From: Nostoc sp. T09
Lineage (GTDB): Bacteria > Cyanobacteriota > Cyanobacteriia > Cyanobacteriales > Nostocaceae
Length of the DNA: 64,000 bases
Assembly: GCF_002154695.1 (NCBI RefSeq)
Contig: NZ_MTAV01000121.1
Coordinates: forward strand, 1-64,000
Reading direction: 5' to 3'
Part shown: one piece after another, positions 1 to 64,000 of the stretch
How positions within the stretch are numbered: position 1 is the first letter of the stretch
Layout of the letters: the number at the start of each line of letters is the position of its first letter
Notes under the pieces: model-generated
The model's database searches: none
Told to the model about the DNA's origin: nothing
What the model saw: only the letters and a program-made list of their open reading frames with translations
Made by a program: the position numbers and the translations under genes

Positions 1-42
1 TACCCAAAAGATTTGCCTGCTCTACCTCCTGCCATTTTTTAG
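1..42 (+). CDS. possible 3' end of an upstream gene (partial)
   Basis: The first frame is open from the window edge to a TAG at 40-42 and would encode a 13-residue tail (YPKDLPALPPAIF). The palindromic repeat element begins 24 bp later. It is too short to identify; the assignment rests only on the open frame and on the intergenic repeats that follow. Confidence 0.25.
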   Translation, partial: YPKDLPALPPAIF

Positions 43-66
43 TTCCATCGAACTCACGTTGCATTA

Positions 67-182
67 GACTTCTTGCAGAAGTCAGTAAAAGGGAAAGGGG
101 AAAAGGGGAAAGGAACTCAAAACCCTTTCCCTTTAACCTTTTCCCTTTCCCCCCTCTTGCAAAAATATATTTTTGCAAGAGG
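67..182. repeat. composite palindromic intergenic repeat
   Basis: Three structures sit side by side. A palindrome at 67-83 has arms GACTTCT/AGAAGTC. A purine-rich tract (87-113, runs of AAAGGGG) faces a complementary pyrimidine-rich tract (121-153), so the two could pair. A perfect 30-bp palindrome (15-bp arms) spans 153-182. The layout resembles the element near 48837-48930. It lies just upstream of the first kinase gene and could form a large hairpin in a transcript or be a small non-autonomous mobile repeat. Confidence 0.7.
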
Positions 183-248
183 TCTATTGATAAAGCTGTT
201 CTTGTTAAATGAAATTAGGACAAACCTAACTGTTCAGCTTTTCCAGTA

Positions 249-2237
249 GTGTTGGCAATGCTGCAAATTACTCAAGTTGCATTCAGGCGGAGACTGATCA
301 GCGCGATCGCTCTGCCGATTATTCTGCTATTGCTATTGTCAGGAGCCTCGATCTGGCAAATTACCCGCCTGTTCTCAGCTATGCAATGGGTTGATCATAC
401 TGACCGGGTGATTGCTCGGGCAAATCATTTGCAAAAATTGTTGCTGGATATAGAAACTGGAGTACGGGGTTATCAAATTGCGGGAACTCCAGAGTTTTTG
501 GGACCTTACCAGCAGGCTAGCGCTCAGATTAATACTGCTTTTGATGAGTTGGGTGATTTAGTTGCCGATAATCCTACACAGGGTAAACGCTTAACACAGA
601 TCCAGTCAGAGCAAACAGTATGGAAAAGCTCGATTACCCAAGCGATCGCTCGTAAACAAGGCGGTGAAGTTGAACTCCTATCAGGGCTGAAGTCTCGCAA
701 ACAGAGAATGGACGCGATGCGCCGTCAGATTGCTGATTTTATCGCTACCGAAGAGCAACTACGTAATCAACGCGCCGAAACAGCACAAAAGACTACTGAG
801 CGAGTTGTCTTCAGCAGTATTATTTTGTCGGTAGGAATTGGTAGCTTTCTTGGCTACTTTATCAGGTGGCAGTTGGCAAAAGTTTCCCAGAGTTATGAAA
901 AAGCCCTCTCAACTGCTCAAGAACAAACAGAAATTGCTCAACGTTCTGCTCAAAGACTCGTTGCTTTACATGACATTGATCTGGCAATTTTGGCAGCCGA
1001 GTCTATTGAATTGCTGATCCGAACTGCTCTGACACAAATGCATCAATTAGTACCCTACCAGCAGGCATTTGTTGCTCTGTTTGACTTTGATACAGGAACT
1101 GGCCGGATTATAGCTGGCAAAAGTGTCGCTGGAGAATTGCAACCTCCTAAAGGTACTCAGATGCCACTGGCAGACTTTGCAGCTGAGCAAAGCTCGCAGC
1201 AAGAAATCTACTATGTAGAAGACTTGACAACTGTCAATTCTTATCCACCTGTTTTAGCTCAGTTGCGCTGTGAGGGAATTCGCTCTTGTCTCTGTATTCC
1301 CATGCTGGTAGAAGAAACACTGCTTGGGGAACTCTACCTAACCACATCTGAAATCGCCGCTTTTGACAATCAGATTCAGGATATTGCGCGTGAAGTCACA
1401 GCACAATTGGCGATCGCTATCCAACAATCTCTGCTACGTGAGCAACTCCAAAGCTATGCCTCAGAGTTAGAACAGCGTGTTAGCGATCGCACTGCTGATT
1501 TGCAAGCAGCAAATCAAGAGCTAGAAGCTTTTAGTTACTCCATTTCCCATGATTTACGGGCACCATTACGCACTATGCAGGGTTTTGCCCAGGCATTGCT
1601 AGAAGACTACAACACTCAGTTAGACTCGGTTGGGCAAGAATACCTTCAATATATTACTGAAGGTGCCGTGCAAATGGATACTTTGATTTCTGATTTGCTT
1701 GCATACAGCCGTCTCAGCCGTGTTGACATCCAACTGCAACCTGTGGATTTAACTTCTGTTGTAGAAGCAGGCTTAAAGCAAATTAGCAGCCAAATTCAGG
1801 AGCAACAAGCCAAGGTAACAATAATTCCACCCCTCCCACAAGTAATAGCGCACCGCCCTACCCTAATCCAAGTAGTCACGAATTTACTAAGTAATGCGAT
1901 TAAGTTTGTAAAGCCAGGAATACAGCCAAAAGTCGAGGTTTATGCACAGGAACAACAGAATTGGATACACTTATGGGTGATAGACAACGGCATCGGTATT
2001 GCGCCCGAACATCAGGAGCGTATATTCCATGTCTTTGAGCGACTGCATGGTGTTGAGACTTACTCCGGTACAGGAATTGGTTTAGCCATTGTGCGGAAAA
2101 GTATTGAGCGCATGGGCGGACGAGCTGGGGTAGAGTCGCAAATAGGTATCGGCAGTCGTTTTTGGATTGCTCTGCCAAAAGCTACTTTCTATCCTCATGC
2201 CACAAACGAATCAAGCACTCCGCATTCTAGTAATTGA
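249..2237 (+). CDS. CHASE3-GAF sensor histidine kinase
   Basis: Membrane-bound histidine kinase of 662 aa. An N-terminal membrane helix (about residues 17-38) is followed by a CHASE3-type extracytoplasmic helical region with the GVRGYQIAG motif, a second helix (about 187-207), a GAF domain (about 240-395), a short coiled coil, HisKA with the phospho-accepting histidine at residue 434 (SISHDLRAPL) and a HATPase with N, G1 and G2 boxes (NAIKF, DNGIGIAPEH, GTGIGLAIV). The frame opens at GTG 249; an ATG at 258 is equally possible because neither has a clear ribosome site. It overlaps the next gene by about 41 bp, so the two are probably co-translated. The kinase core is strikingly similar to that of the next gene, suggesting tandem duplication. 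The ligand is unknown. Confidence 0.93.
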   Translation: MLAMLQITQVAFRRRLISAIALPIILLLLLSGASIWQITRLFSAMQWVDHTDRVIARANHLQKLLLDIETGVRGYQIAGTPEFLGPYQQASAQINTAFDELGDLVADNPTQGKRLTQIQSEQTVWKSSITQAIARKQGGEVELLSGLKSRKQRMDAMRRQIADFIATEEQLRNQRAETAQKTTERVVFSSIILSVGIGSFLGYFIRWQLAKVSQSYEKALSTAQEQTEIAQRSAQRLVALHDIDLAILAAESIELLIRTALTQMHQLVPYQQAFVALFDFDTGTGRIIAGKSVAGELQPPKGTQMPLADFAAEQSSQQEIYYVEDLTTVNSYPPVLAQLRCEGIRSCLCIPMLVEETLLGELYLTTSEIAAFDNQIQDIAREVTAQLAIAIQQSLLREQLQSYASELEQRVSDRTADLQAANQELEAFSYSISHDLRAPLRTMQGFAQALLEDYNTQLDSVGQEYLQYITEGAVQMDTLISDLLAYSRLSRVDIQLQPVDLTSVVEAGLKQISSQIQEQQAKVTIIPPLPQVIAHRPTLIQVVTNLLSNAIKFVKPGIQPKVEVYAQEQQNWIHLWVIDNGIGIAPEHQERIFHVFERLHGVETYSGTGIGLAIVRKSIERMGGRAGVESQIGIGSRFWIALPKATFYPHATNESSTPHSSN

Positions 2238-3741
2238 TGATAATCCAGGCGATCGCGCTTTAGTCATTCGGCAATTGCGACTAGAGTTGACGCAACTCCA
2301 AGCACAAGAAATTCGCGATGCCGCAGAATTATCAAATGCGCTAGCAATAGATAATTTTGACTTGGTGATTACCGATTACCAACTGTTATGGAGTAATGGA
2401 CTAGAAGTTTTACGAACCATTAAACAGCACTATCCTTCCTGTCCGGTGATTATGTTTACCAATACAGGCAGTGAGGAGATTGCCGTTGAGGCCATGAAGT
2501 CTGGCTTAGACGATTATGTTCTCAAACAACCCAATCGCTACACGCGTCTATCATCGACTGTACGAGTAGTTTTAGAACGGGTAGAAATTCAACGACGAGC
2601 CACCTTGTTGGAAATTCGCCTCCAAGCATTACTTAACCAATTGAAGTTAGGGGTTTTTCGTTCCAACTCATTGGGAGATTTGCTGGAGTGCAACAGAGCC
2701 TTTCTGGAGTTATTGGGTGTAAATACATTGGCGCAAGCGCAGGCAATCCAGCCATTTAACTTACAGGAGAATTATGCACAACTAGTAAGTCAGCCTCCGC
2801 CTCAGCACCAAGAACTTGAAGTACAGTTACGCCGTGCCGATGGAACGCTGATATGGACTTTGTTGACTACAACCTTGAGCATAATTGAAGGTGAAACCGT
2901 AATTGATGGCTTAATCGAAGATATTACTACTCGCAAACAGGCTGAAATTGAAAAATCTCAACTTAACGAAATCCTAGAGCAGCGAGTTAGGGAACGTACC
3001 ATACAGCTACAGGAAGCAAATTACCAGTTGAGCGAGACTAATCAGAAATTAGCTGTTGCCAATCAAGATTTGGAAGAATTTGCTTACAGTATTTCCCACG
3101 ACTTACAAGAACCATTACGTGCCATTTCTGGTTTCAGTTCCATCTTGCTCAGTAACCAAGGCGAACAGTCCGAAGTCAATCGTCAAGACTATTTGCGGCG
3201 CATTATTACCAGTACAGAACAAGCAGACCGACTCATTGAAGATTTACTGGCTTACAGTCGTCTTAGCCGCACTGATATACCAGTGCAACCGATTAATCTA
3301 TCTATATTAATTCCAGAAATTCTCAGGCAGTTACAACCAGAATTCCAGCAGCGTCAGGCACAAGTGCGGATTGAAGCGCCTTTAGCTGAAGTTATCGGCA
3401 ACCGCACCATTTTGATACAAGTTCTTACCAACCTCCTAACTAACGCTATCAAGTTTGTCTCACCAGGAGTGAGACCCCAAGTACGTGTATGGAGTGAGCA
3501 ACGAGATAGCTTAATCCGCCTTTGGGTGGAAGACAACGGTATTGGGATTGCACAAGAGTATCAACAGCAAGTGTTTCAAGTATTTAATCGCCTACATAGT
3601 AATGAAGTTTATCCTGGTACAGGCATCGGTTTAGCTATTGTGCGCAAAGGAGTTGAATGTCTGGGAGGAAACGTTGGTGTGGAATCCCAGTTGCAACAGG
3701 GAAGCCGATTTTGGATAGAATTACCAAAAGCTGTAGATTGA
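2197..3741 (+). CDS. REC-PAS histidine kinase (N-terminal receiver)
   Basis: Cytoplasmic protein of 514 aa with a receiver domain at the N terminus (phospho-accepting Asp60 in VITDYQL), a PAS domain ending near residue 250 (LRRADGT...IDGLIEDIT), a coiled coil, HisKA with His301 (SISHDLQEPL) and a HATPase (DNGIGIAQEY, GTGIGLAIV). The arrangement implies that phosphotransfer into the receiver modulates the kinase. I chose ATG 2197 because the receiver starts immediately after it; an in-frame ATG at 2167 would only add ten residues inside the upstream gene. The next gene starts 2 bp after its stop, so the cluster is an operon. The receiver is nearly a copy of the one in the gene at 4263. Confidence 0.92.
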   Translation: MPQTNQALRILVIDDNPGDRALVIRQLRLELTQLQAQEIRDAAELSNALAIDNFDLVITDYQLLWSNGLEVLRTIKQHYPSCPVIMFTNTGSEEIAVEAMKSGLDDYVLKQPNRYTRLSSTVRVVLERVEIQRRATLLEIRLQALLNQLKLGVFRSNSLGDLLECNRAFLELLGVNTLAQAQAIQPFNLQENYAQLVSQPPPQHQELEVQLRRADGTLIWTLLTTTLSIIEGETVIDGLIEDITTRKQAEIEKSQLNEILEQRVRERTIQLQEANYQLSETNQKLAVANQDLEEFAYSISHDLQEPLRAISGFSSILLSNQGEQSEVNRQDYLRRIITSTEQADRLIEDLLAYSRLSRTDIPVQPINLSILIPEILRQLQPEFQQRQAQVRIEAPLAEVIGNRTILIQVLTNLLTNAIKFVSPGVRPQVRVWSEQRDSLIRLWVEDNGIGIAQEYQQQVFQVFNRLHSNEVYPGTGIGLAIVRKGVECLGGNVGVESQLQQGSRFWIELPKAVD

Positions 3742-3743
3742 AA

Positions 3744-4196
3744 ATGAATCCAGATCCAGACCATATTCTGCTTGTAGAAGACAATCCCAAAGATGTTTTG
3801 CTGATGCAACGAGCGCTGCGTAAGGCCAACATCTTCAATTCGCTGCAAGTGGTAAATGATGGCGATGCCGCAGTTTTGTATCTGTCTGGACAAGAACCTT
3901 ATAGCGATCGCAATATTTATCCTTTACCTGTGCTAATCTTACTTGATCTCAAACTACCGCGCAGGTCAGGGCATGAAGTGTTAATGTGGTTACGACAACA
4001 ACCACAACTTAAGCGCATACCTGTAGTGGTTCTCACCTCTTCTAAGGAATATGCCGACATCAACCTTGTCTACGACCTGGGTGTCAATGCTTACATAGTC
4101 AAACCTGTTGCGTTCAACGATCTAGTAGAAATAGTTAAAACACTTAACCTACATTGGATCATTTTTAATGAAAAGCCACAAGTCGGAACTGCCTAA
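3744..4196 (+). CDS. Rcp1-like single-domain response regulator
   Basis: A 150-aa stand-alone receiver of the type that partners cyanobacterial phytochromes and other bulk phosphorelays. The acidic pair is in LLVEDNPKDV, the phospho-acceptor is Asp68 (ILLDLKLPRRSG), with Thr and Lys in VVLTSS and YIVKPV. Asp68 and the insertion before it match my recollection of Rcp1. There is no output domain, so it probably shuttles phosphate among the neighbouring kinases. ATG 3744 lies 2 bp after the upstream stop; longer upstream frames overlap the kinase gene and lack support. Confidence 0.93.
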   Translation: MNPDPDHILLVEDNPKDVLLMQRALRKANIFNSLQVVNDGDAAVLYLSGQEPYSDRNIYPLPVLILLDLKLPRRSGHEVLMWLRQQPQLKRIPVVVLTSSKEYADINLVYDLGVNAYIVKPVAFNDLVEIVKTLNLHWIIFNEKPQVGTA

Positions 4197-4262
4197 CATC
4201 TTTATTCCACTGTTTTGGGCATTTTTCTTACTTGTAATTTGATGCAAGTGCATGGAACTTCG

Positions 4263-6782
4263 ATGTTGCGCATTCTCCTAATAGATGACAATCCTAACGA
4301 TCGTCATTTGGCTATTTATGCCCTACAGCAAGAGTTTTCTCATCTTCAGATCTACGAGATTGGTCAAGCACAAGATTTAGAGCAGGCAATAACGGCAGGG
4401 CAATTTGACCTAGTAATTACCGACTACCAACTGCGGTGGAGTGATGGCTTGACTGTTCTTAAGGCAATTAAAAGCCGCTATCCTGATTGTCCAGTGGTGA
4501 TGTTTACCAATAGTGGCACCCAGGAAATTGCCGTTGAAGCGATGAAGTCAGGGTTGGATGATTATGTCATCAAGTCTGCCAACCACTCTCTGCGGTTACC
4601 TAAAGCTGTTCGCCGCGCCTGGGAAAATACTCAAGCTCAACGCAAAGTAGCAGGACTAGAGACACGCTTGCAAACCCTGCTGAATAATTTAGATGTGGGG
4701 GTGTATCGTTTACAGGCGGATGGAACTTTATTAGAAGGTAATCCCGCGTTTTTGCGTCTAGTCGGTTTAAATCATCTTAATAATATTCCCGAAAGTAAAA
4801 CTCTCGAGTCTTATTTTCAGCCAGAAGAGTATGCCAAACTGCTGAGTCAATTAAAACACAATAGCCAAAGACGCGATGCCTACGGCGGGCTTTGCCTACG
4901 CCAAGCTCCAGAGAAAGAGGTGTGCGAAATCCCACTGCGACGAGCTGATGGCACAGTAGTATGGGTACTGTTGAGCAAAACCTTCACGACAGTTAATGGC
5001 ATCATCACCATTGACGGGTTGATGGAGGATATCACCGAGCGCAAACTCTCTGAGCAGCAACTGCGGGACTCGCTGGCACGCGAACAAATACTTCGTACTA
5101 AAGCTGAGGCACTAGAGCACCGCTCCAGCATTCTGGCTGAAGCCAGTCGTCTGTTGGTTTCTTCTTTAGACTACCGCACCACCTTAGCTCTGGTGGCATA
5201 TTTGGCAGTGCCTACTCTCGCTGATTTATGTCTGGTAGATGTTGTTGGCGACAATAAGTTAATTACGTATAGCGAACCAATTGTAGCGGCATCTAACTCA
5301 GAACTAGAAGCACTAGCACTCGAACTCAGGCGAAGCAACCCACCGCCAGGCAATGCCAATTATGGCTCCCCCAAGGTGCTACGAACTCAACAGCCAGAAT
5401 TGGTAATGGAAATTCCTGATGCCTCTACACGCTTTAGTACACAAGATGCAGCGCATCTCAACTTTATTCAACAACTCAATATCACCTCTTACCTGATCGT
5501 GCCACTGCTAGCACGAGAGCGAAAACTAGGCACAATGACATTTGCTTTAGTTCAGTCGCAACGTCGTTATGGTCGAGCAGAACTAGAAATATGTCAAGAA
5601 CTGGCTCAACGGGTTGCCTTGGCAATTGATAACGTCAGACTTTACCTCGATGCCCAAAAAGCTAATCGGCTCAAGGATGAGTTTTTGGCGATCGTTTCCC
5701 ACGAACTGCGCACACCGCTCAACGCTATGCTGGGATGGACGAACTTGCTCAGAACTCGGCAGATGGATGCTGCAACTACGGCGAAAGCGTTGGAGACTAT
5801 GGAGCGCAATGCCAAACTCCAAAGCAAGCTGATCAATGACATTCTGGATATTTCCCGCATTACTCAAAAAAGCCTGCTTTTGAATCTACACCCGCTTTAC
5901 CTGCCTCCAGTTGTCAAGGCTGTGATTGATGACTTACAGCTAATCGCCCAAGCTAAGTCCATCATTGTTGAGTCAAGTTTTGATGCTGCGGTTGAGCAAG
6001 TATTAGGCGATACAGAGCGATTGCAGCAAGTAGTTTGGAATTTACTGTCAAATGCTCTTAAGTTCACGCCGCAGGGCGGACGCGTAAGCGTTGAACTCAA
6101 GCAAATTAATTCCTTCGTTCACCTGACTGTCAGCGACACAGGACATGGAATTAGTGCTGACTTTCTCCCCTATATATTCGATGCCTTCCGTCAGGCAGAT
6201 GCAACCACGACTCGAACACATACAGGATTGGGATTAGGACTAGCGATCGTCCAACATTTAGTTGAAATGCATAACGGCATAGTTTTTGCCACTAGTGATG
6301 GCGTAGGCAAGGGAGCCACATTCACAGTGCAATTGCCTGTCTATCAGCCTAAACTAAGGCAGGCCAATCAAGGCGACCAAGTTAGAAGGGAGAATTTTCC
6401 ATCGCTTCATGGCTTACAGATACTAGTAGTAGATGATGATGAAGACACCCGTGAAATACTCACGTTCATCCTTGAGCAATGTGAAATACAGGTGACCACA
6501 GCAGCATCTGCCACTGAAGCTTTAAAAGTAATTTCCCAATCCAAACCTGATATTCTGCTGTGTGATGTGGGAATGCCAAATGAAGATGGTTACTCGTTGA
6601 TTAGCAAGGTAAGAAGCCAAGAAAAAGACAGAGAAATGATACCAGCCGTTGCCTTAACTGCCTTTGCAAGAGATGAAGATCAACAAGAGGCAATAGCAGC
6701 AGGGTTTACCAAACATCTAGCTAAACCTGTCAATCCCTATGAATTAGTGGCAGTAGTCGCCAGCTTGGCTCAACCTACTTAA
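4263..6782 (+). CDS. REC-PAS-GAF-histidine kinase-REC hybrid
   Basis: Hybrid kinase of about 839 aa: N-terminal receiver (Asp54 in VITDYQLRWS), PAS (about 130-265), coiled coil, GAF (about 290-455), HisKA with His480 (IVSHELRTPLNAML), HATPase (NALKFTPQGG, DTGHG, GLGLGLAIV) and a C-terminal receiver with Asp768 (LLCDVGMPNEDG). No membrane helix is seen, so it is cytoplasmic. Start choice: ATG 4263 directly precedes the receiver (LRILLIDDNP); ATG 4242 or TTG 4215 would add residues without homology. The first receiver is nearly identical to that of the gene at 2197. A 16-residue stretch around residue 210 is encoded by an inserted genomic repeat (see 4872-4904). It is the last gene of the operon. 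Confidence 0.92.
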   Translation: MLRILLIDDNPNDRHLAIYALQQEFSHLQIYEIGQAQDLEQAITAGQFDLVITDYQLRWSDGLTVLKAIKSRYPDCPVVMFTNSGTQEIAVEAMKSGLDDYVIKSANHSLRLPKAVRRAWENTQAQRKVAGLETRLQTLLNNLDVGVYRLQADGTLLEGNPAFLRLVGLNHLNNIPESKTLESYFQPEEYAKLLSQLKHNSQRRDAYGGLCLRQAPEKEVCEIPLRRADGTVVWVLLSKTFTTVNGIITIDGLMEDITERKLSEQQLRDSLAREQILRTKAEALEHRSSILAEASRLLVSSLDYRTTLALVAYLAVPTLADLCLVDVVGDNKLITYSEPIVAASNSELEALALELRRSNPPPGNANYGSPKVLRTQQPELVMEIPDASTRFSTQDAAHLNFIQQLNITSYLIVPLLARERKLGTMTFALVQSQRRYGRAELEICQELAQRVALAIDNVRLYLDAQKANRLKDEFLAIVSHELRTPLNAMLGWTNLLRTRQMDAATTAKALETMERNAKLQSKLINDILDISRITQKSLLLNLHPLYLPPVVKAVIDDLQLIAQAKSIIVESSFDAAVEQVLGDTERLQQVVWNLLSNALKFTPQGGRVSVELKQINSFVHLTVSDTGHGISADFLPYIFDAFRQADATTTRTHTGLGLGLAIVQHLVEMHNGIVFATSDGVGKGATFTVQLPVYQPKLRQANQGDQVRRENFPSLHGLQILVVDDDEDTREILTFILEQCEIQVTTAASATEALKVISQSKPDILLCDVGMPNEDGYSLISKVRSQEKDREMIPAVALTAFARDEDQQEAIAAGFTKHLAKPVNPYELVAVVASLAQPT
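4872..4904 (+). repeat. iterated palindromic repeat inside a coding region
   Basis: This stretch carries the pattern GCGATGCCTACGGCGGGCTT followed by TGCCTACGCC, which I recognise as a short repeat scattered through Nostoc genomes. It is translated as RDAYGGLCLRQA within the PAS region of the hybrid kinase. The sibling protein from 2197-3741 lacks about 16 residues exactly here, going from QLVSQPPPQ straight to HQELEVQLRRADG, so the repeat looks inserted in frame. Confidence 0.65.
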
Positions 6783-7227
6783 ACTACCTGAGTATGTATT
6801 GGTGACTAATGAAAAACTTTATTTTTAATAAATAGTAGTTGTGAATCAAAACATGAAGTTGGCTTTTAAGTGTTATTACTATAAAACTAAGTAGTATTAA
6901 ATACTTTATATGTTATTTAAGTGCAACAGATTTGTCTCTAATAATTTTCTAGCTATACTAATGGGTTAACCCGCTTAATTAAGAAATGAGATAGTAGCCA
7001 TTTTCTTTATTTGAGTTAGAACTTATGGTACCCCTTTAATTTTTTCCATCTTATTGTGTGTATTAGGTTCTTACGAACCTAAAAATCTTATTTGGAGTCT
7101 AAGAAAATAGATTTTATTGGGGAGTCACAAAAATAGCAGTCCGATTTGAAATTTTTCTCAATCAATAACTGAAATTAACAACATATAGCAAATCGACATC
7201 AATCACACCATTGCGAGTGCAGCATCT
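6783..7227. other. gene-free AT-rich spacer
   Basis: The 445 bp between the kinase operon and the DUF1361 gene hold no open frame or RNA gene I can support. A short palindrome GGGTTAACCC lies near 6963. There is no convincing terminator after the operon. Confidence 0.5.
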
Positions 7228-7884
7228 ATGAAAGCGGAATTGATTGAATTGATAGCCAGATTTCTCCAGGTCTTACGAATTAATATGAGATGGATGACTT
7301 GGAATCTGTTCCTAGCTTTTATCCCTTTGGCATTGAGTGTTTGGCTATTTCGGAGAAATCGCGGTCGGTCTTGGGTTTGGTGGTTAGGATTCATAGTTTT
7401 CTATGCTTTTTTACCAAATGCACCTTATTTATTGACCGATGTCATTCATCTGATAGATGATATCCGCACAATTCAATCAGTGTGGGTAATTACCTTGGTG
7501 TTAATTCCTCTTTATTTATTAGTAATCCTGGCTGGATTTGAAGCTTACGTAATATCTTTAATTAATTTAGGTTATTATTTACACCGAATTGGCAAGAGTC
7601 AATGGATTATATGGGTTGAGTTGATAACTCATGCTCTTTCTGCTGTGGGTATTTATTGGGGCCGCTTCTTGCGTTTCAATAGTTGGGATTTCATTACACA
7701 GCCAGATGCTGTGGTCACAAAAGGTGTAGAGGAACTCCTTGGTAAACAGCCCTTAGTAATTACTTTGGTTACTTTTGTGATCCTTATAGGTTTATACGCG
7801 ATTATGAAACGAGTGACTTTAGGGTGGGTTCGGCAACCACATACTGAGATACCCATCAATTCACAACAAACGAAAAATGGGTAG
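7228..7884 (+). CDS. DUF1361 family membrane protein
   Basis: A 218-aa protein with about six hydrophobic helices and the family hallmark FLPNAPYLLTDVIHL after helix 2, which identifies DUF1361. The function of this family is not established. The tail after residue 205 is polar and probably cytoplasmic. The gene stands alone, and the sequence downstream consists of G-rich intergenic repeats (about 7885-7930). The start at ATG 7228 gives a polar leader before the first helix. Confidence 0.8.
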   Translation: MKAELIELIARFLQVLRINMRWMTWNLFLAFIPLALSVWLFRRNRGRSWVWWLGFIVFYAFLPNAPYLLTDVIHLIDDIRTIQSVWVITLVLIPLYLLVILAGFEAYVISLINLGYYLHRIGKSQWIIWVELITHALSAVGIYWGRFLRFNSWDFITQPDAVVTKGVEELLGKQPLVITLVTFVILIGLYAIMKRVTLGWVRQPHTEIPINSQQTKNG

Positions 7885-8178
7885 CACAGGAGCAGAGGCA
7901 GGCCAAAAAGACAAGGGGACACGGGGACAAAGGAGAAATAACCAAAACCACTGACTATTACCTGTTCACCTTTGACCTTAATAGCAGAAGGTAGAAGATA
8001 TATTTGCCAGTTGGGTAAGTCCTGAGAAAGATGAAACTTCTCTCTCCTTGACGTGAAATAAATCCAGGTAAAACGATTGTGGCTGCAAATGCCGCATCTA
8101 GAACGAATTTCATCAAACTTTGGAAATAGTAACGTTCTGATGTGATGTTTCTGGTCACGTTGCTAGGAGGGATATTAT

Positions 8179-9351
8179 ATGCAAATAATTTCTAGAGAGG
8201 AAATCAAGCCGCTGCTAGAACAGCCAAAGGGAAATTGCGTTTCAATTTATATGCCAACGCACCCAGCTGGTCCAGAAGTACGACAAGATCCAATTCGGTT
8301 TAAAAATTTAATTAAAGAAGCTGAAGCGCGCCTGATTGATGCAGGTCTGGAACCGCAAGAAGCAACAGCATTGTTGCAACAAGCCATTGATCTTGATACC
8401 CAAGAATTTTGGGAGCAAATGGGAGAGTTGGGACTGGCAATTTTTATCTCTAAAGATTTTTTTCGTTACTATAGCCTGCCAGCCAATTTTCAAGAGTTGG
8501 TTGTAGTTACAGACAGATTTCATATCAAGCCACTGCTACCGTTTTTAAATGGTAATGGTCGTTTCTACCTCTTGGCTTTAAGCCAACAAGATGTCAGGTT
8601 TTTTGAGGGCACACACTACACCATTAACGAAGTGGAGGTAGAAAATCTGCCTAAAAGCCTAGAAGAAGCTCTTAATCAAGATGAAACTGCCAAAGAAGGT
8701 CAGTTCCGCATTGCCACATCTAAGGGAGGAACTGCTAATTCCTTTGTACAGCCAGGTGCGTTTCACGGACAAGGAAGCCCTGATAGAGATCAGCACCAGG
8801 AACAAATTCGACAATTCTTTTACGTCATTGATAAAGCATTGCACGAGAAACTGCGAGACGAAACAGCGCCTCTGGTAATAACTGGGGTAGAGTATCTCCT
8901 ACCTTTGTACAGACAGGCAAATTCTTATCAGCATTTGATGGAAGAAGGTATTACTGGTAATCCAGAAATTCTCAGTGCTCAAGAGTTACATGACAAAGCT
9001 TGGCCGATTGTTGAGGCTAATTTTCAAAAGTCACAACAAGAATTTATGGAGCGTTTCCAGCAATTGTTTGGTGGTGATAGTGACAAAGCTACCAACGACC
9101 TTAAACAAATCATTCCAGCGGCTTATTATCAACGAGTGGATTCATTGTTAGTTGCAGTTGGTCAGCAGCAATGGGGTTTGTTCGATCCGAGTTCGGAAAC
9201 TGTTTATCTACACGAAGAAAAAGAAACTGGTGATGAGGATTTGTTAGATTTGGTTGCTACTCATACCTTATTAAACGGTGGTACTGTCTACGCCGTTCCA
9301 CCAGAACAAATACCTTACAGCACTCCTGTTGCAGCAATTTTCCGATATTGA
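8179..9351 (+). CDS. eRF1/Vms1-like (baeRF family) protein
   Basis: A 390-aa soluble protein. The N terminus (EEIKPLLEQPKGNCVSIYMP, then RQDPIRFKNLIKEAEARL) and the middle segment FHIKPLLPFLNGNGRFYLLA match my memory of the bacterial archaeo-eukaryotic release factor families (baeRF, probably family 3), which share the Vms1/eRF1 fold. Such proteins are suspected to act on stalled ribosomes or peptidyl-tRNA. I see no GGQ motif, so hydrolytic activity cannot be claimed. A strong ribosome site (TAGGAGGG, 8164-8171) supports ATG 8179. It is a single-gene unit. Confidence 0.65.
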   Translation: MQIISREEIKPLLEQPKGNCVSIYMPTHPAGPEVRQDPIRFKNLIKEAEARLIDAGLEPQEATALLQQAIDLDTQEFWEQMGELGLAIFISKDFFRYYSLPANFQELVVVTDRFHIKPLLPFLNGNGRFYLLALSQQDVRFFEGTHYTINEVEVENLPKSLEEALNQDETAKEGQFRIATSKGGTANSFVQPGAFHGQGSPDRDQHQEQIRQFFYVIDKALHEKLRDETAPLVITGVEYLLPLYRQANSYQHLMEEGITGNPEILSAQELHDKAWPIVEANFQKSQQEFMERFQQLFGGDSDKATNDLKQIIPAAYYQRVDSLLVAVGQQQWGLFDPSSETVYLHEEKETGDEDLLDLVATHTLLNGGTVYAVPPEQIPYSTPVAAIFRY

Positions 9352-9402
9352 AGATTATCATGGTGTTGTATAAAATCAGTCTTCATATATACAACACCAA
9401 TA

Positions 9403-10224
9403 ATGATTTCTATTCGTTCCTTCTTCAATCACTCGTTAATCGCTTTTGCGCTTGTGAGTGTTGCTGCTGTATTGGCTCAAACTGCTACAGCCGCAACACT
9501 CACTGGCAAATCCGGCAATGTACAGGTACAAATATCCTATGAGAAACCACAGGAATATCAGTATAAAAATGTGCGGTTAAAAATTATCCGCTCAGGCCAA
9601 ACGGTTTTAGATCAAAAGCTGCCCCAAGACAGTGAATATGACCGACCTGTGGGGGATTTGTTGGAAGCGCCGGAAAATAAGTTACCAGTGCTAGATTTAG
9701 ACGGTAATAAAGAACCAGAAGTAATTGCTGATTTCTTTACAGGGGGAGCACATTGCTGTACTTATTCGCTAATTTACCGTTACGACAGTAAATCGAAGCA
9801 GTACAACAAGATTCGTCATGAATGGGGTAATGGTGGCTATCGACTCCGAGATTTAGACAAGGATGGATTACCAGAGTTTGATAGTCGAGACGATCGCTTT
9901 GCTGCTGCTTTCACTGCTTATGCGGCTTCTGGCTACCCACTGCAAATTTGGCAGTATCGTCAAGGCAAGATGGTTGATGTTACGCGTCGCTATCCCAAGT
10001 TAATTGCCAATAATGTCACAGAGCTATGGCAAACTTACACTCAGGCACGCCAACAAGGTGATGACGGTAAGGGATTTCTCTCAGCATACTTGGCGGATAA
10101 GTATATGCTGGGTCAGGGAGAAGATGGTTGGCAGCGAGTACAGCAAGCTTATAAAAAAAGCGATCGCTCTCAATTTTTCGCGGAATTACGCAAGTTTTTA
10201 CGTGAATCTGGATACATTAAATAG
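9403..10224 (+). CDS. exported protein with Asp-rich DxDG repeats
   Basis: A 273-aa protein with a cleavable signal peptide (about residues 1-30, ending ATAA). Two acidic loops, LDLDGNKEPEV and RDLDKDGLPEF, resemble the Ca2+-binding loops of FG-GAP/VCBS beta-propeller repeats. A conserved-looking FFTGGAHCCTYSLIYRYD segment contains a vicinal Cys pair. It is therefore likely periplasmic or extracellular. The function is unknown and I recognise only a general cyanobacterial family. The start ATG 9403 is set by the signal peptide. Confidence 0.75.
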   Translation: MISIRSFFNHSLIAFALVSVAAVLAQTATAATLTGKSGNVQVQISYEKPQEYQYKNVRLKIIRSGQTVLDQKLPQDSEYDRPVGDLLEAPENKLPVLDLDGNKEPEVIADFFTGGAHCCTYSLIYRYDSKSKQYNKIRHEWGNGGYRLRDLDKDGLPEFDSRDDRFAAAFTAYAASGYPLQIWQYRQGKMVDVTRRYPKLIANNVTELWQTYTQARQQGDDGKGFLSAYLADKYMLGQGEDGWQRVQQAYKKSDRSQFFAELRKFLRESGYIK

Positions 10225-10244
10225 TCATTTGTCATTTGTCATTC

Positions 10245-10310
10245 TTACAAAGTTGAGGCAGTCCGTTGGCGGGGGAACCCGCCCACACGACTGGCTCGAC
10301 TTTGCGCTTT
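10245..10310. repeat. palindromic GC-rich repeat
   Basis: After a GTCATTTGTCATT simple repeat there is a GC-rich inverted repeat in which GGCGGG and CCCGCC face each other, preceded by GAGGCAGTCCGTTGGC. The same words (GAGGCAGT, CCGTTGG, GCGGGTT) recur in the array at 35.2 kb. It separates two convergent genes. Confidence 0.55.
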
Positions 10311-10362
10311 GTCATTTGTTTTCCCTGTCCCCCTTGTCTTCCTTGTCCTCCTTTCCTAACCC

Positions 10363-12768
10363 CTACCCACCCTTGATTTGACGCCGTGCGGCTTCTAAAA
10401 TTAGGCGTTGTTCGGCACGGGCGATCGCCTGATATGTTCGTTCAACTGCTTCTGGTTCTACAGAAATTGCTGTAATGCCCCATTGCACAAGCCGGTCGAT
10501 GATTTCTGGATACAATGCTGGTGCTTGACCGCAGATTGCACAAGGAATTCCGGCATCTTTGGACATCTGGATCAGTTGGGCGATCGCACCCATGACGGCG
10601 GGATGCAGCTCATTAAATCTTCTTGCTAGCTGTTCTTGCTCTCGATCTACTCCAAGCAGAAGTTGTGTGAGGTCATTTGTCCCAATTGAAATTCCAGCTA
10701 CACCTGCTTTGACATATTCTGGAAGCAAAAACAGTACGCTTGGGACTTCTGCCATAATCCATAGTTGAAACTGCGGTACTTGGGTTAATCCTGCTTGCTC
10801 AACTTTTTGGCGGCAAAGGGAAAACTCTTCTACACTACGAACAAAGGGCAACAAGAGCTGGATATTGCTGTAACCAGCTTTCTGTACAGCTGCTAAGGCA
10901 GCCAATTCCAACTCAAACACTGCGGGATTGACTAAATAGCTAAAGATGCCGCGTTCACCCAAGACAGACTTTGGCGAAGGTTGGACTACATTAGGAAATG
11001 ATGGCAACTCATGCGATCGCCAATCCAAAGAGCGATATAAAACTGGTCGCGGTGCAAAACCACGGGCAAATTGCATAATCTGCTCAGTCCAGCGTTCTAA
11101 CAATTCTGCCTGACGCCCATCTGCTAGCCAGCTATTGGGGTGTTTTCCGTCTAGTATGGTTAGCGTCATCAATTCTGAACGCAATAAACCTACCCCATCT
11201 ACAGGTAAATCTTGTAGTTGTTCTATTAAGCTGGTTTGGCTCAAATTCAAGAGTAATTGGGTCGCAATTACCGTTTGAGGGCGAGTTAAATCAGAAAGAG
11301 GCGCTATAGGTTGCCAAGAATTGCTGTTGGGAGACAATGAGGGTAAGGAGGAATGAGAGTGATTAAGCTGTGAATTTTCTCTTGCACTCCATTTTTGCGG
11401 AATGCCTTCTGATGCTATATGTTCTTTCATCCGAGAAACTTCTCCGCGATCGCCATCTACAAGTAATCTGTCTCCAGATTGAATTAAGGCAGTGACATCT
11501 GTTGCACTAACAACTGCGGGGATTCCCAATTCTCTAGCCAGGATTGCGGCATGACTGGTCAATCCTCCTTGCTCTGTAATAATACCTACGATTTTTTGTA
11601 ATAACGGCAACCAATCAGGTTTAATCGTGCGTGCCACTAAAATCACTTCCTGAGGTAGCTGTTCTGGTTTCGATGAAGAATTAGCAGTAATCACATAGGC
11701 AGTTGCCGTCACCCGTCCTCTTGCTGCCCCTAGCCCCTTGATAATCTGGAGATGGGGAATTGCAGATTGGGGGGCGCTAACTTGTGTGAGGTAGAGTTTA
11801 GGAGTTACAGATTCCTGTGAAATAGTCCATTTGATATAAAATTTTTTACCTAATTCATTTACGAGTTGATTTCCTAAAACAATTACTTGTTGCAAGAAAT
11901 TCTCTGGCAAAGCATACTGTTTTTGTTGAGTTTCCTCAAGGAGATAGGCAACTAGACAAGTATTATCTAATGCCAATTCTGACTGCGGCAATGATTGCAA
12001 GTCATCTTTAGCTGCTGTATTGTCAACACGATAAGCTAAAATTTTACTGCCTAGCTGTTGCTCGATTAATTTCCCGGTTTCTGGTTGGATATAGTAAACA
12101 TCGGGTAAGACTTCCCCATTAGCGATCGCTACTTCCAATCCCCAAGTAGCGGCAATTTCCCATCCAGAGGTATTGGCGTTGAATAAGCCGCTAGCAATGG
12201 CATTGCGTATAGGTTGTACTAAAACTGCTAAATTAACTTGTTGCAAGTTAGTGCCTAAGCGCTGCCAATACAGTAGACTTCTCGCACGAAATAACTGACT
12301 CCAAGCACGCTTTAATCCAAGAGCGATCGCCTCCTCATTACATAGGCAAAATACTGACTCTAGCAACCCAGATATATTCCCTACTGCCTGTGTACTATTT
12401 GACACCATCACAGTTGGGCGCAAAATCAGATAGTTACTTTCCCATTCTCTAGCTGCTGTGAGAATTTTACCCACCCAAGGCGACGGTACAGTGGCAGTAA
12501 TAATTTCCTGACGCAAGCGACCAGCTACCTGCTGAAGTTGACGCCAATTAGCGACATCTAGATGCAATGAAGAATGGGGTAAGTCGGCGACCAATGACTC
12601 TGAACTATTAAGAGTTTCTAAAAATTCTTGCAGAACTTCTGCCCCAACTACAAAGCCAGGTACTACAGGGTAGCCGCGCTGCATAATTCGGCTCAAGTAA
12701 AACGCTTTATCACCTACTTTGGCGCGGTCTTGAAGTTTAATTTGGTCAAGCCAGTAGAGTTTGTCCAC
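10363..12768 (-). CDS. PEP synthase/PPDK-like protein, altered ATP-grasp
   Basis: An 801-aa protein with the phosphoenolpyruvate synthase layout. It has an N-terminal ATP-grasp-like domain (1-330), a mobile phosphohistidine domain (GGLTSHAAILAREL, His406) and a C-terminal PEP/pyruvate barrel (GVGLLRSE, ISIGTNDLTQLLLG, ICGQAP with the catalytic Cys near 750). In active enzymes this set makes PEP from pyruvate and ATP. Here the nucleotide-binding motif VRSSATAED is replaced by LRPTVMVSN (about 116-124), keeping only the Arg, so ATP-driven His phosphorylation may be impaired or changed. The phosphohistidine and barrel motifs are intact. The position of the start is supported by KVGDKAFYLSRI near residue 20. 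Confidence 0.8.
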   Translation of the reverse strand: MDKLYWLDQIKLQDRAKVGDKAFYLSRIMQRGYPVVPGFVVGAEVLQEFLETLNSSESLVADLPHSSLHLDVANWRQLQQVAGRLRQEIITATVPSPWVGKILTAAREWESNYLILRPTVMVSNSTQAVGNISGLLESVFCLCNEEAIALGLKRAWSQLFRARSLLYWQRLGTNLQQVNLAVLVQPIRNAIASGLFNANTSGWEIAATWGLEVAIANGEVLPDVYYIQPETGKLIEQQLGSKILAYRVDNTAAKDDLQSLPQSELALDNTCLVAYLLEETQQKQYALPENFLQQVIVLGNQLVNELGKKFYIKWTISQESVTPKLYLTQVSAPQSAIPHLQIIKGLGAARGRVTATAYVITANSSSKPEQLPQEVILVARTIKPDWLPLLQKIVGIITEQGGLTSHAAILARELGIPAVVSATDVTALIQSGDRLLVDGDRGEVSRMKEHIASEGIPQKWSARENSQLNHSHSSLPSLSPNSNSWQPIAPLSDLTRPQTVIATQLLLNLSQTSLIEQLQDLPVDGVGLLRSELMTLTILDGKHPNSWLADGRQAELLERWTEQIMQFARGFAPRPVLYRSLDWRSHELPSFPNVVQPSPKSVLGERGIFSYLVNPAVFELELAALAAVQKAGYSNIQLLLPFVRSVEEFSLCRQKVEQAGLTQVPQFQLWIMAEVPSVLFLLPEYVKAGVAGISIGTNDLTQLLLGVDREQEQLARRFNELHPAVMGAIAQLIQMSKDAGIPCAICGQAPALYPEIIDRLVQWGITAISVEPEAVERTYQAIARAEQRLILEAARRQIKGG

Positions 12769-13770
12769 TCAATTTTTTTGTTCTTAGTTGTCATTCATTT
12801 GCTAAAGCCACTGTCGTGACCATTGCTGTAGCACTTCAGATGAAATCCTCTCTGGTACTTAAGTCAAATCCCTCTTTTTTCTCTGACTGTGCCTTAAACT
12901 CCACGCTTTCTTAGCGATGTACGCCTACTGTTTTACCCAATTTTTGGCACAACTAAATATCTAGAGAATCAAAAGTTAAATCGGAAAACTATACCAGTAT
13001 TAGCTTTTTCCAAATCTGACACTCTTAGTTATTGCCTGAGTCTCCTTACCTTGTAAATGCATAGTTTTCTTTGATTCACGCTACCCGCACTCCCCAAAAG
13101 TGATATCTCATTCATTTAATTATTGAGTCTATAGTTAAATCTAGCAATTTGCAGTAAAATGTTAAGATTAGATGATTTTGCAAAATTCAATATTCCTACA
13201 ATTAATAAGCTTTAATTTACTGGCTGTTACCAATATCATAAATATTACTGCGACTGTTTATTAAAATCATCTATCTCTAGTCGAAATGATCAGTTTCTGT
13301 CCTAGAATCCACACAATTATAAATTTTTATCGAGTGTTATCAAAAAAATGTCATACCAAAATTTTGGGTATGAATTAGGTATGAGATATTCTCATCCAGA
13401 CAGTGGAGTTAAACTCATCAAAGAAGTTAGATTATTTTTTATTACTTTTAATAAGTAAATTACCAATTAACGTAAGATATATAATTACCTATATCTAAAG
13501 CAAGTATTGTTCAGTACTGACTATATAGTAATCCGATTTGATTCCTGAACTACTCGTAGAGGTAGGGAACAAGAAACTAGGAACAGGTGAAGTAGTGACG
13601 GGTACGCAGATGGAGAACTCTCAATCACGGCTCTGTGGTTCCCCAAATCCCCGATGAGTAACTGCACCCAGCCTTTCGCTGAAAGCGTTCCCAAAGGGTA
13701 GGGAAACAACAGAGGTATAGGTGTACCTAGCTTCGCAAAAATCATATAGAAGTACTATATTTGAAGTTCA
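12769..13770. other. 1-kb AT-rich spacer with repeat fragment
   Basis: No coding region or RNA gene is supported. The right end (about 13535-13740) holds repeat-like words, including GCCTTTCGCTGAAAGCG followed by TTCCCAAAGGGTAGGG, of the kind scattered in Nostocales genomes. A spurious minus-strand frame runs through them. Confidence 0.5.
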
Positions 13771-14211
13771 ATGAGCAATGATGATCTGCTAAATGTCACC
13801 TTTAGGCTATGCATGGCACTATTGTGTGGGGGAATTATCGGCTTAGAACGGCAGATGAGACATAAACCAGCTGGTTTAAGAACTCATATGTTAGTCAGTC
13901 TAGGTTCAGCTCTTTTTACTGTCATACCTCTGCATACAGTAGGACTCAAACCCGGTGCTGACGCACTTAGCCGAGTTATTCAAGGTATTGCAACTGGCGT
14001 AGGATTTCTTGGTGCTGGAGAGATATTGCGCGAATCTTCTCAAGAATTAAAGCGACCTGAAGTTCACGGACTAACATCAGCTGCGGCTATTTGGGTTTCG
14101 GCAGCTCTAGGAATTGCTGCTGGGTGTGGCTTGTGGCAATTAGCCTTAATTGGCGCTTTGCTAACTTTTTTAGTTCTTAATGTTTTTAAAAAATTTGAAA
14201 CAAGGAATTAG
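13771..14211 (+). CDS. MgtC/SapB family membrane protein
   Basis: A 146-aa inner-membrane protein with three to four hydrophobic helices. The MgtC hallmarks are GGIIGLERQ after helix 1, KPAGLRTHMLVSLGSALF and the later GFLGAGEIL. Family members are linked to Mg2+ limitation and modulate ATP synthase or transporters in pathogens; the role in cyanobacteria is not defined. It is shorter than Salmonella MgtC and lacks the C-terminal soluble domain, as usual for SapB-type proteins. ATG 13771 gives the full first helix. Confidence 0.88.
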   Translation: MSNDDLLNVTFRLCMALLCGGIIGLERQMRHKPAGLRTHMLVSLGSALFTVIPLHTVGLKPGADALSRVIQGIATGVGFLGAGEILRESSQELKRPEVHGLTSAAAIWVSAALGIAAGCGLWQLALIGALLTFLVLNVFKKFETRN

Positions 14212-14259
14212 TAATTAGTCATTACTAAGTATGACTATCAACTGAGAAATAAACAAAAA

Positions 14260-14673
14260 TTAATTAAACAATTTTAAGGCTTTCGTAAAAATATTTTCTG
14301 TTGCTCTAGTTTCAAGAATTGATCTCACTAAATTAACAAATTCCCAATTAGTTTGAATATCATTTTCAATTGTTTTACTAGCAGCATAAAAGCTGACATC
14401 GTTGTAATTTAGTTCATTAGTAGTGCCAGTTTGAAATCGCGCTTTTCTACTATCCCAAGAAAGGGATTTACCACGTAAAGTAAATTGAAACCATAAGATT
14501 TCATCATCTTTTAATTCAAAGAAAACATCAAAATAAGGTTCTTCCCCCTGGAACCACATTCTGGTTATACCTGTTTGCTGTGATTGTTTAAGTAGCTTCT
14601 GCTCAATTCCTCTTAATGATGCACCTAGTGCAGCAATCTCATCTTTATTTAATATCTGATTTTGTTGAGACAT
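14260..14673 (-). CDS. conserved hypothetical protein, 137 aa
   Basis: A soluble, acidic to neutral protein with no signal peptide. A helical N terminus (NKDEIAALGASLRGIEQKLL) is followed by a beta-rich part (MWFQGEEPYFDVFFELKDDE and so on). I do not recognise a family. It is convergent with the mgtC-like gene, 48 bp away, with no obvious terminator. Reading-frame length and protein-like composition support it as a gene. Confidence 0.65.
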   Translation of the reverse strand: MSQQNQILNKDEIAALGASLRGIEQKLLKQSQQTGITRMWFQGEEPYFDVFFELKDDEILWFQFTLRGKSLSWDSRKARFQTGTTNELNYNDVSFYAASKTIENDIQTNWEFVNLVRSILETRATENIFTKALKLFN

Positions 14674-15110
14674 ATCTAAAATTTACTGTAATTCATAATG
14701 TTTATAGGTTGGAGATAATATGCTCTATTAAAGGCATAAGTAATAGTACCGTTATCCAATGACAACCCTTCCAGAAATGCGTAATTCAAAATTTGCAAAC
14801 TTTATTTTAGGCTTTCTAGCTCTTTTTAAGCCTCTCTGTATTGCTGCTGAGGTGTACTAAATTATTGTATTCCATCCACATCAACTCACTGGAATTTATG
14901 ATAAACGAAAACTAAGTTACTGTGAAATAATGCTAAATAATTTCAGTAAATTCAACTAGAAAATTGGAGTTTTTACTAATAATAAATTATGTTAAAAATA
15001 TTATAGTTTTCTTTAACTTTCTTAAACAATATTTATGACAAACTGCTCGACATTTACCTTCTGGGCATGAATGATAATTGCCAGCAACGATTTTATTTTT
15101 GTTTCTGAAT
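14674..15110. other. gene-free AT-rich spacer
   Basis: The 437 bp between the hypothetical gene and the 3' end of recF hold no supported gene, RNA or clear hairpin. Confidence 0.45.
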
Positions 15111-16244
15111 TTAGTAAATAGCATTAGGCAATGAGATCTCTCCTGACTTGACAAGCAGAATTTGGGATGAATTCAACCACTGTGAGTCAAAAGAGCCTAA
15201 GTGAGTTGTTGTAATTAAAGTTTGAAATCGATCTTGAATAGCATCAAGTAACTGATTTTGACGGTATGGATCTAATTCTGCTAAAACATCATCTAGCAAT
15301 AACAGTGGTGCCTCTCCCACAACTTCTTCAATGAGTTGTAATTCGGCTAATTTGAGGGCTAGCACCAAGGTTCGCTGCTGACCTTGGGAACCGTATTGAC
15401 GAGCGGGTGTTTGGTTAATAATTAATTCTACTTCGTCGCGATGAGGGCCAACAAGAGTAGTGCCTTGGCGAAGTTCAGCAACTGCTCGCTGCTGAATTTT
15501 TTCTAGAAAAGCTTGCTGCACTTCTTGGGGATAGTTTTCCCCCAAAGGCACACTAGGCGCATATTTGATCTGAAGCATTTCCGTACTACCGCTGATGCTA
15601 AAGTGCCACTTGGTAGCAATCGGTGCCAATCTTTGTATAGCTCGTTCGCGCCGTCTAATGACTCTTGTACCTGTGGTAGCTAACTGTGCATCCCATACAG
15701 CCAATTGTTCTGAATGCTGAGTACTGAGTGCTGAGTCTTGAGTATTTTTTAAAAAAGCATTGCGCTGCCGCAAAACTTGATTGTATTGCTGCAAAATATG
15801 AGCATAAACAGGTTCAAGTTGAATTAATAGAGTATCGAGCCAGCTGCGACGACCTTCGGGACCGCCACGCACTAGGTCTAAATCTAAACTAGAAAACTCC
15901 ACTGCATTCAAAACGCCGAGAAAATCCATTTGACGGCGCACAGACTCACCATTAAGAGCAACGCTGCGACGACCATTACGACGGAGACTTAATGTGAGGT
16001 CACTAACACCAGCTTTGCGTTCTAAGGAGGCATTAATTTGGGCGATTTCCTCTCCTTCTTGAACTAAATCACGATCGCGAGCTATTCGGTGCGATCGCAA
16101 TGTCGCCAGCAACTCCACCGCCTCCAACAAATTCGACTTTCCCTGAGCATTGTTACCTAGCAAAATCGTTTTGGCAGCAGTAAACTCCACTTTTTGGTCT
16201 TTGTAATTGCGAAACTGTCGGAGGTGAATGGATTTGAGATACAT
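15111..16244 (-). CDS. recF: DNA replication and repair protein RecF
   Basis: A 377-aa SMC-like ATPase that helps load RecA at gaps. Walker A is [13 protein letters not shown] (about 30-42), the signature is [18 protein letters not shown] and Walker B is [12 protein letters not shown], all in the expected order. The N terminus [16 protein letters not shown] is classic RecF. I start the gene at ATG 16244; a 60-residue upstream extension is encoded by a tandem G-rich repeat (16261-16315) and low-complexity sequence, so it is not real protein. It is the gene after the P-type ATPase, 160 bp downstream. Confidence 0.95.
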
Positions 16245-16260
16245 AGTGGAGAGTTGAGAG

Positions 16261-16315
16261 CAAGGGGAGAGGGGGGAGACAAGGGAGAGGGGGGAGACAA
16301 GGGAGAAGGGGGAGA
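16261..16315. repeat. 18-19-bp tandem repeat, three copies
   Basis: Three consecutive purine-rich units start with CAAGGG at 16261, 16280 and 16298 (19, 18 and 18 bp) and differ by only a base or two. They lie between recF and the P-type ATPase gene. Polypurine minisatellites of this type are common in Nostoc intergenic DNA. Confidence 0.85.
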
Positions 16316-16404
16316 CAAAGCAGTATTTTTGGCTTATCCTCCTTGTCCTCCCTATCCCCCTGTCCTCCTTGTCCCTCATATCCTCCTCATCTTCCATCTC
16401 CTGG

Positions 16405-19263
16405 TCACACAGTCTTTTTGCCAACTAATCGGAAGAATATCTTCTCCAATTCCACCCAAACAAACATTAAGGCACTAAAGCCAATACAAACAGCCAATTC
16501 CGTACCATTTAGGAAGTGAGTTCCGAAGAAATTTCGCAGCGGTGGAACGTAAATTAGCATCAGCTGCAAAATTGTGGTGACAACCACAGCTCCTAAGACA
16601 AAGAGATTAGAGAAGGGATTCATCTCTATGGTTAGTCGGTTATTTGAGCGAATAGCTATCGCATGACCCATTTGGGCAATACACAGGGTAGTAAATACCA
16701 TTGTTTTCCAAGCATCGCGATCGCCTTGATATCCGGCTGCATGGGTATGGTTGTAAGCCCACCACATTAAAGCAATTGAGATAATCGCAAAGATGATACC
16801 AATGCGAATCATGTAAGAACCCAATCCCCTAGCAAAAATACTTTCACGAGGGCTGAAGGGTGGACGCTTCATCACATCTGGCTCAGGGGGTTCCACAGCT
16901 AATGCAAGAGCTGGTAAACCGTCTGTTACCAAGTTCATCCAAAGAATTTGTAAAGGTGTGAGGGGAACACCTCCCAAACCAATTAAAGGTGCAGCAGCAA
17001 TTGTCAGCACTTCACCGATGTTACTGCCCAGGATGTATTTGATAAAGCGGCGAATGTTGGTGTAAACGACTCTACCTTCTCTAGTGGCGGCGACAATTGT
17101 GGCGAAGTTGTCGTCAAGTAGCACCATGTCGCTGGCTTCTTTACTGACATCGGTGCCGGTGATGCCCATAGCAATCCCGATGTCTGCTTGTTTCAAGGCT
17201 GGCGCATCATTCACACCATCGCCTGTCATCGCCACAAATCTACCCCGACGTTGGAGTGCTTTCACGATTCGCAGTTTGTGTTCTGGGGAAACACGAGCAT
17301 AAATACTTACTAGGTCAACATGTTGCTCTAGTTCCTCGTCGCTCATCCGCTGTAATTCCTGGCCTGTGAGGACACGAGCGCCATCCTCGGCTATACCCAA
17401 ATCAGTAGCGATCGCTCTGGCTGTCAATTGGTGGTCACCAGTAATCATTACTGGGCGGATACCTGCTTCTCGACATTCTTGGACTGCTGCTCTTACTTCT
17501 GGGCGTGGTGCGTCCAGCATTCCTACCAATCCCAACCACACCAAATTTTGCTCTGATGTCTCATCTGAGCCTTCTGGTGGTACTTCCATAAGGGGTTTGT
17601 AGGCAAAACCTAGCACCCGCAAACCTTTACTCGCCATTTGGTCGTTTTCTGAGAGAATTTTTTGGCGTTGTTCTTCAGTTAAGGCCACTGGGTGCGTACC
17701 CAGATAAATTTGACTGCAACGCGCCAAAATTAACTCTGGGGAACCCTTAGTAAACATTAAATAATTTTCTGATTGCAGAAAACCCGCGATCGCTGGGTCA
17801 ATTCCCGTCGAAGAAGATTCACCTGTAGCGACTTCTTCAACCTGAGAAATGACACTCATGCGCTTGCGTTCTGAAGAAAAGGGAAACTCCGCCACTCTAG
17901 GTAATTTACTACCCCACTGATCTTTTTCGATCCCAGCTTTTCCTGCCAGAGTGAGCAACGCACCTTCGGTGGGGTCGCCTAAAATCGCCCATTCCCCTGT
18001 TTCTTTTTGCAGCACAGAATCATTACAAACAGCACAGGCGACTAGCAAAGCTGCGATTTCGGGATGCTCATCCACAGAAATTTTCTGCCCGTTCAATTGA
18101 AAATCGCCTGTGGGTGCGTAACCTTCGCCTGTAACGCGAAAAGTAGAATTGTTTGTATAAACTGATTGCACCACCATTTTGTTCTGAGTTAGCGTCCCAG
18201 TTTTATCAGAACAAATGGTAGTTACAGAACCCAAAGTTTCTACCGCTGGCAGTTTGCGAATTAAGGCATTACGGCGTACCATGCGCTGAGTTCCCAATGC
18301 AAATGTCACAGTAATCACGGCGGGTAAACCTTCTGGTACTACAGCCACCGCCATACTCAAGGAAACTTCTAAAAGTTCTTGTAAGTTGCTAAAACCTCTA
18401 GCCTGGATGATACCGCCGATAACAACTATTCCGACGAGAATCAAAGAACCGGTAACTAGGACATTGCCTAGTTGAGTCATGCGCTGTTGTAAAGGTGTCG
18501 GCTCAGTTTCCACTGACTGCAACATGGTAGCAATTTTACCTAGTTCTGTTTGCATTCCAGTGTTGGTGACCAGAACCTTGGCGCGTCCTTGGACAACTTC
18601 CGTTCCTTGAAATACTACATTCAGGCGATCGCCTAATGATGTATCTTCCGGCAATTGTAATGTTGCTTGTTTATTCACGGCTTCGGCTTCACCAGTCAGT
18701 GCCGATTCCCGAATTTGTAAATTAGATTGTTCAATTAAGCGCCCATCTGCGGCTATCTGCACCCCAGCTTCCAGCAGCATCACATCCCCTGGAACTAATT
18801 CTTTAGCTGCGACATCAAGCAGTTTGCGATCGCGGATAACTCGCACTAAAGGAGAGGAGAGTTTTTTCAGGGCTGCAAGGGCTTTTTCTGCACGGCTTTC
18901 TTGCACATAGCCTAGGATGCCATTGAGGATGACAATGGCCATAATGGCGATCGTATCTTTGAATGGCACTTCACCAGGCTTTAAGTTGCCTCCTCGCCAA
19001 GCCACAAGATCTAAAACCCCAGAAATTATGGCTACAGCAATCAGCATCAACAACATGATGTTCTTGAACTGATCCAGCAGAATCTCCCAAGCGCTACGGC
19101 CACCATGTTCTTCAAGTTCATTGGGTCCGTATTTATGCAACCGCTGTTCAACTTCTTGGGGTGTCAAGCCACTGTCTGCATTACTATCAAGCAGGTCTAG
19201 CGCTTTATCAACTTCTAAACTATGCCAAACGGCGGCACCTTCAGGCAGAGAATTAGCAGACAT
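16405..19263 (-). CDS. P2A-type cation (Ca2+) transporting ATPase
   Basis: A PacL/SERCA-like pump of about 952 aa. Features in order: cation-ATPase N domain (about 15-75), M1-M2, actuator with ALTGEA, M4 with the ion-site motif VPEGLPA, phosphorylation site CSDKTGTLT (about 350), nucleotide domain KGSPE, hinge [12 protein letters not shown]5-M6 with NLVTDGLPA, and M7-M10. PEGLP plus NLVTDG point to Ca2+ (possibly Mn2+) export rather than heavy metals. I prefer ATG 19263; GTG 19275 would add four residues. It is transcribed toward recF. Confidence 0.92.
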
Positions 19264-19546
19264 CGTGTAAGTCACAGGAAATGGTTACAAAATTCGATCA
19301 TAATCATAATGTTAGTGATGACTGGAAAACCATCAACTAAAGTAACATTAAGGCTTTCGTTAAGCTGTATTAGTGTAGATGTGATTCCTGGCATTTGTCA
19401 CTTTCTCCTCTGGGGATTTGTGTGTGTTATTTCCTACGGAAGAGTTTTTTTGGAACGCATTCCACTGATAATTGTAAGTAACACCAGTCTGAAGCTTGGT
19501 CACATGGGACCTACTACAATTTATTCTAGGCGTGCTAAACGGTTAA

Positions 19547-21232
19547 ATGAATATGCTTAATATGAGTTTTGCACTCCCCAGTATGACCGTTAGCCAGATG
19601 TTTGGGCAAAGAACAATTCGACCGCTTAGTGCTGCCGCATTGGGTGGCATTGCTTTCATTAAAGATACACTCATTGCGATTGATACTGTTAAAGGTCATC
19701 TGCTAGAGATTGACCCTATATCTGATAACAGCAAAATTCTGAATCCTCACCAAGTCAAGGAATTTACTGAAGTCACAGGTCTAGCAGTATGGGAAGATAC
19801 CCTTTGGGTAACCCGTGGCAACAGTGTTTATCGTTGCAAGCTAGATGCTTTAGGTCTAGAACATTTCGTAACATTGCCTTACCCGGCTGACGGTGTTGCT
19901 GTTTGGGAATCAACTGTCTATGTCAGCTGCCAAAAGTTAGGTTATATCTTGATTTATGAATCCAATACCCGCAAAGAAATTACTAGATTTTATGCGCCTG
20001 GAGTTGGTGTCGAAAATTTAGTAGTTAGCCAAGACACTCTGTGGGTTAGCGATCGCACAGAACAAACAGTTTATTGTATTGATCGGGCAACTGGGGAAAT
20101 TCAATTCAGTGTGCTGACCCCCTTTGACTCGCCCACAGGTATAGCCATACATAAAGATGCTGAGACAGAGAAAGAAAGTCTTTATGTCGCTTATGCTTCT
20201 GAGGAACCTTATATTCGGGATAATCCTAATGCCGATCCCAATCATGAGCTAACATATCGCGATCGCACTTTTATTCATCCCCTGTATTATCATTACGAGC
20301 CAGAGAAGCGTTACGCCCTCTCTAATGGCTATCTCATCGAAATGTCCTACGCTGAGGAAATTTCACCCTTAGAAGAGGTCTATTTAACAGATTTAGAGTG
20401 GCGGATAGCCTTACCCTCAGAAACCGAACGCCAAAAGGTGAAACAAGTTGAACCTATTGGTTTACCTTTTACAGAAGAAGTGATCGATGGGCAAAGGGTA
20501 GCTGTATTTAAATTTGCTACCCTTACCCCGGGTGAACGCCATATATTTGGCTGGAAAGCAATTTTGGAAGTTCGAGGAATTAAATATCGCATCACACCTA
20601 AAGATGTGGAAAATATTCCCGAACTATCACCAGAATTTGAAACTCGTTACCTGGTGGATGATGATGATTTAGCAATGGATAGTACCATTGTCCGCCGTGC
20701 TTCTCGGGACGCAGTTGGTTCGGAAACCAATCTGCTGCGGAAAATGTACAACATCCGCAATTACGTCTACGATGAGTTGTCCTATGGTATTAAACCGTAC
20801 ATTGATACGCCAGATATTGTTTTAGAACGGGGTGTTGGTTCCTGTGGCGAGTATGTTGGCGTATTGCTGGCTCTGTGTCGTTTAAACGGTATTCCTTGTC
20901 GCACAGTCGGTAGATATAAATGCCCCCCGCATGGTGAACTGCAAGGTGTGCCACTGCAACCAGACTTTAATCACGTTTGGTTAGAGTTCTATATACCGAA
21001 TATTGGCTGGTTACCAATGGAATCTAACCCTGATGATATCGGGAACGCCGGCCCTTATCCTACACGCTTTTTCATGGGCTTGTGCTGGTATCACATCGAA
21101 ATTGGCAAGGGTATTTCTTTTGAAACTCTAAGCAGTCAAGGTGTACGTCTCACCAAAGAAGATATCCCCCTTGGCGACTTGGCGATTAATCATATTCGGT
21201 TCACAATTCTTAAAGAATTACCACCTTTTTGA
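19547..21232 (+). CDS. beta-propeller plus transglutaminase-like protein
   Basis: A 561-aa protein. Residues about 25-230 form repeated short beta units (LAVWEDTLWVTRGN, VAVWESTVYVSC, LVVSQDTLWVSD), like a six-bladed SMP-30/YncE propeller. Residues about 380-530 form a transglutaminase-like domain with the catalytic Cys433 (GVGSCGEYVG), His in NHVWLEF and Asp in ESNPDD. No signal peptide is visible, so it is probably cytoplasmic. Substrates are unknown; the domain may act as a protease or amidase rather than a cross-linker. The start is uncertain: ATG 19547, 19553 and 19562 are all plausible. Confidence 0.8.
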   Translation: MNMLNMSFALPSMTVSQMFGQRTIRPLSAAALGGIAFIKDTLIAIDTVKGHLLEIDPISDNSKILNPHQVKEFTEVTGLAVWEDTLWVTRGNSVYRCKLDALGLEHFVTLPYPADGVAVWESTVYVSCQKLGYILIYESNTRKEITRFYAPGVGVENLVVSQDTLWVSDRTEQTVYCIDRATGEIQFSVLTPFDSPTGIAIHKDAETEKESLYVAYASEEPYIRDNPNADPNHELTYRDRTFIHPLYYHYEPEKRYALSNGYLIEMSYAEEISPLEEVYLTDLEWRIALPSETERQKVKQVEPIGLPFTEEVIDGQRVAVFKFATLTPGERHIFGWKAILEVRGIKYRITPKDVENIPELSPEFETRYLVDDDDLAMDSTIVRRASRDAVGSETNLLRKMYNIRNYVYDELSYGIKPYIDTPDIVLERGVGSCGEYVGVLLALCRLNGIPCRTVGRYKCPPHGELQGVPLQPDFNHVWLEFYIPNIGWLPMESNPDDIGNAGPYPTRFFMGLCWYHIEIGKGISFETLSSQGVRLTKEDIPLGDLAINHIRFTILKELPPF

Positions 21233-21523
21233 AGAGTCAAGGGTCAAGACTCAAGGGTCAATAGCCATTAAGTATTTCATCCTTGCCTTGTCCTGCTTTT
21301 CCCTTCTAGCTCATATTTCTTATTGCACCAAATTTGTTGAAGATTGCTGGAGGAGCCTTTAGATAAGAGACTTTCAAATAAAAAAATATCCCATCGCTGT
21401 TAGAGCAGGAAAGCAGGAAGCAAGGGGGAGGAAAAGTCGTGTTGAGAACAGAAATTGGGATAACTGATCTTTTGGAGATACCTTAAGAGTTTTTAATCCA
21501 AAATCTAAAATCCAAAATTGGTA

Positions 21524-22378
21524 TTAGCCATTAACCTTTAATATGGGCATAGCGAAAGATTGAGGCTGTTGAATATCAGCAAAATCGCAGATAGAGCGAA
21601 ATGGGCAAAAGTGGCAGTGAGAGCCGGGATTGGGCGGAAATATCTTACTGAAATCACTAGTCTCTTGGTGATATTTTTGTAAATCTCGCTGGTGCTTTTG
21701 GGCAATGTGAGCTAACTCAAATTCTAAGGATGCTAATTCGCTATGATTGATCCGAATTAATTCGGATTTTTTACAAAGTTCTAAATTATAGAACGATGCG
21801 ACAGCTTCATGTGCAGGATAAAGATAACGAGCAGCTAAGAGATAAACTAATGCCTGGCGCTGGTCAAAAGCAGCTTTACCAGTTTTAAAATCTAAAATAT
21901 GTAACGTGCGATCGCTATCAATAAACACACAGTCCATAGCCGCATATAAACGGAAGCAATAATCATCCTGGTCAATTAAAATTGGTTTGGGAAAGCCTTC
22001 ATCTCCTGGAGTTAATTGGAGGATTTGTTTATTCAACAGCAAAGGAGCGTCGTGATATTTTTGCAAGATTTGCAGCACGCGCTGTTGAACTTCATCAGAG
22101 GAATGGCTTAATTTTAGCAACTGAGCAACTTTGGCTACACCGTCTGTTTGGTTTAACAGATGTCGATGATGATGAAATTCGTACACGCCTTTTTGGGCGA
22201 GTATACCAATTCGCTGGGGTGCCGTAGCTTTGGCTAATAATGCTTTAACTTGTGGTTCATGCTGACGTGCTTTGACAAACCCCCGTCTCATCTGGCAATG
22301 CCAGCGTTCTTGCCCTATAGCTGGGGCAACTAAAGACCAAAGGTGATAACTGGCAAAAGGTCGGTCGGGGATTGACAT
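21524..22378 (-). CDS. PD-(D/E)XK nuclease family protein (Cas4/RecB-like)
   Basis: A protein of about 284 aa with the RecB-type nuclease core: AMDCVFID and then LHILDFKTGKA (D...DxK), followed by QALVYLLAARYLYP. Near the C terminus HCHFCPFRSICDF supplies three Cys, as in the iron-sulfur cluster of AddB/Cas4 nucleases, with the fourth perhaps Cys28. It is predicted to be a DNA exonuclease or helper. No cas genes or CRISPR are nearby, so it is not a CRISPR adaptation gene by context. I choose ATG 22378 (MSIPDRPFASYHLW); the longer frame to 22429 runs into repeat-like DNA. It is divergent from the phosphohexomutase. Confidence 0.78.
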   Translation of the reverse strand: MSIPDRPFASYHLWSLVAPAIGQERWHCQMRRGFVKARQHEPQVKALLAKATAPQRIGILAQKGVYEFHHHRHLLNQTDGVAKVAQLLKLSHSSDEVQQRVLQILQKYHDAPLLLNKQILQLTPGDEGFPKPILIDQDDYCFRLYAAMDCVFIDSDRTLHILDFKTGKAAFDQRQALVYLLAARYLYPAHEAVASFYNLELCKKSELIRINHSELASLEFELAHIAQKHQRDLQKYHQETSDFSKIFPPNPGSHCHFCPFRSICDFADIQQPQSFAMPILKVNG

Positions 22379-22482
22379 TGCTAACGCGCAGTGAGAAAAA
22401 TAACGGTGGAGATACTTGCGGCTACGCACGCTTTGCGCGAAGCTTCCTATAGTAGTGAAGTTGGACGGGAGACTGTGGCAAA

Positions 22483-23910
22483 ATGAGCAACCGTAGCAAT
22501 TCCAGCAAGATTAAATTTGGCACGGATGGATGGCGAGGCATTATCGCTGATGATTTTACTTTCCCCAATGTGCGGAAAGTTACAAGAGCGATCGCTAGTT
22601 ACCTTGAAACGGCCTATAGCAAAGACAGGCCAGTACTTGTTGCCTACGATACTCGATTTTTAGCTGACCAGTTTGCCCAAACAGCCGCCCAAGTCTTGGC
22701 TGACTTGGGATGGACGGTAAAAGTTACGGATCGGGATTGCCCCACACCAGTAATTGCCTACAACGCCCGTCACCTAAATTCGGCAGGGGCGTTGATGTTT
22801 ACGGCAAGTCATAATCCTGCACCTTACTGTGGGATTAAATATATCCCTGACTATGCTGGTCCTGCCACTCCAGAGATTACTGATACTATTGTGGCAAATA
22901 TCGAAAGTGCATCGGATGAGCCACCAAGTGGTAGCTCATCGGGTTCTATTTCTATTTTCGATCCGAAACCAGATTATCTGCAATTTCTCTACACCCTAAT
23001 TGATGTAGAAAAAATCAAAAGCGCCCAGCTGAAGGTAAAATACGACGCTTTGTATTCTACTTCTCGCGGTTATTTAGATGAAGTTTTGCAACAAAGTGGT
23101 GTTCAGTTAGAAAGTTTCCATACTTGGCGGGATGTTTTGTTTGGTGGCGGAATGCCAGAACCTAAAGGTGAACAACTCGTTGAGTTAGTTGAAGCAGTAC
23201 GGGCTGGTAAAGCAGATTTAGGTTTAGCAACCGATGGCGATAGCGATCGCTTTGGCATTGTCGATGAACAAGGTAATGTCCTCACCCCTAACACTGTGCT
23301 GCTATTACTAGCACGTCATTTAATAAAAAATAAAGGTAAAAGTGGCGCTATTGTCCGCACTGTAGCTACAACTCACCTATTAGATAATTTCGCAGCTAAA
23401 TACGGGCTGCCAATTTATGAAACAGCAGTAGGCTTTAAATACATTGGTGAAAAAATGCGGGAAACCACCGTATTGATTGGTGGAGAAGAATCAGGCGGTT
23501 TGAGCGTTATCGGACATATTCCCGAAAAAGATGGCGTTTTAGCCGATATGTTAGTAGCAGAAGCGATCGCCTATGAAGGTAAACCCCTAAGTCAACTAGT
23601 CAAAGAAGCGATCGCAGAAGCCGACGGCCCGCTTTACAACAACCGCCTCGACTTGCACCTTACAGAAGCCCACAAAACTGCTGTTATCGACTTCTTCACC
23701 AAAAACCCACCCACAGAAGTTGTGGGAATTAAAGTTAAAGAAGTTGGTCGCAAGGACGGTATTAAGCTCTACTTAGAAGAAGGTAGCTGGATACTCTTGC
23801 GTCCCTCCGGTACAGAACCACTGGTACGCGTATATCTAGAAACCAATTCACCCGAAAAACTCACCAAAATTGCCCAAGAGATGGAGAGTGCGATCGCTAA
23901 ACTAGAGTAG
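22483..23910 (+). CDS. phosphoglucomutase/phosphomannomutase family enzyme
   Basis: A 475-aa alpha-D-phosphohexomutase. The active phosphoserine loop is MFTASHNPAPYCGIKY (about residue 106-121), the metal loop is DGDSDRFGIVD, the sugar-specificity loop is GGEESGGLSV and the phosphate loop is RPSGTEPLVRVY. It interconverts hexose 1- and 6-phosphates for glycogen, cell-wall or nucleotide-sugar synthesis; motifs alone do not separate glucose from mannose or glucosamine substrates. ATG 22483 precedes KIKFGTDGWRG, the usual N-terminal motif. Confidence 0.92.
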   Translation: MSNRSNSSKIKFGTDGWRGIIADDFTFPNVRKVTRAIASYLETAYSKDRPVLVAYDTRFLADQFAQTAAQVLADLGWTVKVTDRDCPTPVIAYNARHLNSAGALMFTASHNPAPYCGIKYIPDYAGPATPEITDTIVANIESASDEPPSGSSSGSISIFDPKPDYLQFLYTLIDVEKIKSAQLKVKYDALYSTSRGYLDEVLQQSGVQLESFHTWRDVLFGGGMPEPKGEQLVELVEAVRAGKADLGLATDGDSDRFGIVDEQGNVLTPNTVLLLLARHLIKNKGKSGAIVRTVATTHLLDNFAAKYGLPIYETAVGFKYIGEKMRETTVLIGGEESGGLSVIGHIPEKDGVLADMLVAEAIAYEGKPLSQLVKEAIAEADGPLYNNRLDLHLTEAHKTAVIDFFTKNPPTEVVGIKVKEVGRKDGIKLYLEEGSWILLRPSGTEPLVRVYLETNSPEKLTKIAQEMESAIAKLE

Positions 23911-23923
23911 AACCTCACCCCCA

Positions 23924-23951
23924 ACTCCTCTCCGTATACGGAGAGGGGAGT
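23924..23951. repeat. intergenic inverted repeat
   Basis: A nearly perfect palindrome centred on GTATAC with arms CTCTCC/GGAGAG. It lies in the 49-bp gap between the mutase and the LapA-like gene. The G-rich right arm may serve as the ribosome site of the downstream gene. The element is a common Nostocales type. Confidence 0.6.
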
Positions 23952-23959
23952 AACTAATT

Positions 23960-24238
23960 ATGAAAAGTATTGCTAATTTGTTGATATCTATAGTTGTAGC
24001 TGTGTGGGTAATGGCGATCGCGCTTCTTTCAGTCCAAAATGCCACACTAGTACGGTTAAAATTCTTGTCATTACAATCGATTCAAATACCAGTAGGTTTA
24101 GTGCTGGCTTTTTGTGTTTGTATCGGCTTAGTTGGTATAGCAGTGCTGCAACCTCTGTGGGGTCTTGCTGATTCTAGAAAAGGGAATTCTCGGTTTGATG
24201 AAGATGCCGAGTTCTTTGTTGATGATGAAGATTTTTAA
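23960..24238 (+). CDS. LapA/DUF1049-like small membrane protein
   Basis: A 92-aa protein with two membrane helices (about 5-27 and 42-65) separated by the LapA-domain pattern LSVQNATLVRLKFL...IPVGLVLAF, and an acidic C-terminal tail (FDEDAEFFVDDEDF). E. coli LapA/LapB family proteins regulate envelope lipid synthesis; the cyanobacterial role is unknown. It is probably co-transcribed with the mutase, 49 bp upstream. Confidence 0.8.
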   Translation: MKSIANLLISIVVAVWVMAIALLSVQNATLVRLKFLSLQSIQIPVGLVLAFCVCIGLVGIAVLQPLWGLADSRKGNSRFDEDAEFFVDDEDF

Positions 24239-24273
24239 AGTGTGAAATTATACGCATATTTGCCCAAAGGGTT

Positions 24274-24552
24274 TCAATTTGGATAACGCTTTGACGTATG
24301 AAGTACGCGAATAATTTCTACTGACTCTTCTTTTATTCGATAAATAATAATGTACGGAGTGTTAGGTATGACAAGCTCTCTTGTACCTTCCACACGTCCA
24401 AGTCGGCCGATAAAAGGATAATTCTCCAGTTGGCTTGCAGCAGCTTGAATCCTCAATATTAATTCCTTTGCTGCTTCTAGATTGTCTTTTTGGATATAGC
24501 TATGCGCTTGTTCCAAATTACGAAGCGCACGACGCAGCCACCTAATTTGCAT
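24274..24552 (-). CDS. RelE/ParE-family toxin
   Basis: A 92-aa basic protein with the ParE/RelE fold pattern: MQIRWLRRALRNLEQAHSYI, a helical hairpin, then FIGRLGRVEGTRELVIPNTP, YIIIYRIKEESVEIIRVLHT. ParE-type toxins inhibit gyrase and RelE-type toxins cleave mRNA; motifs favour ParE-like. It overlaps the upstream antitoxin by 11 bp, the standard arrangement with the antitoxin first. Confidence 0.85.
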   Translation of the reverse strand: MQIRWLRRALRNLEQAHSYIQKDNLEAAKELILRIQAAASQLENYPFIGRLGRVEGTRELVIPNTPYIIIYRIKEESVEIIRVLHTSKRYPN

Positions 24553-24784
24553 TGGTGAGTCTGGTAAAAGTTGCCTTTACTTCTTCATCACTGGCAAAGT
24601 CTCCAGCATCCGCTTCAGCGATTCCCTTTTGAATCTCTTCGATTTGCCACTGATGCATCTGTATATAAGCTTCTATCGCTTCATTCAATACGTAACTGCG
24701 ATCGCGGTTTATTCCTGCGGCAATTAAATCAAGTGTGGCTTTCTTATCGCTATCTATCCGAAAGGTTATGTTTTCTTTGCTCAT
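24542..24784 (-). CDS. ribbon-helix-helix antitoxin of the ParE-like toxin
   Basis: An 80-aa protein whose N terminus (ENITFRIDSDKKATLDLIAA, then RDRSYVLNEAIEAYI) is a CopG/ParD-type ribbon-helix-helix DNA-binding domain. The C-terminal half should wrap the toxin and neutralise it. First gene of the pair; such antitoxins normally repress their own promoter, here in 24785-24850. Confidence 0.85.
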   Translation of the reverse strand: MSKENITFRIDSDKKATLDLIAAGINRDRSYVLNEAIEAYIQMHQWQIEEIQKGIAEADAGDFASDEEVKATFTRLTNAN

Positions 24785-24905
24785 TGTCTTATCAGAACAA
24801 TTTGTATTGCATAATATTATCTTGCATTATTTGGCAATGCAACGCAAGACAAAGTCAAATAAGGGTATGGGCGTTAATTTCTGAGGCTTGGAAGCTTGGT
24901 GCTGG

Positions 24906-24935
24906 AAAAAAAGCCTGCATTCACAGGCTTTTAGA
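24906..24935 (-). terminator. rho-independent terminator of a minus-strand remnant
   Basis: Nine-base arms AAAAGCCTG (24909-24917) and CAGGCTTTT (24924-24932) with a six-base loop; on the minus strand the stem runs into seven T. It lies 35 bp after the stop of the short minus-strand frame at 24968-25114. Confidence 0.7.
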
Positions 24936-24967
24936 GTTTTTGGGAAGGCGATCGCTCTACGATAAAA

Positions 24968-25114
24968 TCAAAATGTCCACTCATGGTCTGGATCATCAAG
25001 AGCAGCGCGGACAGAAGCTAAGTTGGCAAGTTCTTTAAATGGGCTTGATTTAGCTATTTCTGTGATTGAATTTAAGGTAAGTGCTAGTTGTTCGTTATTA
25101 CCAGATGCGATCAC
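24968..25114 (-). pseudogene. truncated gene, 48-aa open frame
   Basis: On the minus strand a frame from GTG 25114 to TGA 24968 encodes 48 residues ending in LANLASVRAALDDPDHEWTF. The composition is protein-like and a good terminator follows. Its 5' end coincides with the 46-bp repeat at 25107-25152 and an in-frame stop sits just before the GTG. I read it as the 3' part of a gene cut off by the repeat; a genuine small protein is the alternative. No family is recognised. Confidence 0.5.
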
Positions 25115-25152
25115 CTACACATCACCAGATAAGCTAAAAATGAGCGATCGCT
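25107..25152. repeat. 46-bp interspersed repeat, copy 1
   Basis: It matches the copy at 26616-26661 at 41 of 46 positions. Both start with GCGATC, share CCTACACATCACCAGATAA and end in AGCGATCGCT, so HIP1-like sites bound the unit. Confidence 0.8.
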
Positions 25153-25228
25153 GGAAAATACCCAAACCTGTGAACTATAACAGAACGGTAAAATAAATAG
25201 CAGGTCTTTTTTACAGCAGCTTTACAGT

Positions 25229-25447
25229 ATGAGCCAGCTACTTGAACAGGCGATCGCACGAATAAAACTACTTCCGGAGAATGAGCAAGATGCTATTGCT
25301 GCGCTGATCTTGGAAGAACTTGAAGACGAAGCCCGTTGGGACAGAGCATTTGTACAATCTCATGATGTGCTGGCTAAACTTGCAGCTGCGGCTTTGGTTG
25401 AAGATCAAGCAGGAACAACCCAAGAGTTAGATCCAGAAACTCTGTGA
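25229..25447 (+). CDS. antitoxin of a type II toxin-antitoxin pair
   Basis: A 72-aa acidic protein (MSQLLEQAIARIKLLPENEQ, later LILEELEDEARWDRAF, ending ELDPETL), a pattern I recall from many cyanobacterial antitoxins encoded before RelE/ParE-like toxins. No DNA-binding domain is evident. Its stop overlaps the toxin start by 4 bp (GTGA), giving translational coupling. Confidence 0.78.
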   Translation: MSQLLEQAIARIKLLPENEQDAIAALILEELEDEARWDRAFVQSHDVLAKLAAAALVEDQAGTTQELDPETL

Positions 25448-25713
25448 AATCTAGAACAACCGCTCAGTTTCGCAAAGCATTTGCTCATCTTCCCAAACAG
25501 GTTCAGCAACAGGTACGCGAAGCCTATCGACAGTTTAAGCAAGATCCCTGGCATCCTAGCCTTCGTTTCAAGCAAGTGCATCCCAAGCTACCTATCTACT
25601 CTGCTCGTGTTAGTAAAAGTTATCGCGCTGTTGGTGTGCGAAACGAAAGCGGTATTGTATGGTTTTGGGTTGGTATCCATGCCGATTACGAACAGCTACT
25701 CTCGGATTTGTAG
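25444..25713 (+). CDS. RelE/ParE-superfamily toxin
   Basis: An 89-aa basic protein: TAQFRKAFAHLPKQVQQQVR, then HPSLRFKQVHPKLPIYSARV, then SYRAVGVRNESGIVWFWVGI and HADYEQLL. This is the cyanobacterial RelE/HigB-like toxin pattern. It starts at GTG 25444 within the antitoxin stop. It is intact, with no internal stop. Confidence 0.8.
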   Translation: MKSRTTAQFRKAFAHLPKQVQQQVREAYRQFKQDPWHPSLRFKQVHPKLPIYSARVSKSYRAVGVRNESGIVWFWVGIHADYEQLLSDL

Positions 25714-25777
25714 TCGTCAAGCTATAGAAATTACATAAACTTAAAAATGTTTCAATTAACTAAATCTATTCAGTCTT

Positions 25778-26008
25778 ATGCCTGTAAATTACCAAGACAT
25801 TATTACGATTGAACCAGGAAAGCGAGGTGGTAAGCCTTGCATTCGAGGTATGAGAATTACTGTATATGATGTTTTGTCATATCTTGCTTCTGGCATGACA
25901 TACGAGGAAGTGCTTAATGACTTTCCTTATTTAACACAAGAGGATATTTTAGCTTGCCTAAGCTATGCGGCTGATAGAGAAGGGCAAATGCTGACAATGC
26001 AAGCATGA
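25778..26008 (+). CDS. DUF433 antitoxin
   Basis: A 76-aa protein with the DUF433 signature: PGKRGGKPCIRGMRITVYDV, then LASGMTYEEVLNDFPYLTQE and DILACLSYAADRE. DUF433 proteins are winged-helix antitoxins paired with PIN-like toxins. Its stop overlaps the next start by 4 bp (ATGA). Confidence 0.88.
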   Translation: MPVNYQDIITIEPGKRGGKPCIRGMRITVYDVLSYLASGMTYEEVLNDFPYLTQEDILACLSYAADREGQMLTMQA

Positions 26009-26292
26009 AGTTACTATTTGACCATAACTTATCGCCTCGGTTAGTAGATAGACTTGCTGATATTTACTCAAACTCTCAGCATATTTTTGTCTTAGGTTTG
26101 GATCAAGCAGATGATCTAACTGTGTGGGAGTATGCACAACAAGGTGGATTTACTGTTATAACCAGAGATGCTGATTTTAATGAATTGAGTGTTTTGCGAG
26201 GATTTCCTCCCAAAGTGATTTGGATTCGTCGTGGTAATTGTTCAACCAATCAGATTGAAGAAATTTTGCGATCGCACTTAGAGGATGTTTAA
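26005..26292 (+). CDS. DUF5615 PIN-like toxin
   Basis: A 95-aa protein beginning MKLLFDHNLSPRLVDRL, with TRDADFNELSV and KVIWIRRGNCSTNQIEEILR: the PIN-like (VapC-related) DUF5615 pattern. The acidic residues Asp6, Asp55 and Asp57 would coordinate metal for RNase activity. It is the partner of the DUF433 gene. Confidence 0.88.
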   Translation: MKLLFDHNLSPRLVDRLADIYSNSQHIFVLGLDQADDLTVWEYAQQGGFTVITRDADFNELSVLRGFPPKVIWIRRGNCSTNQIEEILRSHLEDV

Positions 26293-26353
26293 GCTTTTGA
26301 AAACAACCCCAGTTTTGGCGTTTTGACACTGTATTAGTATTGCAAAGCATTCA

Positions 26354-26595
26354 ATGGAAACTGAGTATAATTTTAGCCAAGGTAAGCGGGGAGCAATCGA
26401 GCCTTCACCATCAGGAAAAACTCCAATTACAATTCGCCTAGATGATGAATCACTGGCATGGTTTCGTGACCAAGTTAACGCAGCAGGCAGGGAAATTACC
26501 AAACTTTGATTAACGATGCATTGCATGAGTACATTCAGCAGCGCCGTGAACCTTTGGAAGAAATATTACAGCGAGTTTTGCGACAAGAACTTTAG
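26354..26595 (+). pseudogene. frameshifted BrnA-type antitoxin
   Basis: From ATG 26354 the frame reads KTPITIRLDDESLAWFRDQV, NAAGREITKL and then TGA at 26507. One base restored near 26490 (in the CAGGGAAA run) gives the expected continuation GNYQTLINDALHEYIQ and runs to TAG 26595 as an intact ribbon-helix-helix BrnA/CopG antitoxin of about 80 aa. A single-base deletion therefore broke the gene. No BrnT toxin is found upstream, so it was probably already an orphan. Confidence 0.8.
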
Positions 26596-26615
26596 TTGTA
26601 TTGGAAAATGAGGTG

Positions 26616-26661
26616 GCGATCGCCTACACATCACCAGATAAAATAAAAACAAGCGATCGCT
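26616..26661. repeat. 46-bp interspersed repeat, copy 2
   Basis: The second copy of the unit at 25107-25152, same orientation, with five mismatches. It follows the dead BrnA-type gene by 20 bp. Confidence 0.8.
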
Positions 26662-26749
26662 TGGACAAACTATACTTTTAAAGCAGAAGACAAAAGTTCT
26701 GATAGGTGAGCGCAACTGTTACAAGCTAACACTTCAGCACATGGAAACT

Positions 26750-26929
26750 TTAGGTTAGTTGTAGTTTCAGAAAATCAATAAAATCCAGCAGTTCTGTATC
26801 AGAGAGATGATGACGCGATCGCCTACCATATTTCTGCTGTAAATACTCCCTTCCTTGCTCGGGAGACCAATTTAATTGTGCTAAATATGTATCTGTTTGA
26901 GCTATTAAAACTGCATGGAGTTCAGATTG
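26750..26929 (-). pseudogene. decayed minus-strand gene with cyanobacterial C-terminal motif
   Basis: An open frame of 59 residues without a start codon, ending at TAA 26750. It contains LNWSPEQGREYLQQKYGRRS and LSDTELLDFIDFLK, a C-terminal motif I recall from many cyanobacterial proteins (GWTPEQGREYL...YGKRSR). Upstream, a different frame (about 26910-27020) is also protein-like (ESAGISYLTNSRRLDGLNVN). Together this suggests a frameshifted gene with no surviving start. Confidence 0.6.
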
Positions 26930-27196
26930 TCAAGCAAATTAACATTAAGCCCATCTAATCTACGGCTATTAGTCAAATAAGATATTCCAGCACTCTCAAC
27001 AACCGTAGAGTGGACAAAAAAACTTAAGCTAAAAATTAGCATAGCAACTCGTATCAACCGTGCACACTTTACAAGAAATGTGAATCAAAGTACAGATGAT
27101 AAAAGAGCTTTCGTCTAGATACAACACCCAGTAGAAAACATTGTTTTGCCTTGAAAAAATGCACTTTACACAAGTGTCCTCACCTTTGCGTGAGGT

Positions 27197-27919
27197 TTAA
27201 GTCAAACTTTCAGGTTCTACACCCAAATCTCTTAACCTTTCTTCTAGTATTTGCGCCCTTTGTTCCGCTTCTAAGCGCTGCTGTGCCTCAAAATTAACTC
27301 GTTCTTCCGCTTCCTGAATGCGTTCTTCTGGTGTGAGTAACCTTTGCCCTTGCTCGTCGTACCAGTACAACCATTCCCGTGCAATACCTTGATAAATTCC
27401 TCGTTCTCGCCCAATTCCTAAACCAATCTCTGGTAACCAAACAGGACTACCTGACATGAGTAAATATTCACCATCCACAAGTCGATAAACTTCTAAAAGC
27501 GGCTTTTTCCGGCGTAGAGGATTGTAGATAGCGTAGTATAAAATACCTAGTTTTTTGGCATAAAATTCTTTCCTACTACTGTATTCGCCCCGATGTATTT
27601 GGGAAGCAACCTCTAGTACCAAAATTGGTAACTCTTTTTCTTCCCATAACACATAACTCAAGCGTAAGTATTCATCTATGAAGCGCTTAACTCCCAAGCT
27701 CAGAAAACCATCAGGGACAAGAGCTGGTTGTTTGGGGTCATAATAAATACCCATATTTACACCAAAGAACCAATCCCAACGCTCTGACCAGATCATAGCC
27801 AGCGTACTTTCGAGCAAAGCAGGGATTAGATGTTGTAATTGATTATCCACAGGGGTGTCATCAGAGTTGGGTAGCTCTTCGGAAGATGGCAAACAGTGCA
27901 ACGGGTTGTAGTTTAACAT
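27197..27919 (-). CDS. Uma2 family (DUF820) endonuclease-like protein
   Basis: A 240-aa restriction-endonuclease-fold protein: LVPDGFLSLGVKRF supplies the Asp, then ELPILVLEVASQ the Glu/Val of the PD-(D/E)XK core, then RKEFYAKKLGILYYAIYNP. The C terminus (about 195-235) is a Glu/Arg-rich coiled coil. The family is hugely expanded in cyanobacteria and its role is unknown. It lies at the edge of the toxin-antitoxin island. Confidence 0.88.
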   Translation of the reverse strand: MLNYNPLHCLPSSEELPNSDDTPVDNQLQHLIPALLESTLAMIWSERWDWFFGVNMGIYYDPKQPALVPDGFLSLGVKRFIDEYLRLSYVLWEEKELPILVLEVASQIHRGEYSSRKEFYAKKLGILYYAIYNPLRRKKPLLEVYRLVDGEYLLMSGSPVWLPEIGLGIGRERGIYQGIAREWLYWYDEQGQRLLTPEERIQEAEERVNFEAQQRLEAEQRAQILEERLRDLGVEPESLT

Positions 27920-28008
27920 GAGCGGTATGGCAAATACTGACTCTAGATAGATTGTAGGGAATGAAGTTAACTACGCACACTAATGCTTTGCATATTGATA
28001 ATAAGCAT

Positions 28009-28037
28009 TAAAAAAGAGCGGAAATAAAACCCGCTCT
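28009..28037 (-). terminator. terminator after ndhD
   Basis: Arms GAGCGG (28016-28021) and CCGCTC (28031-28036); read on the minus strand the stem is followed by TTTTTTA. It sits 34 bp after the ndhD stop. Confidence 0.85.
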
Positions 28038-28069
28038 CAAATTAGTAGTATAAAACTATCAATCTTTCC

Positions 28070-29644
28070 CTAATTACCAATGTCCGGAGCAATCAAAGAA
28101 ACCTTTGGTGCTTCTTTTTGTTGTGCTAATGTCGGCACTGAATCACGCAAACGTGCTGTTAACTGTACTGTTGTTGAGTCATACATCTGAGTCAGCAACT
28201 TTGGATAGAAACCAATACCAATAATTGGTACTAACAAACAGGCGATGATAAAGACTTCACGAGGTTCGGCATCTATCAGTGCTTGGTGAGAAACTAATTC
28301 TTCGTTCTCTTGACCGTAGAAAATTTCCCGTAACATCGATAGCAAATAAATTGGCGTTAAAATTAGACCAACTGCCATCAAGAATACCACGATGACTTTG
28401 AATGTTGAGTTATATGCATCGCTGGTAGCAAAGCCTACAAACACCATTAATTCTGCTACAAAACCACTCATGCCTGGCAAAGCTAAAGAAGCCATAGAAC
28501 AGGCTGTAAACATAGCGAAAATTTTCCGCATCTTCTTACCGACACCACCCATTTCATCCAGCATTAGGGTATGTGTCCGGTCATAAGTTGCACCAACCAG
28601 GAAGAATAAACTTGCCCCAATCAAACCGTGGGAAACCATTTGTAATACTGCCCCACTTAATCCTAAATCTGTGAAGGAGGCAATACCAATGGTGACAAAG
28701 CCCATATGCGAAATTGAGGAGTAGGCAATTTTCCGCTTCAGGTTGCGCTGGGCAAAGGATGTCAGGGCAGCGTAGATAATATTCACTACCCCTAATATCA
28801 CCAATACTGGCGCAAAATAAGCATGGGCATCGGGTAGCATTTGGGCATTCATCCGAATTAAGGCATAACCACCCATTTTCAGGAGAATACCTGCCAGTAA
28901 CATATGCACGGGGGCTGTAGCTTCACCGTGAGCATCTGGTAGCCAGGTATGCAAAGGAATGATTGGCAACTTAACGGCGTAGGCAATCAGAAACCCAGCA
29001 TATAGTGCTAGTTGGAAATTGAGAGCGAAATCTTTAAGAGCGATCGCTCGCATATCGAAAGTTACTGTATCGCCGTAAAATCCCATTGTCAGGGCAGACA
29101 GCAAAATAAACAGCGACCCGCCAGCGGTGTACAAAATAAATTTTGTCGCCGCGTATTGCCGCCTTTTGCCCCCCCAAATTGACAGCAGGAAGTATATCGG
29201 TACTAGTTCCAGTTCCCACACCAGGAAAAATAACAGCATATCCTGCACGGCGAACACGGCAATCTGACCGCCATACATTGCCAGAATCAAGAAGTAAAAT
29301 AACTTCGGCTTAAACGTTACAGGCCAGGCCGCTAAAATCGCCAGCGTGGTAATGAATCCAGTCAAAATAATCAGGGGCATTGATAAGCCATCTGCCCCTA
29401 CTGACCAATTCAAATCCATCTGGGGTACCCAGGGGTAACTCTCGACCAACTGCAAATCGGGATTTGAGAAATCGTACCCAGTATAAAAAGCGTAAACAAT
29501 CAGTGCGAAATCTATCAGCCCTACAATCAGGGAATACCAGCGCACTGTTTTGCCATCTTTATCTGGGATGATGGGAATTAGTAGCGACGCGACTATTGGC
29601 AACAGAATAATCGTCGTTAGCCACGGGAAATTAGCTGTATTCAT
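28070..29644 (-). CDS. ndhD: NAD(P)H-quinone oxidoreductase subunit 4 (NdhD1 type)
   Basis: A 524-aa Mrp-type antiporter-like subunit with about 14 membrane helices. Key proton-channel residues are visible in [19 protein letters not shown] (conserved Glu) and [19 protein letters not shown] (conserved Lys and His). It is part of the thylakoid NDH-1 complex in cyclic electron flow and respiration. Pairing with ndhF and the sequence type indicate the NDH-1L form (NdhD1). It lies 235 bp downstream of ndhF, which has its own terminator-like hairpin. Confidence 0.94.
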
Positions 29645-29744
29645 CGCAATTCGTCTGCAATCAAAATCATGTTTGGCAAAAAGTCACTAGCTATTAAGTA
29701 ACAGCTTTTTAGAGATTTGGTCTCCCTTGTTAGGTTGATTTAAT

Positions 29745-29793
29745 AAAAATGAAGAAAGATGAAGGTAGGTAAATGTATCAACCTGCCTTCATC
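29745..29793 (-). terminator. hairpin terminator after ndhF
   Basis: Twelve-base arms at 29758-29769 and 29782-29793 (GATGAAGG and CCTTCATC at the ends, one mismatch). The minus strand continues TTTCTTCATTTTTATT. Readthrough into ndhD may still occur. Confidence 0.75.
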
Positions 29794-29879
29794 TCTATCA
29801 AAGATACTATTTGACTATTCACTAAACACTGAGCTATCAGAAGTAATGTTTCGCCATTACTCAGAAATCAGCACTGAAA

Positions 29880-31982
29880 TTAGGTAATACCAAAGAGAAT
29901 CACTAAGCCCAAAACTGCACCAAAGATAATCAAGGCGTAGAATTGAGCACGACCGTTTTCTAAGTATTTCAGACCCTCACCACTGACAAGGGTGAAAAAA
30001 CCTGTGAGGTTAACAGCACCATCAACAACTCGGAAATCCACTTCCATGACTTGTCTCGCTATACGACGCAAGCCGATAACGAAGACACGATGGTAAATGT
30101 CATCAAAGTACCATTTGTTGAGGGATAGCTCATAAAGTGGTTTGATTTTGGCGGCGATCGCAGCTGGGTCGATTTTACCCCGCAAATACATCAAGGAAGC
30201 CAAGGTAATGCCAATTAAGGAAATACCTACGGAAGCCCCCGCCATAATGTAAAATTCCGTCGGGTTAAACTCGGCGGCTTTTTCTAGAACTTCGGTGAGG
30301 GTTTCACTGGGCGGGAAGATAAATTCCTCGAAGTAGTTGGCGTAGGGTGTGCCTACCAAACCAATCAAAATCGAAGGCACGGCTAAAAGTGCCAAAGGTA
30401 GGGTCATTGTCCACGGTGACTCATGGGGAGTATCGCTGTGATGCCCATGAGAGTCATGGGAGTCATGATGAGCGCCTGTGGCAGCCAATTCACCTTTTTT
30501 CATGGCCCCAGGTCCAAAAGTTGGGGCTGGTTCTGCTGACTCTAACTCCAGGATGATTGTCGCTGCTTTCTTGAGCTTATCCTTGATTTTATCGTCAGTT
30601 CCCCGGAATTTGCCTTCAAATGTCATGAAATACATTCTAAACATATAGAAAGCCGTAATTCCGGCGGTTAGCCAGCCAATCATCCACAGAAATGGATTAG
30701 CCTCAAAAGCTTTCCCCAAAATTTCATCTTTTGACCAGAAACCGGCAAAAGGTGGAACACCAGAAATTGCCAAGCAACCAATTAAGAAGGTAATCCCGGT
30801 GATTGGCATATACTTGCGCAATCCCCCCATCAACCGCATATCTTGAGCTAATACGGGGTCGTGACCAACGACTCCTTCCATACCGTGGATCACGGAACCG
30901 GAACCCAAGAACAGCATCGCCTTGAAATAGGCGTGGGTCATCAGGTGAAATAATCCGGCGCTGTAGGAACCTACTCCCATTGCCATCACCATGTAACCCA
31001 ACTGGGAAATGGTGGAGTAAGCTAAACCTTTTTTGATGTCATTTTGGGTAATCGCAATGCTTGCCCCTAAAAACGCCGTAAATGCCCCTGTAAAAGCAAT
31101 TACGTTCATTGCTGCTGGCACATGCTCAAAAACTGGGTACATCCGGGCAATCAGGAACACCCCGGCTGCTACCATTGTTGCGGCGTGGATTAAGGCCGAA
31201 ATAGGGGTCGGGCCTTCCATCGCATCCGGTAGCCACACATGGAGAGGAAATTGGGCTGATTTTGCCACCGGGCCCAGGAAGACTAAAATCGCCAACAGGA
31301 CAGCCAGAAAATTGCTGACAGAACCCGATTGTACTAGTTGAGCTAGGCGATCGCCCATGACACCAAAATCAAAGCTTCCTGTCGCCCAGAACAGCCCCAA
31401 AATGCCGAGTAATAGACCGAAGTCTCCCACGCGGTTGGTGACAAATGCTTTTTGGGCTGCATCTGCTGCTGACTTGCGATCGTACCAAAAGCCGACCAGC
31501 AAGTAGGAGCACATCCCCACTAGTTCCCAGAATATATAAACTTGCACTAGGTTGGAGCTGACCACCAGACCCAACATTGAAGAACCAAACAAACTGAGAT
31601 AGGCGTAAAACCTGACGTAGCCAGGGTCATGAGCCATGTAGCCATCGGTATAGACCATGACTAAGAAAGCTACTGTGGTCACAATCACCAGCATCAGAGC
31701 TGTCAGGTGGTCGATCGTGTAGCCCATACTCAGGTGAAAATTGCCTGCTGCTGCCCATTCTAGGGTGCGGATATAAGTTGGATGTCCTTGAATTTGGCTC
31801 CACAGCAAGGCAATGGACAGCCCCATCGCTGCTCCCATTAGGGAGATAATCACTACAGCGTTCAGCTGCCGCAGGCGGTTTGTCACCTGATTTATCGAAA
31901 TTAATCCTAGACCGACCAGCATTGCCCCCAAAAGAGGCAATACAGGAATCAGCCAGGCATATTGATAGATTACTTCCATCAC
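29880..31982 (-). CDS. ndhF: NAD(P)H-quinone oxidoreductase subunit 5 (NdhF1 type)
   Basis: A 700-aa distal proton-pumping subunit of NDH-1 with about 15-16 helices. IFWELVGMCSYLLVGFWYDR, KSAQFPLHVWLPDAMEGPTP and the C-terminal lateral-helix region identify NdhF. A His/Asp-rich cytoplasmic stretch, HHDSHDSHGHHSD (about residues 500-515), interrupts the C-terminal half and could bind metal. It pairs with ndhD for NDH-1L. ATG 31982 is the natural start (EVIYQYAWLIPVLPL). Confidence 0.95.
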   Translation of the reverse strand: MMEVIYQYAWLIPVLPLLGAMLVGLGLISINQVTNRLRQLNAVVIISLMGAAMGLSIALLWSQIQGHPTYIRTLEWAAAGNFHLSMGYTIDHLTALMLVIVTTVAFLVMVYTDGYMAHDPGYVRFYAYLSLFGSSMLGLVVSSNLVQVYIFWELVGMCSYLLVGFWYDRKSAADAAQKAFVTNRVGDFGLLLGILGLFWATGSFDFGVMGDRLAQLVQSGSVSNFLAVLLAILVFLGPVAKSAQFPLHVWLPDAMEGPTPISALIHAATMVAAGVFLIARMYPVFEHVPAAMNVIAFTGAFTAFLGASIAITQNDIKKGLAYSTISQLGYMVMAMGVGSYSAGLFHLMTHAYFKAMLFLGSGSVIHGMEGVVGHDPVLAQDMRLMGGLRKYMPITGITFLIGCLAISGVPPFAGFWSKDEILGKAFEANPFLWMIGWLTAGITAFYMFRMYFMTFEGKFRGTDDKIKDKLKKAATIILELESAEPAPTFGPGAMKKGELAATGAHHDSHDSHGHHSDTPHESPWTMTLPLALLAVPSILIGLVGTPYANYFEEFIFPPSETLTEVLEKAAEFNPTEFYIMAGASVGISLIGITLASLMYLRGKIDPAAIAAKIKPLYELSLNKWYFDDIYHRVFVIGLRRIARQVMEVDFRVVDGAVNLTGFFTLVSGEGLKYLENGRAQFYALIIFGAVLGLVILFGIT

Positions 31983-32396
31983 TGACGCGTACTTTTAGGA
32001 TTCTTGACTAAGTTAGGACAGCGCTGCCGACGGTCTTGAGAAGACTGGGGCGGAGAAAAAAGTTTATAGACACTGTCTTCGGTCGCCAGAATTGTACTCT
32101 TTTGGAGAACTCGCAGGGTAGCAAGTGGCATTTTAAGTGCACAGGCGACTGCATTAGCGCATCATCACTTTAAAGCAATCTCCGTTGCGGTCAACTGTCC
32201 GTCCTCAAGCAACTGTCTATGTCGAACTGTTAATAATTGTGACATACACCCTTTAGCATAAAATACCCCACCCGGAGGTCTTTGGGTGGGGCGTTAAGCT
32301 TGGTTTTAGATTTGCTTTAGTAAGGTAATACTTAATAGTCAATCGTCAAGAGTGAAGATACTCAAAATTGAGTATTGACTTTTGACTTTTTTATGG
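31983..32396. other. long ndhF upstream region
   Basis: The 414 bp contain no coding sequence. On the minus strand they must carry the ndhF promoter and leader. A TTGACC word near 32190-32200 (minus) could be a -35 box, but no convincing -10 element is spaced from it. The thioredoxin terminator lies at 32266-32291. Confidence 0.4.
32266..32291 (-). terminator. hairpin after the thioredoxin gene
   Basis: Perfect eight-base arms CCCCACCC (32266-32273) and GGGTGGGG (32284-32291). The minus strand continues TATTTTATG, a moderate T tract. It lies about 105 bp past the thioredoxin stop. Confidence 0.65.
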
Positions 32397-32777
32397 CTAT
32401 CGACATCCTAAATCTACTGTTTTTTGGCTATTGTAGGTTTGAGAGCGATTGCTGTAGCTAGCTTTGATGTCTTCTAAAGCTAGACGTAAATCGTCTCTAC
32501 CACGAAAACCCTCAAGACGATACTGGATAGTGCCATTTTCAATTAACAGTAAAGTAGGCAGTGATTTTAGTCGATATGTAGTAGACAATTTAAAATTTTG
32601 GTCAGCATTAACCCCAACTAACTTAATTTGCTCCCCGCATTGGGCTTTAAATTGCAACAACAAGGGATGGATAATGCGGCACAAGCCACACCAAGGTGCT
32701 TCAAAATTCACTAAAACCGGAATAGGAGATTCTAAAACTTCTTGAGTAAATGTCCGCTCACTAACCGACAACACCAT
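32397..32777 (-). CDS. thioredoxin-family protein with CGLC active site
   Basis: A 126-aa thioredoxin fold protein: VLVNFEAPWCGLCRIIHP, central beta strands, and cis-Pro in SLPTLLLIENG. The active site is CGLC rather than CGPC, and Arg follows it instead of Lys, which alters the redox potential expected of a classical thioredoxin. The C-terminal tail (about 110-126) is polar. It may be an atypical cyanobacterial thioredoxin. It lies between ndhF and the NnrU-like gene on the same strand. Confidence 0.88.
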   Translation of the reverse strand: MVLSVSERTFTQEVLESPIPVLVNFEAPWCGLCRIIHPLLLQFKAQCGEQIKLVGVNADQNFKLSTTYRLKSLPTLLLIENGTIQYRLEGFRGRDDLRLALEDIKASYSNRSQTYNSQKTVDLGCR

Positions 32778-32912
32778 GACGCCTCTAAAATTATAGGGTT
32801 TTTATATCAAACTAACTATCAACAGCTAGCGTTGGCAAGCCACTTCTGTCGATAGACGCTCTCAGGGCACAGATAGTTAATCAAAATTGAGCGCGTTGTT
32901 TGCGGCACTGAT

Positions 32913-32946
32913 AAAAAGCCAGCGCGACATTAGTGGTGGCTTTTTT
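32913..32946. terminator. bidirectional hairpin upstream of the thioredoxin gene
   Basis: Nine-base arms AAAAAGCCA (32913-32921) and TGGCTTTTT (32937-32945) with T runs on both strands. On the minus strand it is about 230 bp after the NnrU-like stop. Confidence 0.6.
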
Positions 32947-33176
32947 GGGATTTTCAAATCTTGATAGCCACTGCTGCCTAGGAATTCAGGTTGAATCTGC
33001 TATTTATCCGCGCAAAAGTTATTTACCAGCAACTACCAATATAAATTCTTCAACCGACTACATCCACCCCCACTGACAGCTATTTGAATTTATCCTACAT
33101 TGATTTGGTAGCAATTGATAAGTTGAGATTTTCATGTATTTGAGTAGTATCTTCTGATATTGGGGATCGCCTAAAG

Positions 33177-33893
33177 CTACCATGTTAGCCTACTAGTTGC
33201 TGCCAATAACAGGGGGTGCGACCACCAAAGCAAAGCTACAAATATGGCAACTCCTAAATAGGCAGGGCGAAGAAATTCTGACCATTTAAGACATTGACGA
33301 CCTTCTATAATTGCGCGAAAAGGAATAATTGAAGTCCGTTGTTTAACAATTTCAAAGGCTTCTCCATAGCGTAGACTCAGGCGGCGATCCCCGTGCCAAA
33401 CACCAAACAAGTGATGCAACACTAGCCCAATTGAGGTAATCAGGGTAAAGGAAGTACCTAGCCAAAGAGTATGGGCAACACACCAAATTATTTGTCCTAC
33501 CATTTGGGGATGACGTGTGATGCGGATAATTCCCGATTCGTAAAGATAGACCTGAGGCTTTTGAATGGCGGCAATTTCTAGTAGATTGAAGGTAGCAGGA
33601 TACAAAAATAAAAAGGAAATCGCTGACAGCACCCAAACTAAAATCTGCACACCTGGTACATCTTTTACCTGCCAAAGTTGCAAGCCATCATAACGGTGAT
33701 TAAAAAAGTAAATAATTAATACTACAGCTAACGGCAGGCTGACTAAGGCAAATAAAATCCGATAAAGCCTTGGCCCAATGTATTCTTCTGCCCAAGGACG
33801 TAAAGCAGCTCCCCCACTGTGAGCGATCGCAAAAACTAACTGTAGCCCCAATATGACAAAATGACTGGGGGTTAACCAAGAAATCAGCATCAT
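33177..33893 (-). CDS. NnrU/Z-ISO-like membrane protein
   Basis: A 238-aa membrane protein with about six helices and the NnrU-family histidines in FAIAHSGGAALRPW, RHPQMVGQIIWCVAHTLWL and VLHHLFGVWHGDRR. Plant 15-cis-zeta-carotene isomerase (Z-ISO) belongs to this family and uses haem ligated by such residues, so a carotenoid isomerase role is possible but unproven. Two adjacent ATGs (33893, 33890) make the start uncertain by one residue. Confidence 0.8.
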   Translation of the reverse strand: MMLISWLTPSHFVILGLQLVFAIAHSGGAALRPWAEEYIGPRLYRILFALVSLPLAVVLIIYFFNHRYDGLQLWQVKDVPGVQILVWVLSAISFLFLYPATFNLLEIAAIQKPQVYLYESGIIRITRHPQMVGQIIWCVAHTLWLGTSFTLITSIGLVLHHLFGVWHGDRRLSLRYGEAFEIVKQRTSIIPFRAIIEGRQCLKWSEFLRPAYLGVAIFVALLWWSHPLLLAATSRLTW

Positions 33894-34108
33894 ACTTATA
33901 CGTAAGTGAAGTAAATTAAAGAAAACTTAGTACAGTACAACCAATACCACAAAGTATTTAAACGGGGACTTTAGTCAAGATGTTGTGCTACTGTCTTTTT
34001 CGAGTCAAGCTTCCAAGTTTAAGATGCAATGAATCATGCCGACCTCGCTGGGTGTGAAATGCTGATTTCTTGCCAAAGCCGCTCCTTTCTTGTTTGTGGG
34101 TTTAGCCT

Positions 34109-35122
34109 ATGTCTGACCTTCCTTTCACTTTAGATCAGTTACGTATTCTCAAAGCGATCGCCGTAGAAGGGAGCTTCAAGCGCGCCGCTGATAGTCTTTA
34201 TGTCTCCCAACCTGCCGTCAGCTTGCAAGTGCAAAATTTAGAACGGCAGCTGGATGTCCCTTTATTTGATCGAGGAGGACGTCGTGCACAATTAACAGAA
34301 GCTGGGCATCTACTTCTGAGTTACGGGGAAAAAATTCTTAGTCTGTGTCAGGAAACCTGCCGTGCTATTGAGGATTTACAAAATCTCCAAGGTGGCACTT
34401 TGATTGTCGGTGCTTCTCAAACCACTGGCACCTATCTGTTGCCCAGAATGATCGGGATGTTTAGACAAAAATATCCCGATGTGGCAGTACAATTACACGT
34501 TCACTCGACTCGCCGAACCGCTTGGAGTGTAGCTAACGGACAAGTGGATTTAGCCATCATTGGCGGCGAAATTCCCGGTGAATTAGCAGAATCTTTAGAA
34601 ATGATTCCCTACGCTGAAGACGAGCTGGTGCTGATTTTACCGATCTTTCATCCCTTTAGCAAACTCGAAACTATCCAAAAAGAAGACCTTTATAAACTAC
34701 AATTCATCACTCTAGATTCGCAATCGACTATCCGCAAAGTAATCGATCAAGTACTAGCACGCTGTGAAATTGATACGCGACGTTTCAAAGTCGAAATGGA
34801 ATTGAATTCGATAGAAGCAATTAAAAATGCCGTGCAATCTGGTTTGGGGGCTGCTTTTGTTTCCACCTCCGCCATTGCTAAAGAGTTGCAAATGGGCGTG
34901 CTGCACTGTGCACCTATTGAAGGTGTCGTTGTTAAGCGCACACTGTGGCTGATTTTTAATCCAAATCGTTATCGATCCAAGGCAGCAGAAGCTTTTAGCC
35001 AGGAAATTTTACCCCAGTTTGCTACCCCTGGCTGGAACCATAACATGTTAAAACTGTCGCAAAAAAAATTAATGGTAAATACATTGGATGTAATGACGCC
35101 AGTCGCCACTGACGACGGTTAA
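34109..35122 (+). CDS. pacR: LysR-type regulator (RbcR/PacR, Ycf30 type)
   Basis: A 337-aa LysR regulator. The N-terminal winged helix ([20 protein letters not shown], then [19 protein letters not shown]) and the effector domain ([20 protein letters not shown]) match the highly conserved cyanobacterial/plastid RbcR (Ycf30). In Anabaena PCC 7120 I recall this protein as PacR (All3953), a global regulator of carbon assimilation. It probably controls rubisco, carbon-concentrating and NDH genes. It is divergent from the nnrU-trx-ndhF-ndhD series, matching the 7120 order I remember. Confidence 0.9.
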
Positions 35123-35147
35123 CCTTTGGTCTATTAGTTATTAGTCA

Positions 35148-35750
35148 TTAGTGAGCTAGTGCTATCTTGGGAAGCCACAAACTTGGGGAGGCAGTGCGTT
35201 GCGGAGCCAGTTGCGTGGTGTTAGCGCAGCGGTGAGCCAGTCCGGTGGACGGGTTTCCCGAGGCACTCCGTTGGGCGGGTTCCCCGACTTGTAGGAAGTG
35301 CCGTCGGCATAAAGGAACCAGCGCGTTCGGTCGCCAGACTTGTAGACGCCGGAAGCGGCTTCCCGCAGGGTAGCGACTGGCGTGAACTGGCGTTCCCCGT
35401 AGGGGTTCTCGCAGAGTACCCGTAGGGTAGCGGCGTAGGAGCGACTGCCGAAAGGGTTTCCCGACTGAGCAAACTGGCGTGAGCTTGCCTCTGTGAAGCA
35501 ACTGCCGTTGCTCTGCCGGCTTGTAGACGCCCGGAAGGCAGCTAATCTACCCTGTGGGAACCTTCTTCTTCTGCAAAGATGCTAACGCGGTAAGCGCAGC
35601 TATGCCCGAAGGGCTTTACGAGGGAACGAGAACGCCTAACGGCGAACCCGCAGGGTAGTAAGTGACGTGGTTTCCCCCATGAGCAACTAGCGTAGACGCC
35701 CGGAGGGCGGCTTCTCGTAGAGTACCCGAAGAGTCATGAGTCATTAGTTA
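35148..35750. repeat. GC-rich palindromic repeat array
   Basis: The interval is a mosaic of short repeats, far richer in GC than the flanks. GTAGACGCC occurs at 35342, 35523 and 35692; GAGTACCCGTAGGGTAG and GAGTACCCGAAGAGTC, CCGCAGGGTAG (twice) and GGGTTTCCCGA (twice) recur as well. Most units are small inverted repeats able to form hairpins. Minus-strand frames across it (35148-35501) are by-products. The array fills nearly the whole 856-bp gap between the LysR and kinase genes. Confidence 0.85.
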
Positions 35751-35978
35751 AAGAGACTATTATTGCTGCACGGCAGTTAAATGTCTGTTAAAGGAAATTT
35801 ATCCTAAGCTTTTGCCTGTTGCACATGTAAAGTACTTACTCTACTCTTGCCGCTTGTCAGCATCTACTAAAGCGGCTGACGCCGAAATTGCAAGGTAGGG
35901 GAAATTTATATACGCCGCGCTGTACGATGGACTACTAACTATGGACTCCTGACTATGGACTATTGACGAATAACTAAA

Positions 35979-37385
35979 ATGGAAGTTTACTGCACTCGTC
36001 CACGCTGTCCGCGTCCACAAAACTATTTTGCGGATTTAGATGATAATACGACGCTGAAAACAGCCCAGCAAAAATACTGTACTACCTGTGGAATGCCACT
36101 AATGCTCGATGGTCGATATGTACCAATCAAGCTCCTAGGTAGGGGAGGGTTTGGAGCCGCATTTTTAGCGCGCGATCGCCGGATTCCAGGAATGCGCCAA
36201 TGCGTAGTTAAGCAGTTTCAACCTACGGGGAATTTAACTTCTACTCAATTGCAATTAGCCCAGCAGTTATTTGAAAGAGAAGCAGAAGTTCTTGCACAAA
36301 TAGGAAACGAACACGAGCAAATTCCTGACTTATTTGCTTTCTTTCCAATGACCATTCCCAGCTTGCATCCAGGACAGCAGGACCAGTTTTTTTATTTAGT
36401 ACAAGAATATATTAATGGGCAAAATCTTGAGGAAGAATTAGCTACAAAAGGTAGATTTTCTGAACAAGAAATTTTAGAAGTACTACAAGAAATTCTCAAG
36501 GTACTCACGTTTGTTCATGACAGAGGCATTATCCATAGAGATATTAAACCCTCAAATATCATGCGTCGTCGTGATGGCAAACTCTTTCTGCTAGATTTTG
36601 GTGCGGTCAAGCAAGTGACAAATGCTCCTGCAACGTCTTCTACAGGAATTTATTCTATGGGATTTGCACCGCCTGAGCAGATGGCTGGAAATCAGGTCTT
36701 CCCATCTACAGATTTATATGCCCTGGCTGTAACTGTTTTGACCTTGCTAACTGGTCAAGAAGCAACTAAGTTATTTGATGGCTATAGTAACCAGTGGAAT
36801 TGGCGAGCACAAGCTATTGTTAATCCTCGCCTAGCTAATATTTTAGACAAGATGCTCCTCTCGGCTGCAAATCAACGCTTTCAGTCAGCCCAAGAGGTAT
36901 TAGATGCATTGAGAGAAATTTATACGCCACAGTTAGTACCACCTACAGAAATTCCATCTAGACCTCATGTGGTTACATCGCCACCAGTCATACAAGGTAC
37001 TAGTCCTGTTGCCTCACCATCGCCACCGATTATACCAGCCTTTTCTACATGGGAATTGTTAGGAGGAGCCGCCTTTAGTGGGTTTGAAGGCGCATTAATC
37101 GCGATCGCTGGTTTCAGTCTGCTACATAACCCTATTGTTACTCTAAGTATTTCATTTGTGATTTTGGGAATACTGATTTTTGCCCAAGCGAGAAGGTGGA
37201 TAGAAAAGTTAGATTTATTAATTATTCCAGGAATTACTCTTGCTATTATCTTTTTTGTGCCCTTGTTACGTGGTGAACTTAGCATTCAGCAAGTTTTGGT
37301 ATTAGCAGTTGCCGCAGCTTTAGTAACTATTGCATTAACAGCACTATTTCGTCTGATTTATAAATTGCTTTCTCTGATTCTTTAA
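35979..37385 (+). CDS. Ser/Thr protein kinase, 4-Cys N terminus, membrane-anchored
   Basis: A 468-aa Hanks-type kinase. An N-terminal zinc-ribbon-like stretch (CTRPRCPRP and YCTTCGMPL, four Cys) precedes the kinase (about 45-310): GRGGFGAAFLARD, catalytic HRDIKPSNI, DFGAVKQ and APPEQMAG. A Pro-rich linker leads to about four C-terminal membrane helices (350-468). The 4-Cys kinases are a cyanobacterial group. The C-terminal membrane sensor and the phosphate-binding proteins encoded next to it suggest a role in phosphate sensing; that is inference from context. Confidence 0.9.
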   Translation: MEVYCTRPRCPRPQNYFADLDDNTTLKTAQQKYCTTCGMPLMLDGRYVPIKLLGRGGFGAAFLARDRRIPGMRQCVVKQFQPTGNLTSTQLQLAQQLFEREAEVLAQIGNEHEQIPDLFAFFPMTIPSLHPGQQDQFFYLVQEYINGQNLEEELATKGRFSEQEILEVLQEILKVLTFVHDRGIIHRDIKPSNIMRRRDGKLFLLDFGAVKQVTNAPATSSTGIYSMGFAPPEQMAGNQVFPSTDLYALAVTVLTLLTGQEATKLFDGYSNQWNWRAQAIVNPRLANILDKMLLSAANQRFQSAQEVLDALREIYTPQLVPPTEIPSRPHVVTSPPVIQGTSPVASPSPPIIPAFSTWELLGGAAFSGFEGALIAIAGFSLLHNPIVTLSISFVILGILIFAQARRWIEKLDLLIIPGITLAIIFFVPLLRGELSIQQVLVLAVAAALVTIALTALFRLIYKLLSLIL

Positions 37386-37469
37386 GCCCTCCCCTTTTAA
37401 TAAGATTGCTTAGAGCGACTGTCCTAATTGACAAGTGGGACTTTTTGCCAAGTTTAGTAACGATAAATC

Positions 37470-37499
37470 ATTAACCTAGTCTTAACCTAGACTAAACCT
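37470..37499 (+). promoter_or_regulatory. Pho box (SphR site), three direct repeats
   Basis: ATTAACCT (37470-37477), CTTAACCT (37481-37488) and CTAAACCT (37492-37499) are spaced by exactly 3 bp, an 11-bp period. This is the cyanobacterial SphR consensus (YTTAAYCT-type repeats). A TATAGA -10-like word follows at 37519-37524 and the PstS-like start codon at 37545. No -35 box is evident, as expected for an activator-dependent promoter. Confidence 0.85.
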
Positions 37500-37544
37500 C
37501 AAAATGGGACATTGCGTTTATAGATAAAAATCAAAATAACAACT

Positions 37545-38573
37545 ATGTCGCCAAAAAACGGGACTAATGAAACTGGGGTTTTGGTTTTAACTTTGGCGAT
37601 TACACTAGGGTTAGTAGGTGGTGTATTTTGGTGGTTGGCTAACAATTCTGGTGTGATCAATAGTTTGACTATTAATCAATCCCGCCCAAATGAAGACACA
37701 TTTACCCAAAAAATAAATGTTCCCTCAGGGTTGTTTAGTTATGGGGGTAGTACAACTTGGGCCCCCATCCGCAAAGAAGTAGACCCAGAAATTCAAAAGC
37801 TTTGGACTAAATATCAATTACGTTACACCGATCCCACTACTGGTGCTCCTGGTTCTGGTACGGGGATTAAAATGCTTTTAGATAACCAGCTGGCTTTTTC
37901 CCAGTCATCTCGCTCCCTTAAAGATGAGGAATACCAGAAGGCAAAACAACGGGGCTTTCAACTAAAAGAAATTCCTGTGGCAATTGATGGGATTGTGATC
38001 GCAGTTAATCCCAAGCTTCAAATTCCGGGTTTAACTCTAGTACAACTTAAAGATATTTACACGGGAAAGGTGACTAACTGGCAACAGGTGAATGGTCCTA
38101 ATTTAGCGATTACACCTTATTCTCGGCGTTTAGAGGAGGGAGGCACGATCGAATTTTTTGATCAAAATATCATGGGAGGAGAAAAATTTAGTACCAATGT
38201 ACAATTTATCCCGACTACAACTCAAGCCTTAAAAGAAGTTGCAAATAATCCCGGGGGAATTTACTATGCCTCTGCCCCGGAAGTCGTTGGACAATGTACT
38301 GTTAAGCCCTTACCACTAGGACGAAAATCCGATCAACTAATTCCGCCTTACAAAGAGCCTTTTATTCCCCTTCAAAACTGTCCGCAACAGCGTAATCAAA
38401 TAAATGCAGCCGCTTTCCAAAAAGGTGAATATCCAATCACTAGACGGTTATTTGTAATTATTAAACAAAATGCACAAAGCGATCAACAAGCAGGAGAAGC
38501 TTACGCTAACTGGCTGCTGACAACTCAAGGTCAGGAATTAATTGTTAAAGCCGGATTTGTCAGAATTCGCTAA
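37545..38573 (+). CDS. PstS-like phosphate-binding protein, membrane-anchored
   Basis: A 342-aa protein with an N-terminal uncleaved membrane helix (about 10-30) and a PBP-like domain: FSYGGSTTWAPIR, GAPGSGTGIKMLLDNQLAFSQ, IPVAIDGIVIAVNP and GGIYYASAPEVV. The Ser/Thr/Gly loops correspond to phosphate-binding loops of PstS. No permease genes are nearby, so it may be a sensor or scavenger rather than transporter component. A Pho box lies just upstream. The next gene is a paralogue 75 bp downstream. Confidence 0.86.
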   Translation: MSPKNGTNETGVLVLTLAITLGLVGGVFWWLANNSGVINSLTINQSRPNEDTFTQKINVPSGLFSYGGSTTWAPIRKEVDPEIQKLWTKYQLRYTDPTTGAPGSGTGIKMLLDNQLAFSQSSRSLKDEEYQKAKQRGFQLKEIPVAIDGIVIAVNPKLQIPGLTLVQLKDIYTGKVTNWQQVNGPNLAITPYSRRLEEGGTIEFFDQNIMGGEKFSTNVQFIPTTTQALKEVANNPGGIYYASAPEVVGQCTVKPLPLGRKSDQLIPPYKEPFIPLQNCPQQRNQINAAAFQKGEYPITRRLFVIIKQNAQSDQQAGEAYANWLLTTQGQELIVKAGFVRIR

Positions 38574-38648
38574 TAAAATACCCGTAATCTAAACTACACT
38601 CTCAAGTAGTCAGTACTTGTATTTAAAAGACATACAGGCTCATGTGCT

Positions 38649-39695
38649 ATGTCCCAAAAAAATGAAATACCTATTCTTATCTTGTCTCTAGCAATCACTG
38701 CTGGGCTAATAGCGGGTGGCTTCTGGTGGTTTACCAGAAATTCTGGCTTTAATCTCAATCAAAGTAATTCTACAAACACAAATAACCCCCAAGCTTCAAT
38801 AGAAAAACTTAGCGGTAAAACCTTCATTTCTATAAAAAATGTCCCTACAGGATTATTTAACTACGGAGGCAGCACATCTTGGGCACCAATTCGATTCACA
38901 GTAGATTCAGTAATTACATCAGTGCGCCCAGAGTTTCGCTTGCGTTATGTAGAACCCAGCAAAGCAACTCCTGGTTCTGCTACTGGTATACAATCACTCA
39001 TCGACGGTCAACTAGCCTTTGCTCATTCCTCCAGACCAGTTTTGGATCAAGAGTTGAGCCGTGCCCAGAAGCGTGGCTTTAGTCTCAACCAAATTCCTGT
39101 GGCAATTGATGGATTAGCAGTAGCAGTTAATCCTAGCCTAAATATCCCAGGGTTGACATTGGACCAGATCAAGTCTATTTACACTGGCAAAATTAATAAT
39201 TGGAGTCAAGTGGGTGGTCCTAATATTCCAATCAAGCCTTATTCCCGCCGCATCACCGATGGCGGCACAGTAGAACTTTTTGTCCAAGACATATTGGGTG
39301 GTCAACCTTTTGGATCGCAAGTGGAATTGGTCTCCACAACCACCCAAGCTTTACAAAAATTAGCTGGTAGTCCTGGTGGTATCTATTATGCTTCTGCCCC
39401 AGAGGTGGTTCCTCAATGCTCAATTAAACCCTTGCCGTTGGGGCGGACGCAAGGGAATTACACTGCTCCCTACCAAGAACCATTTGTCCTCCCGAATGAA
39501 TGTCCTGGTAAACGAAACAAATTGAACATTGAGGCTTTTCAATCTGGAAAATACCCGATTACACGCAATCTGTTTGTGGTGGTCAAACAGACTGGTCAAA
39601 TCGAGCAGCAAGCAGGTGTTGCTTATGCCAACTTACTATTAACTGAGCAGGGGCAGGAACTGATTACCCAGGCTGGGTTCGTCAAAATTCGCTGA
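38649..39695 (+). CDS. second PstS-like phosphate-binding protein
   Basis: A 348-aa paralogue of the previous gene with the same order: uncleaved helix (about 8-28), FNYGGSTSWAPIR, PGSATGIQSLIDGQLAFAHS, IPVAIDGLAVAVNP and GGIYYASAPEVVPQ. GSGTG has become GSATG, so ligand contacts differ slightly. There is no separate Pho box in the 75-bp gap, so co-transcription with the first gene is likely. It is convergent with devH, 28 bp away. Confidence 0.86.
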   Translation: MSQKNEIPILILSLAITAGLIAGGFWWFTRNSGFNLNQSNSTNTNNPQASIEKLSGKTFISIKNVPTGLFNYGGSTSWAPIRFTVDSVITSVRPEFRLRYVEPSKATPGSATGIQSLIDGQLAFAHSSRPVLDQELSRAQKRGFSLNQIPVAIDGLAVAVNPSLNIPGLTLDQIKSIYTGKINNWSQVGGPNIPIKPYSRRITDGGTVELFVQDILGGQPFGSQVELVSTTTQALQKLAGSPGGIYYASAPEVVPQCSIKPLPLGRTQGNYTAPYQEPFVLPNECPGKRNKLNIEAFQSGKYPITRNLFVVVKQTGQIEQQAGVAYANLLLTEQGQELITQAGFVKIR

Positions 39696-39723
39696 CACCT
39701 GCTATTGATAGCAGATCTGAACT

Positions 39724-40482
39724 TTAGCTCGCTCTATTAATCGACTCTGCGGGTAAGCAAATTAGATTGTCCCCTTGGGTAAGAATTAAGCCACGTTGAC
39801 GTAACTTGCCCATTAAACGGGTAACGGTAACACGAGTCGAACCGATCGCACTACCAATTTGGGCATGGGTCAGGGGGAAAGGCAGACAATAGCCGCGGAT
39901 AACATCGGGATCGGTTTCGCTCATTGCAGGCTCCCCATATTCCTCAATCAACAAAGTGAGGAATCCTAAGAGTCGGTCAATTGTGCGCCGTTGTCCCAAA
40001 GCACTCAGCCACAGCAACTTACGTTGGTGCTGATATCTAAAAGCATCCATAACTTCGCGACGGAAGTGAGGCCAGTTATCCAAGTCGTGCCAGTACATCC
40101 ACAGCACCGCAGTTTGGTCAACATGGGCGTAAGCCTGGAGTGTGAAAGGTGACTGAGCAACAATTTCAAACGGTTGTCCGGCTCCGACAAAACCCAAGAA
40201 AGCTTCTTCTGGAGTTCTATTGATGCGTCGAGATGTTAGTTGACTGGCAGTAGCGCTGACTTGGGCGGTTCCTACCATACGAATCGCACCCCTTTGCACC
40301 AAATATAGCAATCCAGGTCGAGCTGGAATGCGCTCATCTTTGCTGAAGGTGCGGCAGCGGTAGTGTTCTTGAGCCCAATCAAGAATGCGTTGCCAAGTCA
40401 AAAAAGGACGTGAGGCCTCTGAAAAGGAGGATGGAGATTGCATAGGTAACAAAGAGCGTTCGGCTGAAGACAAAGACGTCAT
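39724..40482 (-). CDS. devH: CRP/FNR-family regulator, DevH-like
   Basis: A protein of about 252 aa with an N-terminal cNMP-binding-like domain (about 30-150) and a CRP-type helix-turn-helix: LTHAQIGSAIGSTRVTVTRL. No complete cNMP-binding signature is visible, so it may not bind cAMP. In Anabaena PCC 7120, devH (alr3952), needed for heterocyst glycolipid layers, lies next to the LysR gene all3953 as I recall; location, strand and length match. An NtcA-type site lies upstream. Start: ATG 40482 or 40494. Confidence 0.75.
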   Translation of the reverse strand: MTSLSSAERSLLPMQSPSSFSEASRPFLTWQRILDWAQEHYRCRTFSKDERIPARPGLLYLVQRGAIRMVGTAQVSATASQLTSRRINRTPEEAFLGFVGAGQPFEIVAQSPFTLQAYAHVDQTAVLWMYWHDLDNWPHFRREVMDAFRYQHQRKLLWLSALGQRRTIDRLLGFLTLLIEEYGEPAMSETDPDVIRGYCLPFPLTHAQIGSAIGSTRVTVTRLMGKLRQRGLILTQGDNLICLPAESINRAS

Positions 40483-40609
40483 AAAAAGGTGCAAGGAGTG
40501 TCTTTGTGTTGGCGAGATAGGCTTAACGCCTAAAAGCGCCAGCCATCCAAAGAATAGAAAGCAAATAACTCTCTACTCTTTTTGTTATACTTCTTACTGT
40601 ACAATGATG

Positions 40610-40623
40610 GTAGTAAAGTTTAC
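40610..40623 (-). promoter_or_regulatory. NtcA-type site upstream of devH
   Basis: The palindrome GTA-N8-TAC occupies these 14 bases. On the minus strand a TATAAC -10-like word starts 20 nt downstream, close to the spacing of NtcA-activated promoters (about 22 nt). This predicts activation of devH under nitrogen limitation. The same site could affect the divergent DALR gene, but no -10 element is placed as well there. Confidence 0.65.
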
Positions 40624-40703
40624 CCACTATTCATTGAATATTCATCAAATTTTATTCTACTCTCATTTTTCTTTATCTAGAAGAAACTTATAACTTTAGA
40701 TAG

Positions 40704-41666
40704 ATGACAGAAAATCAACAAATTGGGGATGAGGCTGTCTTCATCAATAACTACGTGCATTTTCAGCTACTAGTTAGTAAATACACAGCAACTAAGCAGT
40801 TAATATACAGCCGCATAATTAAGTTCCCAAGTGTTTATACCTGTCAGCCAGAAATGCTATGCATAAAAGACAGAAAATTTCCTCTATATAAAGCTAGAGA
40901 TGCAAAAAGGATTTTATATATTTCTGGTATAGCCCTGCGGTTAGAAAAATCTCAGAATCAACAAGCTCTGATTATAGCTAATGAGATAGCCTCAGACTTA
41001 TCGGCGACTTGTGGGGACGTTTTTAGCATCCAAATTGTTCCCCCAGGCTGGATTCATTTAGAATTGACTCACCCAATCTTAGCGGCTTGGTTACAAAATC
41101 TTGCTGTGGGAAGTTTGTTGGGAGGGCGGGATCAAGGTAGAACAAATAATCTTACAATTAAAAATCCACAGCACTTGTTTACTGTGCAATACGCTCATGC
41201 CCGCTGCTGCTCGCTATTGCAGCAGGCTCACCGAGAAGAACTAATTAAACTCAAGGAAGTGCTTTCAGGCACAGAAATAAGTTTTGAGCAGCAACAACCA
41301 CTACTTAGCATTTCCGAGCCAGCTTTTTGGAGTATCTGCTTACCTCAGCCCATACCTTGGCTCAGCAGTGATGCAAAACTTCGCCTAAATCACCCAGCTG
41401 AAAGTCGTTTGATTGGTGAGTTAGTGCAGGTGGTGGATGATTTAGAGTGCAAGACTTTTGGCAGTGCAGTTAATTGGGAAAAAGCCGCGCTGGATTTGAG
41501 TCAAGCTTTTGAAAATTTCTGGAGCGAGTGCCGCATTTGGGGCAAGATAAAAATTACATCCCCACTACTAGCACAAGCAAGACTGGGATTGGTCATGGCT
41601 ACTCAGTCTGTATTAAGGCTGTTACTCAAAGACAAACTAGGGGTTTTTGCTCCTTTAGAGTTATAA
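40704..41666 (+). CDS. ArgRS-derived DALR-domain protein without catalytic core
   Basis: A 320-aa protein. Residues about 85-140 (ALIIANEIASDLSATCGDVF, then VPPGWIHLELTHPILAAWL) look like the N-terminal additional domain of arginyl-tRNA synthetase. Residues about 165-320 (FTVQYAHARCCSLLQQAHRE, ending VLRLLLKDKLGVFAPLEL) are the DALR anticodon-binding domain. The class I Rossmann domain with HIGH and KMSKS is missing. It may bind tRNA without aminoacylating. It is a cyanobacterial family I recognise only by domain. Divergent from devH. Confidence 0.8.
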   Translation: MTENQQIGDEAVFINNYVHFQLLVSKYTATKQLIYSRIIKFPSVYTCQPEMLCIKDRKFPLYKARDAKRILYISGIALRLEKSQNQQALIIANEIASDLSATCGDVFSIQIVPPGWIHLELTHPILAAWLQNLAVGSLLGGRDQGRTNNLTIKNPQHLFTVQYAHARCCSLLQQAHREELIKLKEVLSGTEISFEQQQPLLSISEPAFWSICLPQPIPWLSSDAKLRLNHPAESRLIGELVQVVDDLECKTFGSAVNWEKAALDLSQAFENFWSECRIWGKIKITSPLLAQARLGLVMATQSVLRLLLKDKLGVFAPLEL

Positions 41667-41742
41667 GTAAAGTAGTCTTTATTAGCATGTTATTTCTCAG
41701 TAAACCCTCTGAGGAAAGAAATATAAATTTATATAACATCTA

Positions 41743-41771
41743 TTGACTCAATTAATCACATCGGCTATATT
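41743..41771 (+). promoter_or_regulatory. near-consensus sigma-70 type promoter
   Basis: TTGACT (41743-41748), a 17-bp spacer, and TATATT (41766-41771). No open frame follows, only the structured region 41777-41847, so the promoter most likely drives a non-coding RNA. Confidence 0.7.
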
Positions 41772-41776
41772 ATCAG

Positions 41777-41847
41777 GTGTGTGAGGAGCGAACCAGCAGG
41801 GGCACCGAGACGAAACACGGCCAGTCGTCGGTGTCCTTTCTGATTTT
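41777..41847 (+). ncRNA. candidate small RNA (possibly Yfr2-like)
   Basis: It starts about 6 nt after the -10 box at 41766-41771. A nine-bp stem pairs 41800-41808 with 41828-41836 (one G-U), with an inner three-bp stem and the loop GAAACACGGCCA. The 3' side continues TTTCTGATTTT, a weak U tract. The first part is purine-rich (GGTGTGTGAGGAGCGAACC). The size and the GAAACA-bearing loop recall the Yfr2 family, but this is from memory and untested. It lies between convergent genes. Confidence 0.6.
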
Positions 41848-41874
41848 ATATAGGGCAAATTGTTTGGATCAGCC

Positions 41875-42750
41875 CTAAGATAGTAAAAATTGTTCAATTG
41901 CTACTGCGGCTCCATCTTCCTCTACAGTAGGAGCTACCCATTGAGCGATCGCTTGCACTGCTGCTGGCGCATTCCCCATAGCTATACCAACGCCAGCATA
42001 CTCTAGCATTTCTAAATCATTGAAGTTATCACCAATAGTCATAACGTTAGTACTTTGCAATCCCAATAGTTCTTCTGCTAGATAACGCACAGCAGTTCCT
42101 TTGTTTACAGAGGCGTTAGTCGCTTCAAAAAAGGTGGCAACAGATGTTGTCAGGTAAAGTTCAGCAGGTGTATATTGGCGGCGCAAATTTCCTAATATCT
42201 TGTCGATCACATCGGTGTCATCACACAAAGCCAGAACTTTTGTTGGTTCATGATTTAAAGCTTGGCGCAAATCACCTACAGGAATCGCGGTGATGCCAGA
42301 ACGTTCTGCGTAGATTTTGGTTTCTCTTGTTAATTCCCGCACATAAAGTTGGTCGTTGATATAGAAATGAACAGATAAGAGCGATCGCAACTGTGGTTGT
42401 TCAAAATAGTCTAGTAACTGGGATGCAATCTCTCTAGAAACAGTCAAATGGCGATGAATCTTCTGAGTAGCTGGGTCTTGAATCCAGGCTCCCTGATATG
42501 CTGCTAAGGGTAAAACAGAGCTAATTTCTTGGTGAAAGCGCAAAGCTGAACGATACATTCTACCAGTAGCGATCGCTACTTGAATTCCTCGCGCTTGTGC
42601 TGCGGCGATCGCTTGCTTTACGGGTTTGCTAATAGTGTTAGACTTTCCTGAAATTGTGCCGTCTATATCTAAAACCAGTAGTTTAATTTCTTCTGTAGCT
42701 ATTGCTGGATTGCCAGTTGATGCAAAATGAGTAGCAGCTGCTTTATTCAT
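41875..42750 (-). CDS. Cof-type HAD-IIB phosphatase
   Basis: A 291-aa HAD hydrolase: motif I LVLDIDGTISGKSNTIS (nucleophile Asp and general acid Asp), motif II in VAIATGR, motif III Lys in ASVNKGTAV, motif IV IGDNFNDLEMLEYAGVGIAM. The cap between motifs II and III is the large IIB type. Substrates are usually sugar phosphates or flavin/PLP phosphates; no specific one is evident. Confidence 0.9.
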   Translation of the reverse strand: MNKAAATHFASTGNPAIATEEIKLLVLDIDGTISGKSNTISKPVKQAIAAAQARGIQVAIATGRMYRSALRFHQEISSVLPLAAYQGAWIQDPATQKIHRHLTVSREIASQLLDYFEQPQLRSLLSVHFYINDQLYVRELTRETKIYAERSGITAIPVGDLRQALNHEPTKVLALCDDTDVIDKILGNLRRQYTPAELYLTTSVATFFEATNASVNKGTAVRYLAEELLGLQSTNVMTIGDNFNDLEMLEYAGVGIAMGNAPAAVQAIAQWVAPTVEEDGAAVAIEQFLLS

Positions 42751-42833
42751 GAATTCCCCAAGTTTTGAACTCCCAGTAAGAGGTTATACCATTTTTGATT
42801 TCAAAACAGCAGTTTATGTTGTTTGATAAACAG

Positions 42834-42864
42834 GCAAAAACCCGGATTAATTGAAATCCGGGTT
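42834..42864 (-). terminator. terminator after the PEP-CTERM gene
   Basis: Ten-base perfect arms (AACCCGGATT at 42839-42848 and AATCCGGGTT at 42855-42864). On the minus strand the stem ends in a T5 run. It lies about 165 bp past the PEP-CTERM stop. Confidence 0.8.
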
Positions 42865-43030
42865 CTATATATAGCCAACTGTCAAAAACATCTGCAAAAA
42901 CAGTAATACTTAACCAATATAAAACTGGTAGTATATATCAGCTATTATGTCATCATTTGCAATGACTAACGATAGCATCAACTTGTTAATTTCTCTGGCG
43001 ACAACGTAAACTCCGCCATTGACAGAAGGT

Positions 43031-43738
43031 CTAAAAAGTTGACATCTTGAGTCGGGTTTTCTTGCTTTTTGACAACATACCAATTCCTGCAATTAAGCCA
43101 AGCCCAAGAGCAGCAGATGGTTCAGGTACAGACTTCAATTCATCATAGTCATACGTGACTTTTATAGCTGCTTTGGCTTCTGTGGTGATGGAGGAAATCA
43201 TGTTACCTGATCCTGTAACCCCTGATTGGGCTAAAGCTGAGAATAAGAATTCCAGGTTACCACCACCAATAAAAGACTGCAAAAATTGGCTATCAGTATA
43301 GGTTTTTGTATCAGATTGTGAAGCTGACAATCCCGTAACACTTTGTCCAGAAGTTCCGCCAAAATCTAGAGTGCCGTCAGATGCACCAACTTGGTAATTA
43401 AAGGAATTTTGGGGATTGAGAGCAAACAAAGACTGATTATTTAGTTTTAAGCCTAGGTTACTAGCAAGATTGACTGTTACTGGAGTTGAACTGGGACTAA
43501 GATTTTCAAATCTTGCTGTTCCCAATAAGTCCCCAGCAAATTCTATTTTTACACTCTTGAGCGTACCAAGAGAGGCATCAAACTTTTGAACACTAAGAGG
43601 TGAATCAATGATATTTGTTAGCCCAAATCCTGTGGAACTTGAACTAGTGAGAGAAGCTGCATTAGCCACTCCACTTGTAGCGACAATACCTGCGAAGGTT
43701 GTAGCAGTAGCTAAAGCCTGGAAAAATTTGGAATTCAT
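43031..43738 (-). CDS. secreted PEP-CTERM protein
   Basis: A 235-aa exported protein. A signal peptide (FFQALATATTFAGIVATSGV, cleavage after ANA) opens it. The C terminus has the sorting tag VPEPSAALGLGLIAGIG, a membrane helix, then basic KSKKTR, as recognised by exosortase-type systems. The central region is Ser/Thr/Gly-rich beta structure with no named domain. I choose ATG 43738 so that the signal peptide is at the N terminus; the frame is open to 43780. Confidence 0.85.
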   Translation of the reverse strand: MNSKFFQALATATTFAGIVATSGVANAASLTSSSSTGFGLTNIIDSPLSVQKFDASLGTLKSVKIEFAGDLLGTARFENLSPSSTPVTVNLASNLGLKLNNQSLFALNPQNSFNYQVGASDGTLDFGGTSGQSVTGLSASQSDTKTYTDSQFLQSFIGGGNLEFLFSALAQSGVTGSGNMISSITTEAKAAIKVTYDYDELKSVPEPSAALGLGLIAGIGMLSKSKKTRLKMSTF

Positions 43739-44133
43739 AGACTGATTATTTTCTGAAACTATGATTGCGATATTCCTCATCTATTTCTAACTTTGAAATA
43801 TTACTTTTAGCTTTGTTAAATATACTTAATTTTATATGAATGTTTTATGAAGTAAAAAGTGGAAAATAATTATTTCCCTCTTAAAAAGCTATTTGTTTAA
43901 ACTTTCATGAGTAGAGCTAGCTTGAAAGTCAAAAGTTAGAATTGTACAGTCTTTTCATAACTACGGATCTTCAGTACTGAAACAGTAAGTAGTTCTGAGA
44001 AGGGTTTCCCTTTGTAAGAAACTGCGGTAGGGTATTTTGACCAGTACACAGCAATACTAGTAATAATTATGATGCTGAAGCTGCGTCGCTGTTACCTAGT
44101 TCCGAGATGTAAGCTTCTGGCTAAAATAAGGCT
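43739..44133. other. divergent promoter region of PEP-CTERM gene and polA
   Basis: About 395 bp of AT-rich DNA. It should hold both promoters, but I cannot place paired -35 and -10 boxes with confidence. No gene or repeat is supported. Confidence 0.4.
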
Positions 44134-47061
44134 ATGTCCCAAACTTCCTTTTCTACAACAGCAACACGTCCCACATTCATCCTCGTAGATGGACACTCAC
44201 TAGCATTTCGTTCCTACTTTGCTTTTGCTAAAGGACGAGACGGTGGGCTACGTACAAAAACGGGGATTCCCACTAGTGTCTGTTTTGGCTTCATCAAATG
44301 CCTGCTAGAAGTCATGGCAACACAACAGCCACAAGCAATGGCTATAGCCTTTGATTTGGGCTTGCCAACCTTCCGTCATGAAGCCGACGATACCTATAAA
44401 GCTGATCGCCCAGGTACACCAGAAGATTTTGTACCTGATTTGAAAAATCTCCATGAGTTGCTCGCAGGCTTCAATCTGCCGATTTTTACGGCTCCAGGCT
44501 ATGAGGCAGATGATGTTTTGGGAACTTTAGCACAGCTAGCCACTGCGGCTGGATATAAAGTGAAAATTCTCACAGGCGATCGCGATTTATTTCAACTCAT
44601 CGATCTTGAAAAGCAAATCACTGTTCTTAATTTTAGTCCAGATGCCTGGAAACGCTCTACAAGTGGCATCACAGAATTTGAACCAGAACAAGTTCAAGAA
44701 AAGCTTGGTGTCTTACCTACACAAATTGTTGATTTTAAAGCCCTTTGTGGTGACAAATCAGATAATATTCCTGGCGTTAAGGGAATTGGTGAAAAAACAG
44801 CAGTACAGCTACTTCATACCTACGGTTCCTTAGACAATATCTATGCCCATTTAGATGAAATTAAAGGAGCAACTCAGAAAAAACTCGCAACAGGTAAAGA
44901 AGATGCTGAAAAGTCACGCTACTTGGCAAAAATAGTTTTAGATGTGCCGCTAGAAGTAAATTTAGAAGATTGTAAATTCACAGGATTTGATCAAAACGTT
45001 CTCGTACCAATTTTAGAAAAATTAGAATTCAGTCGTTTCTTAGGTCAAATCAACGAACTCCAACAAAGATTTGGGGGACAAGTTGCAGAACTTTCGGCAC
45101 CAACAACAGCAGCACAACTCAGCACTGACGATGACGATGGTGATTTGTGGTTCTTTAGCGCTGCTGATACAGCAGTAGCAGCTACAAAACAGCCAGCTTC
45201 AGCAATTCAACCACAAATTATTAATACCGAAGCGAAACTCACCGAATTGGTGAACCTATTGCAAAAATTTACCAACCTAGAGCAACCTTTCGCTTGGGAT
45301 ACCGAAACTACAGATTTAGAACCACGAGACGCTGCTTTAGTGGGTATTGGTTGCTGCTGGGGAACAAAACCAGATGAAATAGCCTATATTCCTGTTGGTC
45401 ACAAAACTGGGGAGAATCTAGAGCAAAATCTGGTGCTAGCAGCATTACGGCCAATTCTTGAAAGTGCTGATTATCCCAAAGCTTTGCAAAATGCAAAGTT
45501 TGACCGTTTAGTTCTCAGGTGTCAAGGAATAAAATTGGCGGGAGTGGTATTTGATACCATGCTAGCCAGTTACCTGTTAAATCCAGATAGTAGCCATAAT
45601 TTGAGTGATTTAGCTCAAAAATATCTGGGTTTAACTGCTAAAAGTTATGTAGATTTAGTTCCTAAAGGCAAAACTATTGCTGACTTAGATATTGCTACTG
45701 TCGCAGATTACTGCGGTATGGATGTCTATTCTACATTTGGATTAGTGCCAAAGTTGCGTGAGGAACTACAGAAAATTCCAGCTTTATATCAACTAATGTT
45801 GGAAGTGGAACAGCCGCTAGAAGAAGTTTTAGCGGAAATGGAATACACAGGTGTTCGGATTAATTCAGCTTATCTCAAAGAACTTTCACAGCAATTAGAA
45901 ACAGATTTGGCCAAGTTGGAAGAACAAGCTACTGAGATAGCTGGAGAAAAATTCAACTTAGGTTCTCCCAAACAATTGAGCTATATATTGTTTGAAAAAT
46001 TAGGTTTAAGTACTAAGTATTCGCGAAAAATTCAAACTGGTTACTCTACAGATGCGGCGACGTTAGAGAAACTCCAAGAAATTGATCAAACTGGTTTTGT
46101 GGATGGCATCATTGAGTATCGTACTCTGTCTAAATTAAAGTCTACTTATGTAGATGCATTACCAGCATTAGTACGTCCAGATACTCACAGAGTCCATACA
46201 GATTTCAACCAAGCAGCAACATCCACTGGTAGGTTATCTTCTTCTAATCCAAATTTACAAAATATTCCGATTCGGACAGCTTTTAGCCGCCAAATTCGTA
46301 AGGCATTTTTACCAGAACCGGGCTGGTTAATGGTGGCTGCTGATTACTCGCAAATTGAGTTACGCATATTGGCTCATTTAAGTGAAGAGCCAGTTTTGGT
46401 GCAAGCATATCAGCAAAATGAAGATATTCACACTGTGACAGCAAGGTTAGTATTTGAGAAAGAAGATGTCACATCAGACGAACGTAGATTAGCAAAAACC
46501 ATTAACTTTGGTGTGATTTATGGCATGGGTTCTCTGAAGTTTTCTCGTTCAACTGGCGTAGATAAAGCCATTGCTAACGAATTTATTAAGCGATTTAACG
46601 AACGCTATGCAAAAGTATTTGCATATTTGGAGCGTGTAAAAAAAGAAGCGATCGCCCAAGGTTATGTAGAAACAATTCTCGGTCGTCGTCGTTATGTTGA
46701 GTTTACCAGCAATAGTTTACGGCAATTAAAAGGCAGCGATCCAGAAGCTATTAACCTCAGTAAATTAAAAAATTTAGGTCCTTACGATGCAGGTTTACTG
46801 CGCTCCGCAGCTAATGCACCAATTCAAGGTTCTAGTGCCGATATTATCAAAATTGCAATGGTAAGACTGCATGAGGTTTTGAGTAAATATCAGGCGCGGT
46901 TGTTATTACAAGTTCACGATGAATTAGTCTTTGAAGTTCCACCCTCAGAGTGGGAAGAGTTGCAACCACAAATTAAATCAGTCATGGAAAATGCCGTGCA
47001 GTTGAGTGTGCCTTTAGTAGTTGATGTACGTGCTGGGGAGAATTGGATGGAGACGAAATAA
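44134..47061 (+). CDS. polA: DNA polymerase I
   Basis: A 975-aa PolA with all three activities. The 5'-3' exonuclease is at about 10-300 (LVDGHSLAFRSYFAF, TGDRDLFQLID, GDKSDNIPGVKGIGEKTA). The 3'-5' proofreading domain is at about 370-560 and keeps all motifs (WDTETTDLE, NAKFDRLVL, YCGMDVYS), unlike Taq. The polymerase has motif A VAADYSQIELRILAH, motif B RRLAKTINFGVIYGMG and motif C LLQVHDELVFE. ATG 44134 gives a short polar leader. It is monocistronic. Confidence 0.96.
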   Translation: MSQTSFSTTATRPTFILVDGHSLAFRSYFAFAKGRDGGLRTKTGIPTSVCFGFIKCLLEVMATQQPQAMAIAFDLGLPTFRHEADDTYKADRPGTPEDFVPDLKNLHELLAGFNLPIFTAPGYEADDVLGTLAQLATAAGYKVKILTGDRDLFQLIDLEKQITVLNFSPDAWKRSTSGITEFEPEQVQEKLGVLPTQIVDFKALCGDKSDNIPGVKGIGEKTAVQLLHTYGSLDNIYAHLDEIKGATQKKLATGKEDAEKSRYLAKIVLDVPLEVNLEDCKFTGFDQNVLVPILEKLEFSRFLGQINELQQRFGGQVAELSAPTTAAQLSTDDDDGDLWFFSAADTAVAATKQPASAIQPQIINTEAKLTELVNLLQKFTNLEQPFAWDTETTDLEPRDAALVGIGCCWGTKPDEIAYIPVGHKTGENLEQNLVLAALRPILESADYPKALQNAKFDRLVLRCQGIKLAGVVFDTMLASYLLNPDSSHNLSDLAQKYLGLTAKSYVDLVPKGKTIADLDIATVADYCGMDVYSTFGLVPKLREELQKIPALYQLMLEVEQPLEEVLAEMEYTGVRINSAYLKELSQQLETDLAKLEEQATEIAGEKFNLGSPKQLSYILFEKLGLSTKYSRKIQTGYSTDAATLEKLQEIDQTGFVDGIIEYRTLSKLKSTYVDALPALVRPDTHRVHTDFNQAATSTGRLSSSNPNLQNIPIRTAFSRQIRKAFLPEPGWLMVAADYSQIELRILAHLSEEPVLVQAYQQNEDIHTVTARLVFEKEDVTSDERRLAKTINFGVIYGMGSLKFSRSTGVDKAIANEFIKRFNERYAKVFAYLERVKKEAIAQGYVETILGRRRYVEFTSNSLRQLKGSDPEAINLSKLKNLGPYDAGLLRSAANAPIQGSSADIIKIAMVRLHEVLSKYQARLLLQVHDELVFEVPPSEWEELQPQIKSVMENAVQLSVPLVVDVRAGENWMETK

Positions 47062-47309
47062 AGAAATTGAGATATTTAGACAAATTTGCACACAATTTTT
47101 AAGTTAGCTCAAGAATTGCTTGCAGCTTTAAAAATTTGTAGTGCGGTTAAATTCTACTTTGGAAATGTTGGAGACTGGATGCGGTCTGTAGCCTAAATTG
47201 GTTAACTTGGTACTCATCTTCAACTAAGGAATAAGTTTTTAACCACTTAATTTTTCTCTATAAAGGCAGAAAATCTCCTCTACCTATCAACTCTAGAATT
47301 TTCCAGCAA

Positions 47310-48809
47310 TTACTGATTGCGACAAAACTTGCGATCGCCATCATTTTCAGGGTATTGCCAAGAATAGGCAAAATGGCTCACTCCTTTGATTTGGGGGGCA
47401 AATTGTCGAAGCGCCTGCATTTGTGCTTCTAGAGATGGACGATTGCTAATCGAGGCTCCCCATTTACCCGCTAAGGCTGGAATCACTTGCGTACCTGGTT
47501 TTGCCATACTCAAGACCCGTTGTATTTGCGCCACAATACAACTGGCATCACCGCAAGTTGCATAAGCCATAGGATGCCATTGTAAAGAGCTAGGAAATCT
47601 ATCCCAAGGCTGTAAGCGCGAATCATACCCTTGTCCTAAAGTTTGGTTACCTTCAGGGAAAAACACTGCTCCTGCGGGAATACCTTGTTGCTGTGCTGGA
47701 TAACTTGCTAAGGCGACAAAATCCAGGATACCTTGCATGGCATGGGCAACAGCGAGCTGCCACAAATCCCATTGCAAAAGCGGTTGTCTGTCAATGGGAT
47801 TGAGAAGAGATTTTTGCGCTGCTGACAAAGTTCGACCTTGCCATAAGGCTTCTCCTTCTTGAGGATAAAGTTGATCGACTTCAGCAATATCTGCTGCGGT
47901 TACATATCCCTTACTTAAAAAGCGCCGAATCAAATCTAGCCCTTTGTTATTTTGTGCTCGTCGAAATAAAGCTTCTTGGGTTGCTGAACTAAATAGCCAT
48001 AAGTCTGTAACTTTGGTAGCTATAGAATCACTTCCTGCTTGACGCGGATAGCGCACATAGTCAAACAACAACCCATCTGGGCGACGGCGCAGTACTTCCT
48101 GCACCATTTGATAGTAGTCGCGTTTCGCCTGTGAGTTGTATGGGTCGATAAATACATGAGTGCCGTTATCCACAACATATAAGCTAGTTTGACCTTTGCC
48201 ATTGCGCGCGATCGCTCCTTCTCTGTCTCGACGCTGGGCATAGCTATAGCCAAAATTGATAGTGTACATCCAGGCGTAAACCTTCAAACCCCGTTGTCGC
48301 CCTTTTTTAATCGCATTGGCGAGTAGATCTGCCTTTTCTGCACCTGGGGTACGGATCACAGAAGGCCAAATTGTCGGGTTAGCTGCTGCTGGCAAAAGTA
48401 CCCGCCCATCATAAAACACTTCCAAATTAACTTGGTTATAGCCAAGGTTAACAATTCGATCCATAATTTGGTCGAGTAAACCAGGATTAATGTCACAAGG
48501 ATACAAGCGCAACCAAATTGCTAGATTTTGCGGCCAGTTACGATTACGGCACTCCTTTATTTCCTGTGCATGTTGTTTTAATATCTGCTGGTAGCGCTTT
48601 TGGGCATCTGGATTGCCTCTAAGTGCTGCAAGACGTAAGTTATCTTTTTCTTTGACTGCTGTTGATGATAACTGGCAATATTCCTTGACTTGGGCTTGTA
48701 CTGGTTGGGCCACAAAATTGGGAATTAAAAGGCTACTACTGAAAACAGCAGCAAGAAGGCGTCGGACAAATAACTTTGATTTTGTAACTTTCAAGGAACG
48801 GTTAAACAT
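47310..48809 (-). CDS. exported GHL10-type glycoside hydrolase-like protein
   Basis: A 499-aa protein with a signal peptide (about 1-38, ending VQA). The barrel begins NLAIWLRLYPCDINPGLLDQ and continues LGYNQVNLEVFYDGRVLLP, GLKVYAWMYTINFGYSYA, DGLLFDYVRYPRQ. This is the family-10-like hydrolase (GHL10/DUF187-type) found in outer-envelope proteins; the substrate may be a cell-wall glycan. Asp in LLFDYVRYPR is the probable catalytic acid. It is minus-strand, convergent with polA. Confidence 0.82.
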   Translation of the reverse strand: MFNRSLKVTKSKLFVRRLLAAVFSSSLLIPNFVAQPVQAQVKEYCQLSSTAVKEKDNLRLAALRGNPDAQKRYQQILKQHAQEIKECRNRNWPQNLAIWLRLYPCDINPGLLDQIMDRIVNLGYNQVNLEVFYDGRVLLPAAANPTIWPSVIRTPGAEKADLLANAIKKGRQRGLKVYAWMYTINFGYSYAQRRDREGAIARNGKGQTSLYVVDNGTHVFIDPYNSQAKRDYYQMVQEVLRRRPDGLLFDYVRYPRQAGSDSIATKVTDLWLFSSATQEALFRRAQNNKGLDLIRRFLSKGYVTAADIAEVDQLYPQEGEALWQGRTLSAAQKSLLNPIDRQPLLQWDLWQLAVAHAMQGILDFVALASYPAQQQGIPAGAVFFPEGNQTLGQGYDSRLQPWDRFPSSLQWHPMAYATCGDASCIVAQIQRVLSMAKPGTQVIPALAGKWGASISNRPSLEAQMQALRQFAPQIKGVSHFAYSWQYPENDGDRKFCRNQ

Positions 48810-48836
48810 ACTTCAAGGTAGCAGGGCAAAATACTA

Positions 48837-48930
48837 AACTTCTTGTAGAAGTTAGGTAAAGCATAAAGATAAAGTCAAGGGTAAAAAAATAAAATTTTCC
48901 TTGCCCCATAACCCTTTCCCTATCACTTAC
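48837..48930. repeat. palindromic intergenic repeat similar to 67-182
   Basis: It begins with the palindrome at 48837-48853 (AACTTCT/AGAAGTT), followed by A- and G-rich sequence and then a C/T-rich tract (CCTTGCCCC, CCCTTTCCC). This is the same order as in the element at 67-182. Confidence 0.55.
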
Positions 48931-49013
48931 CAAAAGTACTTGTACAAGATGTCTGATCGTCAACCTCAAATTACATTAGCTGAGGGTGATGCGGATCAAA
49001 TTCTATATTCAAA

Positions 49014-49062
49014 AAATAGGGGTTTTGAAGCCTATTTTTCCAAGACTCTCAAACCCCTATTT
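49014..49062 (-). terminator. large hairpin, possible terminator
   Basis: Twelve-base perfect arms AAATAGGGGTTT (49014-49025) and AAACCCCTATTT (49051-49062), loop 25. On the minus strand the stem merges into a T6 run. It lies about 215 bp beyond the psb27 stop. A second inverted repeat at 49226-49260 (AGTCAAGAG/CTCTTGACT) is nearer psb27 but has a poor T tract. Confidence 0.5.
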
Positions 49063-49275
49063 CTGTTGCCGTATTTTGTTATTTGGTTAAGTTCTAGGAG
49101 ATACTCAGGTAATTTCCCAATTTCTGGTTATTTGCTTTCTCGTCAATGATAATACCTGGCATATATGTAAATCAAAAGTCAAAATTTAAAAGCTGTTTAC
49201 CTGATGAAACTAAACTTAACAAATTAGTCAAGAGCCTGAATCAAGTTAGGACTCTTGACTCTGTTTTGTGGAGAG

Positions 49276-49671
49276 TTAAGCACCGCGCTTCAACGCCGTC
49301 TCTACCTGATTAAACTCCTTTTCTAAGCGATCTTTGAGTTTTTGTGGCACAGGACGATTGGGATAAGAACTGTAGTGTCCTGCTAGAGAGTTTAAGGCTG
49401 TTCGCATGGTAGTAAAGGAGCTCAAACCAGAAACAGAGTTAGCTCGCTGGTAGCGAGCTGAAAAGTCATTTATTTTTTGACGCGCTTCTGCTTGAACTGC
49501 TGCTTTATTTGGTGAATCTTCTGATATTTCTAGGACATTTCTTAAAATCTGGACTACCGCTAAGGTGTCTTGACGATAATCCCCTGTCAAACTATCAGGA
49601 CTAGAACAGCCCATTAAGCTGATGGCTACAACTAAAACCAGGGCAAGCAGACGCGACCAATAGCGCTTCAT
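49276..49671 (-). CDS. psb27: photosystem II assembly lipoprotein Psb27
   Basis: A 131-aa lumenal lipoprotein needed for PSII repair, binding CP43 before the Mn cluster forms. A lipoprotein signal peptide ends in the lipobox ISLMGC (Cys about 22). The four-helix mature part includes SLTGDYRQDTLAVVQILRNV and RPVPQKLKDRLEKEFNQVE. I prefer the second Met (49671); the first (49677) adds two residues. Confidence 0.93.
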   Translation of the reverse strand: MKRYWSRLLALVLVVAISLMGCSSPDSLTGDYRQDTLAVVQILRNVLEISEDSPNKAAVQAEARQKINDFSARYQRANSVSGLSSFTTMRTALNSLAGHYSSYPNRPVPQKLKDRLEKEFNQVETALKRGA

Positions 49672-49780
49672 AAGCATTTAGTGAAACAACGCATAAATCA
49701 ACGTCCATAGTATCTTGGATTGGTATCTTGGGGATCATTCAAAGTGCTAAGTGCTGAGTTATGCGTTGTTACTCTTATTC

Positions 49781-50920
49781 TTAATTCATTACTTTTTGAT
49801 ACAGAGTATCTCTTTGATAGTAAGGTCGTCCTAACGAAGCGATCGCTATTTGTAAGGTTTCTACTTCCATTGATGTACCGCCCAAGGCTCCTGCCATTGT
49901 GGTAATGTGTTCCTCCATCAATGTGCCACCGATATCGTTGCAACCCCAAACTAAAGCCTCTTTAGCACCAGTCAGCCCCAGCTTTACCCAACTCGGCTGA
50001 TGATTGGGAATCCAATTTCCTAAGTAAATCCGCGCCACAGCAGTCAGTAGCAGACTATCAGTTAAAATTGGTTGATCGCGTCCCACTCGACGGCGTAAAG
50101 CTTTAGGTGCTTCTTGTCCAACAAAAGGTAATAAAATAAACTCAGTAATTCTCGCCGAATAGCCGCGGTTAATCGCAGTTTGTTGGAGCGATCGCAATTT
50201 TTCTAAATGTCCTATTTGCTGTTCTGGACTTTCGATATGTCCTGAGAGCATAGTGCTAGTAGTGTACAAGCCTAATTGATGCGCTGTACTAACAATTTCT
50301 AGCCAAGTAGCTGTGTCAATCTTCTCCGGACACAGTACGCGCCGTACCTCATCATCCAACACCTCAGCTGCTGTTCCTGGCATTGAACCTACACCAGCAT
50401 CCCGCAAAGCCGCAATCACATCAGCATAATTCAGTCCATCAGCTCTGGCGATAAATTGCACTTCCTGAGGAGAAAAAGCGTGCAAGTGTAGCTGGGGAAA
50501 TTCCTGTTTGATGGTTTTCACCAACTTGAGATAATAAGGCAAAGATTTACCGTTGACCTGAGCTTGTGGGTTTAATCCCCCTTGCATACAGATTTCCGTT
50601 GCGCCCCGTCGCACTCCATCTGTAGCTTTCTCCAAAATTTGTGCCCAATCTAACCAGTAAGCACCATCATCACCATCATCACGCCGGAAAGCACAAAAAC
50701 TACAGTGCTGCTCACAAATGTTAGTAAAGTTAATATTGCGGTTAACTACGTAGGTGACTGTATCACTGGCTTGAATGCGGCGGAGTTTATCAGCTGTGCT
50801 TTGAATAGCAGCGATCGCCTCTGGGTCTGTTTGTTTTAACAATACCACTCCCTCTGCGGGAGATATATCGTATCCCATTAGGGCATGGTCGAGAATAGCG
50901 TCAACAGTTTTAATAACCAC
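49781..50920 (-). CDS. cofH: FO synthase subunit 2 (radical SAM)
   Basis: A 379-aa radical SAM enzyme with the cluster motif [10 protein letters not shown] (Cys spaced 3 and 2) near residue 68-77, then [30 protein letters not shown] and [12 protein letters not shown]. With CofG it builds 7,8-didemethyl-8-hydroxy-5-deazariboflavin (FO), the antenna chromophore of cyanobacterial photolyases. CofG is not in the window. The start is GTG 50920. Confidence 0.93.
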
Positions 50921-51552
50921 AGTTCATCAAACAAAACCACATTTCTCATTTTGGCAATAAATTAGCTGATGCGTGTCACAGGTGAAAGGAATATCTATAG
51001 TATCTATTCCGGGTGTGACTTCCTCAAAATTTTCTATAAATGAGAATACCAAAAAATATCAACCCAAATAATTTTAATAGCAATTTTTTGTAAAATAGGA
51101 TTGCTATTTTTATTTTTAAATATATTATCTTGGGATAGTTTTTTGTTTAAGTAACAAAAATAAAATTTTATGGTTATAGGTTATTAATTAAACTTTTATA
51201 TTTCAAGTTAATTTAAAATATTCAGATACAAACAGATAAACACTCTGTAAAAGTATTATTGCTCCAGAAATAATGTATAATACTCAAGTGATACGATTAA
51301 TAAGTAACTTAACATAAAGCCGCTATGGATTAATCTGCACTCATCTCGCTCTTATCGCACCTGTTTAGCAGTAGAGCCAATGTCCATCAAGGTAACGTGT
51401 AAAGTTAGGTTACTAGGCTGAGAAAAGTTTATATAAAATGTTAATCAACATCAATAAATAGCATAAAAAGTAGTGTAGTTTATATTAAAATCCAGCTAAT
51501 TAGCAAGATAATTGTTCATTAATATACTCTTTTACTATTTGGATTCTGCTGA
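50921..51552. other. 632-bp AT-rich spacer
   Basis: A divergent intergenic region between cofH and the glycosyltransferase gene. Runs of A/T predominate. A less AT-rich patch at about 51320-51420 has no open frame or clear hairpin. I see no gene. Confidence 0.4.
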
Positions 51553-52827
51553 ATGACTCACAGCCAAACCAATTCACTATTATCAGTCCCAACTGGTAAA
51601 TTACAAATATCGGAATTGCCTCCTAAAATTGCAGATACTAATGGAGAAGCTATGCTTCTTTCTCTAGTAATTCCAACTTACAAAGAGCATGACAATATCA
51701 AGAATGTGGTTAAGGTATTGAGCCAGTTGTTGGATGAGTCTATTCCGGGACAGTATGAACTGATTGTGGTAGATGATGATAGTCCAGATCGAACTTGGGA
51801 AGTAGCACAATCCCTCACAGAGAAATACCCACAATTGCAGGTAATGCGACGCCAACAGGAACGGGGGCTATCTTCGGCGGTGATTCGTGGATGGCAAGTG
51901 GCAAGAGGAAGTATTTTAGGAGTGATTGATGGAGATCTACAGCATCCACCGGAAGTTTTGACACAATTGTTGGCTGAGATTGAACAGGGTGCGGATTTGG
52001 CAGTAGGTAGTCGTCATGTAGAAGGCGGCGGTGTTAGTAGTTGGAGTATTATCAGACGGTTATTGTCTCGTGGCGCTCAGGTTTTGGGATTGATTATCTT
52101 ACCAGGAGTACTGGGAAGAGTTTCTGACCCCATGAGTGGTTATTTTATGGTGCGTCGAAATGCGATCGCAGGAGCAACACTCAATCCCGTAGGATATAAA
52201 ATTCTCTTAGAAGTAATTGGGCGGGGAAGAGTCTGTGAAATTGCTGAAGTGGGCTATGTGTTCTGCGAACGCAAAGAAGGTGAAAGCAAAGTGACATGGA
52301 AGCAATATGTCGATTATTTACGCCACTTACTACGGTTGCGTCTTTCCACAGGACGTTTAGGACGAGTTAGCCAAGCTACAGGAAAGTTAGAAAAATTGAG
52401 TCAAAACATTGGTTTCCCCATTGGTCGATTTCTGCGCTTTGGGTTAGTGGGACTCAGTGGAGTATTTGTAGATATGACAATACTTTATTTGCTCAGTGAC
52501 CCCACAACCCTAGCTTTACCTTTGACTCGCAGCAAAATCATTGCCGGTGAAATTGCCATTTTCAATAATTTTTTGTGGAATGATGCTTGGACCTTTGCTG
52601 ATGTCTCCATGAAGCAGCAGGAATGGCGTCAACGTTTGAAGCGCTTTTTAAAATTCAATTTAATTTGCTTGGCTGGATTGATATTAAATGTACTAATTTT
52701 GAATTTAGTATTTAATTTCCTCATTCCCAACCGCTACATCGCCAACTTGATTGCGATCGCAATTGCTACTATCTGGAATTTCTGGGTGAATTTGAAACTT
52801 AGCTGGCGGGTAACTGACGTTAAATAG
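51553..52827 (+). CDS. GT2 glycosyltransferase fused to GtrA domain
   Basis: A 424-aa protein. The N-terminal GT-A domain (about 35-270) has LSLVIPTYKEHDNI, VVDDDSPDRTWE, the DxD-like GVIDGDLQHPPE and GSRHVEGGG: dolichyl/polyprenyl-phosphate mannose synthase type. The C terminus (about 290-420) is a four-helix GtrA domain (RFLRFGLVGLSGVFVDMTIL, NNFLWNDAWTF, IWNFWVNLKLSW). It probably loads a hexose on undecaprenyl phosphate and helps flip it. Confidence 0.9.
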   Translation: MTHSQTNSLLSVPTGKLQISELPPKIADTNGEAMLLSLVIPTYKEHDNIKNVVKVLSQLLDESIPGQYELIVVDDDSPDRTWEVAQSLTEKYPQLQVMRRQQERGLSSAVIRGWQVARGSILGVIDGDLQHPPEVLTQLLAEIEQGADLAVGSRHVEGGGVSSWSIIRRLLSRGAQVLGLIILPGVLGRVSDPMSGYFMVRRNAIAGATLNPVGYKILLEVIGRGRVCEIAEVGYVFCERKEGESKVTWKQYVDYLRHLLRLRLSTGRLGRVSQATGKLEKLSQNIGFPIGRFLRFGLVGLSGVFVDMTILYLLSDPTTLALPLTRSKIIAGEIAIFNNFLWNDAWTFADVSMKQQEWRQRLKRFLKFNLICLAGLILNVLILNLVFNFLIPNRYIANLIAIAIATIWNFWVNLKLSWRVTDVK

Positions 52828-52899
52828 CTATCAAAAACTGTTACCTTTACCCAGCGATCGCTACATTGAATTTTCCACACCAGAATTTTTGACTCCTTG

Positions 52900-53505
52900 C
52901 TACTTTGTATAACTTTCTGGTAAACCCACAGGTGAAAAACCAGCGATCGCCCGTAAGTTTTGGCAACGGATCAACTCGGTAAAATTTAAACCAGAACGTC
53001 CCTCAATCTTGGCTATTTCTTCAATTGCAGATAACAAATGTTCGGCGGCTTCAGCTTCTGAGTAACCCCGCCGTTGTGCTATGCGAATTGCGGCTGCATC
53101 AGCATTTAATTCTAACTCTGGAGATTTATTAGTACGCCAGATCCGAAAGCTGGCGATCGCGCTTAATCCTACTGCGATCACTACACCTACTACATCTGAC
53201 TGTGTTGATTCTATGACTCCACCCAACAGCCCTACTAGTACTACACCCTGATAAATATCAGGTTTGAACCACTTCACTCCCGTCAACCAGCTAACCGTTT
53301 GCAACAGCAGTAAATCTCTTTGTGATTTTGTCAAACGAAACCATAAATCGAAATTAATATATATTGGTCGCTCTTGATTCCAAGGCAGTGGAAAGAAACT
53401 ATCAATTACCTTTGCTTGCTCAGGTTTACTGACGATTTTTGTCATCATACGTCCCGAAGCAGGCATTACATCTAGCAGACGGCGAATTTCAGCGTTTGGC
53501 TCCAT
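52900..53505 (-). CDS. DUF3318 domain protein
   Basis: A 201-aa protein of a cyanobacterial family I know as DUF3318: EIRRLLDVMPASGRMMTKIV, then RPIYINFDLWFRLTKSQRDLLLLQ. Two central hydrophobic helices (about 85-120) make it a likely membrane protein. A helical C-terminal part contains ADAAAIRIAQRRGYSEAEAA. Function unknown. Confidence 0.82.
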   Translation of the reverse strand: MEPNAEIRRLLDVMPASGRMMTKIVSKPEQAKVIDSFFPLPWNQERPIYINFDLWFRLTKSQRDLLLLQTVSWLTGVKWFKPDIYQGVVLVGLLGGVIESTQSDVVGVVIAVGLSAIASFRIWRTNKSPELELNADAAAIRIAQRRGYSEAEAAEHLLSAIEEIAKIEGRSGLNFTELIRCQNLRAIAGFSPVGLPESYTK

Positions 53506-53758
53506 AAATTTAATGATTAGCCATCATATGCATAGTACCTAATTCTGCAAAGAATTAACATTTCGTGCTAATCTTTGATTTGTGATAACTTCTCATGACA
53601 GTTACCTCAGCAAATTGTTATTTGTCAAAGGCACAGACCAAAGTATCAAAAAATTAATAGAGTAGTGTATAGTGTAACGGGATTGTATGGTACCCGTTTG
53701 CATAGAAGTTCAAAACATCAAGGTTTTGGATAACCATTAAGATTTAAATTTTAATTAC

Positions 53759-54019
53759 ATGGACGCTTTTGCTCCCACCCCGCCTGAATGGACAAATAAG
53801 GCAATTCATGCTCATCAGTTTTGCTGTCCTAACTGCAATTCAAGTAGCCGAGAAGCAGTAAACGTTTGGATGAATCGGCGATCGCCTGTGATGACAGAAG
53901 ACCATCGCCGCAAATGGCAGGAGTTCTACAATTGTCACTGTGGTTATGCATGGTGGGCTTGGAGTAGCGATCGTCCGCCAACAGATCTGTCTAATCAACG
54001 GGATTTTAAGCCCACATAG
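53759..54019 (+). CDS. small zinc-ribbon-like protein
   Basis: An 86-aa protein with CCPNCNSS and, 38 residues later, CHCGYAWWAW: a CxxC...CxC zinc-ribbon pattern. There is a Trp-rich C-terminal half and no signal peptide. It is conserved in style with cyanobacterial hypotheticals. The role is unknown; nucleic-acid binding is possible. The bidirectional terminator at 54036-54061 follows. Confidence 0.72.
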   Translation: MDAFAPTPPEWTNKAIHAHQFCCPNCNSSSREAVNVWMNRRSPVMTEDHRRKWQEFYNCHCGYAWWAWSSDRPPTDLSNQRDFKPT

Positions 54020-54035
54020 CTATTGTTTACCATAT

Positions 54036-54061
54036 AAAAAAAACCCGCCTCTTGGCGGGTT
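54036..54061. terminator. bidirectional terminator
   Basis: Eight-base arms AACCCGCC (54042-54049) and GGCGGGTT (54054-54061) around a four-base loop. The minus strand ends in eight T (porin gene). The plus strand continues TAAGTTTTAG. Confidence 0.85.
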
Positions 54062-54122
54062 AAGTTTTAGTTATTCATAGGTTAATGGCGCTAATCGCAT
54101 CATTACTAACTCATAACCAACT

Positions 54123-55868
54123 CTAGAAAGTAAAGGTGGTACGGAGAGTACCTACGTAAATCGTGTCGTTTCTGTCGTTATGCTCGGGATTGAAGATCAC
54201 CAACAAAGCTGGGGTGACAGAAATATTATCACTTAGTGTCATTCTGTACTGTCCTTCTAGGTGATAGGAAGTACCTGCATCTTTCTGCTCTACACCGTTA
54301 GTAGCTCTAACGTCACTACTTGTTACTTTAGGTGGTTGACCAAATATAAAACCAAGTACATTACCCTTTTTGCCAAAGTCTTGGAGAGCAGCGGTAACGC
54401 CCCAGTAGAAAAGGTCTGCATTATTACCAGGGTTGACAGTGTAGCTAGTTAATGGTGCTCCACCAGCAGGGTTAGCAACAGTTGACGTAACAGCCGCACT
54501 GTTCGCAGCTTCGGCGTTACTATAGCCTACCCAACCAGAAAAAGTTAACTGAGTACTAGGTTTGAAGACAGCTTCAAAACCGTAATGGTTAGCGGAAGTA
54601 GGAACATTACCAAAGGGTGTACTTGCCAAGTTACTACCTGTAGCTTCAAACAGGTTTACACCACCAAGATTATTTTGAAAGGATCGGACGTAAGTTAATC
54701 CCAAGTTAAGTGTCTTGCTGGGTTGGAAAGCTATCTGAGCCAAGGCTGCATAGTTACCGTCAGTTAGACCTGCGCTCTCCACAGGACTACTAGCGGTGTT
54801 AGTCCGACCACCAGCTAAGTAACCTACAGACGCACTTAATGCTCCATTGGGATTAAAGGTTATGGTCGCACCCGCGCCACCTTGCCCTTGTCTGTAAATG
54901 GGGCTGAATCGACCATAACGGGAAATAGACCCCTTGGCGCTGCTAGCAAAAACAGGGTTGAAGCTGTTAGTGTTTTCCCAAAACTCACCATTGTTGGCAT
55001 CAACCTTGACGCGTAAAGCATCGCTCAAGTTGAAAGCATAGTTGATTTTATCTATGGCAACGCTATTGGGATTAGTATCAAATCCGTCATATGCCAGACG
55101 GGTCATGTTGGTACCCGTGGAAGCAGCGCCATAAATAGCGTTGCCGTTATTGAAAACATTCCCTGCTTGCAAACGGATTTGCAATTGATCCTTACCAGTG
55201 AAGCTGCTGAGCAAGTTTAGACGAACTCGGTCATTAAAAGTTATGTTACTGTCTAAATTTCTTCTTGGAACAATTCCAGCTGGATCGTTGATCAGCGTCC
55301 GGGAGCCAATGGCTTGATCGTCGCCAAAGGAATCAGATACGCTGAAAATCGCTTCACCAACCAACTTAGTAGTAGTAGAGAACTGATTGGCTTCTAGTTC
55401 AGCAGTACGGGCTTCTAAGGCATCCACACGACCGCGTAAAGTAGCTAATTCAGCCGCAAATTCTTCTTGTAAGCGCTGTAAGGTAGCTAAATCTTGTTTA
55501 GTTACCAGGTCACTGGTAGCTGTTGCAATTAACTCGTTAACTCTGTCTAAACAAGCATTCAAACCAGCAGCGAATTCATAACGCGTTAAGGCACGGTTAC
55601 CACGATAAGTACCGTTGGGATAACCTGCAATACAGCCATAGCGCTCAACCAAGGATTGTAAAGCCTGAAATGCCCAGTCTGTAGGCTGTACATCCGAAAA
55701 TTGTGAAACGGATGTAACCTGATCCATGCCGCTAGAGTCCTGCGACAACTGAGTAACAGGGGTTACCTGTTCGTTAGCTTCAGCAGCCAAGCTACTATTA
55801 GCAGCCAAAAATGTAGTAGCAACAACAAGTGGGCCGATCTTTATAAGATCCCAGAATACTTTTGTCAT
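54123..55868 (-). CDS. SLH-domain outer-membrane porin (iron-uptake porin type)
   Basis: A 581-aa protein with a signal peptide (about 1-28), an S-layer-homology domain (FSDVQPTDWAFQALQSLVER, NGTYRGNRALTRYEFAAGLN), a coiled coil (about 115-160) that spans the periplasm, and an OprB-like beta barrel ending in Phe (VGTLRTTFTF). These are the abundant cyanobacterial porins anchored to peptidoglycan; some transport iron. No Fur box is obvious upstream. Confidence 0.9.
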   Translation of the reverse strand: MTKVFWDLIKIGPLVVATTFLAANSSLAAEANEQVTPVTQLSQDSSGMDQVTSVSQFSDVQPTDWAFQALQSLVERYGCIAGYPNGTYRGNRALTRYEFAAGLNACLDRVNELIATATSDLVTKQDLATLQRLQEEFAAELATLRGRVDALEARTAELEANQFSTTTKLVGEAIFSVSDSFGDDQAIGSRTLINDPAGIVPRRNLDSNITFNDRVRLNLLSSFTGKDQLQIRLQAGNVFNNGNAIYGAASTGTNMTRLAYDGFDTNPNSVAIDKINYAFNLSDALRVKVDANNGEFWENTNSFNPVFASSAKGSISRYGRFSPIYRQGQGGAGATITFNPNGALSASVGYLAGGRTNTASSPVESAGLTDGNYAALAQIAFQPSKTLNLGLTYVRSFQNNLGGVNLFEATGSNLASTPFGNVPTSANHYGFEAVFKPSTQLTFSGWVGYSNAEAANSAAVTSTVANPAGGAPLTSYTVNPGNNADLFYWGVTAALQDFGKKGNVLGFIFGQPPKVTSSDVRATNGVEQKDAGTSYHLEGQYRMTLSDNISVTPALLVIFNPEHNDRNDTIYVGTLRTTFTF

Positions 55869-56015
55869 TGTTCTTTTTCTCGCTCACACCTAACTAATTC
55901 ACTCTAATGTAAACTTCCCAAAAATTTTGAAATTGGGGAATCTACTTATTAAGTCAACAATGATTTTACCAAACTTAATTGGTAATTCTTACAAGCAAAC
56001 CAAGACTATATTACC

Positions 56016-56624
56016 CTATTTTGTGATGACTTTATTAGGTAAGCGAAGAATCATCCGTCGTTTATTACGCAAAATTTGCCCTTCTTCTTCAAATTGCTGT
56101 AAAAGTCTTGTTATGGTTACTCTTGTCGTATTTAAAACTTCAGCTATTTCTTGATGAGTCACATTTAGGGCAAGCAGTTTGCCATCTTCTACTTCCCGAC
56201 CAAATTTTTCACTTAACCATACTAAAAATTGCCACAAGCGTTGTGATATAGGTTTACGATGTACTATACTTAGCAATTCCTCCGCTTGTTGAATGTGGGA
56301 CAATAAAGCGTCTATATCTTGATGCCAAAGCTGAGGTGGCACAACACTCACTTCCACGCTTGTTAAAGATTCAATTTGGTAGGGTTTGATTTTAGATAAG
56401 GGATAGCCAATGATATCGCCTGGTCCCCAATAACCAAGAGTAATAAATGTTCCATCTTCACTCCAAGTTAAGGTACGAACGGCTCCCCGCTCAATTCGCC
56501 AAAGTACTTCACTCCGGAGTGGAATTACCTCTCTACGAGTAAATATCCTTTGAGGTAACTGTCCATTTACTATGAAATTATTTAATTTAGTAGAAGATTC
56601 TGCGGTAGGACTTGGGGAATACAT
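56016..56624 (-). CDS. CRP/FNR-family transcriptional regulator
   Basis: A 202-aa regulator with a cNMP-binding-like N-terminal beta roll (about 20-105) and a CRP helix-turn-helix (LNVTHQEIAEVLNTTRVTIT, RLLQQFEEEGQI). I cannot place the phosphate-binding cassette of cAMP receptors, and it is shorter than NtcA. Not assigned to a named protein. It is upstream of the porin on the same strand, 148 bp away, and could regulate it. Confidence 0.82.
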   Translation of the reverse strand: MYSPSPTAESSTKLNNFIVNGQLPQRIFTRREVIPLRSEVLWRIERGAVRTLTWSEDGTFITLGYWGPGDIIGYPLSKIKPYQIESLTSVEVSVVPPQLWHQDIDALLSHIQQAEELLSIVHRKPISQRLWQFLVWLSEKFGREVEDGKLLALNVTHQEIAEVLNTTRVTITRLLQQFEEEGQILRNKRRMILRLPNKVITK

Positions 56625-57781
56625 TCAGATATAGGTTTGATGGAGTAGAAATGCTTGAATGCTCGAAGAATAGCCGAGATTACTTTGATACTTGATTAAT
56701 AAATTATAAGGTTTGGGAAAATTAGTTCAGAAGTTTTTTTTACTATGGATAGTTATAGAAATTCTACTCAACAAAAATATTCAATGATAAAATAAATGAT
56801 GGCTGTTTTGGGTTAATTATTTATAGTAATTTTAAAATTTAAGACTAAGGATGATTTCATTTTTAATTATAAATCTATAAATCATTTGCATAAAAGATTA
56901 AAGTCATTGGAATATCTGATTCTGAATATAGATATTAGTTAATAGTAGTCCGGACATATGAGTCAATTTAAATTATTTAGTTTTGTTTAGAATTGAATTA
57001 GTAGATTATTTTTGCGTTGACTAGGTTGATTTAATTAAAAGTTAACTAAAATCTTCATACTTAACTATATTGGGTGAAGAAAATTTCTTGTTTGGCATAC
57101 TTTAGCAAAGTTAAAAGGATTTACTGATATTTTTAGCTAAAACTAAGTATTACTTTTGACAAAATTGTTAAACTTTTTAGAATAGAAATCTGTTATGCTC
57201 CATACATTTCTCTACTTAAATAACTCTCAGATAATATAAATAAATAAGACTAAGTATTTTTTAAGTAGAACCCCTGATTCTTGCTTATCTTTTACTAGCT
57301 TGTGATCTTGCTTTGATTATGTTAAATTACATGTACTTTTTTATACAAAATTTTATCAACTTAATATTGATCTCCTTGAACTTTTTTTCCTAAACATAAA
57401 GGTATCCAAACAGTCATACTTATCATTCTGACTGCGCAAGAAGTATCACTGTGTTATTTTGGCTTAACTTTAAATTTGAAAGTTTAAGAATAGGTAAGCT
57501 TTTAGTGAAATGTATGCGACTTCACTAATTTTTCATTTGATATTTTGCTTTTATAGTCGATATTCCGCCAGTATCGTAAAAAGTTATAGTAATTGAAACT
57601 CTCAGCTATCAATGCTTTCAGCGATTATGATGCTTTAAGCAAGCTCTGTGAAATATTGAGTTGAAAAAGAAATACTGATGTTTTGGCGTGTGCTGCTGTG
57701 ACTAATAGGCCAGCAAAGCATACCTAAGGATTGGCTATTAACCAATTCCCAAGCCCTGATTTTAGGATTTAGCAGTTTTAA
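56625..57781. other. 1.16-kb AT-rich gene-free region
   Basis: There is no frame above chance and no RNA gene. The sequence is very AT-rich. A small inverted repeat (ATTGG/CCAAT) lies near 57732-57752, downstream of phoU. I see nothing else. Confidence 0.45.
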
Positions 57782-58450
57782 TTAGGAACGTTGACCAGTA
57801 ACAATATATGCTACTCGTTGACCAATGTTAGTGGCGTGATCTGCCATGCGTTCTAGGCAGCGAATTGCCAAGGCTAAAAGCACAATTGGTTCTACTACGC
57901 CAGGAACATCCTTTTGAAAAGCTAAAGTCTGATAAAGGCGTTCATACGCATTATCAACAACATCATCTAATCGCTTAACACTTCGCCCGCCAGCTTCATC
58001 CAAATCAGCTAAAGCCACTAAACTAGTAGCTAACATAGCCTGAGCGTGATGGGACATAATTGCAATCTCTGGTAAAGACGCATGAGGCGGGTAAGGAAAA
58101 ATTTTAATCGCAATTTCAGCAAGATCTTCAGCGTAATCCCCAATCCGTTCTAAATCTCGCACTAGCTGCATAAAAGCACTCAAGCAACGTAAATCTTGTG
58201 GCGTAGTTGCTTGCAGTGTCATGATTGCCGTACAGTCTGACTCGATTTGTCGATAAAAGCGATCAATTTTTTTATCTAACTGCGGAAGCGCCTCAGCTGC
58301 TGTTAGATTGCGGGAAAATAAAGCTTGGTGGCTGAGACGAAACGATTGTTCCACCAAAGCTCCCATGCGTAAGACATCACGCTCTAAGCGCCTAATAGCG
58401 CGCGCCAGCTGGGGTCCATCGGGATTGGGGCTATAAAAGACAGCTTTCAC
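57782..58450 (-). CDS. phoU: phosphate signalling regulator PhoU
   Basis: A 222-aa protein made of two three-helix PhoU repeats: RRLERDVLRMGALVEQSFRL and LRCLSAFMQLVRDLERIGDY ending EDLAEIA in the first; LDDVVDNAYERLYQTLAF and RCLERMADHATNIGQRVAYI in the second. The E(R)xGDxA-type metal sites are present. It restrains the SphS kinase when phosphate is ample. GTG 58450 starts 29 bp after sphS; third gene of sphR-sphS-phoU. Confidence 0.93.
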   Translation of the reverse strand: MKAVFYSPNPDGPQLARAIRRLERDVLRMGALVEQSFRLSHQALFSRNLTAAEALPQLDKKIDRFYRQIESDCTAIMTLQATTPQDLRCLSAFMQLVRDLERIGDYAEDLAEIAIKIFPYPPHASLPEIAIMSHHAQAMLATSLVALADLDEAGGRSVKRLDDVVDNAYERLYQTLAFQKDVPGVVEPIVLLALAIRCLERMADHATNIGQRVAYIVTGQRS

Positions 58451-58479
58451 ACTTGTATTCTCAAACGTGAAGATATTTT

Positions 58480-59811
58480 TTAACTATAGTCTTGGCTTGA
58501 AGTATTTGCCATTACTTCCGGAAGTTGTACTTGTATCCATGCTCCACCAGTTTCGGGGTGATTCATAGCTTTGATTAAACCACCGTGGGCAAGAACAATT
58601 TGCCTGACTATTGCTAAACCTAAACCACTACCAACAATTGTAGTTGTGGAATTATTATCTTGTACTGAATCCCGAGTCCGTGCTTTATCTCCTCGGTAAA
58701 AACGCTCAAAAACATGGGGTAAATCTGTTTCTGAAAATCCAACTCCGGAATCAACGATATTGATTTCTAGGGTCGGAGAAGTAGGATTGCCCTTATGGGT
58801 ATCTTTTGCCGATAAAATTTTGGCTTGGACTTGAATAGTTGTACAAGGAGGACTGTATTTAATACTGTTGTCTAGCAAGTTGAGAAAAACTTGGTACATC
58901 CGGGAGCGATCTGCTTTAATCCAGAAAGATTCTGGTCCAGAATAGTTAAGATTGAGATGCTGCCTTTGTGCCAATGGTTCTAAAGTTTCCCAAACAGATG
59001 CAATTAGCGATCGCACTTCCATTGCTTCAGGATGAAGTTGGATGCTTGGGTCTGTTTCCATTTGAGTAAGATCTAACCAACCTTGTACCAAGTTGATCAA
59101 GCGATCAACTTCTTGCATGAGGCGGTTAACCCAACGATTTAAAGGTGGTTCTAAACGGTTTTGTAAAGTTTCCACAACTAAACGAATTGAAGTCAGTGGT
59201 GTTCTAAGTTCGTGTGCTAAATCCGAAAAAGAACGATCTCTGACTTGATTCATATCTAGCAGGGGTTGGCGATTTTCTAAAAATACTCCCACTTGCCCTT
59301 TATGTAAGGGAAAGCCAGATGCTCGTATAGTCAGAGATTTTATTTCTAACATTGCTGTTGCATTCTCACAAGAAGGGTGAAACACCCACTCTTTGACTCG
59401 TGGTTGTTGGCAATCACGAGTTTGCTCAATTAAACGGTCAAGTTCATAAGAACGCACTAATTCCAGTAACAACCGCACTTGTCCTGGTTGCCATCTCTCC
59501 AGATATAATATCTCCCGAGCTTGCTGATTGCACCACAGCAGTTGATTTTCTTCATCTACCTGCAAATATCCCAATGGTGCAACATCTAGCAGTTCTTGGT
59601 AAGTTTCCAGTGACTGCTGTAAATCCTGCCGTTGCTGCTTCACTAACGCAATTTCCTGCCGTAAATGAGGAATCAGCGGCAGTATTACCTTAGAAGAGTG
59701 AGAATTTAAAGGTTTGAGTACTCGCTCCAGGTAGCGGTCTAGTTGAACCTGTTGCCAAATCCAAAACCCAACGCCTACTGCTAAACCCAAACAAAATCCC
59801 AATAAAAGCAT
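58480..59811 (-). CDS. sphS: phosphate-sensing histidine kinase SphS
   Basis: A 443-aa kinase. A hydrophobic N-terminal helix (about 1-20) anchors it, followed by a PAS domain (about 70-170; PLGYLQVDEENQLLWCNQQA), HisKA with FSDLAHELRTPLTSIRLVVE (His about 201), and HATPase (NLLDNSIKYSPP, DSGVGFSETD, GSGLGLAIV). The PhoR-like layout and neighbours sphR and phoU identify it as the sensor for phosphate starvation. Confidence 0.9.
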   Translation of the reverse strand: MLLLGFCLGLAVGVGFWIWQQVQLDRYLERVLKPLNSHSSKVILPLIPHLRQEIALVKQQRQDLQQSLETYQELLDVAPLGYLQVDEENQLLWCNQQAREILYLERWQPGQVRLLLELVRSYELDRLIEQTRDCQQPRVKEWVFHPSCENATAMLEIKSLTIRASGFPLHKGQVGVFLENRQPLLDMNQVRDRSFSDLAHELRTPLTSIRLVVETLQNRLEPPLNRWVNRLMQEVDRLINLVQGWLDLTQMETDPSIQLHPEAMEVRSLIASVWETLEPLAQRQHLNLNYSGPESFWIKADRSRMYQVFLNLLDNSIKYSPPCTTIQVQAKILSAKDTHKGNPTSPTLEINIVDSGVGFSETDLPHVFERFYRGDKARTRDSVQDNNSTTTIVGSGLGLAIVRQIVLAHGGLIKAMNHPETGGAWIQVQLPEVMANTSSQDYS

Positions 59812-59864
59812 TTAAGTCATTAGTTTTTTGATAACAAGTAAAAACTAACAACTATCCTAAGCAA

Positions 59865-60617
59865 TTATCCAAATCGATAGCCAAAACCTCTGACAGTCAC
59901 AATGTACTCTGGACGACTAGGATCTAGCTCTAATTTTTCCCGCAACCAACGGATGTGAACATCTACAGTTTTGCTATCTCCAACAAAATCTGGTCCCCAT
60001 ACTTGATCCAGCAATTGTTCGCGCGACCATACCCGACGGGCATAACTCATAAACAGTTCTAGAAGCCGAAACTCTTTGGGTGACAGACTCACTTCTTGAC
60101 CGCGAACCAGCACGCGACACTCTTGAGGATTCAAGCTGACATCTTTATACTTTAATACGGGTAGTTGCGGCAATGTGCTGAAACGCTGGCGGCGAAGTAA
60201 AGCACGGCAACGAGCAACTAACTCCCGCATACTAAAGGGTTTGGTGAGATAGTCATCTGCTCCCACTTCTAAACCCAGAACACGGTCAGTTTCACTACCT
60301 TTGGCACTAAGCATCAAAATTGGTACTGGGTTTCCTTGATGGCGTAGCAAGCGACAAATATCTAAGCCATTGATCTGCGGCAGCATCAAATCAAGGATGA
60401 CCAAGTCAAAGGAAACTTCTCCTGAATTCGGTTCAAAACTTTTGAGATATTCTACAGCCGATCGCCCATCAGTAGCCGTAACTACTCCATAGCCTTCTTC
60501 TTCCAACGCTACCACTAGCATTTCCCGTATTAGTTCTTCATCTTCTACTACTAGAACGCGGCTGGTTTGCCCTATATCCGCTTTGGCAGAAAACTTGGTT
60601 GATTCGCTGGTATACAT
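59865..60617 (-). CDS. sphR: phosphate response regulator SphR (PhoB-like)
   Basis: A protein of about 250 aa: receiver (VLVVEDEELIREML, phospho-Asp in DLVILDLMLPQING, Lys in YLTKPFSMRE) and an OmpR/PhoB winged helix (LSPKEFRLLELFMSYARRVW, SREQLLDQVWG, DVHIRWLREKLE). It binds Pho boxes such as the one at 37470-37499. ATG 60617 (MYTSEST) is preferred over TTG 60653. First gene of the operon. Confidence 0.92.
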   Translation of the reverse strand: MYTSESTKFSAKADIGQTSRVLVVEDEELIREMLVVALEEEGYGVVTATDGRSAVEYLKSFEPNSGEVSFDLVILDLMLPQINGLDICRLLRHQGNPVPILMLSAKGSETDRVLGLEVGADDYLTKPFSMRELVARCRALLRRQRFSTLPQLPVLKYKDVSLNPQECRVLVRGQEVSLSPKEFRLLELFMSYARRVWSREQLLDQVWGPDFVGDSKTVDVHIRWLREKLELDPSRPEYIVTVRGFGYRFG

Positions 60618-60836
60618 TGAGATCACAAAAGTTTGGGTCTGTACTGCTATCAAGTCGATGACTGAATCAATTATCGAGCCTCAGTGCATTTAAGCCTTCA
60701 AGCATAATGCTCTACTTGATAAAATGTAACATTCATCACAGAATCTTACATATTATAAATCACTACGGCTACAAGCAGATAAGAGCGTTTTTGAGAGAAG
60801 GAAATATTGAATTTTTGTATATCCGCAATTCCTGCT

Positions 60837-60889
60837 TGACAATAGCGAAACTAGTTGAGTATATTTTCTATAGTACATAAGTACTATAA
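60837..60889 (+). promoter_or_regulatory. lfiA promoter with palindrome at the start site
   Basis: TTGACA (60837-60842), an 18-bp spacer and TATATT (60861-60866) form a strong sigma-70 promoter about 220 bp before lfiA. A perfect palindrome with arms TATAGTAC/GTACTATA (60870-60889) overlaps the expected transcription start, an operator-like position. Confidence 0.7.
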
Positions 60890-61090
60890 ACTAAAGAAAG
60901 CTTTCCCATTGAAACAAGCGGACACTTGTGTAGATAGTTATTAGGGATTTTAAGTGTCTGTTGATTTTTTGTTTCAGTATTTGCACTGCGTGAAAAACGC
61001 ATATTTACAGGCTACTCTGATGTCTGCATAGGTAAGTCTTGGTATGGCTTGCTACTCACTACATTGTTGCATGTTTAAAGGAGTTGGAAG

Positions 61091-62074
61091 ATGACTACAG
61101 TTGCAGTCAAAGACAGCAAACAACAAATAGTACAAGCATTTCAACAAATTATTGCAGAAAGGAAAAAATTAGATTCAAAAATAGCTACGAAACAAGAAGA
61201 AGCAGCAAAGGCAAAAAACCAAGAAATTCTGGTAGCTGCTTCTACATACACTGTTGATAGTATTGTTAAAGGTTTAGCAGATTTACAATTAGAGTTTGGT
61301 GGCATTGTCAATGCCCTATCTGAAAAATTAGCTCAAGAAAATTCTAAATTAGATGAATTAAACCGAGCTATAGAAATTGCCAATCAGCAGTTACAAGAGC
61401 TTCAGCAGATCAGAATTGTAGCAGACGCTTTAGATATTTTAAATCAAGAACATCAAGAAAAATTAAAAATTTTAGAACAAGAAATTGCCAGTAAGCGAGA
61501 AGCTCTTGAGAAAGAAATTACCACTAGGCGTAAAGAGTGGCAAAAAGAGCAAGCAGAATACGAAGAAGCACTACAAGCTTATAACGATTTATTAGTTAAA
61601 CAACGCACCTCAGAAGCAGAAGAGTATCAATATAAGTTAGAAACAACTCGAAAAATAACTACAGATGCATATGAGGCAAGAAAACGCAACTTAGAACGGG
61701 AAATACAAGAAAACACTCAACAGAAACAGAAAAACTGGGCTGAACGTGAAAAAATCCTCACTGAACGTCAACCTTTGTTTACAGAATACGAGAAAAAAGT
61801 AGCAGCATTTCCTACCGAGTTGGAAGAAGCAGTTAAGAAAGCCAGAGAAGAAGCAATTAAAGAGACAAGTCAAAAGGCTAAAGTCGAAGCTGATTTGTTT
61901 GAGAAAGAGTGGGAATCTAGCAAACAGAGTTATGAATTAAAAATTCAATCTTTAGAAGAAACTATTCAAAAACAAACTCAGCAAATTGAAGGAATTTCTG
62001 CTCAACTACAAACTGCGTTGAAACAGGCGCAAGACTTAGCAATGAGAGCTTTTGATAGTTCTAATACTAAATAA
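61091..62074 (+). CDS. lfiA: coiled-coil filament protein, LfiA-like
   Basis: A 327-aa protein that is nearly all coiled coil (heptads from about 75 to 320, rich in Glu/Lys/Gln). A short globular N terminus contains STYTVDSIVKGLADLQLEFG. No membrane segment. Anabaena Alr4504 and Alr4505 (LfiA/LfiB), which co-polymerise and maintain filament shape, lie next to the sphR gene as I recall; the same context holds here. A ribosome site AAAGGAG (61077-61083) precedes ATG 61091. It shares a body plan with the next gene. Confidence 0.75.
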   Translation: MTTVAVKDSKQQIVQAFQQIIAERKKLDSKIATKQEEAAKAKNQEILVAASTYTVDSIVKGLADLQLEFGGIVNALSEKLAQENSKLDELNRAIEIANQQLQELQQIRIVADALDILNQEHQEKLKILEQEIASKREALEKEITTRRKEWQKEQAEYEEALQAYNDLLVKQRTSEAEEYQYKLETTRKITTDAYEARKRNLEREIQENTQQKQKNWAEREKILTERQPLFTEYEKKVAAFPTELEEAVKKAREEAIKETSQKAKVEADLFEKEWESSKQSYELKIQSLEETIQKQTQQIEGISAQLQTALKQAQDLAMRAFDSSNTK

Positions 62075-62141
62075 TGATTAATTAGATGATGACAATTTTA
62101 ATTGTCTTGATAAGTGAATTTTGAAATCATGGAGATTTGTT

Positions 62142-63221
62142 GTGGTAGTTAAAAAACCAACTGATAAGAGCACTAAAGCTGAGATCCTTCAAGCTTATGA
62201 AGAGTTAGCAAAAGAGACAGCAGCCGTTAAAACACAACTGAATCAAGCACTGAAAGAAAACCAATCTGTTGCTAAAGAGAAGCCCAAATTAGAGCCAACA
62301 ACTACTATGAATCCACAATCTACTGTTCAGCAAAAGATGAATTATACAATTGAAAGCTTGGCTAAAATTCAGTTAGGCTTTGGTAGTGCGGCCAATGAAT
62401 TATCCGAACAGCTAACTACGCAAGCCTCTAAATTAGCAGAAATTAGAGAAAATGTAGAAAAGGAAGTAGAACAGCTAAAGCAACTACATAATTTAGAAAT
62501 ATCTGAAGATATTTTGGATACTTTAATTACTAACTATGAAGATAATTCTAAAAACTATCAAGAAGAGTTTAGTCAGCAGAAAGAAGTATTATTACAAGAA
62601 ATAGATGATCAAAGGAAAACTTGGATAAAAGAACAAGATGAAAGTAACAGATTAATCAAAGAAAGAGATGAAAATCTCAAAAAGACTCGACAAAGAGATG
62701 ATATTGAGTATAAATATAATTTAGAACTGCAACGGAAGTTAGCAAAAGATGAATACGAACAGCAGCAAAAAGAATTAAACAAGCAATTAGAAGAATTTCA
62801 GCAAGAAATAGAGAAAGAGTGGGCTGAACGCGAAAAAATAATTGCTGAACGCGAAAAACAATTTGAAGAATATAAAGCTAAGGTAGAAGCATTTCCAAAA
62901 GATAAAGAAGCTGCTCTCAAAAAAGCAACAGAGGAAGGTAAGGGCATTGCTTACTATCAAGCTAAAATAAAATCAGATTTATACAGTAAAGAAGTAGAAG
63001 GGCAAAAACGTTTTTATGAACAGAGATTGCAATCTTTAGAACAAAATATTACTAATCAAGATACTCGCATTCAAAACCTTTCTAAGCAACTTGAATCTGC
63101 CCTCAAGCAAGTTCAGGATTTAGCAGTAAAAGCTATTGAAGGAACTGCAAATGTAAACTCATATCAAGCAATTAAAGAAATAGCCTTAGAACAAGCAAAA
63201 AGTCAAGTGAAGAACAAATAA
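62142..63221 (+). CDS. lfiB: coiled-coil filament protein, LfiB-like
   Basis: A 359-aa coiled-coil paralogue of the preceding protein. Matching parts are YTIESLAKIQLGFGSAANEL with YTVDSIVKGLADLQLEFGGI, EKEWAEREKIIAEREKQFEE with NWAEREKILTERQPLFTEYE, and QLESALKQVQDLAVKA with QLQTALKQAQDLAMRA. Start GTG 62142 is preferred because GGAG (62131-62134) lies seven bases upstream; the TTG at 62121 has no ribosome site. It is 67 bp after lfiA, so probably one operon and a heteropolymer partner. Confidence 0.75.
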   Translation: MVVKKPTDKSTKAEILQAYEELAKETAAVKTQLNQALKENQSVAKEKPKLEPTTTMNPQSTVQQKMNYTIESLAKIQLGFGSAANELSEQLTTQASKLAEIRENVEKEVEQLKQLHNLEISEDILDTLITNYEDNSKNYQEEFSQQKEVLLQEIDDQRKTWIKEQDESNRLIKERDENLKKTRQRDDIEYKYNLELQRKLAKDEYEQQQKELNKQLEEFQQEIEKEWAEREKIIAEREKQFEEYKAKVEAFPKDKEAALKKATEEGKGIAYYQAKIKSDLYSKEVEGQKRFYEQRLQSLEQNITNQDTRIQNLSKQLESALKQVQDLAVKAIEGTANVNSYQAIKEIALEQAKSQVKNK

Positions 63222-63244
63222 GCTAATTGTATTTTCCAAATAAA

Positions 63245-63276
63245 TGTAGAGATGTAACTAGAGTTACATCTCTACA
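63245..63276. terminator. 14-bp perfect hairpin after lfiB
   Basis: Perfect 14-base arms (63245-63258, 63263-63276) with loop TAGA; the core is GTAGAGATGTAAC. No T run follows on the plus strand. On the minus strand it is followed by TTTATTT and could also end the small gene at 63322-63438. Confidence 0.65.
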
Positions 63277-63321
63277 AAATAAAACAGGATTTTTATATTT
63301 ATCAAAAGTCTTGATGCAGAG

Positions 63322-63438
63322 TTAGTTGTCTCTTTTAGGCGGAATACCATTATTTATCGGTTTTTTTCTGCTTGCTGCTTGATTAGCTATATTTTTATTA
63401 TTTGATGATTGCTGAGAATTATTTTGTGTGTTGGACAT
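63322..63438 (-). CDS. small protein, 38 aa, NNG-P motif
   Basis: ATG 63438 to TAA 63322. The product is Asn/Gln/Ser-rich and then basic: it begins MSNTQNNSQQSSNNKN and ends SRKKPINNGIPPKRDN. It shares the pattern RKxPxNNGxP.K with the small protein at 63673-63798. A hairpin lies 46 bp downstream. No membrane helix, family unknown. The shared motif in two independent frames supports it as real. Confidence 0.6.
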   Translation of the reverse strand: MSNTQNNSQQSSNNKNIANQAASRKKPINNGIPPKRDN

Positions 63439-63565
63439 AAGACTAAACCTGTGAATAATTTATTTATCTATGTTTTAAATCTACATAGTGTGCAGCTAAA
63501 TCTCCGGAAATTATTTAAATACTTTATATTCAAGAGAATTCAAAACAGTTAAAAAATAGGTATTC

Positions 63566-63599
63566 AAAAAAATAGAGACGCTATAACTTTACGTCTCTA
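63566..63599 (-). terminator. terminator after small gene 2
   Basis: Arms TAGAGACG (63573-63580) and CGTCTCTA (63592-63599); the minus strand runs into seven T. It lies 74 bp past the stop at 63673. Confidence 0.78.
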
Positions 63600-63672
63600 A
63601 AACAGAGGAAACCCATTATTTTTATTTAAAAAGTTTAAAAATTAAATTCTCAAAAATTCAATAACCAGACAC

Positions 63673-63798
63673 TTAGTTTGTATCATCCAATTTTTTAGGC
63701 TGCTGTTGATTCTCAGGCTTTTTGTTGCTGTTGAATCTGATAGCACCAGGCTCAGTTTTGGCTGGCTTGCCATTGTTGGGAGGTTTTCGACGAGCCAT
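63673..63798 (-). CDS. small basic protein, 41 aa, NNG-P motif
   Basis: ATG 63798 to TAA 63673. It begins MARRKPPNNGKPAKTEPGAI and the second half is rich in Asn/Lys/Gln. The N-terminal RRKPPNNGKPAK resembles the C-terminal SRKKPINNGIPPK of the neighbouring small protein. A strong terminator follows. Very basic and probably disordered; it could bind nucleic acid or an acidic partner, but no function is known. Confidence 0.62.
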   Translation of the reverse strand: MARRKPPNNGKPAKTEPGAIRFNSNKKPENQQQPKKLDDTN

Positions 63799-63856
63799 AG
63801 AAACACAATCTTTGATAGTTAACTCTCTACAAATTGAACTACAGGAGTATAAATTA

Positions 63857-64000
63857 TTAATCCGGAAAATTTAGGAAAAGAGCTAACGTGTAGCCTAATA
63901 TATCTTGCTGCTGGTAGATACTCATCAATTTTCCGTAAAAGGATGAGTGTCCCATATCTCCAGATGTTGACTTTTCCACATGAGTATCCCATTTTGGCAG
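63857..64000 (-). CDS. possible 3' end of a minus-strand gene (partial)
   Basis: A frame open from the right window edge to TAA 63857 encodes 47 residues including KLMSIYQQQDILGYTLALFL. Composition is protein-like. No start is inside the window. Cannot be identified. Confidence 0.4.
   Translation of the reverse strand: MPKWDTHVEKSTSGDMGHSSFYGKLMSIYQQQDILGYTLALFLNFPD

Follow-up and report, generated by a model that had tools for sequence, protein, structure and literature searches.

A Yfr2-type small RNA gene in Nostoc sp. T09, the subgroup behind it and its likely pairing with Yfr1

The window analysed here, a stretch of 64,000 nucleotides of Nostoc sp. T09 DNA (contig NZ_MTAV01000121.1), contains between two convergent genes a promoter-like sequence followed by a potentially structured segment, raising the question of whether a small RNA is encoded there and, if so, whether it belongs to the Yfr2 family or to a new one, alternatives that the original prediction had left side by side. 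Very few small RNAs are preserved across nearly all cyanobacteria; Yfr1 and Yfr2 are two of them. The Yfr2 family comprises Yfr2a-c of Synechocystis and Yfr2-5 of Prochlorococcus and is represented in Rfam by RF01701 (Cyano-1). As judged from its sequence, the RNA predicted at this locus is a genuine member of this already known family, and an under-described subgroup stands behind it. The strongest evidence is the complementarity of its 5' tail to Yfr1 together with the conservation of promoter, element and gene neighbourhood across cyanobacteria. The features of the locus are compiled in Table 1.

Table 1. Features of the small RNA locus and its flanking genes (positions in the window).
Feature	Position	Strand	Basis or remarks
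DALR anticodon-binding-domain protein gene	40704..41666	+	PF05746, E 1.7e-9
Promoter TTGACT, 17-nt spacer, TATATT	41743..41771	+	conserved in relatives
Predicted Yfr2-type small RNA	41776..41850	+	RF01701 and R1 matches; approximate ends
5' tail GUGUGAGGAG	41779..41788	+	invariant in 40 distinct aligned relatives
Tail-Yfr1 complementarity	41779..41788	+	GUGUGAGGAG complementary to Yfr1 core CUCCUCACAC
Subgroup-specific spacer CGAACCAG	41789..41796	+	its CAG builds the lower stem
Main hairpin, 14 bp with bulged G41827	41798..41838	+	fold and compensatory changes
12-nt terminal loop GAAACACGGCCA	41812..41823	+	fold, alignment
Cof-type HAD-IIB hydrolase gene	41875..42750	-	TIGR00099, E 5.9e-55; PF08282

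Architecture and family assignment of the RNA

The RF01701 model matches positions 41775-41844 from end to end with 35.9 bits (E 8.8e-5), a score under the curated cut-off of 41 bits set by the Rfam library, so that the automatic Cyano-1 label is not reached; at gathering threshold no Rfam family was matched anywhere in the window. The covariance search that had been proposed as a check thus returned a full-length match at a low E value, though one below the curated cut-off. Weak Rfam matches such as SNORD111, snoZ159 and mir-1290 (E about 3-5) were dismissed as chance, a scan for tRNA and tmRNA genes found none, and a literature search for the sequence of the element retrieved nothing specific. 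The names Cyano-1 and Yfr2 are connected in PMC8400943.

Voss et al. (2009; PMC2662882) characterised Yfr2 RNAs by a 5' stretch that is unpaired and extremely conserved, by a long stem bearing a 12-nt loop and by a bulge four positions from that loop (-4); all three hallmarks are present here. The tail begins seven bases past TATATT and is followed by the spacer and then by the hairpin; it lies outside the conserved structure and corresponds to the conserved unpaired 5' end of 8-13 nt (GUGUGAGGA) of the family. In the hairpin, A41798-C41811 pair with G41824-U41838 (14 pairs) beneath the 12-nt loop, and G41827 stays unpaired after the three closing pairs, four positions from the loop, both in the fold and in the consensus. 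Underneath, CAG 41794-96 and CUG 41840-42 form a lower stem of 3 bp. The stem that the original prediction had put at 9 bp is therefore real but larger, whereas the loop closing the hairpin is of the GAAACA type, as announced. The description of a structured, non-coding stretch also holds, since the hairpin segment folds better than 200 of 200 dinucleotide shuffles (z -4.5) and no start codon was seen at a suitable distance after GAGGAG when the sequence was read by eye.

Compensatory changes in the stem, which had been named as a further check, were found among 40 distinct relatives, where changes on both sides occur at 7 of the 17 stem pairs. In these sequences 98.2% of the cells are paired in the proposed structure, and both-side changes were counted in 49 cells, against 13.3 in shuffles and 11 in the best slid control. 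The same hairpin was obtained independently with RNAalifold.

The same genome carries two further Yfr2 RNAs, C52:27723-27798 (58 bits) and C94:7450-7524 (57 bits), both over the RF01701 cut-off, the window element being the third-best match; a fourth one (C97, 22.3 bits) has no loop and was dropped. The C52 and C94 copies share tail, loop and bulge with the window element and differ from it in the spacer (CAAGUU...), the stem and the upstream sequence. That the RNA founds a new family unrelated to Yfr2, as its score under the Rfam cut-off and the empty result at gathering threshold could be taken to indicate, is exceedingly improbable: the match is end to end at a low E value, every published structural feature of Yfr2 was found, tail, loop and bulge recur in the paralogues, and the architecture already contradicts it. 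Of the two alternatives initially offered, the end-to-end match and the covarying stem support the Yfr2 one.

Promoter, predicted transcript ends and gene neighbourhood

The promoter lies exactly where it had been predicted (TTGACT at 41743-41748, TATATT at 41766-41771). Taken alone, such a pair is at chance level in this AT-rich DNA, with one site found against 0.8 +/- 1.0 expected from shuffles of the region; its significance derives from its conservation across related loci and not from the sequence match as such. A -35/-10 pair with at least 9 of 12 consensus positions stands just before the tail in 70 of 71 related loci, vs 3.4% of shuffled upstream sequences. Of 170 distinct upstream regions, 164 read TGAC at the -35 place, compared with 8 at a control place. 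An A-tract/T-tract element (consensus AAAA-N-TTTT, often TTTTGTAA) adjoins the -35 box on its upstream side in many subgroup loci, about 50-58 nt ahead of GUGUGAGGAG; it is weak in the window itself and might serve as an UP element or bind a regulator.

Judging from the -10 box, the RNA would start at about 41776-41779, and its 3' end probably falls at about 41843-41853, where no clear terminator-like site was found. A strong hairpin located between convergent genes could in principle be merely a transcription terminator or the hairpin of a 3' UTR. This explanation is very improbable given the lack of a terminator-like site, the conserved promoter directly ahead of the element and the conservation of its 5' tail and loop; moreover, the element is kept at loci in which only one neighbour, or neither, was recognised.

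The convergent arrangement of the flanking genes was confirmed and recurs in other cyanobacteria. When 66 relatives with sufficiently long flanks were compared, the DALR gene preceded the element on the same strand in 56 of them, the HAD hydrolase gene lay downstream and convergent in 55, and both were present in 49; in a second set (66 loci from named records with enough flank) the respective counts were 40, 36 and 29. Previous reports describe yfr2 genes as occupying unconserved loci (PMC6778093) and note their lack of synteny (PMC2662882). The conserved place of the subgroup is a real departure from the published accounts of yfr2 genes, for which no priority is claimed.

Several observations concern the surrounding DNA. 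Two adjacent and similar genes on the plus strand (37545-38573 and 38649-39695; only the first was scanned with Pfam) encode phosphate-binding-protein-like products of the PBP superfamily and apparently represent a tandem duplication. They are followed on the minus strand by a gene for a Crp-family transcription regulator (39724-40494) with a C-terminal Crp helix-turn-helix and an N-terminal half lacking a Pfam match. Beyond the HAD gene, a minus-strand gene (43031-43780) encodes a protein without Pfam match whose C-terminal VPEPSAALGLGLIAGIGMLSKSKK resembles a PEP-CTERM sorting tail, and between both genes, at about 42839-42866, AACCCGGATTAATTGAAATCCGGGTT forms a perfect-looking hairpin that is possibly a terminator.

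A Yfr2 subgroup at or below the Rfam cut-off

In most of 58 related genomes, strong Cyano-1 matches are accompanied by an RF01701 match of 68-70 nt scoring 33-42 bits. These weaker matches form one subgroup together with the window element, with the common pattern GUGUGAGGAG-CGAACCAG-...-ACCGAGAC-GAAACACGGCCA-GUC-G-UCGGU... Most members score at or below the 41-bit cut-off, which therefore misses the greater part of the subgroup. In 118 loci from named records, GTGTGAGGAGCGAAC and the unpaired 5' tail form GUGUGAGGAGCGAAC were each present in 111. The conserved spacer distinguishes these RNAs from the family as described, in which the stretch between tail and stem is not conserved, and so does their usual occurrence as one copy at a conserved place, yfr2 genes having been described as multicopy and scattered over unconserved loci. 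Shared with the family are the unpaired 5' GUGUGAGGAG, the long stem, the 12-nt GAAACA-type loop, the -4 bulge, a predicted promoter of their own and the complementarity to Yfr1.

A subgroup model (R1) was built from the group sequences and applied to a phylum sample of 292 genomes. It matches the window element at 41779-41848 with 98.1 bits, compared with 46 and 44 bits for the C52 and C94 copies, respectively, and separates the groups cleanly in the sample, subgroup members scoring 69-103 bits and other Yfr2 RNAs 56 or less. The subgroup is carried by 86 of the 292 genomes (88 copies, usually one each). Yfr1 was found in 135 genomes, and a Yfr1 hit is present in every subgroup genome but one. 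Within family f36, whose genomes of 1.6-3.7 Mb presumably belong to marine and related picocyanobacteria, the R1 search of the phylum sample found the subgroup in no genome; outside this family, 85 of the 103 genomes with Yfr1 carry it.

Nostoc, Calothrix, Oscillatoria, Leptolyngbya, a Thermosynechococcus and a Gloeomargarita assembly are among the named carriers, a breadth which suggests that the subgroup is of very old origin. It may tentatively be proposed, as a possibility that we rate somewhat short of probable, that the subgroup represents a distinct orthologous lineage within Yfr2, dating back almost to the root of the photosynthetic cyanobacteria, usually single-copy, flanked by the DALR and HAD genes, lost in picocyanobacteria and under-annotated because its scores fall below the Rfam cut-off, and that its GCGAAC extension would make it the dedicated Yfr1 sponge, leaving other roles to the mobile multicopy Yfr2 RNAs. 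In most non-picocyanobacterial genomes the orthologue can be identified by position and sequence, which provides one gene that is comparable across species; the Cyano-1 cut-off conceals a whole subgroup.

One locus (L055, G049:C1:3583457-3583703) contains two tandem copies of the subgroup RNA with different loop letters. A contig labelled Candidatus Gracilibacteria bacterium (L247) also carries the RNA and is probably mis-binned. Viral contigs contained no exact match to the core.

Predicted pairing with Yfr1 and likely function

Yfr1 covers ribosome-binding sites with its CUCCUCACAC motif. Yfr1 (RF01116) and the Yfr10-like RNAs belong to the same circuit as the RNA described here and carry the opposite strand of the motif, which makes the window RNA their antisense partner and not a homologue. 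The genome of Nostoc sp. T09 contains a single Yfr1 (61.9 bits with RF01116), and its motif forms 10 contiguous pairs with the tail, the complementarity to Yfr1 expected of Yfr2. Computed as co-fold minus separate folds, the interaction between the RNA and Yfr1 amounts to -21.6 kcal/mol, a value reached by 0 of 500 dinucleotide shuffles in which the whole RNA was randomised and by 0 of 500 shuffles of the tail. RNAduplex, applied to the whole molecules with mononucleotide shuffles, was uninformative because it ignores the folding of each RNA on itself.

After one mismatch, the GAAC of the spacer could add four pairs with GUUC of Yfr1. For the isolated segments, this corresponds to -25.7 kcal/mol vs -20.5 for the two other Yfr2 copies of the genome; once the cost of opening the stem of Yfr1 is included the values become -21.6 vs -20.4 kcal/mol, a net gain of only about 1.2 which makes the functional weight of the extension uncertain. 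Covariation between GUU of Yfr1 and GAAC of the subgroup was also considered. Nearly every Yfr1 read among the relatives contains GUUCACUCCUCACAC, and in the two genomes whose Yfr1 has GCUC, the tails (CAAAC in G056, degenerate in G046) do not restore pairing, so that covariation finds no support.

In Prochlorococcus, Yfr2 was reported to pair with Yfr1, sequestering it and blocking its action (PMC6778093), and gel shifts showed binding of Yfr1 by a Nostoc Yfr2, whose level increases under nitrogen deprivation (PMC6974561). Altogether, the locus can with good confidence be regarded as a stand-alone gene for a Yfr2-family small RNA whose chief role is most likely pairing with Yfr1 through its tail. 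Against this reading speak the RF01701 score under the cut-off and a 3' end at which a clear intrinsic terminator was not found. According to the proposed mechanism, its own sigma-70 promoter would drive a transcript about 70 nt long, made up of an unpaired 5' tail and one bulged hairpin with a 12-nt loop; the tail would pair with the motif of Yfr1, and of Yfr10-like RNAs, and the occupied Yfr1 would leave its target mRNAs free, as the paired motif is the same that Yfr1 uses on ribosome-binding sites. An antisense sponge of Yfr1 is thus the most likely function of this RNA; that it is transcribed at this size, binds Yfr1 in the cell and acts on the targets we infer from published work on relatives.

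Among relatives, hardly any change is seen in the loop and upper stem (ACCGAGACGAAACACGGCCAGUCGUCGGU), a stricter conservation than a sponge alone would need. Many other targets of Yfr2 have been published, and its main partner may not be Yfr1. The main function could instead reside in the loop and bulge, which would bind other mRNAs or a protein, and Yfr1 would then pair with the RNA chiefly to turn it off. Consistent with this, Prochlorococcus Yfr2 pulled down 302 mRNAs and could be neutralised by Yfr1/10 (PMC6778093), and both the bulge and GGA motifs in unpaired regions have been suggested as potential binding sites for proteins (PMC2662882). However, the 5' tail is conserved at least as much as the loop and upper stem, the subgroup tail extends into a spacer that improves pairing with Yfr1, and a target of the loop was not identified; this alternative is regarded as rather unlikely, and pairing with Yfr1 remains the preferred function.

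Close to Yfr1 at one locus (L193, G014:C13:10251-10716), a second CUCCUCACAC was observed in reverse orientation on the minus strand near position 379, which could be a Yfr10-like RNA or chance.

Follow-up and report, generated by a model that had tools for sequence, protein, structure and literature searches.

Two small basic proteins with DIF1-type promoters beside lfiAB in Nostoc: a candidate heterocyst-induced micropeptide family

Heterocyst formation is one of the main models for multicellular patterning in bacteria, and the short peptides PatS and PatX are central to it. In heterocyst-induced promoters the DIF1 motif, TCCGGA, lies in the −35 region; the patS and hetR promoters lose their (pro)heterocyst expression when it is replaced, and DIF1-type promoters need HetZ to drive patS, hetR and patX (PMC7377430). 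PsynDIF, a synthetic heterocyst-specific promoter, combines DIF1, 17 nt and an extended −10 region running from −13 to the transcription start (PMC6133370). Here we describe two short genes whose upstream regions carry the same arrangement, and compare them with these and other small cyanobacterial systems.

Genes A and B, their products and their relatives

The window, which is the whole 64,000-nucleotide stretch that was analysed, contains two short minus-strand genes, recognized by profile matches and codon-position bias:

63322 to 63438, minus strand: gene A, 38 codons plus stop, small basic protein
63673 to 63798, minus strand: gene B, 41 codons plus stop, small basic protein

A preliminary description of this DNA had reported minus-strand frames of 38 and 41 codons with a common motif, and both are indeed present at these positions. 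The product of gene A is MSNTQNNSQQSSNNKNIANQAASRKKPINNGIPPKRDN (38 aa, pI 11.2) and that of gene B is MARRKPPNNGKPAKTEPGAIRFNSNKKPENQQQPKKLDDTN (41 aa, pI 10.4). The A product begins with a polar N-terminus rich in Asn, Gln and Ser and carries the motif, SRKKPINNGIPPKRD, at its C-terminus; in the B product the motif, RRKPPNNGKPAKTE, is located at the N-terminus. The form originally proposed, RKxPxNNGxP, fits A literally; B reads RRKPPNNGKP, and the exact form common to the two is [R][RK]KPxNNGxP. Its occurrence in both genes is not due to chance, because the six frames of the window contain P.NNG.P exactly twice, whereas order-1 Markov windows predict 0.03 occurrences.

Both products are hydrophilic throughout (GRAVY −1.7 and −2.0), and reading the sequences revealed no hydrophobic stretch, signal peptide or membrane segment in either. 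AlphaFold returned a pTM of 0.21 for each, with local confidence reaching a moderate level only near the motif. Neither A, B nor consensus-like relatives had any match in Pfam or NCBIfam up to E = 10, the A and B transcripts had no Rfam match at the gathering score, and a literature search turned up no paper on either the motif strings or DIF1 small proteins.

Relatives were screened by single-sequence search (99) and by profile across 218 Nostocaceae genomes. The profiles detected B in 40 of the 218 and A in 48, 47 of the latter at E <= 2e-8. Together these amount to 62 genomes with A or B (26 with both, 14 with B only and 22 with A only), and the majority of the 218 have neither gene by these profiles. 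The ten named loci of a narrowed B alignment include Nostoc sp. 106C, Atlanticothrix silvestris CENA357, Dendronalium phyllosphericum CENA369, Fortiea sp. LEGE XX443, Tolypothrix brevis and Plectonema radiosum NIES-515. No credible member was found outside the Nostocaceae in an order-wide sample of 391 genomes; two weak matches (E 0.0016 and 0.009) were obtained there, one of which sits in a 297-codon frame. All 62 carriers possess a nifH-family sequence, 57 above the curated cut-off and the other five as partial matches. As a separate observation, the nifH matches in genomes G023, G046, G248, G257 and others break off around profile position 141 and some contain a stop codon, resembling a gene split by an excisable DNA element.

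Among close relatives compared group by group, variation falls mainly at third codon positions, with 60/54/122 variable columns over the three positions in B (chi-square p 1e-8) and 58/45/115 in A (p 5e-9). Gap runs, counted per sequence in the A and B alignments, are multiples of three in 14 of 14 cases inside the coding sequence, against 20 of 77 in the 60 nt flanking it on either side. Third-position bias and exclusively in-frame indels indicate that selection acts on the protein. Values of dN/dS range from 0.08 to 0.54 in all groups except one of three species (0.79), and all three stop codons are in use among family members. Judged by these substitution patterns, A and B are real protein-coding genes under purifying selection.

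A profile–profile comparison aligned A and B over 15 columns (B 2–16 with A 23–37; E 6e-7, probability 92%), and each profile retrieves the other family at low score. By this comparison the two are paralogues over the 15-residue motif RKxPxNNGxPxKT[D/E]. The preliminary description had raised the idea of a separate peptide family, had proposed looking for homologues across cyanobacteria and for a synonymous-site excess, and had named missing homologues or frame-breaking changes as evidence to the contrary. With 62 carrier genomes, a bias at p of about 1e-8, internal indels that are all multiples of three, purifying selection on the frame and paralogy of A with B, the idea of a family is well borne out.

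Further members extend it. A third paralogue of 31 aa, MTTPKQGSQSKQIKQAPRPKKPKKTESGASK, lies about 0.3–1.3 kb downstream of B in two genomes (G241 and G025) and has an exact TCCGGA+17+TGTA at −60. Longer relatives in G114, G115 and G030 carry two motifs in the pattern xPPxxGKPxKxEAG ... RRTPPRTLGKPxKxESGGT and are preceded by a TCTGGA+16+TGTA element; G030 also encodes a short member of the A/B family. Several of these further members each have a DIF1-like promoter. Another conserved small protein of a different kind, MSDDKNKEQKGGSERDIKPPNTGKPRKTEPGGSRGIEP..., was observed in three other genomes (G028, G145 and G147); it has a KPPNxGKPRKTEPG core in common, with no DIF1 element nearby.

Promoters, terminators and decayed copies

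The promoters, which were absent from the preliminary description, are the strongest clue to the function of A and B. The elements around the two genes are as follows:

63840 to 63866, minus strand: DIF1-type promoter of B, TCCGGA at 63861–63866, 17 nt, TGTA at 63840–63843
63482 to 63508, minus strand: DIF1-type promoter of A, TCCGGA at 63503–63508, 17 nt, TGTA at 63482–63485
63566 to 63599, minus strand: intrinsic terminator of B, 9-bp hairpin followed by seven T
63237 to 63276, minus strand: terminator-like hairpin after A, 14-bp stem, 4-nt loop, T-rich tail

In the window, TCCGGA is positioned at −68 of B and −70 of A; across loci it is found 57–77 nt before the start codon, with TGTA following 17 nt on. 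This spacing holds in 39 of 40 representative promoters (19 B and 21 A), including 19 of 19 for B. The exact TCCGGA+17+TGTA combination precedes B in 33 of 40 cases and A in 4 of 46, and with at most one DIF1 mismatch the counts become 35 of 40 and 39 of 46. In most A promoters DIF1 is altered at one base, to TCTGGA or another variant, the exact motif being present in the window genome and its nearest relative (G000 and G005). Both promoters thus show the features of the DIF1 class, TCCGGA with at most one mismatch and a 17-nt spacing to the −10 region, where TGTA does not derive from a published consensus and the published promoter is matched by geometry only. Because the geometry is the same as in PsynDIF (PMC6133370), transcription is predicted to start near 63830 for B and near 63472 for A. 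In several genera the A promoters also contain a TTGAC/TAATAT-like sequence, and this combination of TTGAC...TAATAT with a singly changed DIF1 suggests that A may be partly vegetative there.

Elsewhere in the same 61 loci (1.45 Mb, both strands) the exact combination occurs six times, twice before the third paralogue and four times at decayed B copies (G010, G247, G251 and G254). In the neighbourhoods studied it therefore marked only family members, decayed members and the third paralogue, which suggests a cheap discovery rule. A genome-wide search for TCCGGA-N16..18-TGTA in the window's own genome returned 17 sites, and the reversed control 5; most of the other sites do not precede obvious heterocyst genes, so a TGTA at relaxed spacing does not by itself provide specificity. 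Taken as positive controls for the promoter, hetR and patX of this genome yielded no clear exact match: hetR has only CCCGGA at −150, without TGTA, and the search for patX through an HRGTGR peptide gave no convincing gene.

The preliminary description had also noted a hairpin after each frame, one of them a clear T7 terminator, and we found both. The B terminator reads TAGAGACGT-N9-GCGTCTCTA followed by seven T, with arms at 63599–63592 and 63580–63573, and a hairpin with a T run between B and A is also visible in several relatives. The stem after A spans 63276–63245, with the tail ATTTATTT; it is placed between A and the convergent lfiB, and may serve both strands.

In the four genomes with a decayed B, the remnant lies upstream of A with its promoter intact; the start codon is lost or early stops have appeared, and the terminator region is kept in three of the four. 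A transcript from such a copy would be non-coding, which could mean that the decay is recent or that a role for the RNA has outlasted the frame. This bears on the reading in which A and B are dual-function or purely regulatory sRNAs, similar to NsiR1 or NsiR8, with the RNA as the active molecule and the frame secondary. Short transcripts with their own promoter and terminator resemble the HetR-dependent sRNAs described previously (PMC4734099), and the B promoter outlives the frame in G010 and several genomes of group g39. However, the third-position bias and in-frame indels denote selection at the protein level, the 3′ UTR is more variable than the coding sequence (0.29 versus 0.18 for B; 0.44 versus 0.24 for A), and lost start codons with early stops are the pattern expected of decay, all of which leaves an RNA-centred role quite unlikely. 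An identity of A or B with NsiR8 or NsiR9 is not suggested by the coordinates of these in PCC 7120 (4.45–4.55 Mb). Since B has been lost in several lineages, it is dispensable for heterocyst formation.

Genomic neighbourhood and lfiAB

Next to A lie two genes on the opposite strand, whose products LfiA and LfiB we take to be ZicK and ZacK (Alr4504/Alr4505):

61091 to 62074, plus strand: lfiA
62121 to 63221, plus strand: lfiB

The gene order is hisA, B, A, then lfiB and lfiA on the opposite strand, a response regulator and a histidine kinase, followed in the window by phoU; hisA is beyond the window edge, upstream of B and on the same strand. As a side observation, the minus-strand segment 57782 to 60653, beyond lfiAB, encodes PhoU, an SphS/PhoR-like histidine kinase and a PhoB-like response regulator, probably a phosphate-sensing operon. 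The preliminary description placed A and B just after the filament-protein operon; the position is correct, but the orientation differs, as lfiAB is on the plus strand and stands tail to tail with A and B.

That description also proposed that the peptides could be partners of lfiAB. In its most specific form, this would make them accessory proteins that bind and tune the LfiA/LfiB coiled-coil heteropolymer. The physical linkage extends beyond the tail-to-tail arrangement in the window, with lfiB within the fetched neighbourhood at 29 of 39 B loci and 29 of 46 A loci. Co-occurrence fails, however: among 22 carriers tested that have no adjacent lfiAB, lfiB is absent genome-wide in 18 and located elsewhere in 4. 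In addition, A and B are on the opposite strand with separate DIF1 promoters, and lfiAB is no more constant a neighbour than hisA (present at 38 of 39 B loci) or the SphR/SphS-like two-component pair. Given how often lfiB is missing from carriers and how steady these other neighbours are, the adjacency looks like shared synteny. The 18 of 22 carriers lacking lfiB make a functional pair unlikely, and the binding and tuning of the heteropolymer very improbable.

Proposed role and comparison with known systems

We consider that A and B are probably heterocyst-induced, disordered, basic micropeptides produced from DIF1-class monocistronic units and acting as motif-docking effectors. Each gene would constitute such a unit, comprising a DIF1-class promoter, a leader of approximately 30–35 nt, a frame of 37–41 codons and an intrinsic terminator. 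Given the promoters, nitrogen step-down would soon be followed by increased transcription in cells that are entering the heterocyst fate, and the published behaviour of DIF1 promoters suggests that induction would depend on HetR and HetZ. The composition of the products (pI 10–11, no predicted fold, a single conserved linear motif of 15 residues) points to cytoplasmic, intrinsically disordered basic peptides, in which the motif R[RK]xPxNNGxPxKT[DE] may dock onto one protein, or nucleic acid, of the differentiating cell, in the manner of other small effector proteins of cyanobacteria. Expression in the heterocyst is predicted from the promoter class. A DIF1-type promoter is conserved on almost every unit, which ties the family to heterocyst differentiation in a directly testable manner, and a conserved family with such promoters that falls outside Pfam and NCBIfam provides a short, testable list of candidates.

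Cyanobacteria possess other short soluble effector proteins, such as the glutamine synthetase inactivating factors (gIFs) and PirA, and the gIFs are comparable to A and B in basic charge and disorder. Unlike these, the A/B family has a heterocyst-type promoter, and the lack of any Pfam or NCBIfam match sets it apart in sequence. With NsiR1 and NsiR8/NsiR9, the predicted A and B units have in common short monocistronic transcripts with their own promoter and terminator (PMC4734099). NsiR1, a DIF1 prototype, is present in tandem copies, and A and B likewise form a tandem pair with DIF1-type promoters. They differ from these RNAs in that their transcript contains a frame under purifying selection and has no match at the Rfam gathering score.

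PatS and PatX are likewise small, and heterocystous cyanobacteria express them from promoters that contain the DIF1 motif (PMC7377430). This promoter class, together with small size and basic character, could indicate diffusible HetR inhibitors of the same kind. In contrast to PatS and PatX, the RG(S/T)GR pentapeptide is absent from every A or B member inspected, the Sec signal peptide that characterizes PatX is lacking, and the family was found only in part of the Nostocaceae. A PatS- or PatX-type role would therefore require a different HetR-binding sequence, and we regard it as unlikely. The micropeptide reading can tentatively be taken further: A and B may represent a new heterocyst family that shares the DIF1 programme of PatS and PatX and uses a different docking motif to act on a target in the differentiating cell. 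If so, multicellular cyanobacteria would have a second type of developmental peptide, whose rapid gain, duplication and loss among genera could tune lineage-specific differentiation.
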